DNA from: an uncultured Verrucomicrobiota bacterium
GTDB lineage: Bacteria > Verrucomicrobiota > Verrucomicrobiia > Opitutales > Seribacteraceae
Assembly: GCA_902615835.1 (NCBI GenBank)
Contig: CACMQL010000004.1
Coordinates: forward strand, 1 to 64,000
Reading direction: 5' to 3'
DNA: 64,000 nucleotides
The notes below the pieces were generated by a model. The model had not been told where the DNA came from. It saw only the letters and a list, made by a program, of their open reading frames with translations, and did not search any database. The position numbers and the translations under genes were made by a program. Shown one piece after another: positions 1-64,000 of this stretch. The stretch's first letter is position 1. Each line of letters opens with the position of its first letter.

Positions 1-1
1 A

Positions 2-274
2 GTGGTCACGGATGATAAAGGAGCCCTCCAGTACATACCGGGAAACAGTAAGGCGGGAGACTTCATCGAATTAAGAATGGAAATGAATACCCTGGTTGTA
101 CTCAACACTTGTATCCACCCCCTGAATCCCGAGCAGGAATATCATACGCATCGGGTTAAACTAAGCGTCCACCTGTCCGCCCCGCCCTGCCCGGATGATC
201 CTTGTCTGCAGTCCTGCCCCGAAAATGAGCGGGCCTTTCGCAATACGGATGACTATCACAAACTAAGATTTTAA
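2..274 (+). CDS. DUF1989 / urea carboxylase-associated protein (carboxyguanidine deiminase subunit-like), C-terminal part, truncated by window start
   Basis: ORF 90 aa; motif '[25 protein letters not shown]' matches the DUF1989 C-terminus; next to a second DUF1989 gene and the carboxylase. Confidence 0.8.
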
Positions 275-276
275 CC

Positions 277-915
277 ATGAGTGAACTGACTGAAAGCAAA
301 CGGGTTCCGGAGGACGCCGTCCACACCTGCATCATTCCCGCCGGTGAACACTGGATGCGAAAAGTGGAGAAAGGACAGTCCCTGAGAATCCTCGACCTTG
401 AGGGAAACCAGGCCGTGGACACCCTTTTTTACAATGCGGACGACACTGCCGACCGCTACAGCGCAAGCGACACCATTCAGGAACAGGGAAAACTCTACCT
501 GACCACCGGGTCCAAGCTGATTTCGAACCGGAGGACCCATCTGCTCACCATAACCGCGGATACCTGCGGTCGGCACGATACCCTGGGAGGCGCCTGTTCG
601 AGGGAGAGCAATACCATGCGCTATTCCCTCGACAAGGAACACCTGCACGCCTGCCGGGACAGTTTCCTCCGCGGACTTCAGGACTGGAGCCCGGACCTGG
701 AAAAACGGGATATTACCTGTAACATTAATTTTTTCATGAATGTGCCGGTCACCCCCGAAGGCAGGCTCACTTTCGAGGACGGGATTTCCGCTCCGGGACG
801 CTATGTTGAATTACGGGCCGAAACCAGCATCCTCTGCCTGATTTCCAACTGTCCACAAATCAACAATCCCTGCAACGCTTACAACCCGACACCCGTCCAG
901 GTATTCATCTGGTAA
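277..915 (+). CDS. DUF1989 / urea carboxylase-associated protein 2 (carboxyguanidine deiminase subunit-like)
   Basis: ORF 212 aa; '[61 protein letters not shown]' typical of the family; operon position. Confidence 0.88.
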
Positions 916-919
916 ATTG

Positions 920-3900
920 ATGAAACCAATTGAACGGATTCTTGTGGCCAATCGGGGCGAGATCGCCGTCCGAATTATGAAGACGGCCCAAAAAATGGGA
1001 CTCCAGACTGTGGCGGTATTTTCCGAAGTCGACCGGGGGGCACCCCATGTCCAAATGGCGGATGCCACCGAATGCATCGGGGGTTCCCAGGTGGACCAGA
1101 GCTATCTCAATATGGGCAAAATTTTGCAGGCCGCCAAAATCCATCAGGCAGACGCGATCCATCCGGGCTATGGTCTGCTCAGTGAGGATGCGGATTTCGC
1201 GGAAGCTTGTGAACGGGATGGGCTTGTCTTCGTCGGACCCGATCCCGGACAATTGCGTGACTTTGGGCTCAAACACCGGGCCCGATCCCTTGCCTCCGCG
1301 GCCGGCGTCCCCCTGGCTCCCGGATCCGGGCTGCTCCTGGACTTCATGACCGCCCGGGGAAAGGCTGAGGAAATCGGCTATCCGGTTATGCTGAAGGGAA
1401 CCGCGGGGGGAGGAGGGATTGGTATGGCCCTGTGTGCCACTTCAGATGAACTCAAAGACAACTTCGACCGAGTCCGCCGGCTGGCTGAAGCGAATTTTGG
1501 AAATGCGGGAATTTTTCTGGAAAGATTTTTCCCCCGGGCCCGTCATCTTGAGGTCCAAGTCTTTGGCGACGGTCAGGGCCAGGCCCTATCCCTTGGCGTG
1601 CGTGACTGCTCGGCCCAGCGCCGCAATCAGAAAGTTCTTGAGGAAACTCCCCCGATTGGGGTGAATCCAGAAACGCTGATGTCCCTGGAAGAATCTGCCC
1701 GGAAGCTGGCCAGGAATGTGAATTACCGATCCGCCGGCACCATTGAATTTCTTTACGACGGGGAAGAGGATTCCTTCTTCTTTCTTGAAGTCAATACCCG
1801 CCTGCAGGTGGAACATGGAGTCACTGAACTGGTCTACGGGATCGACCTGGTCGAATGGATGATCCGATTGGCCCAGGGGGACACCACAATGTTCAGGGAC
1901 TCAGGAAAGTCCGGTCAAGGCCATGCGGTTCAGGCACGGGTCTATGCGGAAAACCCGGCCCGAAATTTCGAACCATGCAGTGGATTAATTACAAATGTAA
2001 AATTTCCCCGACAAGTCCGCTGGGACGGATGGATTGGAGACGGGACGGAAGTCACCCCCTTTTACGATCCCCTGCTCGCCAAGATCCTCGCCCATGGAAA
2101 AGACCGGGCAGAGGCAATCCAAAAGCTTCAGACGGCTCTTGCTGAAACGGAAATTCACGGAATCCAGACCAACCTCGAATACCTAAGCGAATGGGTGGAC
2201 ATGCACTGGTGCGGTGCGGATCCGGTTCACACCCGCAGCCTGGAAACATTTACTTTCATTCCCCGGACCATTGAAGTCCTCCGGCCGGGAACCCAGACCA
2301 CCGTTCAGGATTATCCCGGAAGATTGGGGTACTGGGATGTGGGCATACCTCCATCCGGACCAATGGACAGCCTCTCATTCCGATTGGGAAACCTGCTTGT
2401 GGGAAATCATGAGGGGACCGCCGGTCTGGAAATCACCGCCCTCGGACCGAGTTTACGGTTCAATCAATCCTGCGTTATCGCAATTTGCGGGGCACCCGGT
2501 AAGATCCTCCTCAACGCTAAGCCCATCGATTGTTGGCAGGCGCATGAAGTGTCCGCCGGCGACCTACTTGATCTGGGCCAAGTCCGTCCCTTTGGAATGA
2601 GATACTACCTGGCGGTTTCAGGCGGGCTGGAAATCCCCCATTATCTGGGAAGCCAGTCCACATTTACCCTGGGGAAATTCGGCGGGCATTGCGGACGGGC
2701 CTTACAAACCGGTGATATTCTGAGACTGGGAAAGTGCCCAAGTGTCCAACCATCCCCAAAGGCAAGACCTGATGGAATTCCGGAGATTTCTGACCAATGG
2801 ACAATCGATGTATTGTACGGTCCGCATGCCGCCCCGGATTTCCTGACCGTGGATTACATGAAGACTTTTTGGGAAGCGGAATGGGAAGTTCATTATAATT
2901 CCGACCGCACCGGTGTACGGTTACTCGGACCCCAACCCGAATGGACCCGACCTGACGGAGGAGAAGCCGGGCTTCATCCCTCCAATCTCCATGACAACCC
3001 TTATGCGGTCGGGGCTGTCGACTTCACCGGTGATATGCCGGTAATCCTCGGACCGGACGGACCGAGCCTCGGGGGCTTCGCCTGTCCGGTGACCGTAATC
3101 ACCGCTGACCTCTGGAAACTGGGTCAACTCCGACCCGGAGACCGGGTTCAATTCCGGCCTGTTTCGCACGCGGAGTCCCTGGATCTACTGACTGCCCGGG
3201 AAAAAATTCTTGCCTTTGATTCTGACACGCGAACAACCCTATCGATTCCTTCCCGAACAACTGAGGATTTGGAAAGCGTGCTAGAATCCGGAAGGAGTGG
3301 GGAGCATGGATGGGTAATCCGTCAGTCGGGCGACCAAAATCTTCTGATTGAATTCGGTGAACCATTACTCGACTTACGGATGAGGTTTATGGTTCATCTC
3401 TTTTATCAACTTCTTCTGGAAAATAAAATCGAAGGAATGATCGACCTGACCCCCGGAATTCGTTCCCTGCAGGTTCATTTCGAACCACATACATCTGACC
3501 GCGAGCAAGTGATTGAGTGGATCATTTCCAATATCAATATGATCGGAGAAGCAAAAGAGACCTCAGTCCCGTCGAGAATTGTCTGGCTCCCGCTTTCATG
3601 GGATGATCCCTCCACCCGTCAGGCAGTGGAAAAATATCAAAAATCAGTCCGTCCAAATGCTCCGTGGTGTCCCAACAATATTGAATTTATCCAAAGGATT
3701 AATGGATTAGAGGATATTGAAGAAGTCCGGCAAATTGCCTACGAAGCGAGCTACCTTGTTCTTGGACTGGGCGATGTCTACCTCGGAGCCCCGGTGGCGA
3801 CTCCCTTGGATCCCCGGCACCGTCTCGTGACCACCAAATATAACCCCGCCCGAACCTGGACTCCAGAAAATGCGGTGGGGATTGGCGGGGCCTATCTATG

Positions 3901-4534
3901 TATTTACGGAATGGAAGGTCCCGGAGGATATCAGTTGATGGGACGGACCATCCAGATGTGGAACCACTATAATCTGGGGGGATCTTTTGCGGGAGGAAAT
4001 CCATGGTTGCTTCGTTTTTTTGATCAAATCCGGTTTTACCCGGTCTCGGCCCGGGAACTGAAGGAGATTCGACATGATTTCCCGCTCGGAAGATATTCCC
4101 TCCCAATCGAAGAATCGAGATTTGACCTGCGGGAATACGACCGCTTTTTGGAGGAAAATCAAGAAGACATCGCCCGTTTCAAATCCGTCCAGCAAGCGGC
4201 TTTTGAAGAAGAACGGTTGAGATGGCAGAATGAGGACGCTGAATTTTCGGATACCCCTTCGGGGCAGGATCTGGAAGCCTGCCAAGCGATTCCAGATGGA
4301 ACCGAAGGGGTGGAAAGTCAGGTAACCGGTAATCTTTGGAAATGGTTGGTCAAACCCGGGGAAAAAGTGGAGATCGGGCAAAAGCTGGCGGTTATTGAAT
4401 CGATGAAAATGGAAATCATGGTGGAATCAGCCGTGAATGGTTTGGTTCACACAATACTGAAAGCCGAAGGCGAACTGGTCAAAAACGGAGAATTTCTGCT
4501 TTTACTCGATAGGGAAAATGGGATGGACTCCTGA
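920..4534 (+). CDS. Biotin-dependent urea/guanidine carboxylase (BC, CT/KipI-KipA-like and biotinyl domains)
   Basis: About 1204 aa: biotin carboxylase 'ILVANRGEIAVRIMKTAQKMG', 'KGTAGGGGIGM', 'FLEVNTRLQVEHGVTE'; C-terminal biotinyl motif 'VIESMKMEIMVES'; 'VDFTGDMPVILGPDGPSLGGF' in the CT domain. Confidence 0.95.
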   Translation: MKPIERILVANRGEIAVRIMKTAQKMGLQTVAVFSEVDRGAPHVQMADATECIGGSQVDQSYLNMGKILQAAKIHQADAIHPGYGLLSEDADFAEACERDGLVFVGPDPGQLRDFGLKHRARSLASAAGVPLAPGSGLLLDFMTARGKAEEIGYPVMLKGTAGGGGIGMALCATSDELKDNFDRVRRLAEANFGNAGIFLERFFPRARHLEVQVFGDGQGQALSLGVRDCSAQRRNQKVLEETPPIGVNPETLMSLEESARKLARNVNYRSAGTIEFLYDGEEDSFFFLEVNTRLQVEHGVTELVYGIDLVEWMIRLAQGDTTMFRDSGKSGQGHAVQARVYAENPARNFEPCSGLITNVKFPRQVRWDGWIGDGTEVTPFYDPLLAKILAHGKDRAEAIQKLQTALAETEIHGIQTNLEYLSEWVDMHWCGADPVHTRSLETFTFIPRTIEVLRPGTQTTVQDYPGRLGYWDVGIPPSGPMDSLSFRLGNLLVGNHEGTAGLEITALGPSLRFNQSCVIAICGAPGKILLNAKPIDCWQAHEVSAGDLLDLGQVRPFGMRYYLAVSGGLEIPHYLGSQSTFTLGKFGGHCGRALQTGDILRLGKCPSVQPSPKARPDGIPEISDQWTIDVLYGPHAAPDFLTVDYMKTFWEAEWEVHYNSDRTGVRLLGPQPEWTRPDGGEAGLHPSNLHDNPYAVGAVDFTGDMPVILGPDGPSLGGFACPVTVITADLWKLGQLRPGDRVQFRPVSHAESLDLLTAREKILAFDSDTRTTLSIPSRTTEDLESVLESGRSGEHGWVIRQSGDQNLLIEFGEPLLDLRMRFMVHLFYQLLLENKIEGMIDLTPGIRSLQVHFEPHTSDREQVIEWIISNINMIGEAKETSVPSRIVWLPLSWDDPSTRQAVEKYQKSVRPNAPWCPNNIEFIQRINGLEDIEEVRQIAYEASYLVLGLGDVYLGAPVATPLDPRHRLVTTKYNPARTWTPENAVGIGGAYLCIYGMEGPGGYQLMGRTIQMWNHYNLGGSFAGGNPWLLRFFDQIRFYPVSARELKEIRHDFPLGRYSLPIEESRFDLREYDRFLEENQEDIARFKSVQQAAFEEERLRWQNEDAEFSDTPSGQDLEACQAIPDGTEGVESQVTGNLWKWLVKPGEKVEIGQKLAVIESMKMEIMVESAVNGLVHTILKAEGELVKNGEFLLLLDRENGMDS

Positions 4535-6354
4535 TGCCTGCGATCACCATAAGCAAACTAAGCAAGCAGTACCAAGAAAATGGACTGATCCCGACTACCC
4601 TGATCGAGAGCCTCTGGCCCAAATTGGAAAAGGCGGACCCCGCGATCTGGATTTATCGGATATCGAAGGAATCCCTCCTCGATCGGGCAAAGGAGCTGGA
4701 ATCGAGGTCATCCGAAGAACTTCCCCTCTATGGCATTCCCTTTGCGGTCAAGGACAACATGGATGTTGCCGGCTGCCCGACCTCGGCGGGTTGTCCCGAT
4801 TTTACCTACCACGCAAAAACCAATGCCCATGTGGTTGAGCTTCTGCTTTCTGCCGGGGCTATCCTGATCGGCAAGACAAATATGGACCAGTTTGCCACCG
4901 GACTGGTCGGTACCCGCAGTCCTTACGGGGTTCCTGGAAATGTCTTCAATGAGGATTTTATTGCCGGAGGATCAAGTTCGGGTTCCGCCGTGGCGGTGGC
5001 CAGGGGTCTGGTTTCTTTTTCACTGGGGACTGATACCGCCGGGTCCGGCCGGGTGCCGGCCTCCTTTAATAATCTGCTCGGGTACAAACCGACCCGGGGG
5101 AAACTAAGTAATCGCGGGATCATTCCTGCCTGTAGAACTCTCGACTGCGTTTCAGTCTTCGGTTTGCAGGTTTGGGATATTGAGAAAGTATTGCATGTTT
5201 TGGACGAATGGGATCCGCTCGATCCCTTTTCAAAAGAGGGAGAGGAAAGGATACCAAGGACTTTTTCCGACCCTCAAAAGGTGGCTCTTTTACAAGAGGG
5301 CCAGCTTGAATTCTTTGGTGATTCCAATGCCAGAAAAGCCTACGAAAAAAGTGTTCGTGTACTCACCGAATCCGGAATGCATCCGGTTCCCGTTGACTTA
5401 AGCCCCTTTCTCGAAGCGGCTGAATTGCTTTATGCCGGGCCGTGGGTGGCGGAAAGACATCTCGCCACCAGTCCGCTGATTATGGAATCCCCCCAGTCGT
5501 TGCTTCCGGAAACCCTGAAAATAATCCGGGGTGGAAGTGAACTCTCAGCCCGGGATGCTTTTCAGGCACAGTACAAACTCGCGGAATTACGCCGGCAAGC
5601 GGACAAAATATGGAAGAACTTTGATTTTCTGGCCCTTCCCACCACCGCTACAATTTACACCCAGGAAGCAATCTCCAAAAACCCGATCGAATTAAACTCC
5701 AACCTGGGCCGGTACACTAATTTCATGAACCTGCTCGATCTCTGCGGATGTGCCGTGCCCACCGCATTCCGCAAAGATGGCCTACCAGCCGGGCTGACTC
5801 TTTTTGCCCCCGCTTTTCACGACCATGAAGTCCTCCGCTGGGCGGGAGAAATTCACCGGACTGCCCAGACCGGAGCAGGGCTTGAACTTGAATTCGAACC
5901 TGAATCATATTACCAGGCAGAAGAAATGGAAAGGATTGATCTTTTTGTCTGTGGATCCCATATGAGCGGACTCCCCCTCAACAAACAACTCACTGAACTG
6001 GGTGCAGAATTTCTTCGAGAAGTGAAAACCGCCTCCTATTACCGGATGTTTATTTTGCCGCCGACTGAGTCACTTCCCCTACGTCCCGGTCTGGTCCGTT
6101 GTGCGGAGGAAACAGTTTCACTGCCTGGAGAACTCTGGAGAATGCCTTTGAAAAACTTCGGGGCCTTCATGCTTAAAATTCGTTTTCCTCTTGGTATTTC
6201 CCAGGTTGATCTGCAAAACGGGGAAATGGAATATGGGTTCTGTTGCGACCCCAGCGGGATGGGAAATTGCACCGAGATCACCCAATGGGGAGGATGGCGT
6301 TCCTACTTAGCAGGTAATCCGATCGATAATCCGATAAACCCGAAAGGGAAATGA
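4534..6354 (+). CDS. atzF: Allophanate hydrolase (amidase-signature family)
   Basis: Start overlaps carboxylase stop; amidase signature 'GTDTAGSGRVPASFNNLLGYKPTRG', 'GGSSSGSAVAVARG'; C-terminal extension typical of allophanate hydrolase. Confidence 0.93.
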   Translation: MPAITISKLSKQYQENGLIPTTLIESLWPKLEKADPAIWIYRISKESLLDRAKELESRSSEELPLYGIPFAVKDNMDVAGCPTSAGCPDFTYHAKTNAHVVELLLSAGAILIGKTNMDQFATGLVGTRSPYGVPGNVFNEDFIAGGSSSGSAVAVARGLVSFSLGTDTAGSGRVPASFNNLLGYKPTRGKLSNRGIIPACRTLDCVSVFGLQVWDIEKVLHVLDEWDPLDPFSKEGEERIPRTFSDPQKVALLQEGQLEFFGDSNARKAYEKSVRVLTESGMHPVPVDLSPFLEAAELLYAGPWVAERHLATSPLIMESPQSLLPETLKIIRGGSELSARDAFQAQYKLAELRRQADKIWKNFDFLALPTTATIYTQEAISKNPIELNSNLGRYTNFMNLLDLCGCAVPTAFRKDGLPAGLTLFAPAFHDHEVLRWAGEIHRTAQTGAGLELEFEPESYYQAEEMERIDLFVCGSHMSGLPLNKQLTELGAEFLREVKTASYYRMFILPPTESLPLRPGLVRCAEETVSLPGELWRMPLKNFGAFMLKIRFPLGISQVDLQNGEMEYGFCCDPSGMGNCTEITQWGGWRSYLAGNPIDNPINPKGK

Positions 6355-6486
6355 TTGGGAATGAATCATTTTAATTTCCGGTTGGTGGTTGATAAAAAGT
6401 TGGCTTTCCAGGTTTGGTGGGACTGGTGAAGTGGTCAGGAACTGATTTGTTAAAATAAAAATGGAAGCTAGGCGAAAAGATAAAGT

Positions 6487-6855
6487 TTAGCCAAGGGGAA
6501 TGGCGGCGTAGTAGATCAAGCCGATGAGGAAGAAATTCAAAAAGATTTGCTTATAGTCGCCAATCACAAAATGGGTAATGGCAGCCCCGACCATGGTGGC
6601 AATTAGCAGACAGCCACAAGATAAGAGGATGGAAAAGGAGGGACCGGGCAAAAAGAAGGGAAGAATGAAACCGGCTCCACAGATCATTTCCATCAGGGCG
6701 ATGGATCGAACGATGCGGGGATTAAAGTAGGAAACCCATCGCATACGCTTGGCAAGCACATCGATCGGTTGAAAAAAACGAATACCGCCACCAACTGAAA
6801 AAACCAGAAACAGGATGACCTGAATCGATGGTTGAAGGTAGGTCATTTTTTGCAA
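6487..6855 (-). CDS. DoxX-like small integral membrane protein
   Basis: ORF 122 aa, about 4 hydrophobic segments. Confidence 0.55.
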   Translation of the reverse strand: MQKMTYLQPSIQVILFLVFSVGGGIRFFQPIDVLAKRMRWVSYFNPRIVRSIALMEMICGAGFILPFFLPGPSFSILLSCGCLLIATMVGAAITHFVIGDYKQIFLNFFLIGLIYYAAIPLG

Positions 6856-6857
6856 AA

Positions 6858-7241
6858 TCAGGCTGTATCCGTGATCAAACCCGTGCTAAGATAAATAATG
6901 ATCAAGCAGGCACAAAGTAAGGAACAGGACGGTAGCATTCGATGGAATGGACTCTTTAACCGTATATGAGTAAAAAGTGCGGCAAACATCAATATTGCGA
7001 TTCCAATGGCACCAATGAAAACAATCTTATGGTTGTCATTCAGGAGCATGATAGCGAAAGCAAATTTGAAAATGCCCACTAGGTCACGAAGCCAATTGGG
7101 TAGGTTGAAATGTTTAAACTCATCCTTGATATTCGAATAGCGAACCCCCCAGACGAAAATGATTGAACCGAAAACGAGAATGCATAGAAGTTCGAGAAGC
7201 ATGGGTTTGAAATGAAAGATGGATAAAAGATAGTGAATCAT
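6858..7241 (-). CDS. Hypothetical membrane protein
   Basis: ORF 127 aa with several TM segments, tandem with the previous gene. Confidence 0.5.
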   Translation of the reverse strand: MIHYLLSIFHFKPMLLELLCILVFGSIIFVWGVRYSNIKDEFKHFNLPNWLRDLVGIFKFAFAIMLLNDNHKIVFIGAIGIAILMFAALFTHIRLKSPFHRMLPSCSLLCACLIIIYLSTGLITDTA

Positions 7242-7315
7242 TCATTTATCCTTTCAGTTAATGGACACACCCGCAAATCGCAAAAGAAGATAATTGGTTG
7301 TCAAAGTAAAGATGA

Positions 7316-7747
7316 TTAATCATCCAAACCGGGACGCCGTCTAAATTTTTTGGTCTGCGAGCGTGACCCTTTTGACTGAAGTCTTTTTTCCTTCGAACTG
7401 CGTGTTGGCGAGGTAGGATGACGAAATTTAGGTAACTCCATGGTTTCCTTGATTAATTCCCTTAGTCGAATGAGGGCTTTATTCCGGTTGGCTTCCTGAG
7501 TCCGGGCCGACTGTGATTTAATAATCACGACGCCTCCCGGACTAATCCGTCGGTCTTTTTTACTTAATAATTTCTGTTTGTAAAATTCAGGTAAGGAAGA
7601 AGCTTTAATGTCGAAAAATAAATGAACCGCAGTGGATACTTTGTTTACATTCTGCCCACCGGGCCCTTGCGAACGGATCGCCTTTAATTCAATCTCCTCC
7701 ATGGGGATGGATATTCTGGACGACACTTGTAACATCATCCTGATCAC
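7316..7747 (-). CDS. arfB: Peptidyl-tRNA hydrolase ArfB (ICT1/YaeJ family ribosome rescue factor)
   Basis: 'RSQGPGGQNVNKVSTAVHLFFDI' GGQ domain, basic C-terminal tail 'KEKRLQSKGSRSQTKKFRRRPGLDD'. Confidence 0.9.
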   Translation of the reverse strand: MIRMMLQVSSRISIPMEEIELKAIRSQGPGGQNVNKVSTAVHLFFDIKASSLPEFYKQKLLSKKDRRISPGGVVIIKSQSARTQEANRNKALIRLRELIKETMELPKFRHPTSPTRSSKEKRLQSKGSRSQTKKFRRRPGLDD

Positions 7748-7970
7748 ATCCTCCCGGTTGGTTGTTCACAAGCAAAAGTTTATTTTGATAGACATTTTTA
7801 ACAGGCTATTTGAGAGACATGAAATTTTTTCATGAACTAAATATAGATCGTTAGCGTTCTATCACTATGAATGAATTACACATAGACGAAGAAGAAATAG
7901 ATCACCTTCCCGATTTTACGGATTAATTGCTGGTCATTCATGCACACTTTCCTTTCTCTAGAAAGGTACA

Positions 7971-9038
7971 ATGAAAGGTGTATTTGTTTTGGTTAATGGC
8001 AAATCTTATGGTCCTTACACGATTGAGAGAGTCAATAATTTCATCTCTAATGGCACCTTCACCCAAAACAATCTATGTAGTTTAGATGGTAAGGATTGGG
8101 CACCTATTGCAGAATTGCCCGCGTACCATGATTCTCTACCTCCCCCTCCACCGCAATTAGATTCCAGTTTTTTACGAAATAGGGGTTTTCTTCTTGGTGA
8201 AAAAGCCAACGATCGCTTACGAAATGTGGCTATATATGTTTCTGTTTTTGGATTCCTTGCGCATCTCTCCTTATGGCTTTGTCATCAGAATCGCTGGATT
8301 CAAGTGGAAGGAGATGCAAAAAACTTACTTCTTTCCCCCTTTTCTGCTCTTTACACCCCTTTTTCCATTCTTTTGGCTTACGAAGCTTACCAATTGATAA
8401 GGGAAATTCCCACCTCTTTTTCAAATTCAGTAGGTAAACAATTTGAAATTGTTACCTTGCTGGTGGTCAGGGACATTTTTAAGGGGCTCTCTGTGATACA
8501 TTTCACGGACGACTGGTCTCTGGGCGGGTATCTAAACATCCTGGTGCTTGAATGTATTACTTTCGTTGTCTTGTTTTATACTTCCATGAATTATCGAAAA
8601 TTCAGCATCTCTCTGATGGTTACGGTGATGGATGTGGAAAACCTAAAAAGTTATATAAAATATAAACGGATAATTGCGGTGGCCCTGCTTTTTACTTACT
8701 TCGCCATCGCCGTCTTTGCCTTCTCTGGCTGGATACTTGGCGTATTTAACGGGCAGGGAGACGCCGACAGAGAAATATTTTTCCTCGATTTTTTCACGGT
8801 TTTGATTTTGGCTGATATTTTGATTCTCCTCATTTTTTATAAGTATTCCGATGACTTCTATGCTCTGGCCAGAAATACCGGATTTGTTCTCGCCACGGTA
8901 ATCCTTCGCGTGGCTATCGGGGCACCCGGAATCTCAGGGATGGTTTTGTTTATAATCAGTGGAATTCTTGGAATCCTCATTTTGAGGATTACCACCCATT
9001 CCTACACCCCACCCAAGACCGTGGATTCCAAAAATTAG
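7971..9038 (+). CDS. GYF_2 (DUF4339)-domain multi-pass membrane protein
   Basis: N-terminus 'VFVLVNGKSYGPYTIERVNNFISNGTFTQNNLCSLDGKDWAPIAELP' is GYF_2-like; multiple TM segments follow. Confidence 0.7.
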   Translation: MKGVFVLVNGKSYGPYTIERVNNFISNGTFTQNNLCSLDGKDWAPIAELPAYHDSLPPPPPQLDSSFLRNRGFLLGEKANDRLRNVAIYVSVFGFLAHLSLWLCHQNRWIQVEGDAKNLLLSPFSALYTPFSILLAYEAYQLIREIPTSFSNSVGKQFEIVTLLVVRDIFKGLSVIHFTDDWSLGGYLNILVLECITFVVLFYTSMNYRKFSISLMVTVMDVENLKSYIKYKRIIAVALLFTYFAIAVFAFSGWILGVFNGQGDADREIFFLDFFTVLILADILILLIFYKYSDDFYALARNTGFVLATVILRVAIGAPGISGMVLFIISGILGILILRITTHSYTPPKTVDSKN

Positions 9039-9104
9039 TGAAAAAGGAATTTACAAAGCTTAAATATTTACTTCACCGGTATTTTTACGGGTGAGCAATT
9101 TTTT

Positions 9105-9345
9105 CTGTGCTGGCTTCCTTATTCGGAGCTGTATAAGATTTGAAAATCAGGTTACCACCGGAACTGATCCAGCGGCTTTTTGTCAGCAATTTCAGTTTTT
9201 ACCTTTTGGGAAATGATGATTCCTGTGCTTCGAAATTAAATGTACCAAGGTAGACATCAGGTTTACATTTTGCCTTCAGGGTCATTTGTATGAATTGCCT
9301 TGAATTCAATCTCCTCTAACGGGATCGATAGTCTGTAAGTGTCGT
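9105..9345 (-). pseudogene. Decayed second copy of arfB (5' and middle part)
   Basis: By eye aligns over about 240 bp with functional arfB at about 7480-7715, e.g. 'gttTACATTttGCCttcaGGGtc...CTTgAATTCAATCTCCTCtaacGGGATcGATAgTCTG' vs 'TTTACATTCTGCCCACCGGGCCC...CTTTAATTCAATCTCCTCCATGGGGATGGATATTCTG'; no intact ORF. Confidence 0.75.
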
Positions 9346-9392
9346 ACGACATGCAAGTTGTATATACAAACAATCAGAGATATGGGAAAAAT

Positions 9393-10586
9393 TTATTTTA
9401 GGGAACCTACCCTTTCAAGCCCAAGCAAAACTGCATCGACATACTCCCGGACAAGGCTCTGTTTTTTTTGACCATTAATTTCTTTGTGCCCGGCATAGTC
9501 CCCCATTTGGATTCGTTGATAAACTGCTTCTGAATTTGCGATATAAGGCTCCAGAAAAACCACTGGAGCTTCATAGATTCTATTTGCCAAAAGATTTCTC
9601 GCCCATACTCCTTCGACCTTTCCAATTTTCAATGCGTTCGGACCTTTATATGCGAATGCAGGCAAGCCGGTTTTTTGGGCAAAGGCCCTGGACATAGACT
9701 CCGCAATCAATCTCTCTGTGGCCTCCCAGCGGTTGACCAGTCGCCAGACCATTTCAAAACGCTGGTCATCGTAGGCCATTTCCCCGCCCATATAACATCC
9801 ATTCACCAGCACATGATAATCATTTCTGCTGACCAATGATTTGTGTTGCGGATCAGGCCAGGGGGCGGCGTTTAGATGGATACAGAGAATTAAATCAGGC
9901 TTTGTTTTTTTGACTAACTGTCTCCGGGCCATAATTTCACTCACGCGATAAAAATAGAGGTCCGCCTTTTTTTGAATTCTTTCCCTTTTTTCTTCTTCCG
10001 TAATTCTGTGCATCCATTTGATTTTACCAAACCAGGAGCTGGCACGGTTTTTGAAATCCCCTGGGCGTGCATCTGTGACCGGTTGATTTTGTTTTCTTGA
10101 AAGAAATACGGCCGCTCCTTTTCTCTCCAGCTTAGATTTCAATGCCAACGCGATCAACAAGGCCAGATCTCCCTCTTTGACTGGCTCGTCATTACCAAGA
10201 GCAAAGTGACGGCCTTCCATTGCGGAAAATTCTCCCCCAATATGCCCGGGATCAATAAATATTTTCGCACCTGAAATCTGAAAGCAGGGAAATGATGAAC
10301 CGTTTGATTTGTTGGATTCTAAAAATTGTAAATCATACCAATCATCCGAATCCGCCTTTTTGCGAATCCGGGCACTGTCTTGATTAATCTCGATCCAAGA
10401 TGACCACCAAGATTTTCGTGGACAGTATACTTCGTTCAATTGCCTTACAAATTCACCCTTACTGATACATTTTTGAAAACTATCGAGCCTTCCCCAGTCC
10501 GGTTCTTCCGCCAAATCAGTCAGGTTGGCCAAAGCAGTCAAGCAACCCAAGCAATACAATAAACCCACAAATACCAACTTCCCCAT
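9393..10586 (-). CDS. N-acetylmuramoyl-L-alanine amidase (Amidase_3), secreted
   Basis: 'KIFIDPGHIGGEF', 'DLALLIALALKSKLERKGAAVFLSRK', 'DLILCIHLNA', 'VFLEPYIANS'; likely start at the internal Met preceding a signal peptide. Confidence 0.8.
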   Translation of the reverse strand: MGKLVFVGLLYCLGCLTALANLTDLAEEPDWGRLDSFQKCISKGEFVRQLNEVYCPRKSWWSSWIEINQDSARIRKKADSDDWYDLQFLESNKSNGSSFPCFQISGAKIFIDPGHIGGEFSAMEGRHFALGNDEPVKEGDLALLIALALKSKLERKGAAVFLSRKQNQPVTDARPGDFKNRASSWFGKIKWMHRITEEEKRERIQKKADLYFYRVSEIMARRQLVKKTKPDLILCIHLNAAPWPDPQHKSLVSRNDYHVLVNGCYMGGEMAYDDQRFEMVWRLVNRWEATERLIAESMSRAFAQKTGLPAFAYKGPNALKIGKVEGVWARNLLANRIYEAPVVFLEPYIANSEAVYQRIQMGDYAGHKEINGQKKQSLVREYVDAVLLGLERVGSLK

Positions 10587-10658
10587 GGTGCCAACATGAA
10601 TGAAAAAAATGATTTGCAAAGTCTTTTCTTTTGACCGAGGACTCGTTTTGCGAAGAAG

Positions 10659-12062
10659 TTGAATATTCTAACCCCAGATTCCATTTCCACCCTCAAAGGT
10701 AAAGAGGTTTTTATTCTGGAAGATGACCTCTTTCTGACCAAAAGACTGGTGGCTCATTTGGAGGATGCAGGGGCTGAAGTCACCTCGTGCACTTGTTTGG
10801 AAGAGGCAAGAAATGCCTTGCAATCATACTCCTTTGACTTTGCCCTGATGGACTTAAATTTACCGGACGGGGAAAGTCTTGAATTATTAAGAGAACAAAA
10901 ATTTCCTGCCAATACCCTGGTGATTCTGATGACGGCCGAGGGAGGGATTCAGTCAGCGGTGGAAGCGATGCGTTTAGGCGCAGCTGACTATTTAACTAAG
11001 CCCTTTGATGTCCAAGAAATCTCCCTTCTTTTTCTAAAATCTGAAAAGCAAAGAAAAAATCAACGGCTCATCCAGCACAATCTCGAAAAACGCAGGCAAA
11101 AAACGGCCAATCTATATTTTGAAGGTAGTTTTGCGGATGACCTGGCACAACTTTCCAAAATCACGGAAGTTGATTTTCGACTGGGCTCTGATCTGCCTCC
11201 CATTTTAATCGACGGCCCAACCGGCTCAGGGAAATCAACCTATGCCCGCTGGATTCATGACCATGGACCGAGACAGGATTCCCCCTTTGTGGCAATCAAC
11301 TGCTCCGCGATCCCTGATAATTTGGTAGAGTCCGAATTATTTGGCCATGAAAAGGGTGCCTTCACGGACGCCAAAAGTGCCCGTATCGGACTTTTTGAAG
11401 CCGCTGATCAAGGTACTCTTTTTCTTGATGAAATCGCCAGCCTCTCATCCAAAGCTCAGACTAAACTCCTGCTTGCCATTGAAAGTAAAATAATCCGCCG
11501 GGTTGGTGGAACCAAAGAAATCAAAACAGATGTGCGTATCATTGGAGCCGCGAATCAGGACCTAAGAAGAATGATTACTGAGGGCTCCTTCCGGGAAGAT
11601 CTTTTTCACCGCCTTGACCTCTTACGGATCAAAATCCCTCCCCTTTCGTCCCGAGGGAAAGACATATCCGGCCTCGCCAAACACCTGCTCATTCACCTGG
11701 CCCATAAATATAAATTACAGACTCCTGCCATCGCCACCGGAGCTGAAAAATCTCTTATTTCCAACCCCTGGACAGGAAACACCCGTGAGTTAATTCATGC
11801 ACTTGAAAGGAGTTTAATCCTGACCGAACCCGAAAAGCCTCTTCAATTTGGTTTTAAGGAGCACGAACCACCCCGTTCAATTTCCGCTGATTGGCTAAAC
11901 GAAAACTTCTCATTTCCGCAAAAAGGTTTCGACTTGGAAAACGAAATCATTCGACTCATCCAAATGGCGATATCCCAAAGTGATGGAAATATTTCCGAAG
12001 CAGCGAGGCTACTGGGCGTGCCCAGAGATTACATCCGCTACCGATTAAAGAAAAAATTCTAG
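10659..12062 (+). CDS. Sigma-54-dependent response regulator (receiver + AAA+ + HTH)
   Basis: Receiver 'VFILEDDLFLTKRLVAHLE...ALMDLNLPDG'; AAA+ 'GPTGSGKSTYARWIH', 'ESELFGHEKGAFTDAKSARIGLFEAADQGTLFLDEI'; C-terminal Fis-type HTH; putative TTG start. Confidence 0.95.
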   Translation: MNILTPDSISTLKGKEVFILEDDLFLTKRLVAHLEDAGAEVTSCTCLEEARNALQSYSFDFALMDLNLPDGESLELLREQKFPANTLVILMTAEGGIQSAVEAMRLGAADYLTKPFDVQEISLLFLKSEKQRKNQRLIQHNLEKRRQKTANLYFEGSFADDLAQLSKITEVDFRLGSDLPPILIDGPTGSGKSTYARWIHDHGPRQDSPFVAINCSAIPDNLVESELFGHEKGAFTDAKSARIGLFEAADQGTLFLDEIASLSSKAQTKLLLAIESKIIRRVGGTKEIKTDVRIIGAANQDLRRMITEGSFREDLFHRLDLLRIKIPPLSSRGKDISGLAKHLLIHLAHKYKLQTPAIATGAEKSLISNPWTGNTRELIHALERSLILTEPEKPLQFGFKEHEPPRSISADWLNENFSFPQKGFDLENEIIRLIQMAISQSDGNISEAARLLGVPRDYIRYRLKKKF

Positions 12063-12070
12063 CGACCAGT

Positions 12071-12117
12071 GGTAAATATTCCCCAAGGCAACCCCATTAT
12101 TTTGGGTAATTTTCCCC
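12071..12117. promoter_or_regulatory. Two near-palindromic 14-mers, candidate activator sites
   Basis: GGTAAATATTCCCC (12071-12084) and GGGTAATTTTCCCC (12104-12117), 33 bp centre to centre, about 100 bp upstream of the sigma-54 promoter. Confidence 0.5.
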
Positions 12118-12201
12118 ATAATGATTTCATACATTGACATCCATGAACCCCTGTGAAAACTAAACAACTGTAGGATAAATACTTACACTAAAAAAAAATT
12201 T

Positions 12202-12217
12202 TGGCACAAGGTCTGCA
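12202..12217 (+). promoter_or_regulatory. Sigma-54 (-24/-12) promoter
   Basis: TGGCACAAGGTCTGCA: GG and GC dinucleotides in the exact consensus spacing (TGGCACGN4TTGCA), about 40 bp upstream of the start codon at 12257, just after a sigma-54 activator gene. Confidence 0.8.
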
Positions 12218-12256
12218 CATACTCATCGATATAACCAATTCAACCATACACATCTT

Positions 12257-13129
12257 ATGAAAATAACCATCTCCACTTTTTTCCTCAGTATACTTTTGTC
12301 AGGATTCACTTTCGCACAAAAGCCCAAACTTCCTCCTCTTCCTCCTGAACTTAAGAAAACGGCAGACGCCATCAGAAAATCAGCGGATGCAGGGGAGATT
12401 ACCAAAGAAGAAGCCAAGAAAAAACACGACGAAATGATTCGTGAATTCAAAGAAAAAAAAGCTAAAGCAGAGCAGGGAGTTCAAGTTGATAAAGATTCTC
12501 GCTTAATTGAAAAAGAAACTTTACAGGCAGTCAAAGAGGGAAAAATGACCCAGGAAGAAGCTCAAAAAAAGCTCGGTTCCCTCCGGAAAAAAATGGCTGA
12601 TGAAGGCAAGCGTAAGCGCCCGCAACGCCCAAAAAAGCCTGAGATTTCCGAAGAGATGAAAACCAAAATTGATGCCGTTAAAGAATTGGAGAAAGCCATC
12701 CATGCTGAGATCAAAGTTCAAGTCAATGCACTTGGCAAAGAAGCCACTCGTGAAGAAATCAAAGCCACGGTCGAATCATTCAAAGAAAGCAACAAGGCGA
12801 GGTTCGATGAAATCAAGGAAGCCCATGCCGCCATTCGTGAAAATTTGGAAGCCAACCGGCCTGAAAAGCCTGAAAGGCCAGACCTTGCCCCTGAACTGAA
12901 AGCAAAAGTGGATGCTTTGCATGCCAAGCGCAAAGAATTGCACGAGGCACAAAAAGAGCTTCACAAAAATCTCAAAGATGCGTCCAAGGAAGAACGCGAG
13001 GAAATGATCACTGCCTATAAGGAGGCAAACCAAGCCAAGCACCAAGAAATTAAAAGTAAAGCCAAGGAGGTAAAGGAAGAAATTCGAGCTTTGGTTGAGA
13101 CGGAGGCTACTCGTACATCCGATCTGTAG
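12257..13129 (+). CDS. Secreted Lys/Glu-rich coiled-coil protein
   Basis: Signal peptide 'MKITISTFFLSILLSGFTFAQ' then long charged helical sequence (290 aa). Confidence 0.75.
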   Translation: MKITISTFFLSILLSGFTFAQKPKLPPLPPELKKTADAIRKSADAGEITKEEAKKKHDEMIREFKEKKAKAEQGVQVDKDSRLIEKETLQAVKEGKMTQEEAQKKLGSLRKKMADEGKRKRPQRPKKPEISEEMKTKIDAVKELEKAIHAEIKVQVNALGKEATREEIKATVESFKESNKARFDEIKEAHAAIRENLEANRPEKPERPDLAPELKAKVDALHAKRKELHEAQKELHKNLKDASKEEREEMITAYKEANQAKHQEIKSKAKEVKEEIRALVETEATRTSDL

Positions 13130-13167
13130 TCTTTTTTGCCCCACAATTTGCCCGTGCAATATACCCA

Positions 13168-13196
13168 GCGGGATGGTTCCAAACCATCCCGCTTTT
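13168..13196 (+). terminator. Intrinsic terminator
   Basis: GCGGGATGGTT-CCA-AACCATCCCGC followed by TTTT; 11-bp perfect stem. Confidence 0.85.
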
Positions 13197-13213
13197 GTAC
13201 TTCTTGGGCTAGC

Positions 13214-14386
13214 CATATTGTTAAAAACAAATTTTTATTTTTTCTGCCCTTGTTTCTGGCCCTTTTTTTTCTAGGGGTTTTGCTTAAAGCGGAGGATGAT
13301 GTTGAAGTCTTTACAGATGAGGAGCTTCGCAAAATGTTGTTTGGTGATAACGCACTTGAACCTCTCGAAAAAAGTAAAATTAAATGGCTCCCCTCTTACA
13401 CCCTTGAATCGGGAATCGGCTTTTCGGATAATCCGCTTTATGGGCCATATTTGGAAGAGGAAGCAACTTTTTGGGAAAATTCTCTGGAAGGCTTTTTCCT
13501 GATTGAGAGCCTGCCAGAATATTTCACTTACCTTTACCTTTACGGGGAAGGAAAAATTTATGAAGAATTGCCGAATCATCAAACAAGTTCCATTTACCTC
13601 GGTCAATTTGAACATGCCTATACCCCAAGTGGATCAAATCATACATTTGGTTTTCGCGTCAGGTATACCCATTACGACCAAGGCTTTGATTTCTCAGACC
13701 TTGGACTTCCCTATTCCATAAGCATACAATCCGATAAAACTGAAATTATTCCCTATGTTTCCAAGGAAATTTCAGCCAATTTATCCGCAACCTTCCAAAT
13801 TTTACTGGGCAGGGAGGATTTTCAAACGATCACCGACGACAACGAGGAAAGAGGAATCTCCTTAGAGATTGAGGGCTCATCTGATCTTTTTAATTGGAAA
13901 TTTGAAAGTGAATATGTCGAAAAAAAATATGAGGAGCGTTCGAGGAGAGATTGGGATGCCACCGAACTGGCAGGAATCCTCGAAACTGAGAAAGTGAATC
14001 TTGCCCTGACCTTTGAAAAAGATCTCGACCAAGGGCCACTCAAAGACTCGAGATTCAAACTCTCGAGGATAAGTTTACGGGATGACGGAGGCGGGTATTA
14101 CGACTATGAAAAACTGAGTCTTTCTCTCCAGCAGGAATTACTCGTTTCAGACTTCAAAATCGAATTTTCCCTCGGCGGAGGGCAAACCAGATACAATCAC
14201 AGGCTGACGGATGCCGGCGAAATTTTTAAACGAGACAGTCTGGCCAGCGGACTTTCCATCAACCGGGTGATTGCAAAAAACTTGGAAGCATATTTCAGAT
14301 GGACGAGGGAACAGGATTTTTCTAATGCCAGGGATTATGAGTATTCCTCGAATTTTTGGTCAATCGGTGTGGCTTGGGAAATTTGA
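13214..14386 (+). CDS. Putative outer-membrane beta-barrel protein
   Basis: The ORF-track start (13136) lies upstream of the terminator; hydrophobic leader 'VKNKFLFFLPLFLALFFLGVLLKA' starts after it; many alternating aromatic strands; ends 'FWSIGVAWEI'. Confidence 0.6.
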   Translation, partial: HIVKNKFLFFLPLFLALFFLGVLLKAEDDVEVFTDEELRKMLFGDNALEPLEKSKIKWLPSYTLESGIGFSDNPLYGPYLEEEATFWENSLEGFFLIESLPEYFTYLYLYGEGKIYEELPNHQTSSIYLGQFEHAYTPSGSNHTFGFRVRYTHYDQGFDFSDLGLPYSISIQSDKTEIIPYVSKEISANLSATFQILLGREDFQTITDDNEERGISLEIEGSSDLFNWKFESEYVEKKYEERSRRDWDATELAGILETEKVNLALTFEKDLDQGPLKDSRFKLSRISLRDDGGGYYDYEKLSLSLQQELLVSDFKIEFSLGGGQTRYNHRLTDAGEIFKRDSLASGLSINRVIAKNLEAYFRWTREQDFSNARDYEYSSNFWSIGVAWEI

Positions 14387-14392
14387 TGCATC

Positions 14393-15722
14393 ATGAAGCT
14401 TCGTAAGGAATGGCTCGGTTTTTTTCTGTGCTTAGGAGTTTTATTCCTGTTTACCTGTGTTTTGTTGTTTTATTCAAGGAATCAATTTCAGGAGCAAGTA
14501 ATTGCATCGAATCATAAGCTCCTAAATTCTGAACTCATCTCCTTGACGGATGATATCGCATTTACCCTGCTGGATCGAGATTTAGTCTTGTTTGACCTCG
14601 ATTTGCCAGAAATCACCTCTGATCGCGAACAATTGCTTGAAGAGATTGTGATCGGTTTGTTGACGGTTCCGCGAGTCACGCAAGCTTTTGCCTATGAAGA
14701 AGATGGCTCCCCCATTCCTTTGGCAATTGGTTCACGAAAAAGCAAGGATGCCCTTCGCTTCTCATCCCTGAAGAACTTGAATAGCCCCTTTTACGTTCAT
14801 CACCCAGCTCGGCACTTCTCCAGTTATTTCAAAATCCAAAGTCTCGATGCCCCCTTTATCATGGAGATTCAGATTGATGAAAAGTATATCCTCCAAGAAT
14901 GGGATGAGATTGATAAAGAACTCCTTAAACTCGGGATTATGAGTTTTTTCGCAGGCACTCTCTTACTTTTTTTTATTTTTAAATTTTTGAGTGGCCGATT
15001 AAAGGATCGGCAAACAAAACTTGAGGAGAAGAATGCACTTTTGCAAAAAACGAATCAAAAGCTGGCCCAATCTTATAAAACAGCAGGACTTGGTGCTCTT
15101 AGCGGTCATTTGATGCATTCCCTAAAAATTCCGCTTACTCACTTGCAAATGATCGTTAGGGAAGCAGAAAATAAAAAGGAAGTTGATGTAAACGAATTGC
15201 GTGAGATCCAGATGCAGATTCGTGAGTTGGTCACCCAGTCGCTTCAATCCCTTCAGGATGTTGAAAATAATCGCGGAAGTTACACCATTTCCCTGGGTGA
15301 GCTTTTCGAACAGGTTGTCAAAAGAACAAAAGAAATCTCGGGGGGGGGGAAGGATAACAATACCACGCTCCAGTGGGCTATCCCAATCCGTTGATAATTT
15401 ACAAAGTACCCTTTTACTTTCTATTATTACATCACTGGTGGAAAACGCATTTGAAACATTTCGGTCCACGGAGGTCCTTCTTGAGGCTCAGGAGGAAAGT
15501 CAAAAAGTGATCATATATGTCAAAGATAAAAGTGGGGGCATCCCCGAAAGCGAAAAACCCTTTCTTTTTGATCCATCCAAGAGCAGCAAAAAAGGAGGAA
15601 CCGGGCTGGGCCTTGCCCTTTCCAGACAACTCGCACTCAGCATGGACGCAGATTTGAGCCTCATCAAAAGCGATAATATTGGCTCCATCTTTTGCATTTC
15701 CTTTGCAAAATTATCTGAGTAG
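14393..15722 (+). CDS. Membrane sensor histidine kinase, reading frame broken at a G10 tract
   Basis: Frame 1 (14393-15394): TM segments and 'LGALSGHLMHSLKIPLTHLQ' H-box-like; frame 2 (to 15722): N-box 'SLVENAFETF', 'DKSGGIPE', 'KKGGTGLGLALSRQLA'. Frames join if the G run 15340-15349 is one base shorter. Confidence 0.85.
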
Positions 15723-15759
15723 GAGCATCAGGACGCTCGATGTAACTTTTACTTATTCA

Positions 15760-18700
15760 ATGCTAAGACTTAGTGTGAGGGTATTCTTTTTTCTTGTTCT
15801 TTTAACCTGGGTCATTCGTTCTTCACTTTGGGGTAATTCTTTCACACACGCATCCGCGGACTGGAATGTCACGACCGGTGGAGTCATTTTTTCCTCCCCT
15901 GCCATTGCTGAGGATGGATCCATCTACATTGGTTCAAACGATAACAAACTTCATGCATTCAATGCCGATGGCACCAGCAAATGGAATTTTACAGCAGGCA
16001 ACTGGGTGGACTCCACTCCGGCAATTAGTTCTGACGGAACGATCTATGTCGCTTCCTGGGATAATAAAATTTACGCCCTGAATTCAGCAAATGGAGACAA
16101 ATTATGGGACTATGAAACCAACAGCTACATAATCGCCAGCCCGGCTATTGGGGCGGACGGAAGGATATATGTTGGTTCCAAAGATTCGATCTTTTATGCA
16201 TTGGAAAGCAATGGCTCAGTCGCGTGGGAATATTTTGCGGGGCAACCGATTACTTCCTCCGCGGCATTGGGTCAAGACGGCACCATCTACTTTGGAGATG
16301 AAAATGGCACTTTTCATGCGGTCAACCCCGACGGATCTCTTAAATGGACTTACTTAGTTGATACGGTGGCCGACACAAACAAATCCGTGCTTTCCTCCCC
16401 TGCCCTTGACTTAAGCGGTAATCTATATTTTGGGGCTGGCAATGGATATTGTTACTCCCTCACTGATAATGAGAACAATGCCACGCTTAACTGGAAATTT
16501 TTAACCGGAGACCGGGTGGATGCCTCTCCCATTTTGGGATTAAATGAAGAGGTCCTTTTTGTTTCCAGAGACGGCTATATCCGATCCCTATCCACTCTTT
16601 CCGGCGGACTTAATTGGGATGCCTTTGTGGGTGATGTTTTTTACAGCAGTCCGGTGGTGGATGAAAATGGCAGGGCTTATGTAATCGGCTACACCGGTGG
16701 GGGGCAGAATCATCTCTTTGCTTTCGATGCAAATGGCAGCAAGGCCTGGGACACCAACGATACAAACTGTCCATTTGAAATTGGAGGACTAGTCGATTCT
16801 TCGCTGGCTCTGAGTGCGGATGGTAAATTATATTATGGTTGTTTTGATAATCGGCTATATTGCCTCAACCTGGGAGTTGGGCCTGCTGCATCCGACTGGC
16901 CGATGTTTCAACGGTCTTCTCGCAGGGATGGGGCCTGGCCATCTTATCTGCTCGAAATATCGGTTTCCCCTTCCAGTGTGGCCACCGCGAGCGGTGGAGG
17001 AATTTACAACCAGGGGGCAACGGCGACAATCTCCTTGAATAACATAAGCCAGGGATACTCTTTCAACAGATGGTCAGGAGGAACTTCCGGCAGCAATAAT
17101 CCTCTTAGCCTTGCGATTAATTCCAATATCTCGATAACCGCCAATTTTAGCCTCAATCAATACCTACTTACGGTGAATGCTGGTTCAGGAGGCTCCGCAA
17201 GCGGTAATGGCACATTTACCCACGGTGCAACCGCAACCATAACCGCTACACCCGAGCAGGGCTATTCTTTCAACAGCTGGTCAGGTCAGGGTATCGCAAA
17301 AACCAGTGAGGCCTCAACGACCGTAAGCATGACCGATAACCGAGTAGTTGGTGCTACATTCGCTCCACTTATCCACTCAATTTCCACCATGGTTTCGCCC
17401 AATGGTACCGGTGAGGTAAGCGGTGCGGGTAATTACCAATTCGGAGATAACCTAACCCTAACGGCGACTGCCACTTCAGCGGGATACTCCTTTCTATCTT
17501 GGTCAGGAGATCTCAACAGTTCCGTAAATCCTTTAGCTATCCAAGTCGATGCCAACCTATCATTAACCGCAAATTTCAGGCTGGATGCCTATAGCCTGGA
17601 ATTGATTTCAGGGGCTGGCGGGACTGTCTCCGGGGAAGGTAATTTCTCCCATGGTACGCAGGCAAATATCTCAGCCACCCCCCTAGTTGGCTATTCCTTT
17701 TCTGGATGGAGTGGAGACGGGTTTGCCGATCCTAATGCAGCAAGCACCTCTGTCGAAATGACTCAACCAAGAACCATCACCGCCTCTTTTTCTCTGAATT
17801 CTTATCCTCTTACGGTTGTGGCTGGTACTGGTGGTTCCGTCTCCGGTGAAGGTAATTTCTCCCATGGTACGCAGGCAAATGTCTCAGCCACCCCCCTAAT
17901 TGGCTTTTCCTTTTCTGGATGGGACGGAGACGGGATAGAAAATAATTATTCAAGTAAAACTTTCGTCTCCATGACTCAGCCACGGACAGTAACTGCAATC
18001 TTTACGAATAAATATTATTCTCTTCATCTTGATTCAAGCTTTGGAGGAAATGTCTCGGGTGAAGGTAATTATTCTTACGGCGATCTTGTGGCGATTACTG
18101 CGATTCCAGAAGAGGGGTATGAATTTCAAAAATGGAGTGGAAATATTGAAGGGAACCAAACTTCACCAAGCACAACAATTCTCATAGATGCTAACAAATC
18201 CATTACGGCCAACTTTTCCCAAATTCCAGAAGATCATCTCAGCCTCTCCATATCCGCCAACCCCCAATCAGGCGGATCAACCGTTGGTGGAGGCAGTTAC
18301 CCTGCCAATACTTCCGTCCTGTTGAACGCCCAACCTTTACCAGGCTACGAGTTCTTATCATGGTCAGGAATTGGGATTGATGATCGGAATCATTCTCAAA
18401 CCACTATTATACTTACAGAAGACCTTGCCCTAACTGCCAATTTTCAAAAGAAAATTTTCAACTTGTTGATTAGTGAATCGGAGGGTGGACAAGCTACCGG
18501 ACAAAACTCTTACCCCTATGCCACGAAAGCCAGCTTATCGGCAGTGGCAAACCCGGGATACCGCTTTACTAAATGGTCAGGCACGGGCATCAAAAACCCA
18601 ACTTTACCCGAAACGGAAATTGTCGTGACCGAAGATCAAACCATCAGTGCAAATTTTGAAATTTTAAGATTTCAACTAAATGTCGATCTGGTCAATGGAG

Positions 18701-19626
18701 GGATAGTTATGGGAAGTGGTCAGTACAATTATGGATCGAATGTTGAAATTAGTGCTACCCCTTTGTCCGGATATTCGTTTTCGGAATGGGAGGGTCCAAA
18801 TATAGTTGATTCTACCTCGTCTACTACTCAGATTAGGTTGACGGGAGACACAAATGTAACCGCACATTTTACAAGAGTGGTGTACCCCCTGACCGTCAAT
18901 TCCACGGTTGGTGGTTCAGTCTCGGGAGAAGGTAAGTTTTATTACGGTTACAATGCATCCATATCTGCACTTCCATCAGAAGGTTATAGTTTTGTTAAAT
19001 GGGCGGGCTCCGGAGTTACTAATCCAAGTTTACCGTTTACATCGGTTCCAATGACTGAAGATAGAAATGTAACCGCGGAATTTTCCTTAAATTCGTATCA
19101 GTTAACTGTGTTCAACAGTGCAGGAGGCACGGTCGCTGGGGCGGGCAAGTATTTTTTCAATACGGAAGCTTTTCTCACTGCAATTCCTCATCAAGGCTTT
19201 GAATTTTCAAACTGGATGGGTGATGATATCCAGAATCCCACATCTCCATCCATTAAATTAACCATGTCAAGTGATCGGGAAGTGACTCCCACTTTTAGAT
19301 TAATTAATTTATCAAGGGCAATAGAAGGGGTGAATGAAATAACCACGGACTGGTATGACTCCGACTGGTTCGGAATCTTCTTTCAGAATGCTAGTGGGTG
19401 GGCATATCATTTGGAATTAGGATGGATTTACCCGGTTGCTGAGAGTCAGAAAAATATTTGGTTCTGGCAAATTCATCTTGGATGGGTTTGGGCGGATCAG
19501 GAGACATTCCCTCAGCAGTATCTTTGGTCACAAAACTCGAACAACTGGCTTTGGTGGGAAAGGTCCAGCCAATCCAATATCCGTTTTTATGATTACTCAA
19601 TTTTGGATTGGTTTAGCTTTCCATAA
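15760..19626 (+). CDS. Large secreted protein: PQQ-like beta-propeller + InlB-B-type repeats + Trp-rich C-terminal module
   Basis: ATG at 15760 precedes a signal peptide; repeated 'GSIYIGSNDNKLHAFNADGTSKW' blades; repeated 'GGSVSGEGNFSHGTQANVSATPLIGFSFSGW' units; C-terminal 'GWAYHLELGWIYPV...FWQIHLGWVWADQETFPQQYLW'. Confidence 0.88.
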   Translation: MLRLSVRVFFFLVLLTWVIRSSLWGNSFTHASADWNVTTGGVIFSSPAIAEDGSIYIGSNDNKLHAFNADGTSKWNFTAGNWVDSTPAISSDGTIYVASWDNKIYALNSANGDKLWDYETNSYIIASPAIGADGRIYVGSKDSIFYALESNGSVAWEYFAGQPITSSAALGQDGTIYFGDENGTFHAVNPDGSLKWTYLVDTVADTNKSVLSSPALDLSGNLYFGAGNGYCYSLTDNENNATLNWKFLTGDRVDASPILGLNEEVLFVSRDGYIRSLSTLSGGLNWDAFVGDVFYSSPVVDENGRAYVIGYTGGGQNHLFAFDANGSKAWDTNDTNCPFEIGGLVDSSLALSADGKLYYGCFDNRLYCLNLGVGPAASDWPMFQRSSRRDGAWPSYLLEISVSPSSVATASGGGIYNQGATATISLNNISQGYSFNRWSGGTSGSNNPLSLAINSNISITANFSLNQYLLTVNAGSGGSASGNGTFTHGATATITATPEQGYSFNSWSGQGIAKTSEASTTVSMTDNRVVGATFAPLIHSISTMVSPNGTGEVSGAGNYQFGDNLTLTATATSAGYSFLSWSGDLNSSVNPLAIQVDANLSLTANFRLDAYSLELISGAGGTVSGEGNFSHGTQANISATPLVGYSFSGWSGDGFADPNAASTSVEMTQPRTITASFSLNSYPLTVVAGTGGSVSGEGNFSHGTQANVSATPLIGFSFSGWDGDGIENNYSSKTFVSMTQPRTVTAIFTNKYYSLHLDSSFGGNVSGEGNYSYGDLVAITAIPEEGYEFQKWSGNIEGNQTSPSTTILIDANKSITANFSQIPEDHLSLSISANPQSGGSTVGGGSYPANTSVLLNAQPLPGYEFLSWSGIGIDDRNHSQTTIILTEDLALTANFQKKIFNLLISESEGGQATGQNSYPYATKASLSAVANPGYRFTKWSGTGIKNPTLPETEIVVTEDQTISANFEILRFQLNVDLVNGGIVMGSGQYNYGSNVEISATPLSGYSFSEWEGPNIVDSTSSTTQIRLTGDTNVTAHFTRVVYPLTVNSTVGGSVSGEGKFYYGYNASISALPSEGYSFVKWAGSGVTNPSLPFTSVPMTEDRNVTAEFSLNSYQLTVFNSAGGTVAGAGKYFFNTEAFLTAIPHQGFEFSNWMGDDIQNPTSPSIKLTMSSDREVTPTFRLINLSRAIEGVNEITTDWYDSDWFGIFFQNASGWAYHLELGWIYPVAESQKNIWFWQIHLGWVWADQETFPQQYLWSQNSNNWLWWERSSQSNIRFYDYSILDWFSFP
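16980..19290 (+). repeat. Array of about 70-aa InlB-B-type repeats within the surface protein gene
   Basis: Recurring G-x-G-x-(F/Y)-x-x-G-x-x-(A)-x-(I/L)-x-A-x-P-x-x-G-Y-x-F-x-x-W periodicity; near-identical about 80-bp DNA units at about 17628 and 17836. Confidence 0.85.
19341..19626 (+). other. Trp-rich C-terminal module, copy 1
   Basis: 'DWFGIFFQNASGWAYHLELGWIYPVAESQKNIWFWQIHLGWVWADQETFPQQYLWSQNSNNWLWWERSSQSNIRFYDYSILDWFSFP'. Confidence 0.8.
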
Positions 19627-19632
19627 TTTGGA

Positions 19633-20232
19633 TCATGGATCTAGAATTTTTCTGCTTTGTAATGCATTTTCGAGGGTATTCTGATCGGCGTAAGTAATCC
19701 CACCGCCACTGGGCAAACCAAAACCAATCCGGGTCACTTTTAAATTCTCATTCTGAAAAACCTCATTTTTCAGATAATGGCAGGTCGCTTCTCCTTCCAT
19801 GTCATTACTTAGGGCTAGAATCACTTCTTCGAACTTCCCGCTGGCTAACCTCTCACGCAGGTTGGCAATGTTTAATTGTTCAGGACCGACCCCTTTTACC
19901 GGGGATAATTTACCCATAAGGATGTGATACTTACCACGAAAGACTCCAGCTTTTTCCATGGCAAACAAGTCAGTGACAGACTCTACAAGACACAGTCTGT
20001 CGTCCTCCCTTTCATCAGACGCGCAAATTTTACACAGTTCTTGATCGGTCAAATTACCGCAAACCCTACATGCCCCAAGGGTTTCCTTCGCGACTGAAAC
20101 TTTTTCGACCAGTTCTTTGGCATGTTCAGGTTTTTCAACCAAGAGATGCAATGCTATTTTTTCCGCCGAACGGTAACCCAGTCCCGGTAGGGACTTGAGG
20201 CTTTGAACCAGTCGTTCGTATGGTTCGTTCAA
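19633..20232 (-). CDS. recR: Recombination protein RecR
   Basis: 'LPGLGYRSAEKIALHLL', four-Cys zinc finger 'CRVCGNLTDQELCKIC', Toprim region. Confidence 0.97.
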   Translation of the reverse strand: MNEPYERLVQSLKSLPGLGYRSAEKIALHLLVEKPEHAKELVEKVSVAKETLGACRVCGNLTDQELCKICASDEREDDRLCLVESVTDLFAMEKAGVFRGKYHILMGKLSPVKGVGPEQLNIANLRERLASGKFEEVILALSNDMEGEATCHYLKNEVFQNENLKVTRIGFGLPSGGGITYADQNTLENALQSRKILDP

Positions 20233-20252
20233 AAGGAACTAACCAGAATGAA

Positions 20253-20561
20253 TTAGAATAAACCAGGCATTTGCATCCCACCCGTGAGCCCGCTCATCGC
20301 TTCATCATTTTTCTTTTTTGCCTGTTCGGATGCGTCCACGATGGCCTGTAAAATTGCCTCGCTGACAAAATCCGGATCCTCTTTGAGGAATTCTGGGTCT
20401 AGTTGCAAATCTTTAAACTCGCCCATCCCAGAAATCTTGACCGATACCGCACCTCCGCCTCCGGATACCTCCAGAATTTCATCTGCTAAGGAAGACTGGG
20501 CTTCCTCCATTTTTTGCTGCATTTTTTGAGCCTGTTTGAGTAATTTTCCTACGCCTACCAT
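20253..20561 (-). CDS. YbaB/EbfC family nucleoid-associated protein
   Basis: 'LLKQAQKMQQKMEEAQ', 'VSVKISGMGEFKDLQLDPE'; adjacent to recR as usual. Confidence 0.95.
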   Translation of the reverse strand: MVGVGKLLKQAQKMQQKMEEAQSSLADEILEVSGGGGAVSVKISGMGEFKDLQLDPEFLKEDPDFVSEAILQAIVDASEQAKKKNDEAMSGLTGGMQMPGLF

Positions 20562-20584
20562 GATTAAAGGTTAAAGTTTAATTT

Positions 20585-21445
20585 CTATCCTAGCAAGCTT
20601 TCGTAACCCTTAATAAAAGAGGAAAATCGTGGAGACCAATTTAATTCTTCCATGATTCGCTGGCTGGAAATTTTACGGTTTGGGGTATCCTCTTTATCAT
20701 CTTCGGAAAAAGCAGGAGGCGGAACTTTAAGTCTGTTTGCCAACCATTCAACCATCTCGCCTCTGGCAGATGGAGATCCATCCGTTAGATTGTAGATGCG
20801 GCCGAGATTTTTTTCTTCGGCCAACAAGCATGTGAAAATAGCAGAGACGGCATCATCGCGATGAATGAGATTTAAAATGCGACCGGCATTGCCATCCATA
20901 GTCACGCCATTCTTCACTTTATCGGCCAATAAATGTCGCTCAGGGCCATAAATGCCTCCCAACCTCAGCACGAAACTTCTTGCTATTGAAGGAGGAGGAG
21001 GGAAGGAAATTCCCTCCGCTGCAAGGAGCAGTCCACCTTTTTCTGAAACACCGGCACAGGACGCAGTCTCGTCTACAAGTTTGCGGCCAGTTTGGGGGTA
21101 TACGGAACAACTACTGGTGAACAAATAACTATGGACTTTACCTGCCTCAAGCCACTTCATTGCAGACTTCTGTCCTTCAATGTAGGAAGTCACATACCCT
21201 TCAGGTGATGGTGAAAAGGCACCCACACAATTGACCACAAAATCTTGGTTTGGCTCCAGGTAGGAATGCCACTCGTCGCTGTCCAGGCGGGAAACCACCA
21301 CTTCCTGAACCCCCATATTTTCAAGCTTATGGCCAGTTGCTTGATTTCGCGTGAGAGCGGATACTTTCCACTTTTTATCCAAGGCAACAGCAGCCAAAGC
21401 CGTACCAATGTAACCACAGCCTAAAATTGTGAGGGTAGAAGACAT
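20585..21445 (-). CDS. NAD-dependent epimerase/dehydratase family (extended SDR)
   Basis: 'LGCGYIGTALAAVALDKKWKVSALTR', 'TSSCSVYPQTG', 'RLGGIYGPER'. Confidence 0.85.
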   Translation of the reverse strand: MSSTLTILGCGYIGTALAAVALDKKWKVSALTRNQATGHKLENMGVQEVVVSRLDSDEWHSYLEPNQDFVVNCVGAFSPSPEGYVTSYIEGQKSAMKWLEAGKVHSYLFTSSCSVYPQTGRKLVDETASCAGVSEKGGLLLAAEGISFPPPPSIARSFVLRLGGIYGPERHLLADKVKNGVTMDGNAGRILNLIHRDDAVSAIFTCLLAEEKNLGRIYNLTDGSPSARGEMVEWLANRLKVPPPAFSEDDKEDTPNRKISSQRIMEELNWSPRFSSFIKGYESLLG

Positions 21446-21545
21446 TAGTGCTTTATTTATCTACTTTTGGGGCTGGATGTCAAGATTACCTCCTCTTCCT
21501 CATTTCTCATTTGTCTTCAAAGGATCAGGATGTCATGTAAAGGTC

Positions 21546-22013
21546 ATGCATATTTTATTTGTTTGTTGGGGGAATATCTGTCGGTCCCCCGCGGCTGAAG
21601 CTACATTCAGAAAAATAGTTAAACAAGAGGGTTTGGGTGATCGAATATCGATTGATTCGGCTGGCACTATTTCACAGCATCAGGGTAATCCCCCTGATCA
21701 TCGAATGCAAAATGCAGCAAAAGCAAGAAATCTTTCCATTTCGGGAAAAGCAAGAATGGTTGAAAAGAGTGATTTCGAAAGGGCAGACATGCTCCTAACC
21801 ATGGATAGTTTTAATTTTTCCGAGCTTAGCAAGCTTGCCCCGGAGAATGAGCACCAGAAAAAGATCGTCCCGTTCTGTAATTTTGTCAGCTCCGATGATA
21901 CGGAAGTCCCTGATCCCTACTACGGGGGCCCTTCCGGATTTGAAAAGGTCCTCGATTTATTGGAAGATGGATGTACAAGCCTGCTTCTGCATCTAAAACA
22001 AAAGCTTTTGTAA
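21546..22013 (+). CDS. Low-molecular-weight protein tyrosine phosphatase
   Basis: 'ILFVCWGNICRSPAAEATF' P-loop; 'VPDPYYGGPSGFEKVLDLLEDG'; start set at MHILFVC. Confidence 0.93.
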   Translation: MHILFVCWGNICRSPAAEATFRKIVKQEGLGDRISIDSAGTISQHQGNPPDHRMQNAAKARNLSISGKARMVEKSDFERADMLLTMDSFNFSELSKLAPENEHQKKIVPFCNFVSSDDTEVPDPYYGGPSGFEKVLDLLEDGCTSLLLHLKQKLL

Positions 22014-22032
22014 ACCTTAATATCTGATTAGC

Positions 22033-22908
22033 ATGCCTGTCTATTCGTCGGTCGAGGAAGCAATTAGTCAAGTGACTGGGGAAGTTTTTCAAAGGAATAA
22101 GTCTTCTTCCTTATCTGGAGGCAGTATAAGCCATAGCCAGTGCATTACGGGCAAGGATGGCAGAGTTTTTTTTTGCAAGGAGAATGATTTATCTTTTCTG
22201 CCTTTTTTTGAAGCGGAAGCCTTGGCCCTCAAACAAATTAGGGATACTCAAACCATTCGTACCCCAGAGGTGATCGGTTTTGGATCCACCGAAGTGGCTT
22301 CTTTCCTCGTTCTAGAATACATACAAGAGGGTACCTCTTCACCCTCCGGTCAAAAAGAAATGGGGCATGAGTTAGCGAGGCTCCACAAAATTGAACAACC
22401 CTTTTTTGGCTGGGTACGAGATAATTGTATTGGGTCCACTCCTCAGCCTAACCCAAAAAGAGAAAATTGGATTGAATTTTACCGGATGCACCGTTTGCAG
22501 CATCAATTTGAATTGGCTTCCCAAAAAGGGTGCTCCTTTGACAAAGCGGCAGTGCTTTTACTCAATCTCGAATCTTTCTTCCTGGATTACCGACCCCGCC
22601 CGTCCCTTCTCCATGGAGATCTGTGGGGTGGAAATGCCAGTCATGACCGTGCAGGTCATCCATTTATTTTTGATCCCGCCACTTATTATGGTGACCGCGA
22701 AGCCGATATTGCCTTCACCCACATGTTTGGCGGATTCAGTTCTTCTTTTTATCAGGCTTATGAAAAAGAATTCCCCTTGGATCCCGGCTTTAAAACCAGA
22801 AAGATTCTCTACAATCTTTACCATGAGCTCAATCATTTTAATCTGTTTGGCGGGGGCTATGCATCCTCTGCCCAGTCGAGCATTAACCAGTTAGTCTCCG
22901 CCCTATGA
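22033..22908 (+). CDS. Fructosamine/ketosamine-3-kinase family protein
   Basis: 'LLHGDLWGGNASHDRAGHPFIFDPATYYGDREADIAFTHMFGGF'. Confidence 0.92.
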   Translation: MPVYSSVEEAISQVTGEVFQRNKSSSLSGGSISHSQCITGKDGRVFFCKENDLSFLPFFEAEALALKQIRDTQTIRTPEVIGFGSTEVASFLVLEYIQEGTSSPSGQKEMGHELARLHKIEQPFFGWVRDNCIGSTPQPNPKRENWIEFYRMHRLQHQFELASQKGCSFDKAAVLLLNLESFFLDYRPRPSLLHGDLWGGNASHDRAGHPFIFDPATYYGDREADIAFTHMFGGFSSSFYQAYEKEFPLDPGFKTRKILYNLYHELNHFNLFGGGYASSAQSSINQLVSAL

Positions 22909-23459
22909 AAAATACTGACATTGAAAAAGTCATCCTTTCCGCCGAGACAATCAGGTCAAGAATTCTGGAAATTGCAGAAGAAATCAATCAACACTATCAG
23001 GACAGAGTACGGGAAATCATTTTAATCACGCTGTTGGACGGTGCCATCGTTTTCACTGCAGATCTTATTCGCCATCTCTCCGTTCCGCTGCGACTGGATT
23101 GTATTCGTGTTTCCAGCTATGGCGACTCCACAAATCCGGAGACTGCTCCCCGTATTCTTGGATCCCTAAAGTCAGATGTTCGGGAAAGACATGTTTTACT
23201 CGTGGATGACATTTTGGACACCGGCAACACCATGCAAAAGGTAGTTAGTGAAGTCTCGGCTAAAAAACCTGCTTCACTGAAAACCTGTGTTTTTCTGAAT
23301 AAACCGGAAAGAAGACAAAATAACTTTCAGGCTGACTGGTCCGGATTCAATATCCCCGATGAATTTGTGGTTGGATATGGTTTGGACTACGCCGGTAGAT
23401 ATCGAGAGCTCCCCTATCTTGGAACCCTGATGCCTTCCATTTACACCCAAACCCTCTGA
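22905..23459 (+). CDS. hpt: Hypoxanthine phosphoribosyltransferase
   Basis: PRPP motif 'HVLLVDDILDTGNTMQKV', 'FVVGYGLDYAGRYRELPYLGTL'. Confidence 0.93.
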   Translation: MKNTDIEKVILSAETIRSRILEIAEEINQHYQDRVREIILITLLDGAIVFTADLIRHLSVPLRLDCIRVSSYGDSTNPETAPRILGSLKSDVRERHVLLVDDILDTGNTMQKVVSEVSAKKPASLKTCVFLNKPERRQNNFQADWSGFNIPDEFVVGYGLDYAGRYRELPYLGTLMPSIYTQTL

Positions 23460-24073
23460 TGAGTCAAAATTTCTGCTCGGACAACCCCCTGCGAAAGATT
23501 TATCTCTGGACCCTGTCACTGGCAGAAAAAAAACTGGCCGGGGTCTGGCTCGGCTTACTTTCCTTTGCGGAAGCCAGTTTTTTCCCGATTCCCCCGGATG
23601 TCCTCTTGATTCCGCTTTGCCTGGGAAAAATGAAAAAGGCCTTCAAATTTGCTTTTATCTGTTCAGTTGCCTCAGTTCTTGGGGGCGTGGCCGGCTATGT
23701 ACTGGGAGCTTTTGCCTGGGATGAATTGTCCGGAATATTTTTCGAATACATCCCTGGTTTCACCGAGGAAAAATTCGTAAAGCTGAAAGACTGGTATGAA
23801 GAATGGGGCTGGCCCCTCGTCTTTCTGGCCGGATTTTCTCCCATTCCCTATAAAATATTCACCGTGGCAAGCGGAGTCCTGGGGATGGCACTGGCTCCCT
23901 TTATTTTGGCCTCGGCCGTGAGCCGCTCAGCCCGTTTTTTTCTGGTCGCTTTTCTGATGGCAAGATTTGGTGAACCCATGAAAGAAAAAATAGACAAACA
24001 CTTCAATCTTTTAGCCCTAGTCTTTGGAATTCTCCTGATTGGAGGAATCCTTGTGCTGAAATTTCTCAAATAA
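23459..24073 (+). CDS. VTT/DedA-family membrane protein (YqaA-like)
   Basis: 'FPIPPDVLLIPLCLGK', 'PLVFLAGFSPIPYKIFTVASGVLGMALAPFI'. Confidence 0.85.
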   Translation: MSQNFCSDNPLRKIYLWTLSLAEKKLAGVWLGLLSFAEASFFPIPPDVLLIPLCLGKMKKAFKFAFICSVASVLGGVAGYVLGAFAWDELSGIFFEYIPGFTEEKFVKLKDWYEEWGWPLVFLAGFSPIPYKIFTVASGVLGMALAPFILASAVSRSARFFLVAFLMARFGEPMKEKIDKHFNLLALVFGILLIGGILVLKFLK

Positions 24074-24091
24074 AGAAATCTGAAAAAGTTG

Positions 24092-24676
24092 TTAGGTGTT
24101 CAGTGCCCCGGCCTTTGAAAAGCATTTCCGGCAAAAAGAAATATATCTCTCATTTCCTCCAATTTCGATCTGCACTCCGTCTTTCTCAATTTCACCGTCG
24201 GCATTCACCCTGGCATTCATCGTGGCTTTTTTCCCACAACTACAAATTGCCTTGATCTCCCGGATCTCATCCGCCCATGCCAGTAAATACTGGCTGCCCT
24301 CAAAAGTCTCTCCGCGAAAATCAGTCCGCAATCCATAGGTTAAGACTGGAATGTCATCCTGATCCACTAAGTCGGTAAGTTGCCTGACTTGCTTACGGGT
24401 CAGAAACTGAGCCTCATCAATCAGCACACACCCAATGGCTTGGTCCCCTTTTTGGGCTCTGACAATTTTTGCCAGATCATCCGATTTTTCGAAAGCAATT
24501 GCCTGGGTATCTATACCTATTCTTGATTTGATCACTCCCCTTCCCGCCCGGTCATCAATTCCGGCGGTGAAAAGAATTGTCTGCATACCCCGTTCCATAT
24601 AATTATGATTTGCCTGAAGCAGGGCCGTGGACTTGCCTGCATTCATGGCGGAATAATTAAAATGGAGCTTGGCCAT
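24092..24676 (-). CDS. tdk: Thymidine kinase
   Basis: '[25 protein letters not shown]', '[10 protein letters not shown]', '[12 protein letters not shown]', zinc-binding Cys residues. Confidence 0.96.
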
Positions 24677-24690
24677 ACCTGCTGGCAGAA

Positions 24691-26304
24691 TCAAACGGTC
24701 TCGATTTCCAACCGTTCCATGTACTCGGTCACATTGCAAGTAAGCATGCGGGCCGTATTGGTTGAAATCTCCAAGACCTTGGTGACCACTCCGTCCAAAA
24801 AAGAACGGTCATGACTAACAATCAGGGCCGTGCCTGAGAACAAATTCAGTGCCTCCTGAAGCACTTCTTTACTACGAATATCCAAGTGATTGGTCGGTTC
24901 GTCCATGACCAGAAAATTACAGGGTGTCATCAATAATTTGGCAAGAGCAACCCGGTTCCTCTCTCCCCCCGACAAAACCGAGGTTTTTTTAAACACCTCA
25001 TTTCCACTGAAAAGCAGGGCCCCCAAAGCGGCTCTGGGATTGGCCTCAGGATTATTCTCACACACCTCCTCCACTTCGCTCAGTACTTCATTGGCAGGAT
25101 TCAATTCTTCGGCCTGATGCTGGGCGAAGTAACCAATCACGGTATTGACGCCGACATCCCGCTTGCCCTGTTGAAAGGGTTCCACCCCGGCAAGAATTCG
25201 GGCCAGGGTGGATTTCCCCGCCCCATTGACTCCGACCACCGCAATCCTGTCCCCTTTTTCAATTCTTAGATCAAGTCCTTCAAAGACCCTATTCTCCCCA
25301 TAAGCTTTGGACATCTCTTCAAGCTCCACCACCTTTTGGCTTGCGGGTGGTGAGGGAGGAAACCGAAAATAAATTTTTTTCTCCTCTGCCTCCGGTTTAA
25401 CAATTTCCATTTTTTCCAGAGCTTTTATTCGGCTTTGCACCATGGCTGCCTTTTTCACATTCGACCGGAAACGATTAATAAACTCTTTCTCTTTTTGAAT
25501 TTCTTTCTTCTGGTTTACATACGCTTTTCTTTGCCTTTCCATTCGGGCCGCACTCTCCTCCAAATAAAAACTATAATTGCCTTTATAACGGTTCAGGCTC
25601 CCCATTTTCAATTCAATGGTTCTTTCGGTCACGCTTTCCAAAAATGCCCGATCGTGGGAAATGATTAAAATTGATCCCTGATACTTTTTTAAATAATGCT
25701 CCAACCAGTTTTGGGAGACCACATCCAAGTGATTGGTCGGCTCATCCAGAATCAAAAGAGAGGGTCCTTGCAGGAGCAACTTGCCCAGGGCAATCCGCAT
25801 CTGCCATCCTCCCGAAAATTCATCCACCCTGCGGTTCATGTCCTGCAAAGGGAAACCCATTCCGGTCATCACTTTTTCAATCCGCGAGTTCATTTTTTCA
25901 GGCTCAAAACTGGCGAGTTGTTCTTCCCATGCCCCCATCAGATCAATCAGATCATAAAATTCTTCCGCTTCGGGATCCATCTCACCTAGCTTTTTTTCGG
26001 CATCGTCCAGCTTCACCTGAAGTTCGGTCATCCCGGAAAAAGCCTTGGCCACCTCCTCCCTCAAAGTACAACCTTTGACGGATATCCCGTCCTGAGGCAG
26101 GTATCCGACCGTTGCATAATCCGGCTTTTCCACTTCGCCTTCGTCGGGCACCACCTCCCCCATTAACATGCGCAAGAAGGTGGTCTTCCCTGAACCATTC
26201 GATCCGACTAAGGCAATCCGATCCTTGGGCCCAATTGTTTCAGCAATTCCGGAAAATAATTTTTTATGCCCAAATGCAAGATGGACATCCTTTATGAAAA
26301 TCAT
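24691..26304 (-). CDS. ABC-F family ATP-binding protein
   Basis: Two ABC cassettes: '[12 protein letters not shown]', '[15 protein letters not shown]', '[14 protein letters not shown]', '[15 protein letters not shown]', 'DEPTNHLD' twice. Confidence 0.96.
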
Positions 26305-26375
26305 TGGATGCTTTTATTTTGAAAACGGATTGCATGCAATGAGATTAGATCCGAAGAGTAACCTTCGGGGATCAT

Positions 26376-26957
26376 TTAATCCCCCAGCAACAAGGGTAAT
26401 TTCCGGGTTGTTTCAATTCCATTTTCAAAGTGTAAATTGGGTAGACTGTTTCCTTCTTGATCAAAAAACACCCATACCCCTTCTTGCAAGCCCTCCAAGT
26501 ATTGACCTGCCAACTTTGGGGTTCCATCCTCATACCATTCCTCATACTTTCCATGCCAGCGATCATTTTTCATCATACCTGATTTAAAAAGCTGCCCGCT
26601 CCTATACCAAATCTTTCGCGTTCCTGCCTTCACTCCATTGGAATACTCGGTTTCTTCCCTGATCGAACCATCCACGAAATATTCTTTGAATAATCCATCT
26701 CTGGGAGTGGAAGACCCCGGTCTTTTTGTCATCGACGAAGTCAAATCATCCTGCCCAGCGTTGCTTGAGAAAGTCCCCTTTAATTTATTTTCGGTAAGGT
26801 TCTCAAAGTCGAAAGTTTTCTCATCTGGGTAAAAATCATTCGATTGGTTTGATTCCCTTTCATTGAAATTATTTTGAGCGGTCTGATCAGACGCCGGATC
26901 CGTGCATCCGACCAGAGCCGTCAAAAAAACAAATGTTGAAAAGGAAGAAAATTTCAC
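26376..26957 (-). CDS. MORN_2-repeat lipoprotein (YwqK-like)
   Basis: Lipobox-like 'LVGCTD'; repeats 'DGLFKEYFVDGSIREETEYSNGVKAGTRKIWYRSGQLFKSG...WHGKYEEWYEDGTPKLAGQYLEG'. Confidence 0.8.
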   Translation of the reverse strand: MKFSSFSTFVFLTALVGCTDPASDQTAQNNFNERESNQSNDFYPDEKTFDFENLTENKLKGTFSSNAGQDDLTSSMTKRPGSSTPRDGLFKEYFVDGSIREETEYSNGVKAGTRKIWYRSGQLFKSGMMKNDRWHGKYEEWYEDGTPKLAGQYLEGLQEGVWVFFDQEGNSLPNLHFENGIETTRKLPLLLGD

Positions 26958-27060
26958 GGTCTTAGCTATATTTCTTTTTTCATCTCTGCCAAAAATAAAA
27001 CTCCGGGTTTTCTACTTTTTCCATTAAAACCATTTCGGACCCATCCCTCTAAGAATAATT

Positions 27061-27576
27061 ATGAAAACCCTTTTCCTCATCCGTCATGCTAAATCCAGTT
27101 GGGAAGACTCCCGACTTGATGATCACGAACGCCCTCTCAATCAACGAGGTAAAGAGAACGCCCCCAGGATGGCCGCACGATTACAGGAACTTGGAATTAA
27201 GCCTGATGCGTTAATCTCAAGCACCGCAAGGAGGGCCGCTTCAACAGCTCAGGTATTTGCCGACCACTTGGATTTTCCCAGAGACAAAATCCTTTTTGAC
27301 GCTGATCTCTATTTGGCAAGTGTTGGCATACTACAGAAAATCATTGGCAAAATTGAGGATTCCTTCCACACCGTCCTTATCTTTGGGCACAACCCTGGAC
27401 TCACTTTACTTGTCTCTCAAGTTTGGGGACTTCCCATTGGCAACCTTCCCACTTGCGGAATAGTAAGTTTGAATTTTGAAAGTTTCACTTGGCCAGAGGC
27501 TTCATCCAGATTACCGAAAAAAGCTGCATTTGACTTCCCTAAAAACTCATCTCCTCCCATTTCTTTTTCAAAATAA
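27061..27576 (+). CDS. sixA: Phosphohistidine phosphatase SixA-like
   Basis: 'TLFLIRHAKSSWEDSRLDDHERPLNQRGKENAPRMA', 'TVLIFGHNPGLT'. Confidence 0.92.
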   Translation: MKTLFLIRHAKSSWEDSRLDDHERPLNQRGKENAPRMAARLQELGIKPDALISSTARRAASTAQVFADHLDFPRDKILFDADLYLASVGILQKIIGKIEDSFHTVLIFGHNPGLTLLVSQVWGLPIGNLPTCGIVSLNFESFTWPEASSRLPKKAAFDFPKNSSPPISFSK

Positions 27577-28045
27577 AATTAAAGAAAAGACAGACGCATC
27601 CGATTTTTATGGATATCGCAAGGAGGCGAGTAATTAATTCATAGATTTGCCTGGCAAGGATTGCCGGTTCGATCGCCCAACTTTCTTTTTGGAATCACTT
27701 AAAAATGATTGTTATTATTGCATTCGTATTAAGGTGTTTCCGCACCGCACCTTGCTTATTCTGAATTTTACCAATTCTACAACTAGCAATCTTAGTTGGC
27801 ATAAGTGGTGAGATAATAGGGGTGTGGATTCTTGCTTTGTAGTATCTGTAAATTTAAACCAACTAAATTCAACTGATGAAATAACCTAATCTCCAAAATC
27901 TCAACTAGGATGGTTGAGAATTTATCCATTATACAAGGATGTGTAATTTACTGCCTGCTACTTAGTGTAAAAATACTGTCGTTTCTACACTTCTGCATGC
28001 AAATCTTCCGCCCTTCTATTCTAGGTGTAAGTATAGTAAAAAAAT

Positions 28046-29353
28046 ATGATAGCTGCTGATACATTAAGCTTTGCCCGTTCTGTTGCCAAAGAGCTTGATC
28101 ATGCTCACCTCAAGCGAAGTGAGCATATTAAGCACATTTCGGCGGGTAAAAAAATTGTGAATTCCGGCGACGATGTCGGTGCTCTTTCTATGCAAATGAA
28201 ACAGTCCGGGGAGCTCCGGCGTCTGCAGAAGGTCAAACACACCTTGCAAAACGCCAAATCCTACCTGCAGGCACGGGACAGTGCCCTCGCGGCGGTTCAC
28301 ACAATTTATGACCGAATGGGAACCTTGGCTACGATGGCCATGGATGTAACTAAAACTGATCAAGACCGCGACAAATATAAGACTGAATTCGAGGAACTCC
28401 GCACCGCCGCTCTGGAAATATCGAGAGAAAAGTTTAACGGAATCCATCTCTTTCGGGACAAGTCCTACACCCTAGTTAATAAGAATTCCAATATTAATTG
28501 GTCGAACGCAAAGGCCGAAGTCGACGCCCTCAATGCTTCCGATCAAAGTAATACTCATTATTTAGCAACTATTACCAGTGAATTGGAACAGGCTGAAATA
28601 GCATTCCAAATTGGAGAAGTAGGCATCAATGCCTGGCTAGGAGGAAATGATGCTGCTATTGAAGGAGATTGGCGATGGACCGAGGGTCCCGAAGGAGAGG
28701 CGAATAATGGAACTGGCACTCCCTTTTGGAGTGGTGCAACGAATGGAAAGTTGATAGCAAACATGTTCGAAAAATGGGGGCGTAATCCAAATTCAGGTCT
28801 TCAGAACGAACCAAATAACGCTGGTGATGGAGAAAATTATCTTCAGATTAGCCAAGTATTGCAACCTGACGGTACGCGTGGGGCATGGAATGATTTAGAA
28901 GATACAAGTTCAACTGGTGCGAATTATCAACCGCGAGGATATGTCCGAGAAACTGACCAAGCTTCCCTTCAGCAGCAAAGAAATGAATTCGCCGGCAGTT
29001 TCGAGATCGCCAACGGCCTCTTCCAAAAATTTATTTTCAGTTCCATGGTTGGAGTGGGCACCATCCCGGAGGCCCAAAAGTCACTCAGTATACTTGATGA
29101 TGCACTCGATGGAATCGTGGATGCCCGGGCGATGACCGGAGCGTCTTTGTCACGAATTGACAGGGAGTACGAGAAGCTGGAAAGTTCTTATGTGCAAAAG
29201 GAGCAATCCCTGGGTCGTATCGAGGATCTGGATATGGCCCGGGCCGCCACCCAACTGGCAAAAGCAGAAATTAAACTCCAGTCGTCGGCAAAAGTCTTTG
29301 CTCATGCCAATAATTTGTTCAGCAAGCGAAATTATGTGGAAGAACTTCTTTGA
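28046..29353 (+). CDS. Flagellin with C-type-lectin-like domain in the central variable region
   Basis: Flagellin-N-like 'HISAGKKIVNSGDDVGALSMQMKQSGELRRLQ...SYLQARDSALAAVHTIYDRMGTLA...EFNGIHLF'-type sequence and flagellin-C-like 'SLGRIEDLDMARAATQLAKAEIKLQSSAKVFAHANNLFSKRNYVEELL'; between them 'WSNAKAEVDAL...LATITSELEQAEI...INAWLGGNDAAIEGDWRWTEGPEG...FWSG...ENYLQI...GAWNDLED...GYVRE'. Confidence 0.88.
   Translation: MIAADTLSFARSVAKELDHAHLKRSEHIKHISAGKKIVNSGDDVGALSMQMKQSGELRRLQKVKHTLQNAKSYLQARDSALAAVHTIYDRMGTLATMAMDVTKTDQDRDKYKTEFEELRTAALEISREKFNGIHLFRDKSYTLVNKNSNINWSNAKAEVDALNASDQSNTHYLATITSELEQAEIAFQIGEVGINAWLGGNDAAIEGDWRWTEGPEGEANNGTGTPFWSGATNGKLIANMFEKWGRNPNSGLQNEPNNAGDGENYLQISQVLQPDGTRGAWNDLEDTSSTGANYQPRGYVRETDQASLQQQRNEFAGSFEIANGLFQKFIFSSMVGVGTIPEAQKSLSILDDALDGIVDARAMTGASLSRIDREYEKLESSYVQKEQSLGRIEDLDMARAATQLAKAEIKLQSSAKVFAHANNLFSKRNYVEELL
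28460..28954 (+). other. C-type lectin-like domain segment inside flagellin
   Basis: WLGG-(x)n-EGDWRW-(x)n-WSG-(x)n-ENY-(x)n-WND-(x)n-GYVRE order as in CTLD proteins. Confidence 0.85.
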
Positions 29354-29417
29354 AAATTGTTTGCCAGATTCACCGCAATAAGGATAAGTAAGTAAGATAG
29401 TTAAGTGTAAGAATTTT

Positions 29418-29663
29418 GTGCCCCAAGTTGTCACCCCGGGAGGTTTTTTTTCCTCTTATAAACTGGAAGAATTCAATAATTGCCTAAACAAGGCAAATCA
29501 GTGGATTGAAGAGGAGAAGATTGACCTGATTAATGTAGAGACCGTAGTGCTTCCTAACATTTATGATCCCCTTGAGGAAGGTTCAAGGGACACGAACCTT
29601 GATACCCACGGCGACACCACTTCGAACTGGAATCAATTTATTCGCGTTTGGTACAAACTGTAG
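29418..29663 (+). CDS. Small conserved hypothetical protein
   Basis: GTG start; 81 aa 'FNNCLNKANQWIEEEKIDLINVETVVLPNIYDPLEEGSRDTNLDTHGDTTSNWNQFIRVWYKL', protein-like composition. Confidence 0.6.
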   Translation: MPQVVTPGGFFSSYKLEEFNNCLNKANQWIEEEKIDLINVETVVLPNIYDPLEEGSRDTNLDTHGDTTSNWNQFIRVWYKL

Positions 29664-29842
29664 AAACATCGACTTCAACCATAATTACATTGGACTACAG
29701 AAAACATCCTTGGTTAGGTACAACAAAATTAAAATTTACATTTCCTTTCCCTAGTGAATGATTTTCTGCTTGGAAATGTACTTTCAATACACTTAAACTC
29801 ATAACTATGCTGCTTAAACTGGTAATTTCAACACTCAGTTTC

Positions 29843-30247
29843 TCAGCGAATCAGACCAAGTTGGAATCTTTTTATTTGAATTTGTTTTCTTTGCTTTTGC
29901 CAAAGTTTATGAAGATCTCCGCACTTGGTGAGCAATAAATCTTTTTCTTTTATTTGCAAAAAACCTCCTGAGAAACTCTTTATAATTTCTGTCCGAATTT
30001 TAAGGTCATGTCTCCGATGTAAGATACTTTCCTGTTTAGAGGATTTAACCATCAGCATTTGTTTCCTTTTGAAATTTTCCCGCATCAATAATTCGTAATT
30101 TTCAATTACTGAAAGAAATTCAGAATAGTTTTTTGCTACTTTTAGATCATCAGAAAGAAGATTTTGTGAAATTCCGGGTTCGTGATGAGCCAAGCATCCG
30201 CAAAACTGCAAACTTAAGAAAAGCAGAATGATTTTCATAAAGTCCAT
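29843..30247 (-). CDS. Hypothetical lipoprotein
   Basis: 'IILLFLSLQFCGCLAHH' signal with Cys; 134 aa. Confidence 0.5.
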   Translation of the reverse strand: MDFMKIILLFLSLQFCGCLAHHEPGISQNLLSDDLKVAKNYSEFLSVIENYELLMRENFKRKQMLMVKSSKQESILHRRHDLKIRTEIIKSFSGGFLQIKEKDLLLTKCGDLHKLWQKQRKQIQIKRFQLGLIR

Positions 30248-30485
30248 GAAAAAGAAAACTTGGGTTTTTGCAAAGTTGTCTCCAAAGTTTAATCAGAACA
30301 TTTTCTTTTTTTTCAACTGGCTAAATTTGGCCTTATTTTGGAGACCATTGGACTATTTAAACGGTATGCCTTTCAGAGACAAATGGTGTTATTTCAGATA
30401 AAATTTAGTGATCCTGAAGACAAGGAACACATTCTCTCTTCAATAATGAAAGTAAATCTTCCAATCTTGTTGATTGTTTTTGGTC

Positions 30486-31172
30486 CTACCACTTCCCATA
30501 CATTGGATTGGGAAAAATGAAAACGCTTGTCCCCAAATCTTTTGGGTGATGAGCGGGGAAATCTCCCATCTGATCTCCTAAGTAAGCCACCACCTTCATG
30601 GGGCCTATCTCGCTAATTCTTCCCGTTCCTGACAATATTTCCGCTCTTCGAATTTCTTTTGTATCAGAATTGTCTCGACGCAATAAAAATAAGTCCTTTT
30701 CACTGAGAACTCCAAGAGTACGAAGATTTTCCTTGGTCGGTTTCAAGTTGGCATGCATTCGATTGCTAAGAAATACCACTTTTATCCCCAGCTCCCGGAC
30801 TCGTTTAAGAAATTTTTTGGCACCAGGAACCAAAGTAGAGCGCTTTCGATTGACCCAATTTGACCATGAGTCCTGACTGAAATTCAAGCCCAATTTTAAT
30901 CTTTCCACTTGGTACTCACTGTTATCCAGTACAGTCTCGTCCAGATCAACCACCACAGCCAAGTGTTCCTCGCTGATTTCATTGATAAGACTAATTTTTT
31001 TGGAGGCTTGGCAATAGATTTGCACACATAAGCTTTTGTACTCCATGGATTGTCTGACCCAGCGAAGATCATTGGGCAATTTTTTTTCTTCCAAAGAAAA
31101 CAGATCTACCAAAAGAACATAGGTGAATGCAAAAGAAAGAAAAATTACGCTGAAAAAGGAATGTTTCATCAT
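30486..31172 (-). CDS. HAD-family acid phosphatase (class B / lipoprotein e(P4)-like), secreted
   Basis: 'LAVVVDLDETVLDNSEYQ', 'KVVFLSNRMHANLKPTKENLRTLGV', 'VAYLGDQMGDFP'. Confidence 0.88.
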   Translation of the reverse strand: MMKHSFFSVIFLSFAFTYVLLVDLFSLEEKKLPNDLRWVRQSMEYKSLCVQIYCQASKKISLINEISEEHLAVVVDLDETVLDNSEYQVERLKLGLNFSQDSWSNWVNRKRSTLVPGAKKFLKRVRELGIKVVFLSNRMHANLKPTKENLRTLGVLSEKDLFLLRRDNSDTKEIRRAEILSGTGRISEIGPMKVVAYLGDQMGDFPAHHPKDLGTSVFIFPNPMYGKW

Positions 31173-32028
31173 TGCTGTTCCTCTATTATAATTGGTTTTA
31201 GGGAAAGAAAGGTTCTAATTTTTTCAAACATTTCAATAAGATCACTCTGAATACAATTAATTACAGTTTATTCATGTCGATCAATCAAAACTTTTGTTGA
31301 AAATTTAAATATATTCATTCTTTTGTGCTTAAGATCATCATTTTTAGCATCATGACATTTTTAGTATTTAAAAATTGAAGTGGCAGAAATTATGAAAGTT
31401 AAAGAACTGGTGTTTATACCCTACAGTGTTTTCAATTTGTTATAATGATAACTGTCAAAGTTCCTTTTTCTTAATATTACTTGTAAGCTTAGCAAATATT
31501 TTTGTTAGGAAGCAATACTCACTGATGATTTAGACAAATATTTATGATCAATCCAGCATTTTGGCTATTGTTTTATCAGATGAGCACAAATGTGAGGATC
31601 AAACACGCAAGAAACAGAGGTTTGTAACAAATAACTTAGAATCTACACGAAGAGAAGACTTAACTTGTGAACAATGAATTTAAGACTAGTAAATGACGAT
31701 AAACCTTTAAACATACTCTGAATATTATAACATAATTATACAGTTTTGTCGTACAAAAAAACAGTCAATTACAAAAAAAAATTAAAAAAAAGTTTTAAGT
31801 AAATAAATTTCCACGGATATCACAAAAATATTAAGCTATGTTGCCTCCGACAACTTGTTATTACAAATTACGACATGTTTTACAGTACTCGTAAATTGTA
31901 GTTCCAAAACTAAATAAAAGTGCTTAACGCCAATAAAATGAGGATATTATAAGTGAGAATAAATATTTTAATTACCAACTTTAGTACAATGACCTGTAAA
32001 CTGCTATAAAGTTGAAAACAAAGGTTAC

Positions 32029-32217
32029 TTAACAATCCAATGATAACATAACTCTCTTCATTATTTCGTTCCTTAGATTGTGCTCACCGACATCTGTGTA
32101 ATAAACTGAATTCCTGTATCTCTTCCACGAATTTCGCGAAAGTTTGCTAACCCTAATATGCTTTATAGTACGCTTGTCTAAACCAAGTTCCATAGATAGT
32201 TGTGATTCGCTTTTCAT
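32029..32217 (-). CDS. Possible small helix-turn-helix protein
   Basis: 62 aa 'SQLSMELGLDKRTIKHIRVSKLSRNSWKRYRNSVYYTDVGEHNLRNEI': HTH-like spacing plus 'YYTDVGEHNL'; only candidate gene in an AT-rich desert. Confidence 0.35.
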   Translation of the reverse strand: MKSESQLSMELGLDKRTIKHIRVSKLSRNSWKRYRNSVYYTDVGEHNLRNEIMKRVMLSLDC

Positions 32218-33342
32218 AAAAATTTTTGAAACAAAATATTTAATAAATACATAAAAAGTGCATATTAATATTTATAATATTCATACAATAAAAAATTTGT
32301 AAAGAATCTATTTAATAAAAATGTCAATCTGATGTGTATGAGAGTTAATTTGTATATGGTGATTTGTTAAAATACAATATCAGCAATTTGTAGAATTTAA
32401 ATGTACGAGAATAACCACCTGAATTGATGTTCGGGTTCTTCAAACAAAAAGTTGATGTGTAATTTAATTCAGTGTTGTTAAAATTGATATACCTGTTGTT
32501 GCTAGGGTAGTAATCACAGTTACCATAAAACCAATTATTTTGAAACAGTCTTTGTCGTTAATCATAATTGTATAACGGCGATCCTTGATTTTTGGATCAT
32601 GGTTATAAATGAAAAAAACACTTTTAAGAATTAGCGAACAAATTATTTTTGTATTGCTTCGAGGATGCTTATGTGCACGAAGCGAATTCTATTAGAGAAA
32701 TTCGGAAGACGGATAAAATGGTTTGATGCCATTATTTGATTGCAACAAATTCTTCCAAGAAAAAATTTCTGTAATCTTTCTCATTTCGTTATCCCCTTCA
32801 TTATTTTGCCCGGCATATTTTGTATCCAGTTGATGATGCTTCAAGGGTTCATTTTAAATTTCCATCCTAATCCTGAGTGATTGTGAATATGTTAATAAAA
32901 AAATGCACGCCCCCTTGACATTTTCCTCTTTTATCAATCTTGTTAGGTTACTTGATCGTTTCACGACGTTCAGGTCTAGGTAGGAAAATGCAATTTACCA
33001 TTGCTCGGAACTACTTTGACTTACCTTCGGGTGAGATTTGACATTTAAATTATATTTCTTTTCACGAAAGTGCATCAGATTTGGGAAGTGGTACCCCGGT
33101 CAACTTATTCGCTAGTCAAATAGCTTGTTAGAAGACAATGGTATAAATGTCACAAACCACAGATTACTCAGACCTTGCGAAGTAGGCTGTAAAAAGTTTG
33201 CGGTTCAGGGTAGCACAATATTCGTTCGCGGATGATGTGTTTTGGGTTATAAGTTAACTCATGGTGAGCTTGCTCAAAGTGAGTGAAACGAATTTGGATT
33301 TCAGTCCGAGTAAGTGTTATGACCTGAGTAAGTTTTTTGTAC

Positions 33343-33368
33343 GAGAGCCTTGGTTCGCCAAGGCTCTC
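33343..33368. other. Perfect 11-bp hairpin with TTCG tetraloop
   Basis: GAGAGCCTTGG-TTCG-CCAAGGCTCTC; no T tract on either side. Confidence 0.6.
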
Positions 33369-33562
33369 ACCCTTTAGGGACATTGACTAAAACTTGTTTT
33401 CAGCTTGCTCCGTTTGAGTTTTGTTCCATCCAACTCCCACTTCACTTGTAAATCCCCAGTTATTCACCCATTGAGCGCAAGTTAAGGTTATCTGGTATTT
33501 CTAGGTACATTTTCCACAAGCAAAAGGAGATTGAAAGATTGCATTTCAAACTCCACCAAAAC

Positions 33563-34282
33563 TCACCACACCGGCCTCGTACCTGTCCCATCATAATCCT
33601 TCGCCAGACCCTCGCCTTTTAATTTCTCAGCGAACGACTCTCCATCGATCCACACTTCCGCTACGACCCTAAAATACTTTCCCCGTTGCGGATTCTTGAG
33701 CTCAATCGTTTTTGCATCAGAAAGTAACTCCCGCGTGCGGTTTTTCGCCTTGTATGCCAATGCCTTTACCTCGTCACTCGACCCTTTCAATTCAGGCGTA
33801 TCGATTCCAAACACACGAACCGAAATATCATCCCCAAACAACGGATGCTGAGAAGGAAGGTCGATCTTGAAGGTGTCACCGTCATAAATCTCAACAATTT
33901 GATCCGGTGAGAGCGTGAAAATGTCTTTTGTAGTAACAGCAGATGGTTTGTCATCATCGCCAATCAAGTAGTACGAAACACCTGCTACGGAACCACCGAC
34001 AAACAAAAGAGCAACAACTACCCAAAGGCTAACAACGAGGAGCTTCTTGGTCCGCATCTTCTTAGTTTTCTGCGGTGCCCTTTGCTGTGTTTTCTCCTGA
34101 ACAGGTTTTGCCTTCTTCGCTTCTTCCGCAAACCCAGGCACATCCTTAATCTTCACCCAATTCGTACCATCGTAGCACGCGAGATGATCGTACCTGAAGC
34201 TACCCGCTTGGACATACTGACTAAGCTGTTCAAGGAAGTAAGGACCGTAGTTCTTTCCGGCAAGGTGGACATAAACCTGCAT
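33563..34282 (-). CDS. GYF_2-domain + TM + thermonuclease (SNase)-like protein
   Basis: N-term 'VYVHLAGKNYGPYFLEQLSQYVQAGSFRYDHLACYDGTNWVKIKDVPGF'; TM; 'EIYDGDTFKIDL...VRVFGIDTPELKG...AKNRTRELL...RVVAEVWIDGESFAEKLKGEGLAKDY'. Confidence 0.85.
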   Translation of the reverse strand: MQVYVHLAGKNYGPYFLEQLSQYVQAGSFRYDHLACYDGTNWVKIKDVPGFAEEAKKAKPVQEKTQQRAPQKTKKMRTKKLLVVSLWVVVALLFVGGSVAGVSYYLIGDDDKPSAVTTKDIFTLSPDQIVEIYDGDTFKIDLPSQHPLFGDDISVRVFGIDTPELKGSSDEVKALAYKAKNRTRELLSDAKTIELKNPQRGKYFRVVAEVWIDGESFAEKLKGEGLAKDYDGTGTRPVW

Positions 34283-34517
34283 CAGCGGAGTGTAGGAGAT
34301 TGGGCGTTGGGGAGTCAACGGATGAGATTGTGTTGCTTTCACTCTGTGGACACGGAGTCCACCAATTTTTATTCTAGCAGATGGAAATGGAATAAAGATG
34401 AGGAAACTTAGGTACGGATAAGGAGGGGTATACTTAGCAGTACCTGGGAATTACAGTATTGGCTTGGGACGTGAGCCGATTCTTGACGATGGTGGGGATA
34501 GGTGTTTGGATACGGGC

Positions 34518-35006
34518 ATGAAACTATTACTATCCATTTTCTCTATCGGCTTGTTTATGTTTGGGTGTGGGCAACCCGATCAAAGCGATCCAGATGTGGT
34601 TGAAGACGCTCCCATCGACTATTTTAAGTTAAATGGATTGGTCGACTACTCGAAACTAGTAGATCGTGACGATGGATTCTATCTGCCTAATGAAGAAACG
34701 CCCTTTACAGGTCGGGCTGCAAAATTCTACGAGAATGGGCAACAAGAGATGGAATCAAACTACAAGGACGGCAAGCAGAACGGGCTTGATACTTGGTGGC
34801 ACGAAAACGGACAGAAATACAAGGAGAGAAACTACAAGGACGGAGAGAAAGATGGGCTTGAGACTCGGTGGTACGAGGACGGGCAGAAGTGGTCCGAAGT
34901 AAACTGGAAGGACGGCAGACAGGAGGGGCTTGAGACTTGGTGGTTGGAGGACGGGCAGAAGGAAATCGAACAAATTTGGAAGGACGGCGTACCAGTCAAA
35001 GATTAA
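34518..35006 (+). CDS. MORN_2-repeat lipoprotein (YwqK-like)
   Basis: Lipobox 'LFMFGCG'; tandem 'YKDGKQNGLDTWWHENGQKYKERNYKDGEKDGLETRWYEDGQKWSEVNWKDGRQEGLETWW'. Confidence 0.82.
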   Translation: MKLLLSIFSIGLFMFGCGQPDQSDPDVVEDAPIDYFKLNGLVDYSKLVDRDDGFYLPNEETPFTGRAAKFYENGQQEMESNYKDGKQNGLDTWWHENGQKYKERNYKDGEKDGLETRWYEDGQKWSEVNWKDGRQEGLETWWLEDGQKEIEQIWKDGVPVKD

Positions 35007-35473
35007 CCCTCGTCAGGCTCAAACTCCACAGTATCCTCGTCCTAGTATCCTCGCTGCTCCTTCTCAGAAAGTAGAGAACGCAGATATATAATATTCAGGC
35101 CTTCCTATCACGATTTCCCCCAAGCCCCCCTTATCTGAGCATTCGCCTTTGAGGTAATAAAAGCTCTTATTGCGAAAAACTTTTGCGGGAAGTGATGATA
35201 CAATCAAATGTGAGATGTTTTTCGGCACAACCCCCATCCCATTAATGAAAACTCAAACATATAGACACTAATCAATGGATGCTCAAGCATCCACCTGTGC
35301 AAAGACCAAGAATCAGACCATTAATGTCCGGCTGAAGATCTTGGGCCTTGTCCGTTCTGCTCCAAAAAAAATTTAATTGAAGATTCGTTAGCCAATTCTT
35401 TTCTTCAGGTCTCGACCACATATGGTCAAGACAAAGGTCTTGCTTAGAAAGGTGAAGCATAAGAAAAGAATGA

Positions 35474-35770
35474 ATGGCAAAGAAGAAAGAAGAAGTTTCT
35501 AAGGAATTTAAACTTGATGTATACAATCAATACCAAAACAGCGTCTCATTGTATATGCTTTTGAGAACGGAAGCGGAGAAAGTTAAGCGTGAGATAAAGA
35601 TAAATTCTGAGGAACATGATCCAAAGAGGATGCGAAGAGATTTGCATGATGCAAACATGGTGCAAATGTTCAGCAGTAGACTTATCTCCAATCTTGCTGA
35701 CATAACGAGAAAATCCTTTGAGACTAAGAAAAAGCTTGGTACTACAGTGAAGACTCTTTCCAATAACTAG
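35474..35770 (+). CDS. Hypothetical charged helical protein
   Basis: 98-aa ORF, Lys/Glu-rich, no long competing ORF with better features. Confidence 0.45.
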   Translation: MAKKKEEVSKEFKLDVYNQYQNSVSLYMLLRTEAEKVKREIKINSEEHDPKRMRRDLHDANMVQMFSSRLISNLADITRKSFETKKKLGTTVKTLSNN

Positions 35771-35797
35771 TCAGACTCATAATAGAAATTTATTGTA

Positions 35798-36008
35798 ATG
35801 GAACCGTACATACTCAGGATTTTAACCATTGCGACGGGACTTTTTTTCTTGGGTATTGTATTTTTCGCCATCAAAAATGGAGCGGTCTCTTTAGGTAGTG
35901 AACACGAGATTGATTTCAAAAGAAAAAAAATCCAGTCGGATTTAGCTCAACGGTGATACTCTACTTCTTTTTTGCAATAGGGTGTTTTTTCCTCTCTTTT
36001 AAATTATG
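35798..36008 (+). pseudogene. Small two-TM membrane protein, frame broken at an A8 tract
   Basis: MEPYILRILTIATGLFFLGIVFFAIKNGAVSLGSEHEIDFKRKK... then, in another frame, NPVGFSSTVILYFFFAIGCFFLSFKL*; adding one A to 35923-35930 joins them. Confidence 0.5.
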
Positions 36009-36118
36009 AGCTGCAGGATGTAAGCCGATTCTTGACAATAGTGAGGATGGGTCGATAGTTAGATTATCGCGTTTGAGCTAGAGGAAAAAAACGGCTTTTT
36101 CCTTGGCGTGCAGGCTTC

Positions 36119-36415
36119 CTAAGGAGATTGCATGGGAGAGGTCCGGTTCAAATCCCGAGTTTTGGAAGCATTGTTCTCGCGAGTTTTCTTTCCCGCCAAA
36201 AGAGACCGGGACGAATTGAATATGGTCACCGTCCCCTTGCTCATCCTATCTTCCATTGCCTTCCTTTGTTCGGGAGTTATGTCAGGAAGGGGCAAATCCC
36301 GTGAGTTTACATAAGCAAACCGCCCTATCATAAGTAACAAAAGAACCCCAAAAACATACCAACCCTTGTCCAGTCTCTTCAAAAAACCCATCACCCAATC
36401 CAACCAATTATTCAA
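36119..36415 (-). CDS. Small single-TM protein
   Basis: 'MNNWLDWVMGFLKRLDKGWYVFGVLLLLMIGRFAYV'; TTG start. Confidence 0.45.
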   Translation of the reverse strand: MNNWLDWVMGFLKRLDKGWYVFGVLLLLMIGRFAYVNSRDLPLPDITPEQRKAMEDRMSKGTVTIFNSSRSLLAGKKTRENNASKTRDLNRTSPMQSP

Positions 36416-36579
36416 GGCATCGTCAAGAATTGGCTTGGGGTTGGATTACCGGGAAGAAATGAATAGCACGAATTTTTCATTTCGTTTCAATCTATTACTC
36501 TATGGTAAAAAAGTTGCCCTACTAAGCAGCTTCATAGCTCTCCAAATTAGTTTTGGATTTTTTTTAGAGGCTTCACCCA

Positions 36580-36720
36580 TTACTCAGATCGTTGCTTTCT
36601 CCACCATACCCTCGCTAGAATTGCGAGGCCGAAAGCTACCCACAATATCCACATAAATTCGTCTGGAACATACCAAAGACACAGAGACAACAGAATGAAT
36701 AAGATAATTTGAGCAATCAT
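36580..36720 (-). CDS. 46-aa membrane miniprotein (below ORF-track size cutoff)
   Basis: MIAQIILFILLSLCLWYVPDEFMWILWVAFGLAILARVWWRKQRSE*: two hydrophobic helices. Confidence 0.4.
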   Translation of the reverse strand: MIAQIILFILLSLCLWYVPDEFMWILWVAFGLAILARVWWRKQRSE

Positions 36721-36866
36721 CCCAAATCCCTAATAAAATCACCTATCCCAACCAAGAAGAAACGAGTCCGAATAATCATGGCAAACTCACGCGTATGGAC
36801 TACCTTGTGAAGAAAAATCGAAAATTAGCTCGACATGGAGTTTATGGGATTGGTCCATGAAGGAAG

Positions 36867-37202
36867 TCATTTCATACTTACATTTATGGTGCCAGACTGA
36901 CCTTCAATCCGAACAGGGATTCCTGTAAGACCCTTAACGCCAACGATTCGCACATCGACTACTTTCGTAAGTGTTTGCGTTGGTTGACTGGTTGATGCCA
37001 CGGAATCTGTGGACCCAAGTTTTACCTCAGTCCACTTTCCAGTCGTGTAGTTCATTTCATATTGTTTACCGCCATCCCATCTGTAGTGCGGTTTTTGACT
37101 ATCAGATTGCCCAACAAGTGCACAAAGCAAAACGCCAATAATTACGCCATAAATAAAGTGAAAGGAGGGTTTAAATGTTTTAATTTTCATCCCCACACCC
37201 AA
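36867..37202 (-). CDS. Hypothetical single-TM protein
   Basis: 'KPSFHFIYGVIIGVLLCALVGQSDSQKPHYRWDGGKQYEMNYTTGKWTEV'. Confidence 0.5.
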   Translation of the reverse strand: MGVGMKIKTFKPSFHFIYGVIIGVLLCALVGQSDSQKPHYRWDGGKQYEMNYTTGKWTEVKLGSTDSVASTSQPTQTLTKVVDVRIVGVKGLTGIPVRIEGQSGTINVSMK

Positions 37203-37482
37203 CCACCTCCGCAGGGCATCGTCAAGTCCCTGAGTTTTTTCGAATTTGTGCTCAAAATCGCAATTGTGAAAATTTTTATCCGGGTATGAATCGATAATAG
37301 GATCGAGCGGGGATTGTTCGGGGACCCCCTCCCCCCCATACTTGTTGTCAGTTTTTTTACAAAAGTATATCTCCAGTTACAAATTCCTTCAAAATTCATT
37401 ATCCTCGAAAACCAAGGATAAAAACGCTCAATGCATCAAAAATACTGACACCTAGACCCTTTTACTATGCTTTGCAAAAGAG

Positions 37483-37566
37483 TGCCCAAGGGGGGACTTG
37501 AACCCCCACGACCTTGCGGTCAACGGATTTTAAGTCCGCTGCGTCTACCAATTCCGCCACTCGGGC
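37483..37566 (-). tRNA. tRNA-Leu (anticodon UAA)
   Basis: Reverse strand GCCCGAGTGGCGGAATTGGTAGACGCAGCGGACTTAAAATCCGTTGACCGCAAGGTCGTGGGGGTTCAAGTCCCCCCTTGGGCA; class II with variable arm, TTCAAGT T-loop. Confidence 0.95.
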
Positions 37567-37991
37567 AAACCAAATTATTTATTACTCAACTTTGGGAATT
37601 GAATCGAGAAAATTGTAACTCCACCTGGAAACCATGATTAGATGTTTTGATCAAAACAGACAGTTCTCTATTAATATTATTCATTTATAAGGTTTTAAGA
37701 CCAAAAATTCATGAAATTCTTGCATAGATTGAATTCGGTTGTTTTCCAACTTTCATAAGTGAAAAAGACATCAGCGTAGATGATGATGGATCAAAACTCG
37801 TGGGGATCAAATTGAATTGAGGGAGGAAATTTGACCTTCACCTTGTCGGTGGTTCCGAAATGGTTCAATAACTGGTCAGAACCGAAGGAACATCACCTGA
37901 AAAACTGGGGAGTGCGATTCAGTCTGCCTCTGATGAGTTAACTGATGTGTAGACCAAGGAGGAAGCCACTCCATATACTATAATCTAAATG

Positions 37992-39617
37992 TCAGGCTTC
38001 TGTTTGCAACTGCCCAGCCTCTGATCGGGTGAGTCGCCTCCAGGAAGTAATCATTAGAAAAAGGCCGAGCAGAAACATGGCAGCCGAGGTACTCCCAAGC
38101 AAAGTGGAAATTCCAAATTTCTGGACCATCAGGGCGAGAGCGGTCATCGGCATAACGATCATCACCACTGCTGGCAACAGGGCAAACCCATAGCCCACTC
38201 TGGATGCTTTTAAAAAGACTACAAAGGTAAGCAACGCAAGGGCGGCGAGTAATTGATTGGTGGCCCCAAAGAGGGGCCAGATGGCTTTCCATGCGGGTTG
38301 CAGGGTACCATCGGTTCCGGGAAATTGTTGGAAAACAAGTAGGCAGGGCAAGGCAAGGGCCGCCGCAGTACCGAGAAATCGGCTGGCTTCATTCCTCCAG
38401 GAAAATAATTCCTCAATCAGAAATCGGGTCAATCGGGTACAGGTGTCCAAAGTGGTCAATAAAAAGGTACTGATCGCAAGCATGGCAAACTCAGCTCCCA
38501 ATTCAATGGGTATTCCAACCGCCGCAAAAAATTTGGCCGCCCCGGCCGCAAAGATACCCACGGGAGTGCCTCCCGCTTCCCGCTCGCTCATGGTGAGCAC
38601 GGCCACACAGCCCATGGCAAAAACGGCCAATATACCCTCTACCAACATCCCTCCGTAACTGATTCGACGCACATCACTCTCCTTTTTGATCTGCTTGGAA
38701 GTGGTGCCACTCGATACGATACTGTGAAATCCACTGCATGCACCACAGGCCACCGTAATAAAGAGAAAGGGCATGAGCATCCCCAGCTTATCTGATTCCC
38801 AGCCAGAAAATGCAGGCATTTGGATGGTCTCCCCAGACAACAACATCCCCACCAGTCCAACCCCTAATATTGCATAGAGAAAACCGGCACTTAGAAAATC
38901 ACGCGGTTGGAGGAGGAGTCCAACGGGAAGAACAGCGGCGACAAAGCAATACCCGAGGGTTAGCCATATCCATAATGATTTATCCAACTCCACCATCGGA
39001 AAGAAATGACCCAGGGCCAGCCCGGCAAAGGTCAGGGGGAAAAAGATCAAGGCAAGCTGTCCAAGGGTAAACTTTCCACTCCGCATGAGAAACCCAAAGG
39101 TAACCGCCACCCCAATAAACCAACCCGATGCCGTGGCCACCGCCGGTTGTTTGGCAAAGGTATTGGCAGTGAGATCAAGAAATACAATGATCACATAGAC
39201 CAGAGCGAGTAAAACAAAAATCATGAATAATTTCCCGGCCCCCTCACCCACCAGTCCACGCATGGTATCCCCAATCGAACGGCCCCCGTTGCGAACAGAC
39301 ATCAGGGTGCTGCCAAAATCATGAACGCCACCCACAAGGATCGCCCCTACTAAGATCCATACCCAGGTGGGCCCCCAACCGAAATACATCGTCGCCAAAA
39401 TCGGACCGACGATCGGCCCGGCCCCCGCAATCGAAGAAAAATGATGCCCAAACAGGACGGAAGCCCGGGTCGGGGAATAGTCCACCCCGTCTTCTTTTTC
39501 CACTGCGGGAGTGGCCGTGGTGTCATCGAGCCTACACCGATTGGTGAGAAATTTCCCGTAAAACCGATAAGCAAGAAAACAGAGTGCACAACTGGATAGG
39601 AGAATCAAGACGAGCAT
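37992..39617 (-). CDS. cstA: Carbon starvation protein CstA family (peptide/pyruvate transporter)
   Basis: 'FGHHFSSIAGAGPIVGPILATMYFGWGPTWVWILVGAILVGGVHDF', 'SSGTTSKQI'; many TM helices. Confidence 0.95.
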   Translation of the reverse strand: MLVLILLSSCALCFLAYRFYGKFLTNRCRLDDTTATPAVEKEDGVDYSPTRASVLFGHHFSSIAGAGPIVGPILATMYFGWGPTWVWILVGAILVGGVHDFGSTLMSVRNGGRSIGDTMRGLVGEGAGKLFMIFVLLALVYVIIVFLDLTANTFAKQPAVATASGWFIGVAVTFGFLMRSGKFTLGQLALIFFPLTFAGLALGHFFPMVELDKSLWIWLTLGYCFVAAVLPVGLLLQPRDFLSAGFLYAILGVGLVGMLLSGETIQMPAFSGWESDKLGMLMPFLFITVACGACSGFHSIVSSGTTSKQIKKESDVRRISYGGMLVEGILAVFAMGCVAVLTMSEREAGGTPVGIFAAGAAKFFAAVGIPIELGAEFAMLAISTFLLTTLDTCTRLTRFLIEELFSWRNEASRFLGTAAALALPCLLVFQQFPGTDGTLQPAWKAIWPLFGATNQLLAALALLTFVVFLKASRVGYGFALLPAVVMIVMPMTALALMVQKFGISTLLGSTSAAMFLLGLFLMITSWRRLTRSEAGQLQTEA

Positions 39618-39795
39618 GTATCATGAGTATGAAAAGATTCCAGCCTATGGCAAGAGTTCTAAATCAAGAAACTTTCAGGGAAACAATGAAAGAAATGATA
39701 GACATGTGCTAATACACTTGTACACTATTTAAAAATAATTTCACACATATACACCCATTTCATCTTTTACGAAAATTCTTAGTCATTTTATCATT

Positions 39796-42621
39796 ATGAG
39801 AACGAATAGATTCAACATCCTATCCACTTTCATTTTCGGACTGCTTACCTATGGGGTGACCCATGGGGGCGAGCAGGATAATTGGTACCTGGCCAAGGAA
39901 TGGAGTCTGAGTTCTGCAACTGGCGTTGCCTATTATGAGAATAATGCCACGGGAATCGGAAAAATCTATGTCGTTTGCGAAAACGGTAATCGGGATATTA
40001 AAGTCTATGACCTTAACGGATCCCTGGCTCGTTCAATTACAATTGCCAGTAACCGGTACTACCCAAGGGATCTTGTACTCGATGAAAATGGAACCATCTA
40101 CATAGCCGAACGGTATGCTGTTACATGCCTCGACAACAATGGTTCATTTCGTTGGCGAAAAGGTAGGAACGCTACTATCTCTAATTACGGATCATCCGGA
40201 TCTGGAGATGGCGAGTTTAATAACTCCTGGGGCATCACCGTTGGTACGGACAAAAACATATATATCAGTGACTACAGCAATAATCGTATACAGGTTTTGG
40301 ACAAAAACGGTAGCTTTATCCGTAAATTTGGAACTTATGGAAGTGCTCCCGGGCAATTGAGATATCCTTTTGATATCATTTCCTTACAGGGCGGGACTAT
40401 TGTGGTGGGCGACAGCTATTACTTACATTTCTTCGAGCAAGATGGTACTTTCATCAAGCGGGTTAATACATCGTCAGCTAGACAATATGTTTCTTTAGCA
40501 AATGATGGTTCTCTTTTCTCGTATCAAAGGTTGCGGGATCAGGATGGAAACCAAATTGCCTACCTAAACAATATCAATTACAACTCTCGCACCTGCTTTA
40601 CCCCTGAGGGTGATCTGATTGTCAGCTACAACAACAAGGTTCAAATCTGGAAGCGGGCATACCGGACCAAGGGCTTACCCACAAGGAATGTGATTCCACA
40701 ACCGGCTATCCGTTCAATTTCTCAACGCTCGGGCACGAACACCATAGACATCGATTTTGAAATCGTGGATCCTGACGATACCAATGCCACGGTCGGAATT
40801 CTGGCGGCCAAGAATGGTCAGTTTACCAGTCCCGGATCGTGGATTATACCCACGGCATGGGTGGATGGCACCGGATCAAAAATTGGAACACCCGTCCCCA
40901 CAAACCAGGTCCACCGGGTATCATGGAATGTAAAAGGAGACTGGCCTGAACAGACAGGCACCCTGAAGTTTGAGGTTTTTTGTAAGGATGCTCGCCGGTC
41001 TTCGCCCGTAGATCTTCATTTCCTCTCGCTTCCCCTGCCCGATGGGAATGTAACCATCAGCCGTTCACCCATCAAGGACAGCGACTTCGCGAACTACTTT
41101 AAATATTTACTCGTCACCGGATCTTCTGCCGTCACTCTCGCCAATGACAAGATTAAGGACACCAACGGTACCGTTCTTTTGGAAACCAACCTGCAGGTTT
41201 CACCTGCGGGCAAGGATGCCTTCATGAATGCCATTGGGCACCGTTGGGCCAAGCAGGCAGAACTAAGCCTGGCGAAGGAGGCATCCACGCCCGGTGGAAT
41301 CAATGCCTGGACGCCAACCGGGCAGATCATGCCCCGTAATTTGCCCAATAAAGTAAATGAGTTTGGCTTTGACACCGGAAATCACGGGTCACGGGCATGG
41401 TGGGTGGTCAAGGCGAGCACTCTACCCATTCCAAATTTTTCGGTCACACCTTTTGACATTAATGGTTCTCAGAATCAATACTTCGGAAGAAGGGTGGCCA
41501 TCGCTGGAGACCGGGTGGTCATCGGATTTGGCGATTCCAATCAAAGAAAGCTTTATCACTACGATGCCAACGATACCAACGGGAGCCTGCAATATCTCAA
41601 TCAAATCGTTCCTAATTCCACATCCAACAGTCAGGCAAACCATTTTGGTCAAGCCTTTGCCTTGGACGGAAATAGCTTAATTGTTGGGGCGAAAGATGCC
41701 TATGTGAACAACATAAGCGGTGCGGGTGCGATTTATCTTTTTGACTTCAATGACAGTAGCCCAATGCAGGTAGCGAGAATTACCGCATCGGATGCAACAA
41801 GTTACGACTACCTTGGCGATTCCGTGGATATGTCCGGCGGCCTGATTGTAGGGGGTGCATACGGAGTGGATATTGCCGGGAACAGCAACAGCGGAGCCGC
41901 CTACCTGTTTAAACGGGAAGCAAACGGTACCATTACTGAACTGGGTAAACTTACCCATGAAGATCCTAACAGTAATGATTATTTCGGCCGTTCCGTAGCC
42001 ATCGAAAACAACATTATCGCTATAGGTGCTCATGAAGATGATGTATTGGTTTCTGGATCTAATCTAAGCAATGCCGGTTCCGTGACTCTATTCAAAGCGG
42101 ATGGGGCGGGTAATATTACCCGTACGGCCACACTCACTGCACCCTCGCCAGATAGTCATGACTACTTTGGAAAGGCCATCTCCATGGCCGGAAATTTTTT
42201 AGCAGTTGGCGAGTATGGAAGAACCAATGTTTACAGCGGAGCAGGTAGGGTTTACCTTTACAAGGTAAATGCAAATGGCACTACTTTGCTTACAGCAATC
42301 ATCAACTCCCCTAATCCATCTTCATATGGTTACTTTGGATACTCTGTCGACCTTAGTGGGGACAGATTGGTGGTGGGTGCATACAATGAAAATTCGGAAA
42401 TAGCCAGTAATTCTGGATTAGCCTACATCTACAAAGTGAAACCGGATGGTAGCGTCAGCCTGCTGGAAGTCCTGACTCATCCAAATGCTAAGGATTCAGA
42501 TCGAATGGGTATTTCCGTAGGCACATCGGGCCGATTCACGATTGTGGGAGCTGATTATTTTGATCCTCCGCCCGACAAATGGAGTGCCGGGGGGGCCGTT
42601 CTGTTCCGTTCTAGTTTCTAA
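39796..42621 (+). CDS. Large secreted NHL-type + FG-GAP-type repeat protein
   Basis: N-term 'NNSWGITVGTDKNIYISDYSNNRIQVLDKNGSFIRKFGTYGSAPGQLRYP'; C-term repeats 'DYLGDSVDMSGGLIVGGAYG', 'DYFGRSVAIENNIIAIGAHEDD', 'DYFGKAISMAGNFLAVGEYG'. Confidence 0.85.
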   Translation: MRTNRFNILSTFIFGLLTYGVTHGGEQDNWYLAKEWSLSSATGVAYYENNATGIGKIYVVCENGNRDIKVYDLNGSLARSITIASNRYYPRDLVLDENGTIYIAERYAVTCLDNNGSFRWRKGRNATISNYGSSGSGDGEFNNSWGITVGTDKNIYISDYSNNRIQVLDKNGSFIRKFGTYGSAPGQLRYPFDIISLQGGTIVVGDSYYLHFFEQDGTFIKRVNTSSARQYVSLANDGSLFSYQRLRDQDGNQIAYLNNINYNSRTCFTPEGDLIVSYNNKVQIWKRAYRTKGLPTRNVIPQPAIRSISQRSGTNTIDIDFEIVDPDDTNATVGILAAKNGQFTSPGSWIIPTAWVDGTGSKIGTPVPTNQVHRVSWNVKGDWPEQTGTLKFEVFCKDARRSSPVDLHFLSLPLPDGNVTISRSPIKDSDFANYFKYLLVTGSSAVTLANDKIKDTNGTVLLETNLQVSPAGKDAFMNAIGHRWAKQAELSLAKEASTPGGINAWTPTGQIMPRNLPNKVNEFGFDTGNHGSRAWWVVKASTLPIPNFSVTPFDINGSQNQYFGRRVAIAGDRVVIGFGDSNQRKLYHYDANDTNGSLQYLNQIVPNSTSNSQANHFGQAFALDGNSLIVGAKDAYVNNISGAGAIYLFDFNDSSPMQVARITASDATSYDYLGDSVDMSGGLIVGGAYGVDIAGNSNSGAAYLFKREANGTITELGKLTHEDPNSNDYFGRSVAIENNIIAIGAHEDDVLVSGSNLSNAGSVTLFKADGAGNITRTATLTAPSPDSHDYFGKAISMAGNFLAVGEYGRTNVYSGAGRVYLYKVNANGTTLLTAIINSPNPSSYGYFGYSVDLSGDRLVVGAYNENSEIASNSGLAYIYKVKPDGSVSLLEVLTHPNAKDSDRMGISVGTSGRFTIVGADYFDPPPDKWSAGGAVLFRSSF

Positions 42622-42655
42622 CTTTAAACGAGCCCTTCATAAAGGAGACTTGTTG

Positions 42656-45600
42656 ATGTTCAACATCCTGATGAAAAAAGCATTGGCCATTACTGGTGGC
42701 ATGCTTTGCACCCTCAGCTTGTTAAATGGTGCCCTGGTTCAGGTGCAACAGGTTTCCTCCCCTGCAGGTCATTTGGATAATACTCAGGTGGTGGAGACCG
42801 GCACCTCATTGCAAACGGTACAACCTAACCTCAGTTCCAATGGATATTTTTTCGGATATTGGTCGAATGGAAATAACCGGCTTGCGGATACAGGCGGTCG
42901 GTCCGTAACCCAGGCAACGGTTACGATCAGTGAAGCAACCACCCTGACGGCCCATTACTTCCTATCCACTCAGGATTCAGATAATGATGGAATCATGGAC
43001 TGGTATGAATACAGGAACTTTGGAGATCTCAATTCATCCTCATCAGATGATAATGATGGGGACGGATTTACCAATGGACAGGAAAATGAATTGGGGCAGG
43101 AGTCCACCATTCGGGATCAGGTGGAGGATGGGGGAATTTCTTCACGAATATCGTGGGGTTTTGTCTATGCGGACACCTCCATGGTCCACTACACAATCAA
43201 GAGTAATCCGATTGGTTTTATCAGCGGACAGGACGCCTATGTGGAAGTAAATGCATCCGTGAGCACCAATAATCTCCATGGGCAAAGCAATGGTTATCAT
43301 TTTGCCTACTGGTCAGTCAATGGCGTGCGACAGGCGGGATCCACCGGAGTTGCCCTGAGTCAGGTAAGTCAGATTCTTAGTACCGAGACCGCCATTGTAG
43401 CCCACTACATTCCAAGCACCGAGGATACAGACGGAGACGGGGTGATGGACTGGTTTGAATATAACCAGTTTGGTAACTTGTCGGTCGGGCCCAACAGTGA
43501 CAATGATGGGGATGGATTTACCAACCAGCAGGAAAGTGAACTCGGGCAGGAAGCCACCATCCCTGATCAGGTGGAAGATGGCGGAATTTCATCCAGGGTA
43601 TCCAGTGATTTTGTCTATGCAGACACCTCCATGGTAAAATACATAATCAAGAGTGATCCCGTAGGATTCGTCAACACGGTGGAAGGATATGTGGAAATCA
43701 ATGCCTCCGTGAGTACCGGTAATCTTCATGGATCCAGTAATGGATATCATTTTGGATATTGGACCGTAAACGGGCAGAGAAAATTCGGTCCCACGGGCGT
43801 GGCTCTCAGTCAGGTGAACGCTAACCCGGCAGTCGAAACATCTATCGTGGCCCACTATTTTCCATCCACACAGGATACCGACGGGGATGGCGTGATGGAC
43901 TGGTATGAATTTAACCAGTTTGGAGATCTCAGGTTTGGTCCAACCAATGATAATGATGGAGATGGGTTTAATAATGATCAGGAAAATGGGCTTGGGCAGG
44001 AGGCCACAATTTTTGATCTAGTAGAGGATGGGGGGATTTCCTCACGGATTTCTACGAGTGTCCTCTATTTTAAACAGGTCAACCAGGCACCCCACGATCT
44101 CGTTCTTTCCAATCAGGTAGTATATCTGAACAAATCCGCTTCCGAACTGGTGGGTATTTTAGTTCCCCATGATGCGGATGATCCGAATGCTCTAAGAACT
44201 TATGGAATTAATCTGACCGATGGGAACGGATCTACGGACAACCACCGTTTCACGATTAATAACCGTGAATTGAAATCCACTCAAATCTTCACCAGTGAAA
44301 GAAACTTTAGTATTCGCATAAGATTGGCAGATGATGATAACGCCTCACTGGAAAAGAATTTCACCATTCAAGCAATCCATGACCCCAATAAAGACGATGA
44401 CCATGATGGACTGACTTATGCCCAGGAACAGGCTCTCGGTACCAGTGATCAAAATCCCGACTCCGATGGGGATGGATTCAGTGACCTCGTGGAGTCAAAT
44501 TACGGATCTAATCCAACCAGTGCCAAATCAACCGCCAATTCACCCCCCACGGACTTGAGTAATTCGACCCCGGCAAGCTTCTTTGAAAATCAACCTATTG
44601 GAACACTGATTACTGACTTCAATGCAACCGACCCTGATGTTAATGCCGCCCTCACCTACTCGATTTCCGGCTCAAAAGCCCATCTCTTCAATATCGATCA
44701 AAACGGCACGCTCTTCACCAATGCGATCTTTGACTTTGAAACCAACGCATCCGTTTACAACCTCTCAGTCCGGGTTACCGATGAACATAATGCCTCCCAG
44801 CAAATTTCTAAGAATATTATTCTTAAAGACCTCAACGAATCTCCAATGTTACTTTCTCTTTCCAGCAACACCCTCCTTGAAAACCAACCTGCTGGAACTG
44901 TCGTAGGCGAGTTCAATGCGACGGATCCGGATACCAATGCCACTCTTTTGTTCTCGTTGGTGGATGGGAACGGATCAAGCGGCAATGCATACTTCACCTT
45001 GGACAGCAATGGCACCCTGACTTCGGCAGTTATCTTTGATTACGAAAACAATGAATCCAATTACAGCATCCGGGTACGGGTGGCAGACGAACATAATGCA
45101 TCACTTGAAAAGACTTTCACCATAAATCTGATTGATCAGAATGAACAACCCGTCATCACTCATATTGGAGATGACAATCTAAGCGGGGCACTCTTTCAGG
45201 ATATTAGGATTAATGAAAATAGCGGTCTATATATCAAAGTTAATGCCACAGATCCAGATGGTGATATACTGAGCTTCTTTAAAACTGCGGGAGGGGATCG
45301 TGCCCTTTTTGATGTGAACACCACTTCAGGATTATTTTCCTACAGTTTGCCGAAATTTGATTTTGAAGACCCGAAGGATGAAAATGCCGACAACATTTAT
45401 ATTGTCTGGATAAGGACTACCGACGGTAAAGGAGGATATGACGAGAAACGGTTAAGAATACTTGTAAACAACGTGATTGAAGATAATGACGGCGATGGCG
45501 AGGAGGATCATTACGACTTGGATGATGACAATGATGGATTCTCGGATGCTGAGGAAATGGCGAAAGGGACTAATCCATTTGATCGCCAGTCGGTGCCCAA

Positions 45601-46717
45601 TGCCCCACCCTCCTCGCTCTTGCTTTCCAAACTCGGATTTTTTGAAAACCTGCCGGCTGGCACCGTGATTGGAGAGTTTAATGCGACCGATCCGGACGCT
45701 AATTCCACGCTGACCATATCCTTCGTGGACGGAAATGGATCGGACGGTCATCATTTATTCATTATCGATGGAAATCACAGTCTCCGCACGACCCGGGCTT
45801 TCGATTACGAGAAGGATGATCGAAACTATTCGATACATGTTGGAGTGGCCGATGAGCATAATCTTTCAATGGATCGAGTTTTTTCCATATCCCTGTTAAA
45901 TGTTATTGAAGATTTCGATGTGGATGGCATCGAAGATTTTTACGACTTCGATGATGACAATGATGGATTTCCTGACTTATACGAAATCAACTATGGATCC
46001 AATCCGAGGGATCTAAATTCAACCGCCAACCTGGCTCCCAACCTTCTGAACCTAACCCGTTCGGCGGTGGAATGGAATGCAACTGCCGGTACCCGAGCAG
46101 GACAATTTATGATCAATGATCCGGATGTAAACGCATCGCTATCTCTGCAATTTGTGGATACCAATGATACGGATCATGACTTGTTCACGATTGATGATAA
46201 TTACACCTTAATCACTACTCAAACCATACCATACGAGCGAACACTCCCTGCCCTCCTAATCCATGTAATGCTGTCCGACGAATGGAATGCATCTCTCGTA
46301 AAAACTTTTGAAATCGTGGTCACGGCAAAACCTCATACCATAGACAGTAATCACTCGATAAATGGAAACACGACTCTATATGACAGTAATCTCACGACGG
46401 ATGGAACCCAAACTTTTTCAGCCTGGTGGGGAGTTGAGCAACCGGAAGGGCAAGGTTGGGTTAGTGAAAGCTGGCTGGGTACCTTTAGACCCTATGAACA
46501 GGGATGGCTCTATCACTTACAACTCGGTTGGCTGTATGTATCCCCCACCGTAGACAATTCCTTATGGCTGTGGTCGCCTGATCGTCGCTGGTTATGGACA
46601 CGCAAGGATGTATTCCCCTTTATGTACCATTGGGAAGATGAAAACTGGTTATATTTCCTCTTACGATCGGACGGTACTTTCCATACTTTCAATTACGCTA
46701 CTGATTCTTACGAATAA
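42656..46717 (+). CDS. Giant secreted protein: tandem InlB-like/TSP3-like units, cadherin-like repeats, Trp-rich C-terminal module
   Basis: ATG at 42656 after AAAGGAG; 'DTDGDGVMDWFEYNQFG' Ca-binding-type repeats; 'FFENLPAGTVIGEFNATDPDANSTLTISFVDGNGS' cadherin-like repeats; C-terminal 'GWLYHLQLGWLYVS...LWLWSPDRRWLWTRKDVFPFMYHW'. Confidence 0.87.
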   Translation: MFNILMKKALAITGGMLCTLSLLNGALVQVQQVSSPAGHLDNTQVVETGTSLQTVQPNLSSNGYFFGYWSNGNNRLADTGGRSVTQATVTISEATTLTAHYFLSTQDSDNDGIMDWYEYRNFGDLNSSSSDDNDGDGFTNGQENELGQESTIRDQVEDGGISSRISWGFVYADTSMVHYTIKSNPIGFISGQDAYVEVNASVSTNNLHGQSNGYHFAYWSVNGVRQAGSTGVALSQVSQILSTETAIVAHYIPSTEDTDGDGVMDWFEYNQFGNLSVGPNSDNDGDGFTNQQESELGQEATIPDQVEDGGISSRVSSDFVYADTSMVKYIIKSDPVGFVNTVEGYVEINASVSTGNLHGSSNGYHFGYWTVNGQRKFGPTGVALSQVNANPAVETSIVAHYFPSTQDTDGDGVMDWYEFNQFGDLRFGPTNDNDGDGFNNDQENGLGQEATIFDLVEDGGISSRISTSVLYFKQVNQAPHDLVLSNQVVYLNKSASELVGILVPHDADDPNALRTYGINLTDGNGSTDNHRFTINNRELKSTQIFTSERNFSIRIRLADDDNASLEKNFTIQAIHDPNKDDDHDGLTYAQEQALGTSDQNPDSDGDGFSDLVESNYGSNPTSAKSTANSPPTDLSNSTPASFFENQPIGTLITDFNATDPDVNAALTYSISGSKAHLFNIDQNGTLFTNAIFDFETNASVYNLSVRVTDEHNASQQISKNIILKDLNESPMLLSLSSNTLLENQPAGTVVGEFNATDPDTNATLLFSLVDGNGSSGNAYFTLDSNGTLTSAVIFDYENNESNYSIRVRVADEHNASLEKTFTINLIDQNEQPVITHIGDDNLSGALFQDIRINENSGLYIKVNATDPDGDILSFFKTAGGDRALFDVNTTSGLFSYSLPKFDFEDPKDENADNIYIVWIRTTDGKGGYDEKRLRILVNNVIEDNDGDGEEDHYDLDDDNDGFSDAEEMAKGTNPFDRQSVPNAPPSSLLLSKLGFFENLPAGTVIGEFNATDPDANSTLTISFVDGNGSDGHHLFIIDGNHSLRTTRAFDYEKDDRNYSIHVGVADEHNLSMDRVFSISLLNVIEDFDVDGIEDFYDFDDDNDGFPDLYEINYGSNPRDLNSTANLAPNLLNLTRSAVEWNATAGTRAGQFMINDPDVNASLSLQFVDTNDTDHDLFTIDDNYTLITTQTIPYERTLPALLIHVMLSDEWNASLVKTFEIVVTAKPHTIDSNHSINGNTTLYDSNLTTDGTQTFSAWWGVEQPEGQGWVSESWLGTFRPYEQGWLYHLQLGWLYVSPTVDNSLWLWSPDRRWLWTRKDVFPFMYHWEDENWLYFLLRSDGTFHTFNYATDSYE
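42750..44070 (+). repeat. Tandem about 440-bp coding repeat (about 3 copies)
   Basis: Repeated '(E/D)LGQE(S/A)TI.DQVEDGGISSR(I/V)S..FVYADTSMV.Y.IKS(N/D)P.GF' and 'DGVMDW.E.NQFG' blocks with near-identical DNA. Confidence 0.85.
46420..46717 (+). other. Trp-rich C-terminal module, copy 2
   Basis: 'ESWLGTFRPYEQGWLYHLQLGWLYVSPTVDNSLWLWSPDRRWLWTRKDVFPFMYHWEDENWLYFLLRSDGTFHTFNYATDSYE'. Confidence 0.8.
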
Positions 46718-46765
46718 CTTGCCTATTTTGTGCTGGCAATGTAGTGGGTTGAACATTCTTTCTCG

Positions 46766-47413
46766 GTGAAACTACTCTCCCCAGCTTTTTTCTCAACGCT
46801 CACTTTAATAAGCATCACCTATTTGCAAGGACAGGATCAAGGTGCGGACGGTTGGGAATTTGTAAGGGAAAGAAAAGAAGTAAAAGTTTACCGCCAAGAG
46901 GTGGGTGACTTGACTGCATTTAAAGGGGTGGGTATGATCGAAGGCACCCCGGAAAAACTGGTTGGGATTATTCACAACCCCAACCGCTGGAAATTTTGGG
47001 TTAAAGACCTGAATGAAGGCAAACTGATTGAAAAAAAAACAGATTTTCACTTTGTTTTCAAACAGGAGATCAATGCAGTCTGGCCGATAAAAAACCGCGA
47101 AGTGGTCTTTGAATCTAGGATTCTAAGACAAGGCCCATCCCAGATACTTCTGGAAATGAAATCGGTGAATCATCCATCCGCCCTCCTTGAAAAAGGGAAT
47201 GTCCGGGCAAAAATAGCCTTTACCCGCTACCGGATTGATCCTTTGGATGGAAATCGAATGCAAGTAACTTTTGAGAACCTTTCGGATCCACGGGGCCGGA
47301 TTCCAAACTTCATGGTAGACTGGGCATCCAAGTCTTATCCAGTGAGCATCATTGAGGGATTACGGGAAGAAATGCGTAATCCCGTTCAAGAAAAAGCCCT
47401 TCTTCCCGAATAG
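46766..47413 (+). CDS. START-domain-like secreted protein
   Basis: 'GWEFVRERKEVKVYRQEVGDLTAFKGVGMIEGTPEKLVGIIHNPNRWKFWVKDLNE...VWPIKNREVVFESRI'; GTG start. Confidence 0.75.
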   Translation: MKLLSPAFFSTLTLISITYLQGQDQGADGWEFVRERKEVKVYRQEVGDLTAFKGVGMIEGTPEKLVGIIHNPNRWKFWVKDLNEGKLIEKKTDFHFVFKQEINAVWPIKNREVVFESRILRQGPSQILLEMKSVNHPSALLEKGNVRAKIAFTRYRIDPLDGNRMQVTFENLSDPRGRIPNFMVDWASKSYPVSIIEGLREEMRNPVQEKALLPE

Positions 47414-47425
47414 AAAGAAGGGCTT
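47394..47425. terminator. Hairpin terminator overlapping the stop codon of the START-like gene
   Basis: AAGCCCTTCTT-(10 nt)-AAGAAGGGCTT. Confidence 0.65.
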
Positions 47426-47938
47426 AATAAAATCCCTGGTGGAATTAGGACTTTTTGTTTTGCAAAAGGTTCAATTTTCCAAATCCGAACACATTATTTC
47501 GTAGACCAAGGAAGTTTTCCACTAACTAAATGAGGGAGGTATTCTTCGATATTTGAGGAGAGTTTGCCAAAACCATAGTGGATCGGCCTCCATTTCTTCA
47601 TTTCTAATTTGATCAAATTTACGAACTAAGGATTCCGCCCGCTTGGATGACAGGATGGATATTGAATCCGCCATCCCACACTGATTTTTGTCCCATTTCA
47701 TGTATTGAAACATGTTTAGTTCCTTTCGTTTGTGTTTTTGTTGTGTAGTTTAAATCTCCCCGCAGAGATTTGGTATCGTGAATATGGTAAGTTGGATGCC
47801 CAATCACAATCATTTGTTCAAGGGGACAGGAGATTGTTACAAAAAGGTGATAGCAAGATTGAATAGAATCTTGCCAAGTCATTTTAAGGACGAATAAAGT
47901 ATATAATCCCTTTAATTTCCATAATCACACCCACGCTC

Positions 47939-49336
47939 ATGAAATTGATATTTGCAAATTTTCTTTTTATTTTTTTGGCAATTTTGGCTTCTGCTAAAAA
48001 AACACCCAATGTGGTAATCATGTTCATGGACGACATGGGCTATGCTGATATCGGTGCATTTGGTGCCAAAGCCTACCCTACCCCAAACCTTGATCGGATG
48101 GCCAAGCAGGGAAGAAAGTTTACTGATTTCTATGTCACTCAGGCGGTCTGCTCGGCATCCCGGGCAGGGCTTTTAACCGGCTGTTATAATGTAAGAATCG
48201 GGATCAATGGAGCCCTGGGGCCCAAGTCTGCATATGGTTTAAACCCGAGTGAGATAACCATCGCGGAAATTTGTAAGCAAAAAGGATACGCTACGGCGTG
48301 TTACGGAAAATGGCACTTGGGACATCATCAGAAATTTTTGCCGATGCAACATGGTTTTGATGATTATTTCGGTCTTCCCTATTCCAATGATATGTGGCCC
48401 TATCACCCGGGTGTGCTTCATCTGCCCATGGAAGAGAGGCTCAAGAGATGGCCCCACCTGCCACTGGTCGAAGGTAATGAAGTGATTAACCCCGAAGTTA
48501 CCGGAAAGGATCAGGAGGAACTTACTAAGGAATACACCCAACGGGCGGTCGACTTCATTGAAAAAAATAAAGGAAAACCTTTTTTTGTCTATCTTCCGCA
48601 CAGCATGGTACATGTGCCACTTTATGTTTCGGATAAATTCAAGGGAAAAAGTGGAGCAGGTTTATTTGGGGATGTGATGATGGAGGTCGACTGGTCAGTC
48701 GGAGAAATCATGAAAGTTCTCCGCAAGCATGATCTGCACAAGAATACCCTGTTTATCTTTACCTCGGACAACGGTCCATGGTTAAACTATGGGGATCATG
48801 CCGGGTCAGCAGCACCATTACGAGAGGGCAAAGGGACCATGTTTGAGGGTGGTTGCCGAGAACCAACGCTTGCCTGGTGGCCGGGGACCATTCCAGCCAA
48901 TTCTGAGTGCAAGGAGCCTGCGATGACGATTGATTTACTGCCAACGATAGCTGAACTCATCGATGCTGATTTACCCAACCACCGTATTGATGGAAAGAAT
49001 ATTTGGCCCCTTTTTATTGGCCATGAAAAGTCTCCCCACGAAGCATATTATTTTTACTACGGCAACCAGCTACAGGCCGTGAGACAGGGAAAGTGGAAAC
49101 TTCATTTCCCCCATGGCTTCCGGACAATGGCCGGTAAACCCGGAGGGACGGGCGGGATTCCAACCAACTATTCCCAGGCAAAAATTGGTTTGTCCCTGTT
49201 CGACCTTCATTCCGATATTGGAGAATCGACCGATATTAAGGATGAATTTCCAAAAATTACCAGCCGCTTAAAGTCGCTGGGAGAAAAATTTAACCGAGAA
49301 CTGCAAAATTCAAAACGGCCGGCCGGCAAAATATAA
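47939..49336 (+). CDS. Sulfatase (Cys-type, S1-like)
   Basis: 'PNVVIMFMDDMGYADIGAFG', signature 'AVCSASRAGLLTG', 'ACYGKWHLGH', 'FTSDNGPWL'. Confidence 0.95.
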   Translation: MKLIFANFLFIFLAILASAKKTPNVVIMFMDDMGYADIGAFGAKAYPTPNLDRMAKQGRKFTDFYVTQAVCSASRAGLLTGCYNVRIGINGALGPKSAYGLNPSEITIAEICKQKGYATACYGKWHLGHHQKFLPMQHGFDDYFGLPYSNDMWPYHPGVLHLPMEERLKRWPHLPLVEGNEVINPEVTGKDQEELTKEYTQRAVDFIEKNKGKPFFVYLPHSMVHVPLYVSDKFKGKSGAGLFGDVMMEVDWSVGEIMKVLRKHDLHKNTLFIFTSDNGPWLNYGDHAGSAAPLREGKGTMFEGGCREPTLAWWPGTIPANSECKEPAMTIDLLPTIAELIDADLPNHRIDGKNIWPLFIGHEKSPHEAYYFYYGNQLQAVRQGKWKLHFPHGFRTMAGKPGGTGGIPTNYSQAKIGLSLFDLHSDIGESTDIKDEFPKITSRLKSLGEKFNRELQNSKRPAGKI

Positions 49337-49373
49337 CTCACCACGGGTTAACTTCCTGACAAAAGCCGTGGGT

Positions 49374-49676
49374 AGAATGATCTTTTCTTTCTTTTCAATG
49401 CTTGTCCTGCTGGGATGCTCTCAAAATCCCGATGACATCATCAGTCAATGGAAAGGTAAAGGCTGGTCCTTTGTGGCAACGCATGGAAAGAAAGGAGAAG
49501 TAAAAAGGACTGGCGTGTTACAAAGTGACAGGGCTCAGGCTGTGGAAGCTGCATGGGTCGAGCATGGAAAAAGGAAAACTAAATTATATCCACAAAGTTC
49601 GCACCATTATGCAGTCCTACGGTTCATCAAGAATGACCAGGATGAATTCGTGGTTGTGATGAAAAAAAGAAAATAA
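49374..49676 (+). CDS. Small hypothetical lipoprotein
   Basis: 'IFSFFSMLVLLGCSQNPDD' lipobox; 102-aa ORF. Confidence 0.55.
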   Translation, partial: RMIFSFFSMLVLLGCSQNPDDIISQWKGKGWSFVATHGKKGEVKRTGVLQSDRAQAVEAAWVEHGKRKTKLYPQSSHHYAVLRFIKNDQDEFVVVMKKRK

Positions 49677-49706
49677 AAAAGGCGATGGATTCCTCCACCG
49701 CCTTTT
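49677..49706. terminator. Bidirectional terminator between the convergent lipoprotein and glutamine synthetase genes
   Basis: AAAAGGCGATGGA-TTCC-TCCACCGCCTTTT. Confidence 0.8.
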
Positions 49707-49727
49707 GAAAGAATTTTAAAACCTAAG

Positions 49728-50744
49728 TTACGCAAGAGCTTCCTTGGTGGTTTTGATAATTGCGGCTGCGATTTTGTAAGGATCGCCGTTTGATGCCGGA
49801 CGACGGTCCTCCAAACGACCTTTCCATCCGTCTTGGATGGTGCCAACCGGAATACGAATGGAAGCACCACGATCAGAAACCCCATAACTGAATTTGTCAA
49901 TGGATTGTGTCTCGTGTAGTCCGGTCAAACGTTGATCATTATCCGCTCCATAAACACTGATGTGACGCTCGATGTTTTTCCCGAATTCTTCACAGATTTT
50001 CTTGAACAACTCTTCACCGCCTTCATCACGCATGGCTCCGTTCGAGAAGTTCGCGTGCATACCGGAACCATTCCAGTCCCCTTTTACCGGCTTAGGATGA
50101 AGATCGATGGCGATATCATAGGTTTCAGCGGTGCGTTCGAGAAGATAACGGGCGAGCCAAATTTGATCTCCAGCACTGGCAGCACCTTTGGCAAAAATTT
50201 GGTATTCCCACTGCCCCATCATTACCTCTGCATTGATACCCTCAACATTAAGGCCAGCCTCAAGACAAATGTGTAAGTGCTCGTCCACCAAGTCTCGTCC
50301 TTTGGTGTTTCGGGCACCCGCTGAAGTGTAGTAGGGACCTTGTGGGCCAGGGTATCCCCCTTTGGGAAAACCCAACGGTAAATCGGTTTCTAAGTCGATG
50401 AGGGTGTATTCCTGCTCAAACCCAAACCAAAAATCATCATCATCGTCATCAATGGTCGCCCGTCCGTTGGATTCATGCGGAGTACCGTCCGGGTTAAGAA
50501 CTTCGCACATGACCAACCATCCGTTACCGCCAAAACGGTCCGGGTCAGGGATAACATGAACGGGCTGCAAGAGACAATCAGAGGAACCGCCTTCAGCCTG
50601 TTCAGTGGATGATCCGTCGAAAGACCATTGCTTAGCGTCTTCAAGCTTACCGCTGAAATCTTCAGCGATCATCGTTTTACCACGAAGGCTTTGGGTGGGT
50701 TTGTACCCATCAAGCCAAATATATTCTAACTTATGTTTACTCAT
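49728..50744 (-). CDS. glnII: Glutamine synthetase, GSII (eukaryotic-like) type
   Basis: 338 aa: 'LEYIWLDGYKPTQSLRGKT', 'WSFDGSSTEQAEGGSSDCLLQPV', 'GDWNGSGMHANFS', 'DRGASIRIP'; short length typical of GSII. Confidence 0.95.
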   Translation of the reverse strand: MSKHKLEYIWLDGYKPTQSLRGKTMIAEDFSGKLEDAKQWSFDGSSTEQAEGGSSDCLLQPVHVIPDPDRFGGNGWLVMCEVLNPDGTPHESNGRATIDDDDDDFWFGFEQEYTLIDLETDLPLGFPKGGYPGPQGPYYTSAGARNTKGRDLVDEHLHICLEAGLNVEGINAEVMMGQWEYQIFAKGAASAGDQIWLARYLLERTAETYDIAIDLHPKPVKGDWNGSGMHANFSNGAMRDEGGEELFKKICEEFGKNIERHISVYGADNDQRLTGLHETQSIDKFSYGVSDRGASIRIPVGTIQDGWKGRLEDRRPASNGDPYKIAAAIIKTTKEALA

Positions 50745-50862
50745 AGTTTGTGTTATAGATTACTGACAAAAAGTCATTAAGAGGTAATCTGAGTATATAA
50801 GCACACGGAGTGCCAAGTTCTTTGAAGAAGATAAAGTGGGAAAAAAATCTGCTACCGATCGG

Positions 50863-51435
50863 CTAGTTGACTTGGGGGTCATCAGGAGCGTCGGCAAGCA
50901 ATTTTAAATCATCCCCCAAACCACCGACTAATTTTTTCCACATTTTGCTCCGCTGATTCATTTCTGAAAACAAATCATGATCTAAGGAAGATACAATCCA
51001 CGAATTTTGATCAAGTTCATTTTCTAATTGACCAGGGGACCAACCGGAATGTCCCAAGAAGCAGGCAATCTTTATTTTCTTATTATCTGTTCTTAGAGAT
51101 TCCGCTTTTTCAAGATCGATGCCAAAATACAACTTAAAAGAAGTGGGAGAATCTAACCATTCCCACGCAGCGACAATAAGTTTATCTTTCTCCACCGGTC
51201 CGCCTTCAAAAACCGGGGTTTGGCCAAAGGAACCTACTTCAAATTGGTTATCCAATTGGGCAAGTGTCTGCCCTAGGGGGCGGTTAAGGATTACTCCAAC
51301 TGTTCCCATGTCATTGGAATGGGCAGAGAGAAAAACAATGGTTTTCGCAAAGTTCGGGTCTCGCAGATTTGGATGGGAAAGCAAGATGCTCCCCGATAGA
51401 CACTGTTTTGTTTGGTATCTTCCGGTTAAATTCAC
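50863..51435 (-). CDS. YqgE/AlgH family protein (UPF0301)
   Basis: 'SGSILLSHPNLRDPNFAKTIVFLSAHSNDMGTVGVILNRPLGQTL', 'FLGHSGWSPGQLENELDQNSWIV'. Confidence 0.94.
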   Translation of the reverse strand: MNLTGRYQTKQCLSGSILLSHPNLRDPNFAKTIVFLSAHSNDMGTVGVILNRPLGQTLAQLDNQFEVGSFGQTPVFEGGPVEKDKLIVAAWEWLDSPTSFKLYFGIDLEKAESLRTDNKKIKIACFLGHSGWSPGQLENELDQNSWIVSSLDHDLFSEMNQRSKMWKKLVGGLGDDLKLLADAPDDPQVN

Positions 51436-51552
51436 GAGGTAAAATTATACTTTTCTAATGTAAAGAAAAATATGCAAGCAAAACTCTCAAAAAGAAACAC
51501 GAATTGATAATTAGTAATTTTATCAAATACAACTTGTTTGAAAAATAAAATT

Positions 51553-51891
51553 TTACGCCTCTACAACCTCTTCCGTTACGACTTCTTTTTTGCTTCGTGA
51601 CTGGTTTTTGGTTTTATTTTCCTTTACGAGAATAATTTCTCCTGGGGATTCTGGTGGAGCAGTCGCTTCGGCATCTCCCCATTGTTCCTCATAGAGAGCT
51701 TTTAAATGAGTGAAAACCTCAATAATTGATTCATCCTCTTCGATTTCGAAGAGTTTTAAAATAAGTTCCTTATTATTATTGAGTTGTAAACGCTTACCAA
51801 GTGTCTCCATGCCTCGATAACTGTTAATAACCTCACGGGCTTCTTCCTGCTTAGCCAATATTCTTTTTGCTTCTCTGTATGTAATGTTCAT
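51553..51891 (-). CDS. Hypothetical protein
   Basis: 'MNITYREAKRILAKQEEAREVINSYRGMETLGKRLQL', acidic/helical. Confidence 0.5.
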   Translation of the reverse strand: MNITYREAKRILAKQEEAREVINSYRGMETLGKRLQLNNNKELILKLFEIEEDESIIEVFTHLKALYEEQWGDAEATAPPESPGEIILVKENKTKNQSRSKKEVVTEEVVEA

Positions 51892-52071
51892 CCGACTTCC
51901 CTTGTTTGTGTATTTATACTCCGGGTAAAACAATTGGGCATCCTCACCTCTGTGTTCCCGTACGTAAGTAGATAGGAAATATGAGGAAAACGTTCGATAA
52001 AAAAGCTAAAAATGTGAATATGTTATTAACTGGAATCCAAACACTTTAGTTTTTAAAGTAGTGTTTCAGAT

Positions 52072-52698
52072 CTACTTTTCCTGAAAAACAACCAAGTTCA
52101 GGCTCAGTAATTTTGAACTTATTTTAAGTTTCATTGACTCAGCTTTTTTCAAATTAATTCCGATTTTCAAACGGTTGTTTTCTTAAATAAGGGTAAGTAC
52201 CAACCCTTTTCGTGCAAAGTTATTCGATTCACCCATAATTAGAGTTCCAGGAATATTCGGGTATATATCTCTACTCCACGATTCAGATTCTGAATCGAGT
52301 AATAAAATAAGCTTGGAACCATTTTTGCCCATTTGATCCTTTGCTTCTTTCAGCGATAGAATATTTTTTACTTCAACACTGAAATTCTTAAGCTTAAATT
52401 CAGTTGTTCGCATCACATTTGATAATCGATCAGTAATTTTGTTTATATCTTTCCCGACGACTAACATTTCTACATTCAAGTGAGAAGCGGGAAGATCAAC
52501 TTCTTGCCAACGAACATGGTTCAATGCACTTAAAATCAATGCGGCTTTCAAATTGGTGATATGATTGGAATCATGATCTGCCCACATTTTTTTGGATCCG
52601 AGCCAGACGAACAGAAAAACAGCAAGTAGTGAAATTAGCCTATCCCACTTTACAGCAGAAAACACTTGCCATGTAGATCTGAATACCGTTTTTCTCAC
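52072..52698 (-). pseudogene. YfiR/DUF4154-like protein interrupted by an in-frame TAA
   Basis: ORF ends 'NNFARKGLVLTLI*' at 52183; reading through the TAA gives 'ENNRLKIGINLKKAESMKLKISSKLLSLNLVVFQEK*', which resembles the normal family C-terminus. Confidence 0.7.
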
Positions 52699-52700
52699 TC

Positions 52701-53557
52701 TTAAAAATCGGTGCTCATATACAAAAGGAACCTCCTCTTAATGCGGGTGAGTTCCACTTCTAAATCTGTATTCATATTCTCCGGATAATCAGGATACAGT
52801 AAATCCTGTCCGAAAAGTCCGACTCGCGATCCCTTCCTGACTTGCAGGATCAGGCAAAGGTTTAATCTCATGTAGTTGCCGATAGGCAATATATTTCATG
52901 AAGATGGTAAAATTCGATCACCGGTAAAGTAAAGATTGTGTATCAGTGTCAAATCATTCTTTGCATGAATCACTGAGGTGAGGGAAGCCATTGATTCATG
53001 GAAATCGGTCTGCCTTTCTCCTTCCTTCTCTCCGAGGGAATAAGAGTAAGATCCATGCAATTCCCAAAAATCATTGTGAATGTAATTGAAGGTTAGCTCA
53101 CCTCCGGCCGAAGTATAATCAAATGCTTCATATGTAGGGAATCCACTAAAAACGGCATCCTTGGGTTGTAGAAGAACAGAGAGAGTTGCCAAAGAAATTT
53201 TTCTGTTGGAGAACCACTGAAGTTACGCATGATCAGAAAATCGTCATAAGCGTTACCACGCGTTACAAACATTCTCCCCACCCCTCGAAAAGAATCAACT
53301 CATTGTAGATGACCTCCATTGAAAAAATCATCTGGACGGGTTGCCGCAATCGAAGCTTGGTTACGCCAATATTCCTCATCGTAGCCGAGCACTCCCTGAA
53401 CTGGTTGTTCAGTCAGTTTATCTAAATCCAGCTTGAGAAGTCTTTTTAATTCAGCCTTTTCTAAATTGGTTAATTCAAGCGCAAAACCAAAAAAGGATGC
53501 AAAAAACAGTGAAAATGCTGCTAAGAGATGCTTTTTAGGTCCAAAAGAATCATCAAT
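52701..53557 (-). pseudogene. TonB-dependent receptor remnant, internally deleted, with frameshift and in-frame stops
   Basis: C-term fragments 'SAGGELTFNYIHNDFWELHGSYSYSLGE', 'IGNYMRLNLCLILQVRKGSRVGLFGQDLLYPDYPE' fit receptor barrel ends; N-term 'HLLAAFSLFFASFFGFALELTNLEKAELKRLLKLDLDKLTEQPV'; in-frame TGA at 52896-52898 and 53300-53302; only about 0.85 kb. Confidence 0.7.
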
Positions 53558-53598
53558 CTAGAGATTGAAAGACAGGCTAGATAAATAGTTTTGTTCTC

Positions 53599-54615
53599 TT
53601 AAGAAACTACCTCAATCATGGACTTCAAAATCGTGTTCCATGTCGATGGATTTTCTAAAGTTTCATTGGAAAACATACATCCATCCCAGCAAATATGCTT
53701 GATCCCACGACTCTCAAAATCTTTGAGCCAATACTGGGAACATCGGGTTATGTCCAACTTGCCATTTGGATCATCCGCGGGGCAATGCTTACCGGTTTTA
53801 TCGTGTGAACCTGCACCATGAACTTCGCCGTCATTTTGGGCGACATGAAAATCGATTGTCCAAGGCCGCAACTTGTCGGTCATTTTTTCGTAGGCAGGCC
53901 AGAATTCTTCGTCCGCATAACCATCGTGTAAAAGAGCATGCTCAGGTGCATTGTATCCCATGAGGTAAAGATAAGTGTGAGCCAAATCTGCCTGAAAACC
54001 AAGGGCATCCGGCATTCCGACTCCCTCCAGAATATCAAGCATATCCTTCCAACTGTGCATGCCAGCCCAGCAGATTTCTCCCTCAGCTGCCAAACGCTCA
54101 CCATGATCGGCGGCGATTATGGCAGCCTCCTTAAATGTCGACACTATGCTAGCAGTGTTGGTGCTTGAATCTTCTCTCCATTTCTCAACCCCGAATTCGG
54201 CGGAATCAATACGAATGACACCTCCCTTACGGGCACCATGTTCATTGAAAACTTTGGCGATACGGCAAGCCATTTTGACCGCGTCAAGAAACTTTCCCTT
54301 TTGTTCATCGGTACCCATCGCAGAATCACCGACTGTTCCTGGCCAGACCGGTGCGACCAAGGAACCAATATCAAACCCCTTATTTATAATCAGATCGGCG
54401 ATTGACTTTAGTTCGTCATCATTTGCTTCTGGGTTGGTGTGAGGAAGAAACAAGAAATAATCGATTCCGTCAAACTTTCGACCGTTGACCTCCGCTGCTG
54501 CGGTAAGATCAAGCATACGCTCCAAACTTATAGGTGGTTCTTGACCATCGTCATCACCTTTGCCCACCAGACCGGGCCACATTGCATTATGAAGTTTGAG
54601 AGAAGAAAAGCTCAT
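53599..54615 (-). CDS. Sugar phosphate isomerase/epimerase (xylose isomerase-like TIM barrel)
   Basis: 338 aa; '[25 protein letters not shown]', '[17 protein letters not shown]', '[13 protein letters not shown]'. Confidence 0.75.
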
Positions 54616-54752
54616 GATTATTTGTAGGGGTAAAAATTAGGACAATTATTAGAATCGAAAACGAAAGGGTTCTGACAAGAAAAAACTTTGTAAAATTTGT
54701 TCAAACACTTGCATTACTTATCATTTTCCATCTTAATTAAAATTCATACATT

Positions 54753-55268
54753 ATGAAAATTAAATCCCTTACATTCCCTCTATTACTTACAATTCTTTTT
54801 GCTCATTCTCTTTTATCCAAGCCTGCGAGCGGGCCAAGTGCAGGTTTGGAAGAACTTTTCCCCGGTACCCTGCTTGATTCAGAAGGCAAGGAGGTTTCAA
54901 AGGATGCACTGGCAGGTAAAACAGTAGGAATTTATTTCTCAGCCCATTGGTGTCCTCCATGCAGGTCATTCACACCCAACTTGGTAAAATTCCGCGATAA
55001 AAACCAAAAGGATTTCGAAGTGGTCTTTGTAAGTTCGGACTCTTCTCCCAAGGAGCAATTGGATTATATGAAAGAAGCGGATATGAAATGGTATACCCTT
55101 CCTCACCGCTCGGATGAAGCCAATGCCCTAGCGAAAAAGTTCGAAGTCCGGGGAATCCCCTCCCTTGTCATTGTCTCCGAGGAAGGAAAGACCATTACCA
55201 AAAATGGCAGGGGTGATGTTTCCAATAATCCCAAAGGTGCGTTGAAGAGTTGGCAAAAAAAATCATAA
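54753..55268 (+). CDS. Secreted thioredoxin-like (nucleoredoxin/tryparedoxin-like) protein
   Basis: 'VGIYFSAHWCPPCRSFTPNLVKFRDKNQKDFEVVFVSSD' WCPPC site; signal peptide. Confidence 0.92.
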   Translation: MKIKSLTFPLLLTILFAHSLLSKPASGPSAGLEELFPGTLLDSEGKEVSKDALAGKTVGIYFSAHWCPPCRSFTPNLVKFRDKNQKDFEVVFVSSDSSPKEQLDYMKEADMKWYTLPHRSDEANALAKKFEVRGIPSLVIVSEEGKTITKNGRGDVSNNPKGALKSWQKKS

Positions 55269-55349
55269 GCAATCTGTTCACTACTGTTCTCTAAATCACT
55301 TTTCAATTTTTCATCAAATACTAGCTACTTTCGAGTAATTAGTATTTTT

Positions 55350-58300
55350 TTGCTCCTTTCTTTACCGATATTTGGTAACGCTCCAAAAAAGTGGGATCTT
55401 TCTTTTTTATTTCTGCAAGAAGGAGAGATCATTGATGTAAAAATTCCTGCAGGTTCAAGACAAGTGCGAGTTTTGTTCAAACATGAGGAATCACAGGAAT
55501 GGAAAGTTTGGCAAACCAGTCATATTCCGGAGAATGCAAATGGTTCGATCTACTTTCGCGTTCCGCATAATATGCAAAGGAGTAGAGTTCGATTCGAATG
55601 GAATAGATATGACCCTTTGCCCTACTCTTTTTACACTGGCATAAGTGATTTCAGCAACCGGGCAACTGATCCTGCAGAGAGAAATAATTTTCTGGCAAGA
55701 ACTGAATTGACGTTAGACTCATTGACTGAAGATGAAAGTAGTGAAGTCAAGGAATCTGACATCTGGAAAATAATTGGAAACACACTTTATTTTTTTAACC
55801 AAAGACGAGGGCTTCAAATTCTCGAGCTGAGTAATCCTACCGCACCCAAATTTATTGCCAGATACAGGCTGCCCGCATCTGGCGAACAAATGTATGTGAG
55901 TGAAGATGGTGAGTTTATTTTCCTTTTTGTAACTCCGCCCCACCAGGCATGGCCGTACCATTCCAACTTGCAGATCTTGCAGTTCAAGAATGACATCATC
56001 CGTAAAGTCACCGACATAAAATTAGCCGGCGACTACCGTGATAGCAGAGTGGTCGGAGAGACACTTCATATCGTATGCGAAAAATGGGAGAATGAAACTA
56101 CCTCCTGGAATGGATGGAATTTTAATTACTCTACGGTTCTTGCCTCCTTTGATTTAGAAGACCCAAAAGAAGTCGAAAAAATAAGCGAAATCATCCTGGC
56201 GGGAAGCCCACAGGTTACCTACGCGACCAATCAACATCTGGTGGTCGTGACTCGTGACCCAAAGGATTATTACAACGGCCACCTGGCTCGGGTTTTTGAC
56301 TTGAACGACTTTTCAAAAGTACCTCAGGAACTTTCAATCATTCAAGCTGGAGGCAAGATACTCGATAAATTTAAAATCAGGATTAGCGGGGATACGATTA
56401 CCCTGATCTCACAAGCCAATCTAAACAGTAATTGGAATAGTCGGTACTCCCTCCTGGAGAATTTCAATATCAAGACAGGTGAGCTACTGGGTTTACTTGA
56501 ATTAGCTGAAAGGGAAACTCTTTATGCGACAAGATTCGATGGGAATTACGCGTACCTTGTTACCTTTCTGCGGGTCGATCCGCTATTCATTGTGGATCTG
56601 CGGGACCCCTCGAACCCAACCCTTCTTTCTGAATTAATCGTGCCCGGATGGTCAGAATACTTGGAGGTAATGGATGATCAATTGTTTGCCGTGGGAGTGG
56701 AAAACAGCCAGGTTACTGCCTCACTTTTCGATATCTCGGATAAATCAAATCCATTCCTCTCTCAGCGGTTCTACATGGGGGATGAGAATGAATATTCCTG
56801 GAGTGAGGCGAACTACGATGAAAAAGCAATTGGCAAGGTGGCATCGGAAGGTCTCTTTTTTATTCCTTACCAAACTTGGGCGGAAGGAAACCAGCTTAAT
56901 AAACTACAAATCCTGAAGCATGAAAACGGTCGATTGGAAAAGGGAGGTCAGATAGATCATCGGATTGTAGCGAGAAGATCGTTTACGGATGCCACTGGGC
57001 ACTATCTATTCTCGATTTCAGGGGAAGAGCTTGTGGTCAGCAACATCCTCGACACAAAGAATGCCTTTGAAGTTAGACGACTGCCCCTAGCCTGGACGAC
57101 CCAGCGGACGCATATATTCGGGGTAAACAGCCTGCAAATCGAAAGTGCACCCACAAACAATTGGGGTTGGGGCTATATCTCACAAGAGCAAAATGTCACA
57201 CTCCGGCTTACTCCAACAACGGATTTCGATGAACTCCTTTATCAAATCGATGCCGGAGTTGGTAATTTGCTGGGCAGCCTTACTGATGGCAACCTCGCTC
57301 ACCTGGCAATTCATAATCAAGGGAAATTAATTTATAAAATCTTCGAGGTGGATGAAGAGAAAATTAAACTTTTGGCTGAGTCTGAAACGAAGACAACGAA
57401 TTCTCCCTCCCCCACGACCGTTGAAGGTTTCCTGCTCGAAAATAATCAGATCTGCTGGGCAGCCAAAGCTACTTCAGGAACCGATATTTCCCCTTTTCTT
57501 CGGGTATCAACCGGATTTGCATCAGATTTCTACTACCCATACCCCTACAACTCTACTTCCGTACTTGATATTCAAATTTTTTCCTTCGAAACGGGGCTAA
57601 CCAACGCCACCATTGATTTGGAAAGCAATACCAGTTTATTAATCGATGGATCGCAAATGAATGGCCCCTTTAAAGTAGGCAATAAACTTTTGTACGGGGC
57701 CAGCAAAACAGAGGACCATTATGTTAATGACCAAATCATGGCATCAGAGCATGATTCGAGTCTCTACCAGATAGACATTTCCGACAGGCAAAGTCCCATG
57801 ATTGATGCCGCCATTCCCGCACCCGGGGTTTTAACTGGAGCACAACCCAACCAAGGGGCGGATGGAACAGGCTATCTCTATTTTGAAAATCAGGATGTTC
57901 AGTTGGGGAATTATCGCCCCACCCCTCTCCTGTTAGAAAATTCCATAAATTTAAAAGAGTTTGGAAGATCCATGACCGTTTGTGCCTATGATGGTTCCAA
58001 CCTTTATTTTTTGGATGAACTGGACCTCTCACAAACAACCGGTCCCATTGCAATTGATAACGATTTCATATATATTGCACACTCGCGAAGAAATGAGAAA
58101 GGAGTGGATGCCTTCCGGGTCCAGGAAAATGGATCTCTTCTGCGAATCGATAGTCTCTTTGCTTCCCACTATATTCAGGAGCTGCTTACCGAAGAAACCA
58201 TTCTTCTCGGGAAAAGCATAGCAGGTATTCATACCAGCCAGCAGTTATTGGAATGGCCTACGCATACCCTGTCAGGAAACTTTTATTTAAACTTAAAAAA

Positions 58301-59003
58301 CTTTACTGCAACTTCCACGGGGCTTGCTATTTCAAGTGGAAAGTATGGTGTAGAATGGATTCCAACCCCTGCCAGCGATTCACGACCGAGTAATCCATTC
58401 AACTTTATCCCACCTTCGGAAGACGCAGTCGTTACTCAGGTCCTGGTCCCCTATTACAACCCAACTACTGGAGCGAGCTGGACAAGTGAAACCGGGGGTT
58501 GGACGGCACCAGATGGATGGATAAAAGGGACCCGAGAGGAATTTGAAGAAAACCAAAAAAGTAATTCCCGAAGATCAGGATCATTCAATAACTGGCAGGA
58601 ATTGAATACCGAAAACATCCAAGTTTTTGAAATTGGAGACGAGCCCATTTTCTTTGATCCCAACGCGACTAAGGCATGGAAATACAGACCCAACACCCCC
58701 ATCGACCTTGAGGTAGAAGAACTGGATGGCAAGTGGAAGAATCAAACTTGGTTTGGTAATTTCTACGACCTTTCCTTTCCCTGGATTTATCACACTGAAC
58801 TACAATGGCTATATTTCAGCGAATCAAACAATGGCAGCTTTTGGCTCTGGTCAAAAGAACTCGGTTGGGTTTGGACGAATGCCTCTGCGTTCCCCCATTG
58901 TTTTTCAAATTCAAAGGAAGGATGGTTGTTCCTTGATTTAAAAGATAGAAATTCCCTTAGGTATTATGACTTTAAGTCGGAAGGTTGGATCAAATTCGAC
59001 TAA
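55350..59003 (+). CDS. Giant secreted beta-propeller-like protein with Trp-rich C-terminal module
   Basis: 1217 aa; repeated LVVV/NYAYLVT/LFAVGVE blade-like segments; C-terminal 'WIYHTELQWLYFSESNNGSFWLWSKELGWVWTNASAFPHCF'; start codon uncertain. Confidence 0.8.
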   Translation: MLLSLPIFGNAPKKWDLSFLFLQEGEIIDVKIPAGSRQVRVLFKHEESQEWKVWQTSHIPENANGSIYFRVPHNMQRSRVRFEWNRYDPLPYSFYTGISDFSNRATDPAERNNFLARTELTLDSLTEDESSEVKESDIWKIIGNTLYFFNQRRGLQILELSNPTAPKFIARYRLPASGEQMYVSEDGEFIFLFVTPPHQAWPYHSNLQILQFKNDIIRKVTDIKLAGDYRDSRVVGETLHIVCEKWENETTSWNGWNFNYSTVLASFDLEDPKEVEKISEIILAGSPQVTYATNQHLVVVTRDPKDYYNGHLARVFDLNDFSKVPQELSIIQAGGKILDKFKIRISGDTITLISQANLNSNWNSRYSLLENFNIKTGELLGLLELAERETLYATRFDGNYAYLVTFLRVDPLFIVDLRDPSNPTLLSELIVPGWSEYLEVMDDQLFAVGVENSQVTASLFDISDKSNPFLSQRFYMGDENEYSWSEANYDEKAIGKVASEGLFFIPYQTWAEGNQLNKLQILKHENGRLEKGGQIDHRIVARRSFTDATGHYLFSISGEELVVSNILDTKNAFEVRRLPLAWTTQRTHIFGVNSLQIESAPTNNWGWGYISQEQNVTLRLTPTTDFDELLYQIDAGVGNLLGSLTDGNLAHLAIHNQGKLIYKIFEVDEEKIKLLAESETKTTNSPSPTTVEGFLLENNQICWAAKATSGTDISPFLRVSTGFASDFYYPYPYNSTSVLDIQIFSFETGLTNATIDLESNTSLLIDGSQMNGPFKVGNKLLYGASKTEDHYVNDQIMASEHDSSLYQIDISDRQSPMIDAAIPAPGVLTGAQPNQGADGTGYLYFENQDVQLGNYRPTPLLLENSINLKEFGRSMTVCAYDGSNLYFLDELDLSQTTGPIAIDNDFIYIAHSRRNEKGVDAFRVQENGSLLRIDSLFASHYIQELLTEETILLGKSIAGIHTSQQLLEWPTHTLSGNFYLNLKNFTATSTGLAISSGKYGVEWIPTPASDSRPSNPFNFIPPSEDAVVTQVLVPYYNPTTGASWTSETGGWTAPDGWIKGTREEFEENQKSNSRRSGSFNNWQELNTENIQVFEIGDEPIFFDPNATKAWKYRPNTPIDLEVEELDGKWKNQTWFGNFYDLSFPWIYHTELQWLYFSESNNGSFWLWSKELGWVWTNASAFPHCFSNSKEGWLFLDLKDRNSLRYYDFKSEGWIKFD
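58729..59003 (+). other. Trp-rich C-terminal module, copy 3
   Basis: 'WKNQTWFGNFYDLSFPWIYHTELQWLYFSESNNGSFWLWSKELGWVWTNASAFPHCFSNSKEGWLFLDLKDRNSLRYYDFKSEGWIKFD'. Confidence 0.8.
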
Positions 59004-59202
59004 GTACGAGTTGAGCTTGAGAATAGCAGACTTTGATCAGTGCAATTGAGATTGCCGTCTATGAGCCCTCGATTATCGTAGGAAATCAGAAATAGATATG
59101 CCTTAACCAAGATTGTCTATTATGTATTATTCCTCTTTGATTATTATAAAGATCAACTACTAGATAGATCTTAACTTCGCCGTTTCTACGGATACCCATT
59201 CA

Positions 59203-60852
59203 ATGCCCGAACTACCAAAAAGTTTCCTCCAAATTTCTCCGCATGATAATCTTCTGGTCGCCCTACAGGATTTAGAAGCAGGAACCAACATCAATTGGGA
59301 TGGAACTTTGTTCAAACTAACTGAGTACATTCCGGCTAAACATAAATTTGCCCCAGTCGAATTAGCAAGCGGAGAACAGGTTCGGCTTTATGGGGTCTTG
59401 GTGGGTGAAACCATTCAAAAAATTTCACAGGGTGAAAGAATTCGCCAGTCAAATGTGGTCCACCGGGCAGAGGATTATCGGTCAAGTGAAGGTCAATTCA
59501 GTTGGGAGGCCCCGCCCATTTCAAATTGGGAAAATCGCACATTTAATGGCTATGCACGATCGGACGGTTCCGTCGGTACCGCCAGCTACTGGTTGGTCGT
59601 CCCCATGGTCTTCTGTGAAAATGGTAATATTGAAACCCTCAAATCATCGATGCTTCGGGCTTTGGGTTTATCAAAACGGAATCAATACGAGGTTTTCTCC
59701 CAATCACTTGCTGATGCGTACAGTCGAGGCGAAAACCCGGATTCAGTCGCTTTGCCCGAAAGAACCAATCATGAATGTTCCCCCATATTTCCAAACATAG
59801 ATGGTATCAAATTTCTCACTCACGGGCTTGGGTGCGGAGAGACACGCGGTATATCCGAGGAACTCTGTGCCCTCCTTGCCGGGTATGCATGCAATCCCAA
59901 TGTCAGTGGTATTACCGTCCTGAGCCTGGGCTGCCAGCACGCCCAAGTCTCGATCCTTGAAGATGAAATTGCCAAGCGATGCGCCAACTTCGACAAGCCA
60001 CTCCTTGTTTTCGAGCAACAGAAATACCCCTCTGAACGGGAAATGATGGAGCAGGCCATTCGCCGGACATATGCAGGTTTAGCTCAAATCAATAAATTGA
60101 AAAGAACTCCTGCACCCCTTTCCAAGCTTTGCCTGGGCATGGAATGCGGGGCATCCGATGGATTTTCCGGAATATCGGCTAATCCGGTGATGGGTCATAC
60201 GGCAGATTTACTTACTGCGATGGGAGGGCGTGTAATTCTTTCTGAATTCCCCGAACTTTGCGGGGTGGAGCAGGAAATTGTCAACCGGTGTGCAAATCCA
60301 AAGATTGGAAATCGCTTTATTGAGATCATGCGTAACTATGAACTCCGGGTAAAAGAAGCAGGTTCCGGTTTTCACATGAATCCATCTCCTGGGAATGTAA
60401 AGGACGGGTTGATAACCGACGCGATGAAATCTGCAGGAGCCGCCCGTAAGGGAGGAACATCCCCAGTGGTTGATGTATTGGACTTTCCAGGCTGGGTCAC
60501 GAAGGACGGGCTGAGTCTCCTTTGCACGGCTGGTAATGATGTGGAATCAACCACTGCACTCGCAGGGGCTGGTGCTAACCTAATCCTTTTTTCGACCGGT
60601 CTTGGCACACCAACGGGGAATCCGGTTGCTCCCGTGATTAAAATTTCAAGTAATTCCAAAACAGCTAAGTCTTTCTATGAATACATCGATTTTGACACAG
60701 GTCCCGTTATCGATGGGAGCGAAACCGTGGAGTCGACCGGAGAAAAATTACTTAACGAATTGATTGAATACGCCTCGGGAAACAAGAAAACCAAATCAAC
60801 GATTCAAGGAAGGGATGACTTCTTACCTTGGAAACGTGGAATGTCTCTCTAG
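59203..60852 (+). CDS. UxaA-family (altronate dehydratase-like) sugar-acid dehydratase, SAF + catalytic domains
   Basis: 'FNGYARSDGSVGTASYWLVVP', 'HGLGCGE', 'CLGMECGASDGFSGISANPVMG', 'ILFSTGLGTPTGNPVAPVIKISSN'. Confidence 0.93.
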   Translation: MPELPKSFLQISPHDNLLVALQDLEAGTNINWDGTLFKLTEYIPAKHKFAPVELASGEQVRLYGVLVGETIQKISQGERIRQSNVVHRAEDYRSSEGQFSWEAPPISNWENRTFNGYARSDGSVGTASYWLVVPMVFCENGNIETLKSSMLRALGLSKRNQYEVFSQSLADAYSRGENPDSVALPERTNHECSPIFPNIDGIKFLTHGLGCGETRGISEELCALLAGYACNPNVSGITVLSLGCQHAQVSILEDEIAKRCANFDKPLLVFEQQKYPSEREMMEQAIRRTYAGLAQINKLKRTPAPLSKLCLGMECGASDGFSGISANPVMGHTADLLTAMGGRVILSEFPELCGVEQEIVNRCANPKIGNRFIEIMRNYELRVKEAGSGFHMNPSPGNVKDGLITDAMKSAGAARKGGTSPVVDVLDFPGWVTKDGLSLLCTAGNDVESTTALAGAGANLILFSTGLGTPTGNPVAPVIKISSNSKTAKSFYEYIDFDTGPVIDGSETVESTGEKLLNELIEYASGNKKTKSTIQGRDDFLPWKRGMSL

Positions 60853-60864
60853 GGATCGTTATTA

Positions 60865-61644
60865 ATGAGCAAATTTAAAGATAATACAGCCATTGTCACG
60901 GGAGGAGGAAAAGGAATCGGGCAAGCCATCGCCAGGCGATTTGCCGAAGAAGGAGCCAAGGTTGCCATTTGGGAAGCAGATGAGATTGCCGGCGAAGAAA
61001 CCACTCAGGAGATCCTGGCCAACGGACACGAAGCCCATTTTCTTAAGTGTGATATCACTGATGAAGGAAGCATCCAGAATGCACTGTCAGAAGTGTTAGA
61101 AAAATTTGGAACACCCGATATTTTGATCAACAATGCAGGCATTGCCAATGTGGGAACCGCCACCACCACATCCGTTGAAGATTTTGATAAAGTGATGGAA
61201 GTGAATGCCAAGGGTATGTTTTTATGTCTACGGAACATCGTCCCAACAATGATGGAAAAAAAATCGGGCGTGATTCTAAATCTTGCCTCCATTGCCTCCC
61301 GCTTGGGAGTTGCCGATCGCTTTGCCTATTCTGCCAGCAAGGGTGCCGTCCTGGCCATGACGCTCAGTGTTGCCCGTGATTATGTCGATTACGGAATCCG
61401 CTGTAATTGTGTTTGCCCGGGCCGGGTACATACACCTTTTGTCGATGGCTTTCTCAAAAAATACTATCCGGACGAAGAAGAAAGGAAGCAAAAATTTGAG
61501 GAACTCTCAAAATACCAGCCCATTGGCAGAATGGGAGAACCCCATGAAATTGCCAACATTGCCTCTTTTTTGTGCTCCTCTGATGCCTCTTTCATCACTG
61601 GAGGAGTGTATGATATTGACGGTGGGGTAATGAGTCTAAAATAA
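60865..61644 (+). CDS. SDR-family oxidoreductase
   Basis: 'AIVTGGGKGIGQAIARRFAEEG', 'NNAG', 'YSASKGAVLAMT', 'ITGGVYDIDGG'. Confidence 0.95.
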   Translation: MSKFKDNTAIVTGGGKGIGQAIARRFAEEGAKVAIWEADEIAGEETTQEILANGHEAHFLKCDITDEGSIQNALSEVLEKFGTPDILINNAGIANVGTATTTSVEDFDKVMEVNAKGMFLCLRNIVPTMMEKKSGVILNLASIASRLGVADRFAYSASKGAVLAMTLSVARDYVDYGIRCNCVCPGRVHTPFVDGFLKKYYPDEEERKQKFEELSKYQPIGRMGEPHEIANIASFLCSSDASFITGGVYDIDGGVMSLK

Positions 61645-61654
61645 ACAACCAATC

Positions 61655-62509
61655 ATGAAACTTATTCGTAAAGGACAACTTGGAGAAGAAGCACCGGGAC
61701 TCATTTTAAAAGATGGCCGGGAGGTGGAAACTTCTACATTTGGCGAAGATTATGACGAGGTATTTTTTGAAACCGATGGTCTGCAACGCCTTGAGGAGTG
61801 GGTGATGGAAAATGAAAACGACCTGCCTGTCTTTCCCGAGGGAGAGCGTTACGGAGCACCCATTGCTCGGCCCAGTAAGATTGTATGCATCGGACTGAAT
61901 TTTGATGATCATGCCGCGGAGTCCGGAATGGAAATACCAGAGGAACCTGTTTTGTTCTTTAAGGCAAGCAGTGCCCTTTGTGGCCCCAATGATGAACTGG
62001 TTCTTCCCCGTGATGGCAATAAAACCGACTGGGAAGTCGAGCTTGCTTTTGTCGTTGGAAAAAGAGCCAGCTATGTTGATGAGAAAGATGCAATGGATTA
62101 CTTGGCAGGCTATGCCCTGCATAACGACTATAGCGAGCGTGCCTTCCAACTGGAAAGATGTGGTCAGTGGGTCAAGGGAAAAAGTTGTGACACCTTCGCA
62201 CCATTTGGTCCGTTCCTCGCTACTCCCGATGAAATTGAAGATGTAAACAATTTGGAAATGTGGCTAAAAGTGAATGGTGAGATCATGCAGTCTAGTAATA
62301 CATCCAACTTGCATTACAAGATTCCTTTTCTGCTAAGTTATGTGAGTCAGTTCATGACTTTATTACCCGGAGATATCATTTCAACAGGGACTCCTCCAGG
62401 TGTTGGGTTGGGCATGGATCCTCCAGTCTATTTAAAAGCCGGAGATTTTGTGGAGCTTGGTATTGATCAACTGGGGTCCTCCTCCCAAAAGGTCGTCGCC
62501 TCAAAGTGA
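61655..62509 (+). CDS. Fumarylacetoacetate hydrolase-family protein (2,4-diketo-3-deoxy-sugar-acid hydrolase-like)
   Basis: 'KIVCIGLNFDDHAAESGMEIPEEPVLFFKASSALCGPNDELVLP', 'KTDWEVELAFVVGK', 'GDIISTGTPPGVG'. Confidence 0.93.
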   Translation: MKLIRKGQLGEEAPGLILKDGREVETSTFGEDYDEVFFETDGLQRLEEWVMENENDLPVFPEGERYGAPIARPSKIVCIGLNFDDHAAESGMEIPEEPVLFFKASSALCGPNDELVLPRDGNKTDWEVELAFVVGKRASYVDEKDAMDYLAGYALHNDYSERAFQLERCGQWVKGKSCDTFAPFGPFLATPDEIEDVNNLEMWLKVNGEIMQSSNTSNLHYKIPFLLSYVSQFMTLLPGDIISTGTPPGVGLGMDPPVYLKAGDFVELGIDQLGSSSQKVVASK

Positions 62510-63300
62510 ATCTCGAAGTCGAGGGGAAGGTTGCGGTTGTTACCGGCGGGGCCAAGGGAATTGGAGCCGCCATCGTGAAATCCTTTTTTGCAGAAGGAGC
62601 CACCATTGTCATCCTTGATCGGAATCCAGATATCGCTAATTCCTTGATCGAAAAGCTTGGGGCTAATCAGGAAAAAGTCTTTTGCATCCCCACCGAATTA
62701 ACCGAAGAATCAGCTTGCAAGGAAGCGATCCAAAAAACCATCGAAACAACCGGTCGACTCGACTACCTAATACACAACGCCGGCACTAATGATGGCGTCG
62801 GCTTGGATTCACCCACCGAAGACTTCTTTAACAGCCTGCGTAAAAACCTCGTTCATGTATTTGCCCTGACCCATTATTCACTGGATGAACTGGTGCACAA
62901 TCAAGGAGCAGTCATCAACATTGGATCCAAAGTGGCTGAGACTGGCCAGGGTGGCACATCCGGGTATGCGGCTTCAAAAGGGGCAATGAATGCCCTGACC
63001 CGCGAGTGGGCACTCGACTTGGCAGATAAAGGAGTACGAGTGAATGCTGTAATTCCTGCAGAAGTCATGACACCGATGTACCGACGCTGGCTCGATACCC
63101 TGGAAAATTCGCAAAAAACACTTTCTTCCATCGAGGATAATATTCCTTTCGGAAAACGGATGACCACTGATCGCGAGATTGCGGATGCGGTTGTGTTTCT
63201 TGCCTCCCCCCGATCCTCTCACACCACGGGTCAAATTTTTTATCCTGACGGAGGATACACCCACCTCGACCGATCATACGGAAAGATCCAATTAGACTAA
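62506..63300 (+). CDS. SDR-family oxidoreductase (L-fucose dehydrogenase-like)
   Basis: 'VAVVTGGAKGIGAAIVKSFFAEGATIVILDR', 'HNAGTNDG', 'YAASKGAMNALTREWALDL', 'TTGQIFYPDGGYTHLDR'. Confidence 0.93.
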   Translation: MNLEVEGKVAVVTGGAKGIGAAIVKSFFAEGATIVILDRNPDIANSLIEKLGANQEKVFCIPTELTEESACKEAIQKTIETTGRLDYLIHNAGTNDGVGLDSPTEDFFNSLRKNLVHVFALTHYSLDELVHNQGAVINIGSKVAETGQGGTSGYAASKGAMNALTREWALDLADKGVRVNAVIPAEVMTPMYRRWLDTLENSQKTLSSIEDNIPFGKRMTTDREIADAVVFLASPRSSHTTGQIFYPDGGYTHLDRSYGKIQLD

Positions 63301-63319
63301 TTTTCTCAAAATATTAATC

Positions 63320-64000
63320 ATGTTTGATATCTGTATCATCGGTGGCGGGATTGTTGGCCTGGCCACGGCTTATCAAATTTCAAAAAAACATCCAAAACTG
63401 AAACTGGCGGTTTTGGAAAAAGAAACCTCCCTGGCCAAGCATCAGACGGGACACAATTCCGGCGTTCTTCACACGGGTATTTATTACAAGCCTGGTTCCC
63501 TCAAAGCGATGAATTGCCGAAACGGCAAGCAAGCGATGGAACAATTTTGCCAGGAACAGGGAATTGATCACGAGCTATGCGGAAAAATAATTGTTGCCCT
63601 GAATGATGAGGAAGTGCCCCGTATGAAAAATATTTACCAGCGGGGCCAGGAAAATGGGGTAAATTGTAAAATTATTTCCCGCGAGGAAATGTTGGAGATC
63701 GAACCTCGTGTGGCCGGAGTGCAAGCCATCCATGTACCCGAATGTGGAATTGTAAATTACAAACAGGTCTGTCTGCGCCTTGGAGAAATAATCCAGGAGA
63801 AAGAAGAAAATAAGATCTTTCTTGGTCACCAGGTTACCAAAATCAGAAACCTTACAACCAGTCTTGTTGTTGAGACAGACAAACAGCAAATTGAGTGTAA
63901 ACATTTGATCAATTGTGGCGGCCTTCATTCCGACAAACTGACCAAGCTTGGTGGTCAAAAACCTCCGGCAAAAATCATTCCCTTTAAAGGGGAATACTTC
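63320..64000 (+). CDS. lhgO: L-2-hydroxyglutarate oxidase-like FAD oxidoreductase (LhgO), truncated by window end
   Basis: Own translation: MFDICIIGGGIVGLATAYQISKKHPKLKLAVLEKETSLAKHQTGHNSGVLHTGIYYKPGSLKAMNCRNG...; open to window edge so absent from the ORF track. Confidence 0.9.
   Translation, partial: MFDICIIGGGIVGLATAYQISKKHPKLKLAVLEKETSLAKHQTGHNSGVLHTGIYYKPGSLKAMNCRNGKQAMEQFCQEQGIDHELCGKIIVALNDEEVPRMKNIYQRGQENGVNCKIISREEMLEIEPRVAGVQAIHVPECGIVNYKQVCLRLGEIIQEKEENKIFLGHQVTKIRNLTTSLVVETDKQQIECKHLINCGGLHSDKLTKLGGQKPPAKIIPFKGEYF

Follow-up and report, generated by a model that had tools for sequence, protein, structure and literature searches.

Introduction

Flagellinolysin (FlaMP), the proteolytic flagellin of Clostridium haemolyticum, Hylemonella gracilis, and others (PMC5595980, PMC7643111), is the precedent for flagellins that carry a foreign functional domain. 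Its D0/D1 ends are intact, and a zinc metallopeptidase in the hypervariable region decorates the filament. Flagellinolysins occur in diverse phyla, and possible other functions at the hypervariable position have been raised (PMC5595980).

C-type lectin domains are best known from animal immune proteins. Calcium at site 2 and the sugar are bound through the EPN motif, a later glutamate, and the WND motif; mannose-type ligands go with EPN and galactose-type ligands with QPD (PMC5379193).

Here we describe a gene, in the 64-kb stretch of DNA that was analysed (the window), whose product we call lectin-flagellin. As in flagellinolysin, its D0/D1 ends are intact and its hypervariable region holds a foreign domain. 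Unlike flagellinolysin, its insert is a non-enzymatic C-type lectin-like domain (CTLD), found so far in two Opitutia families; the HExxH motif of the flagellinolysin zinc metallopeptidase is not in the 435-aa sequence. The insert shares its fold, core motifs, and EPN-E-WND site motif with CEL-I, MBP-A, langerin, DC-SIGN, and collectin-11, but it is bacterial, lacks cysteines and disulfides, and sits within a flagellin. The open-access literature that we searched describes no lectin-flagellin, only flagellinolysins, and most subscription papers lie outside its coverage. Within that literature, the lectin-flagellin is apparently an undescribed kind of domain-carrying flagellin, in agreement with the initial annotation, which knew of no such architecture.

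We consider it likely (probability about 0.72) that the protein acts as a filament subunit through which the flagellum binds glycans in a calcium-dependent manner. Its export and assembly into the filament, its binding of calcium and glycans, the class of ligand, and an adhesive role are inferred.

Flagellin ends of the protein

The features of the locus are listed in Table 1. In the product, Pfam Flagellin_N matches aa 15–138 (E 5.2e-15, 56.2 bits against a cut-off of 26.6), and Flagellin_C matches aa 347–424 (E 8e-11, 42.6 bits against a cut-off of 23). The insert starts where the Flagellin_N match ends and is therefore at the D2/D3 position. When the whole protein is compared with the PDB by sequence, the matches are flagellins. 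Modelled whole with AlphaFold (18 sequences, mean pLDDT 75.9), the protein has the long D0/D1 helices and the strand/helix order of a CTLD, and the 50 listed PDB matches of this model are all structures of flagellins or filaments (best E 2.9e-10).

Table 1 Features of the lectin-flagellin locus in the window.
Feature	Coordinates	Strand	Basis or remark
Candidate CsrA-binding hairpin in the leader	27928..27947	+	Consensus match, conserved in L062
Lectin-flagellin ORF (P0001)	28046..29353	+	435 aa; start is the first ATG past a stop; zero cysteines
N-terminal flagellin core (D0/D1), aa 1–138	28046..28459	+	Pfam Flagellin_N; long helices in the AlphaFold model
C-type lectin-like domain at the D2/D3 position, aa 139–304	28460..28957	+	Sequence profiles and structure prediction
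EPN motif E255-P256-N257 (mannose/GlcNAc/fucose type), calcium-site-2 loop position	28808..28816	+	13 of the 14 compared flagellin CTLDs have EPN
E263, calcium/sugar-ligand position	28832..28834	+	Invariant in alignments A1 and A2; aligned with E of CEL-I
WND motif W281-N282-D283, calcium/sugar-ligand positions	28886..28894	+	Invariant in alignments A1 and A2
Linker with predicted beta-hairpin (aa ~305–346) and C-terminal flagellin core (aa 347–435)	28958..29350	+	Pfam Flagellin_C; model helix 340–427

The top NCBIfam match is TIGR02550 (FlgL), at 93.9 bits under a cut-off of 127.2, which raises the possibility that the protein is FlgL (hook-associated protein 3), whose ends are likewise D0/D1-like. 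The FlgL of the same genome scores just 116.6 on this model, so a tree of the ends is the better test. In the tree of terminal domains, the 21 FlgL rows form their own branch (100/100), and every lectin-flagellin falls on the flagellin side. FlgL identity is ruled out by this tree and by the separate FlgL in the genome. The product is thus a flagellin by its ends, as judged by Pfam, tree, and predicted structure; its assembly into a filament is inferred.

The insert is a C-type lectin-like domain

On the whole protein, Pfam Lectin_C gives only E 0.033, under its gathering cut-off. When the insert alone is compared with the PDB by phmmer, exclusively C-type lectin-fold proteins appear up to E 1, among them CLEC4F, langerin, aggrecan, and the mannose receptor (best 5.8e-4). 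A profile built from 14 orthologous inserts finds CEL-I at 5.7e-10, followed by aggrecan, MBP-A, and langerin, and Lectin_C matches 13 of those inserts (best 1.2e-7). An HMM of 46 non-flagellin CTLDs only gives the insert 138 bits over aa 140–304, whereas 2000 insert shuffles score 8.1 at most, which argues against chance resemblance.

The AlphaFold model of the insert alone (60 sequences) reaches pLDDT 95.8 and pTM 0.91. All 50 listed Foldseek matches of this model in the PDB are C-type lectin domains, including an EPNH mutant of CEL-I, collectin-11, DC-SIGN, the mannose receptor, langerin, and MBP; E values are 3e-7 to 2e-5 for CEL-I, MBP-A, langerin, DC-SIGN, and collectin-11. By sequence profile and predicted fold, residues ~139–304 are a complete CTLD.

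None of the 14 flagellin inserts contains a cysteine, and the conserved disulfides of animal C-type lectins are therefore absent. We considered cysteine loss as an adaptation to flagellar export and rejected it, because 41 of the 46 non-flagellin CTLD relatives are likewise cysteine-free; the lack of cysteines is a pre-adaptation at most.

The initial annotation had claimed intact flagellin D0/D1-like ends, a CTLD at the D2/D3 position (aa 139–303), and the motif order WLGG - EGDWRW - WSG - ENY - WND - GYV. All three claims held, the last as a real CTLD framework in which the calcium/sugar-ligand residues are present. A non-CTLD fold, or ends that fail to match flagellin profiles, had been named as refutations, and both points came out in favour of a lectin-flagellin.

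Calcium- and sugar-site motifs

The site-2 set, EPN or QPD followed by E and ND, is present in 14/14 flagellin CTLDs of the window's family. The positions of E255, N257, E263, N282, and D283 are retained although the neighbouring loops differ in length. The same EPN-E-WND set occurs in 43 of the 46 non-flagellin bacterial CTLDs. Ligand roles are assigned here by motif position and not by the metal-site geometry of the model. The sole exception to EPN is copy A of a tandem pair of lectin-flagellins in one single-cell genome (AG-430-C07; L068:2810-4102 and 4146-5411), which has the galactose-type QPD, while copy B has the mannose-type EPN.

The ligand-motif positions of sugar-binding C-type lectins are thus conserved. 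Calcium and glycan binding and the class of ligand are inferred, in the absence of binding data, and a conserved motif is not proof of sugar binding: many CTLDs of the same fold bind proteins, ice, or nothing.

Orthologues and descent in the window's family

A query of genome contigs with the single sequence returned no orthologue, whereas an alignment query recovered orthologues in 20 of the 42 genomes of the window's family and in three of its four genera; the fourth, g2, has none in its eight genomes. About half of the family genomes are without the gene, and many of those are incomplete. The named carriers are marine Opitutia/Verrucomicrobia metagenome-assembled and single-cell genomes. 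At most orthologue loci the gene position is common to different genera; a different place is common to the window and its relative L062 (80% identity), and a third to L071, L073, and L079. The L079 protein (L079:447-3008) is an 854-aa flagellin, in which the CTLD is followed by ~470 more residues ahead of the C-terminal flagellin domain. In another genome, a lectin-flagellin remnant (L180, G001:C4:33500-36500) is interrupted by stops and frame changes and is apparently a pseudogene.

The distribution bears on the rival that the gene is a chance resemblance or an assembly chimera of a flagellin and a lectin gene. In favour of a chimera, the window comes from a genome that is 61% complete and in 91 contigs. 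The same fusion occurs in the 20 genomes, single-cell ones included, with shared synteny, which rules out a chimera; with the bit scores given above, this rival is all but excluded.

Between the window and L062, the NG86 dN/dS of the CTLD is about 0.09, with saturated dS. Subject to that saturation, the lectin-flagellin is under purifying selection, and its D0/D1 ends are kept complete.

The nearest sequence relatives of the insert are bacterial CTLDs of large secreted proteins of FG-GAP/laminin-G/PKD/T9SS type (L110, L080, L109, L086), which, unlike the host of the insert, are multidomain secreted or surface proteins and not flagellins. In the CTLD tree, the insert groups (95/89 for the set) with CTLDs from giant FG-GAP/laminin-G proteins of its own lineage, and these proteins are a plausible nearby source. 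The window's own genome has other Lectin_C domains (G000:C5:47322-50222 and G000:C81:606-788), two of them within a ~5000-aa open frame of contig C5. A scan of viral contigs yielded no relative, and no reverse transcriptase of a diversity-generating retroelement was recognised, by eye only, among the window ORFs.

One origin within the window's family has support 78/69 in one tree and 13/73 in the ends tree with the divergent L028, and the CTLD tree needs two changes for these lectin-flagellins. A single fusion inside the family is therefore not rejected but poorly supported, leaving one or two origins.

A second fusion in family f54

Full-length matches to the lectin-flagellin are otherwise absent from 385 genomes of the class and 390 of the phylum, but L140 (L140:979-2130, G319), a flagellin of the Opitutia family f54, has a divergent CTLD. 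This CTLD scores 27.0 bits on Lectin_C (cut-off 22.6) and matches the mannose receptor at E 7e-12, but lacks the EPN and WND motifs. A relative in another f54 genus, L206 (L206:1495-2604, G704), has an exemplary architecture, with 85 bits on Flagellin_N, 54.2 on Lectin_C, and 68.9 on Flagellin_C; its insert contains GEPND, GEDY, and WND, so that EPN-E-WND is kept. The full-length matches had suggested confinement to one family, a view that we dropped once CTLDs were recognised in L140, where the domain is divergent, and in L206, where it is clear. Two more full-length flagellin matches, L207 and L226, were rejected as further fusions; their inserts lack CTLD motifs, as judged by eye. The search for other flagellins with inserted CTLDs that the initial annotation had proposed thus returned the family orthologues and the f54 pair.

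In the tree of flagellin ends, L206 and L140 lie among the ordinary flagellins of their own family, and a single clade for all lectin-flagellins is rejected (p-AU 0.011). One of the tested groups was named after seeing one tree, and long branches are present, so the test is strong but not final. CTLDs seem to have been placed into flagellins at least twice, apparently independently and from different flagellins, and the combination therefore seems repeatedly selected.

An alternative is that the CTLD is a purely structural outer domain, which would stabilise the filament by contacts between subunits and bind no sugar. Flagellin outer domains are freely variable and can aid motility in viscous media (PMC8931119, PMC10256154), and L140 lacks the sugar-site motifs. 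Against this stand the five ligand residues retained amid loops of variable length and the one exception in the window's family, QPD, which is a known galactose-type alternative and not decay. We regard the structural reading as unlikely and prefer a sugar-binding domain.

Flagellar genes outside the window

The initial annotation had called the gene an orphan, with no other flagellar gene in the 64 kb. This held for the window: inspection of it revealed no further flagellar gene, nor did a scan of the neighbours. A flagellar system and canonical flagellins, whose presence the annotation had left to be checked, lie on other contigs of the 61%-complete genome. These carry FlhA, FliS and FliD adjoining canonical flagellins, an FlgK-like gene, FlgL, FliW, and a CsrA read directly downstream of FliW. 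The lectin-flagellin is therefore an orphan by location only, outside the main flagellin cluster.

The separate location favours another rival, in which a minor or secreted flagellin is exported by the flagellar apparatus and acts mainly as a soluble lectin or a lectin at the tip or junction. Canonical flagellins also in the genome and TIGR02550 as the best, sub-cut-off NCBIfam match (see above) favour it too. Against it, the genome's own FlgL adjoins FlgK and FliW, the ends tree separates all FlgL, and complete D0/D1 ends are maintained under selection. This rival is also unlikely; we retain the filament-subunit reading.

Several other proteins of these genomes are unusual. The FlgL of the window's genome (L044:2839-6441) has 1201 aa, with ~900 extra residues between its ends. 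A 959-aa flagellin (L042:6784-9660, G000:C3) is one of the giant flagellins, with L174, L176, and L179; these have about 930–1010 aa and ~700-aa inserts, and four of the eight scanned have a CBM_5_12-like stretch (chitin-binding type) just under the Pfam cut-off. A second unusual class (L066:4768-6243, L067:1137-4269, L075:7466-10748, L078:7443-10761, L077:4798-6225, and L042:17113-18951) comprises flagellins of 465–613 aa with two cysteines apiece, mostly MQLTNY or MELTNY starts, and an unidentified insert; in other genera it adjoins the lectin-flagellin. The window itself holds a sulfatase gene (47939–49336, Pfam Sulfatase 4e-55), which fits the use of sulfated polysaccharides.

Candidate CsrA control

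In the leader, positions 27931–27942 read ATACAAGGATGT, which agrees with the CsrA SELEX consensus RUACARGGAUGU (PMC7652899) at 12 of 12 positions and lies inside a predicted hairpin. The orthologue L062 has the same hairpin, and sites with no more than two mismatches occur in six more orthologue genes (L063, L064 copy A, L068 copy A, L071, L072, and L074). Among 128 control upstream regions, none has a site with up to one mismatch and one has a site with up to two. Several orthologues lack such a site; some own and neighbouring flagellins have similar GGA-loop hairpins. The hairpin is predicted to fold but does not exceed shuffles in stability, and support for it therefore comes from the agreement in sequence and its conservation. 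The putative site is ~110 nt upstream of the start codon, and the transcript start is unknown. CsrA control is thus suggested, not shown.

Discussion

In the model that we favour, the outer domain of a flagellin would have given way to a C-type lectin carbohydrate-recognition domain that depends on calcium and has no cysteine. The D0/D1 ends would lead to export via the flagellar type III apparatus and to packing into the filament, in which the lectin-flagellin, alongside the cell's canonical flagellins, would probably be a minor or stage-specific component. The CTLD at the D2/D3 position would face outward on the filament surface, and one EPN-type sugar site per subunit (mannose, GlcNAc, or fucose class) would make the filament multivalent and provide avidity. 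Such a filament may serve as a fibre that adheres to or grips glycans of algae, particles, or cell surfaces in the sea, and synthesis would probably be coupled to the flagellar programme by CsrA–FliW acting on the leader.

This reading rests on the flagellin ends, the CTLD fold, the kept motifs, inheritance, purifying selection, the flagellar apparatus, the CsrA site, and the second fusion. Against it count the lack of binding, expression, or filament data, the loss of motifs in L140, the half of the family genomes without the gene, the location outside the flagellin cluster, the absence of an evident Shine-Dalgarno sequence near the ATG, the limits of the putative CsrA site given above, and the FlgL model as best, though sub-cut-off, NCBIfam match. 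The polyvalent carbohydrate-binding or adhesive fibre proposed by the initial annotation accordingly remains an inference, as regards both binding and assembly.

A further rival is that the lectin binds the cell's own glycans, such as glycosylated flagellin, capsule, or LPS, and bundles filaments or tethers them to the cell surface. Glycosylation is common among bacterial flagellins, and multivalency favours bundling. Without a dedicated search, no flagellin-glycosylation gene was noticed next to the lectin-flagellin gene. Nothing specific supports this possibility, which we consider very unlikely, and binding to external glycans remains the preferred reading.

A bolder reading, which we put forward tentatively and on balance do not adopt, is that the flagellar filament in this lineage is a modular glycan-binding organelle under CsrA–FliW control, which would capture or sense marine polysaccharides while the cell swims. 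Its parts would be CTLD subunits of EPN and QPD type (QPD in a single tandem copy), which would have arisen from different flagellins at least twice, and the giant flagellins with CBM5/12-like stretches.

The lectin-flagellin would widen the flagellinolysin precedent from enzymes to lectins. Filament-borne adhesion is directly testable here through mutation of the EPN and WND residues, and a natural EPN/QPD pair is available in one single-cell genome. A self-assembling multivalent lectin fibre also suggests itself as a tool. Adhesion of flagella to glycans is often reported, usually with no domain dedicated to it, whereas the lectin-flagellin has a recognisable one: a sugar-binding domain with its motif kept, in a filament protein, inherited across genera of the window's family, in a combination that is repeated in another family.
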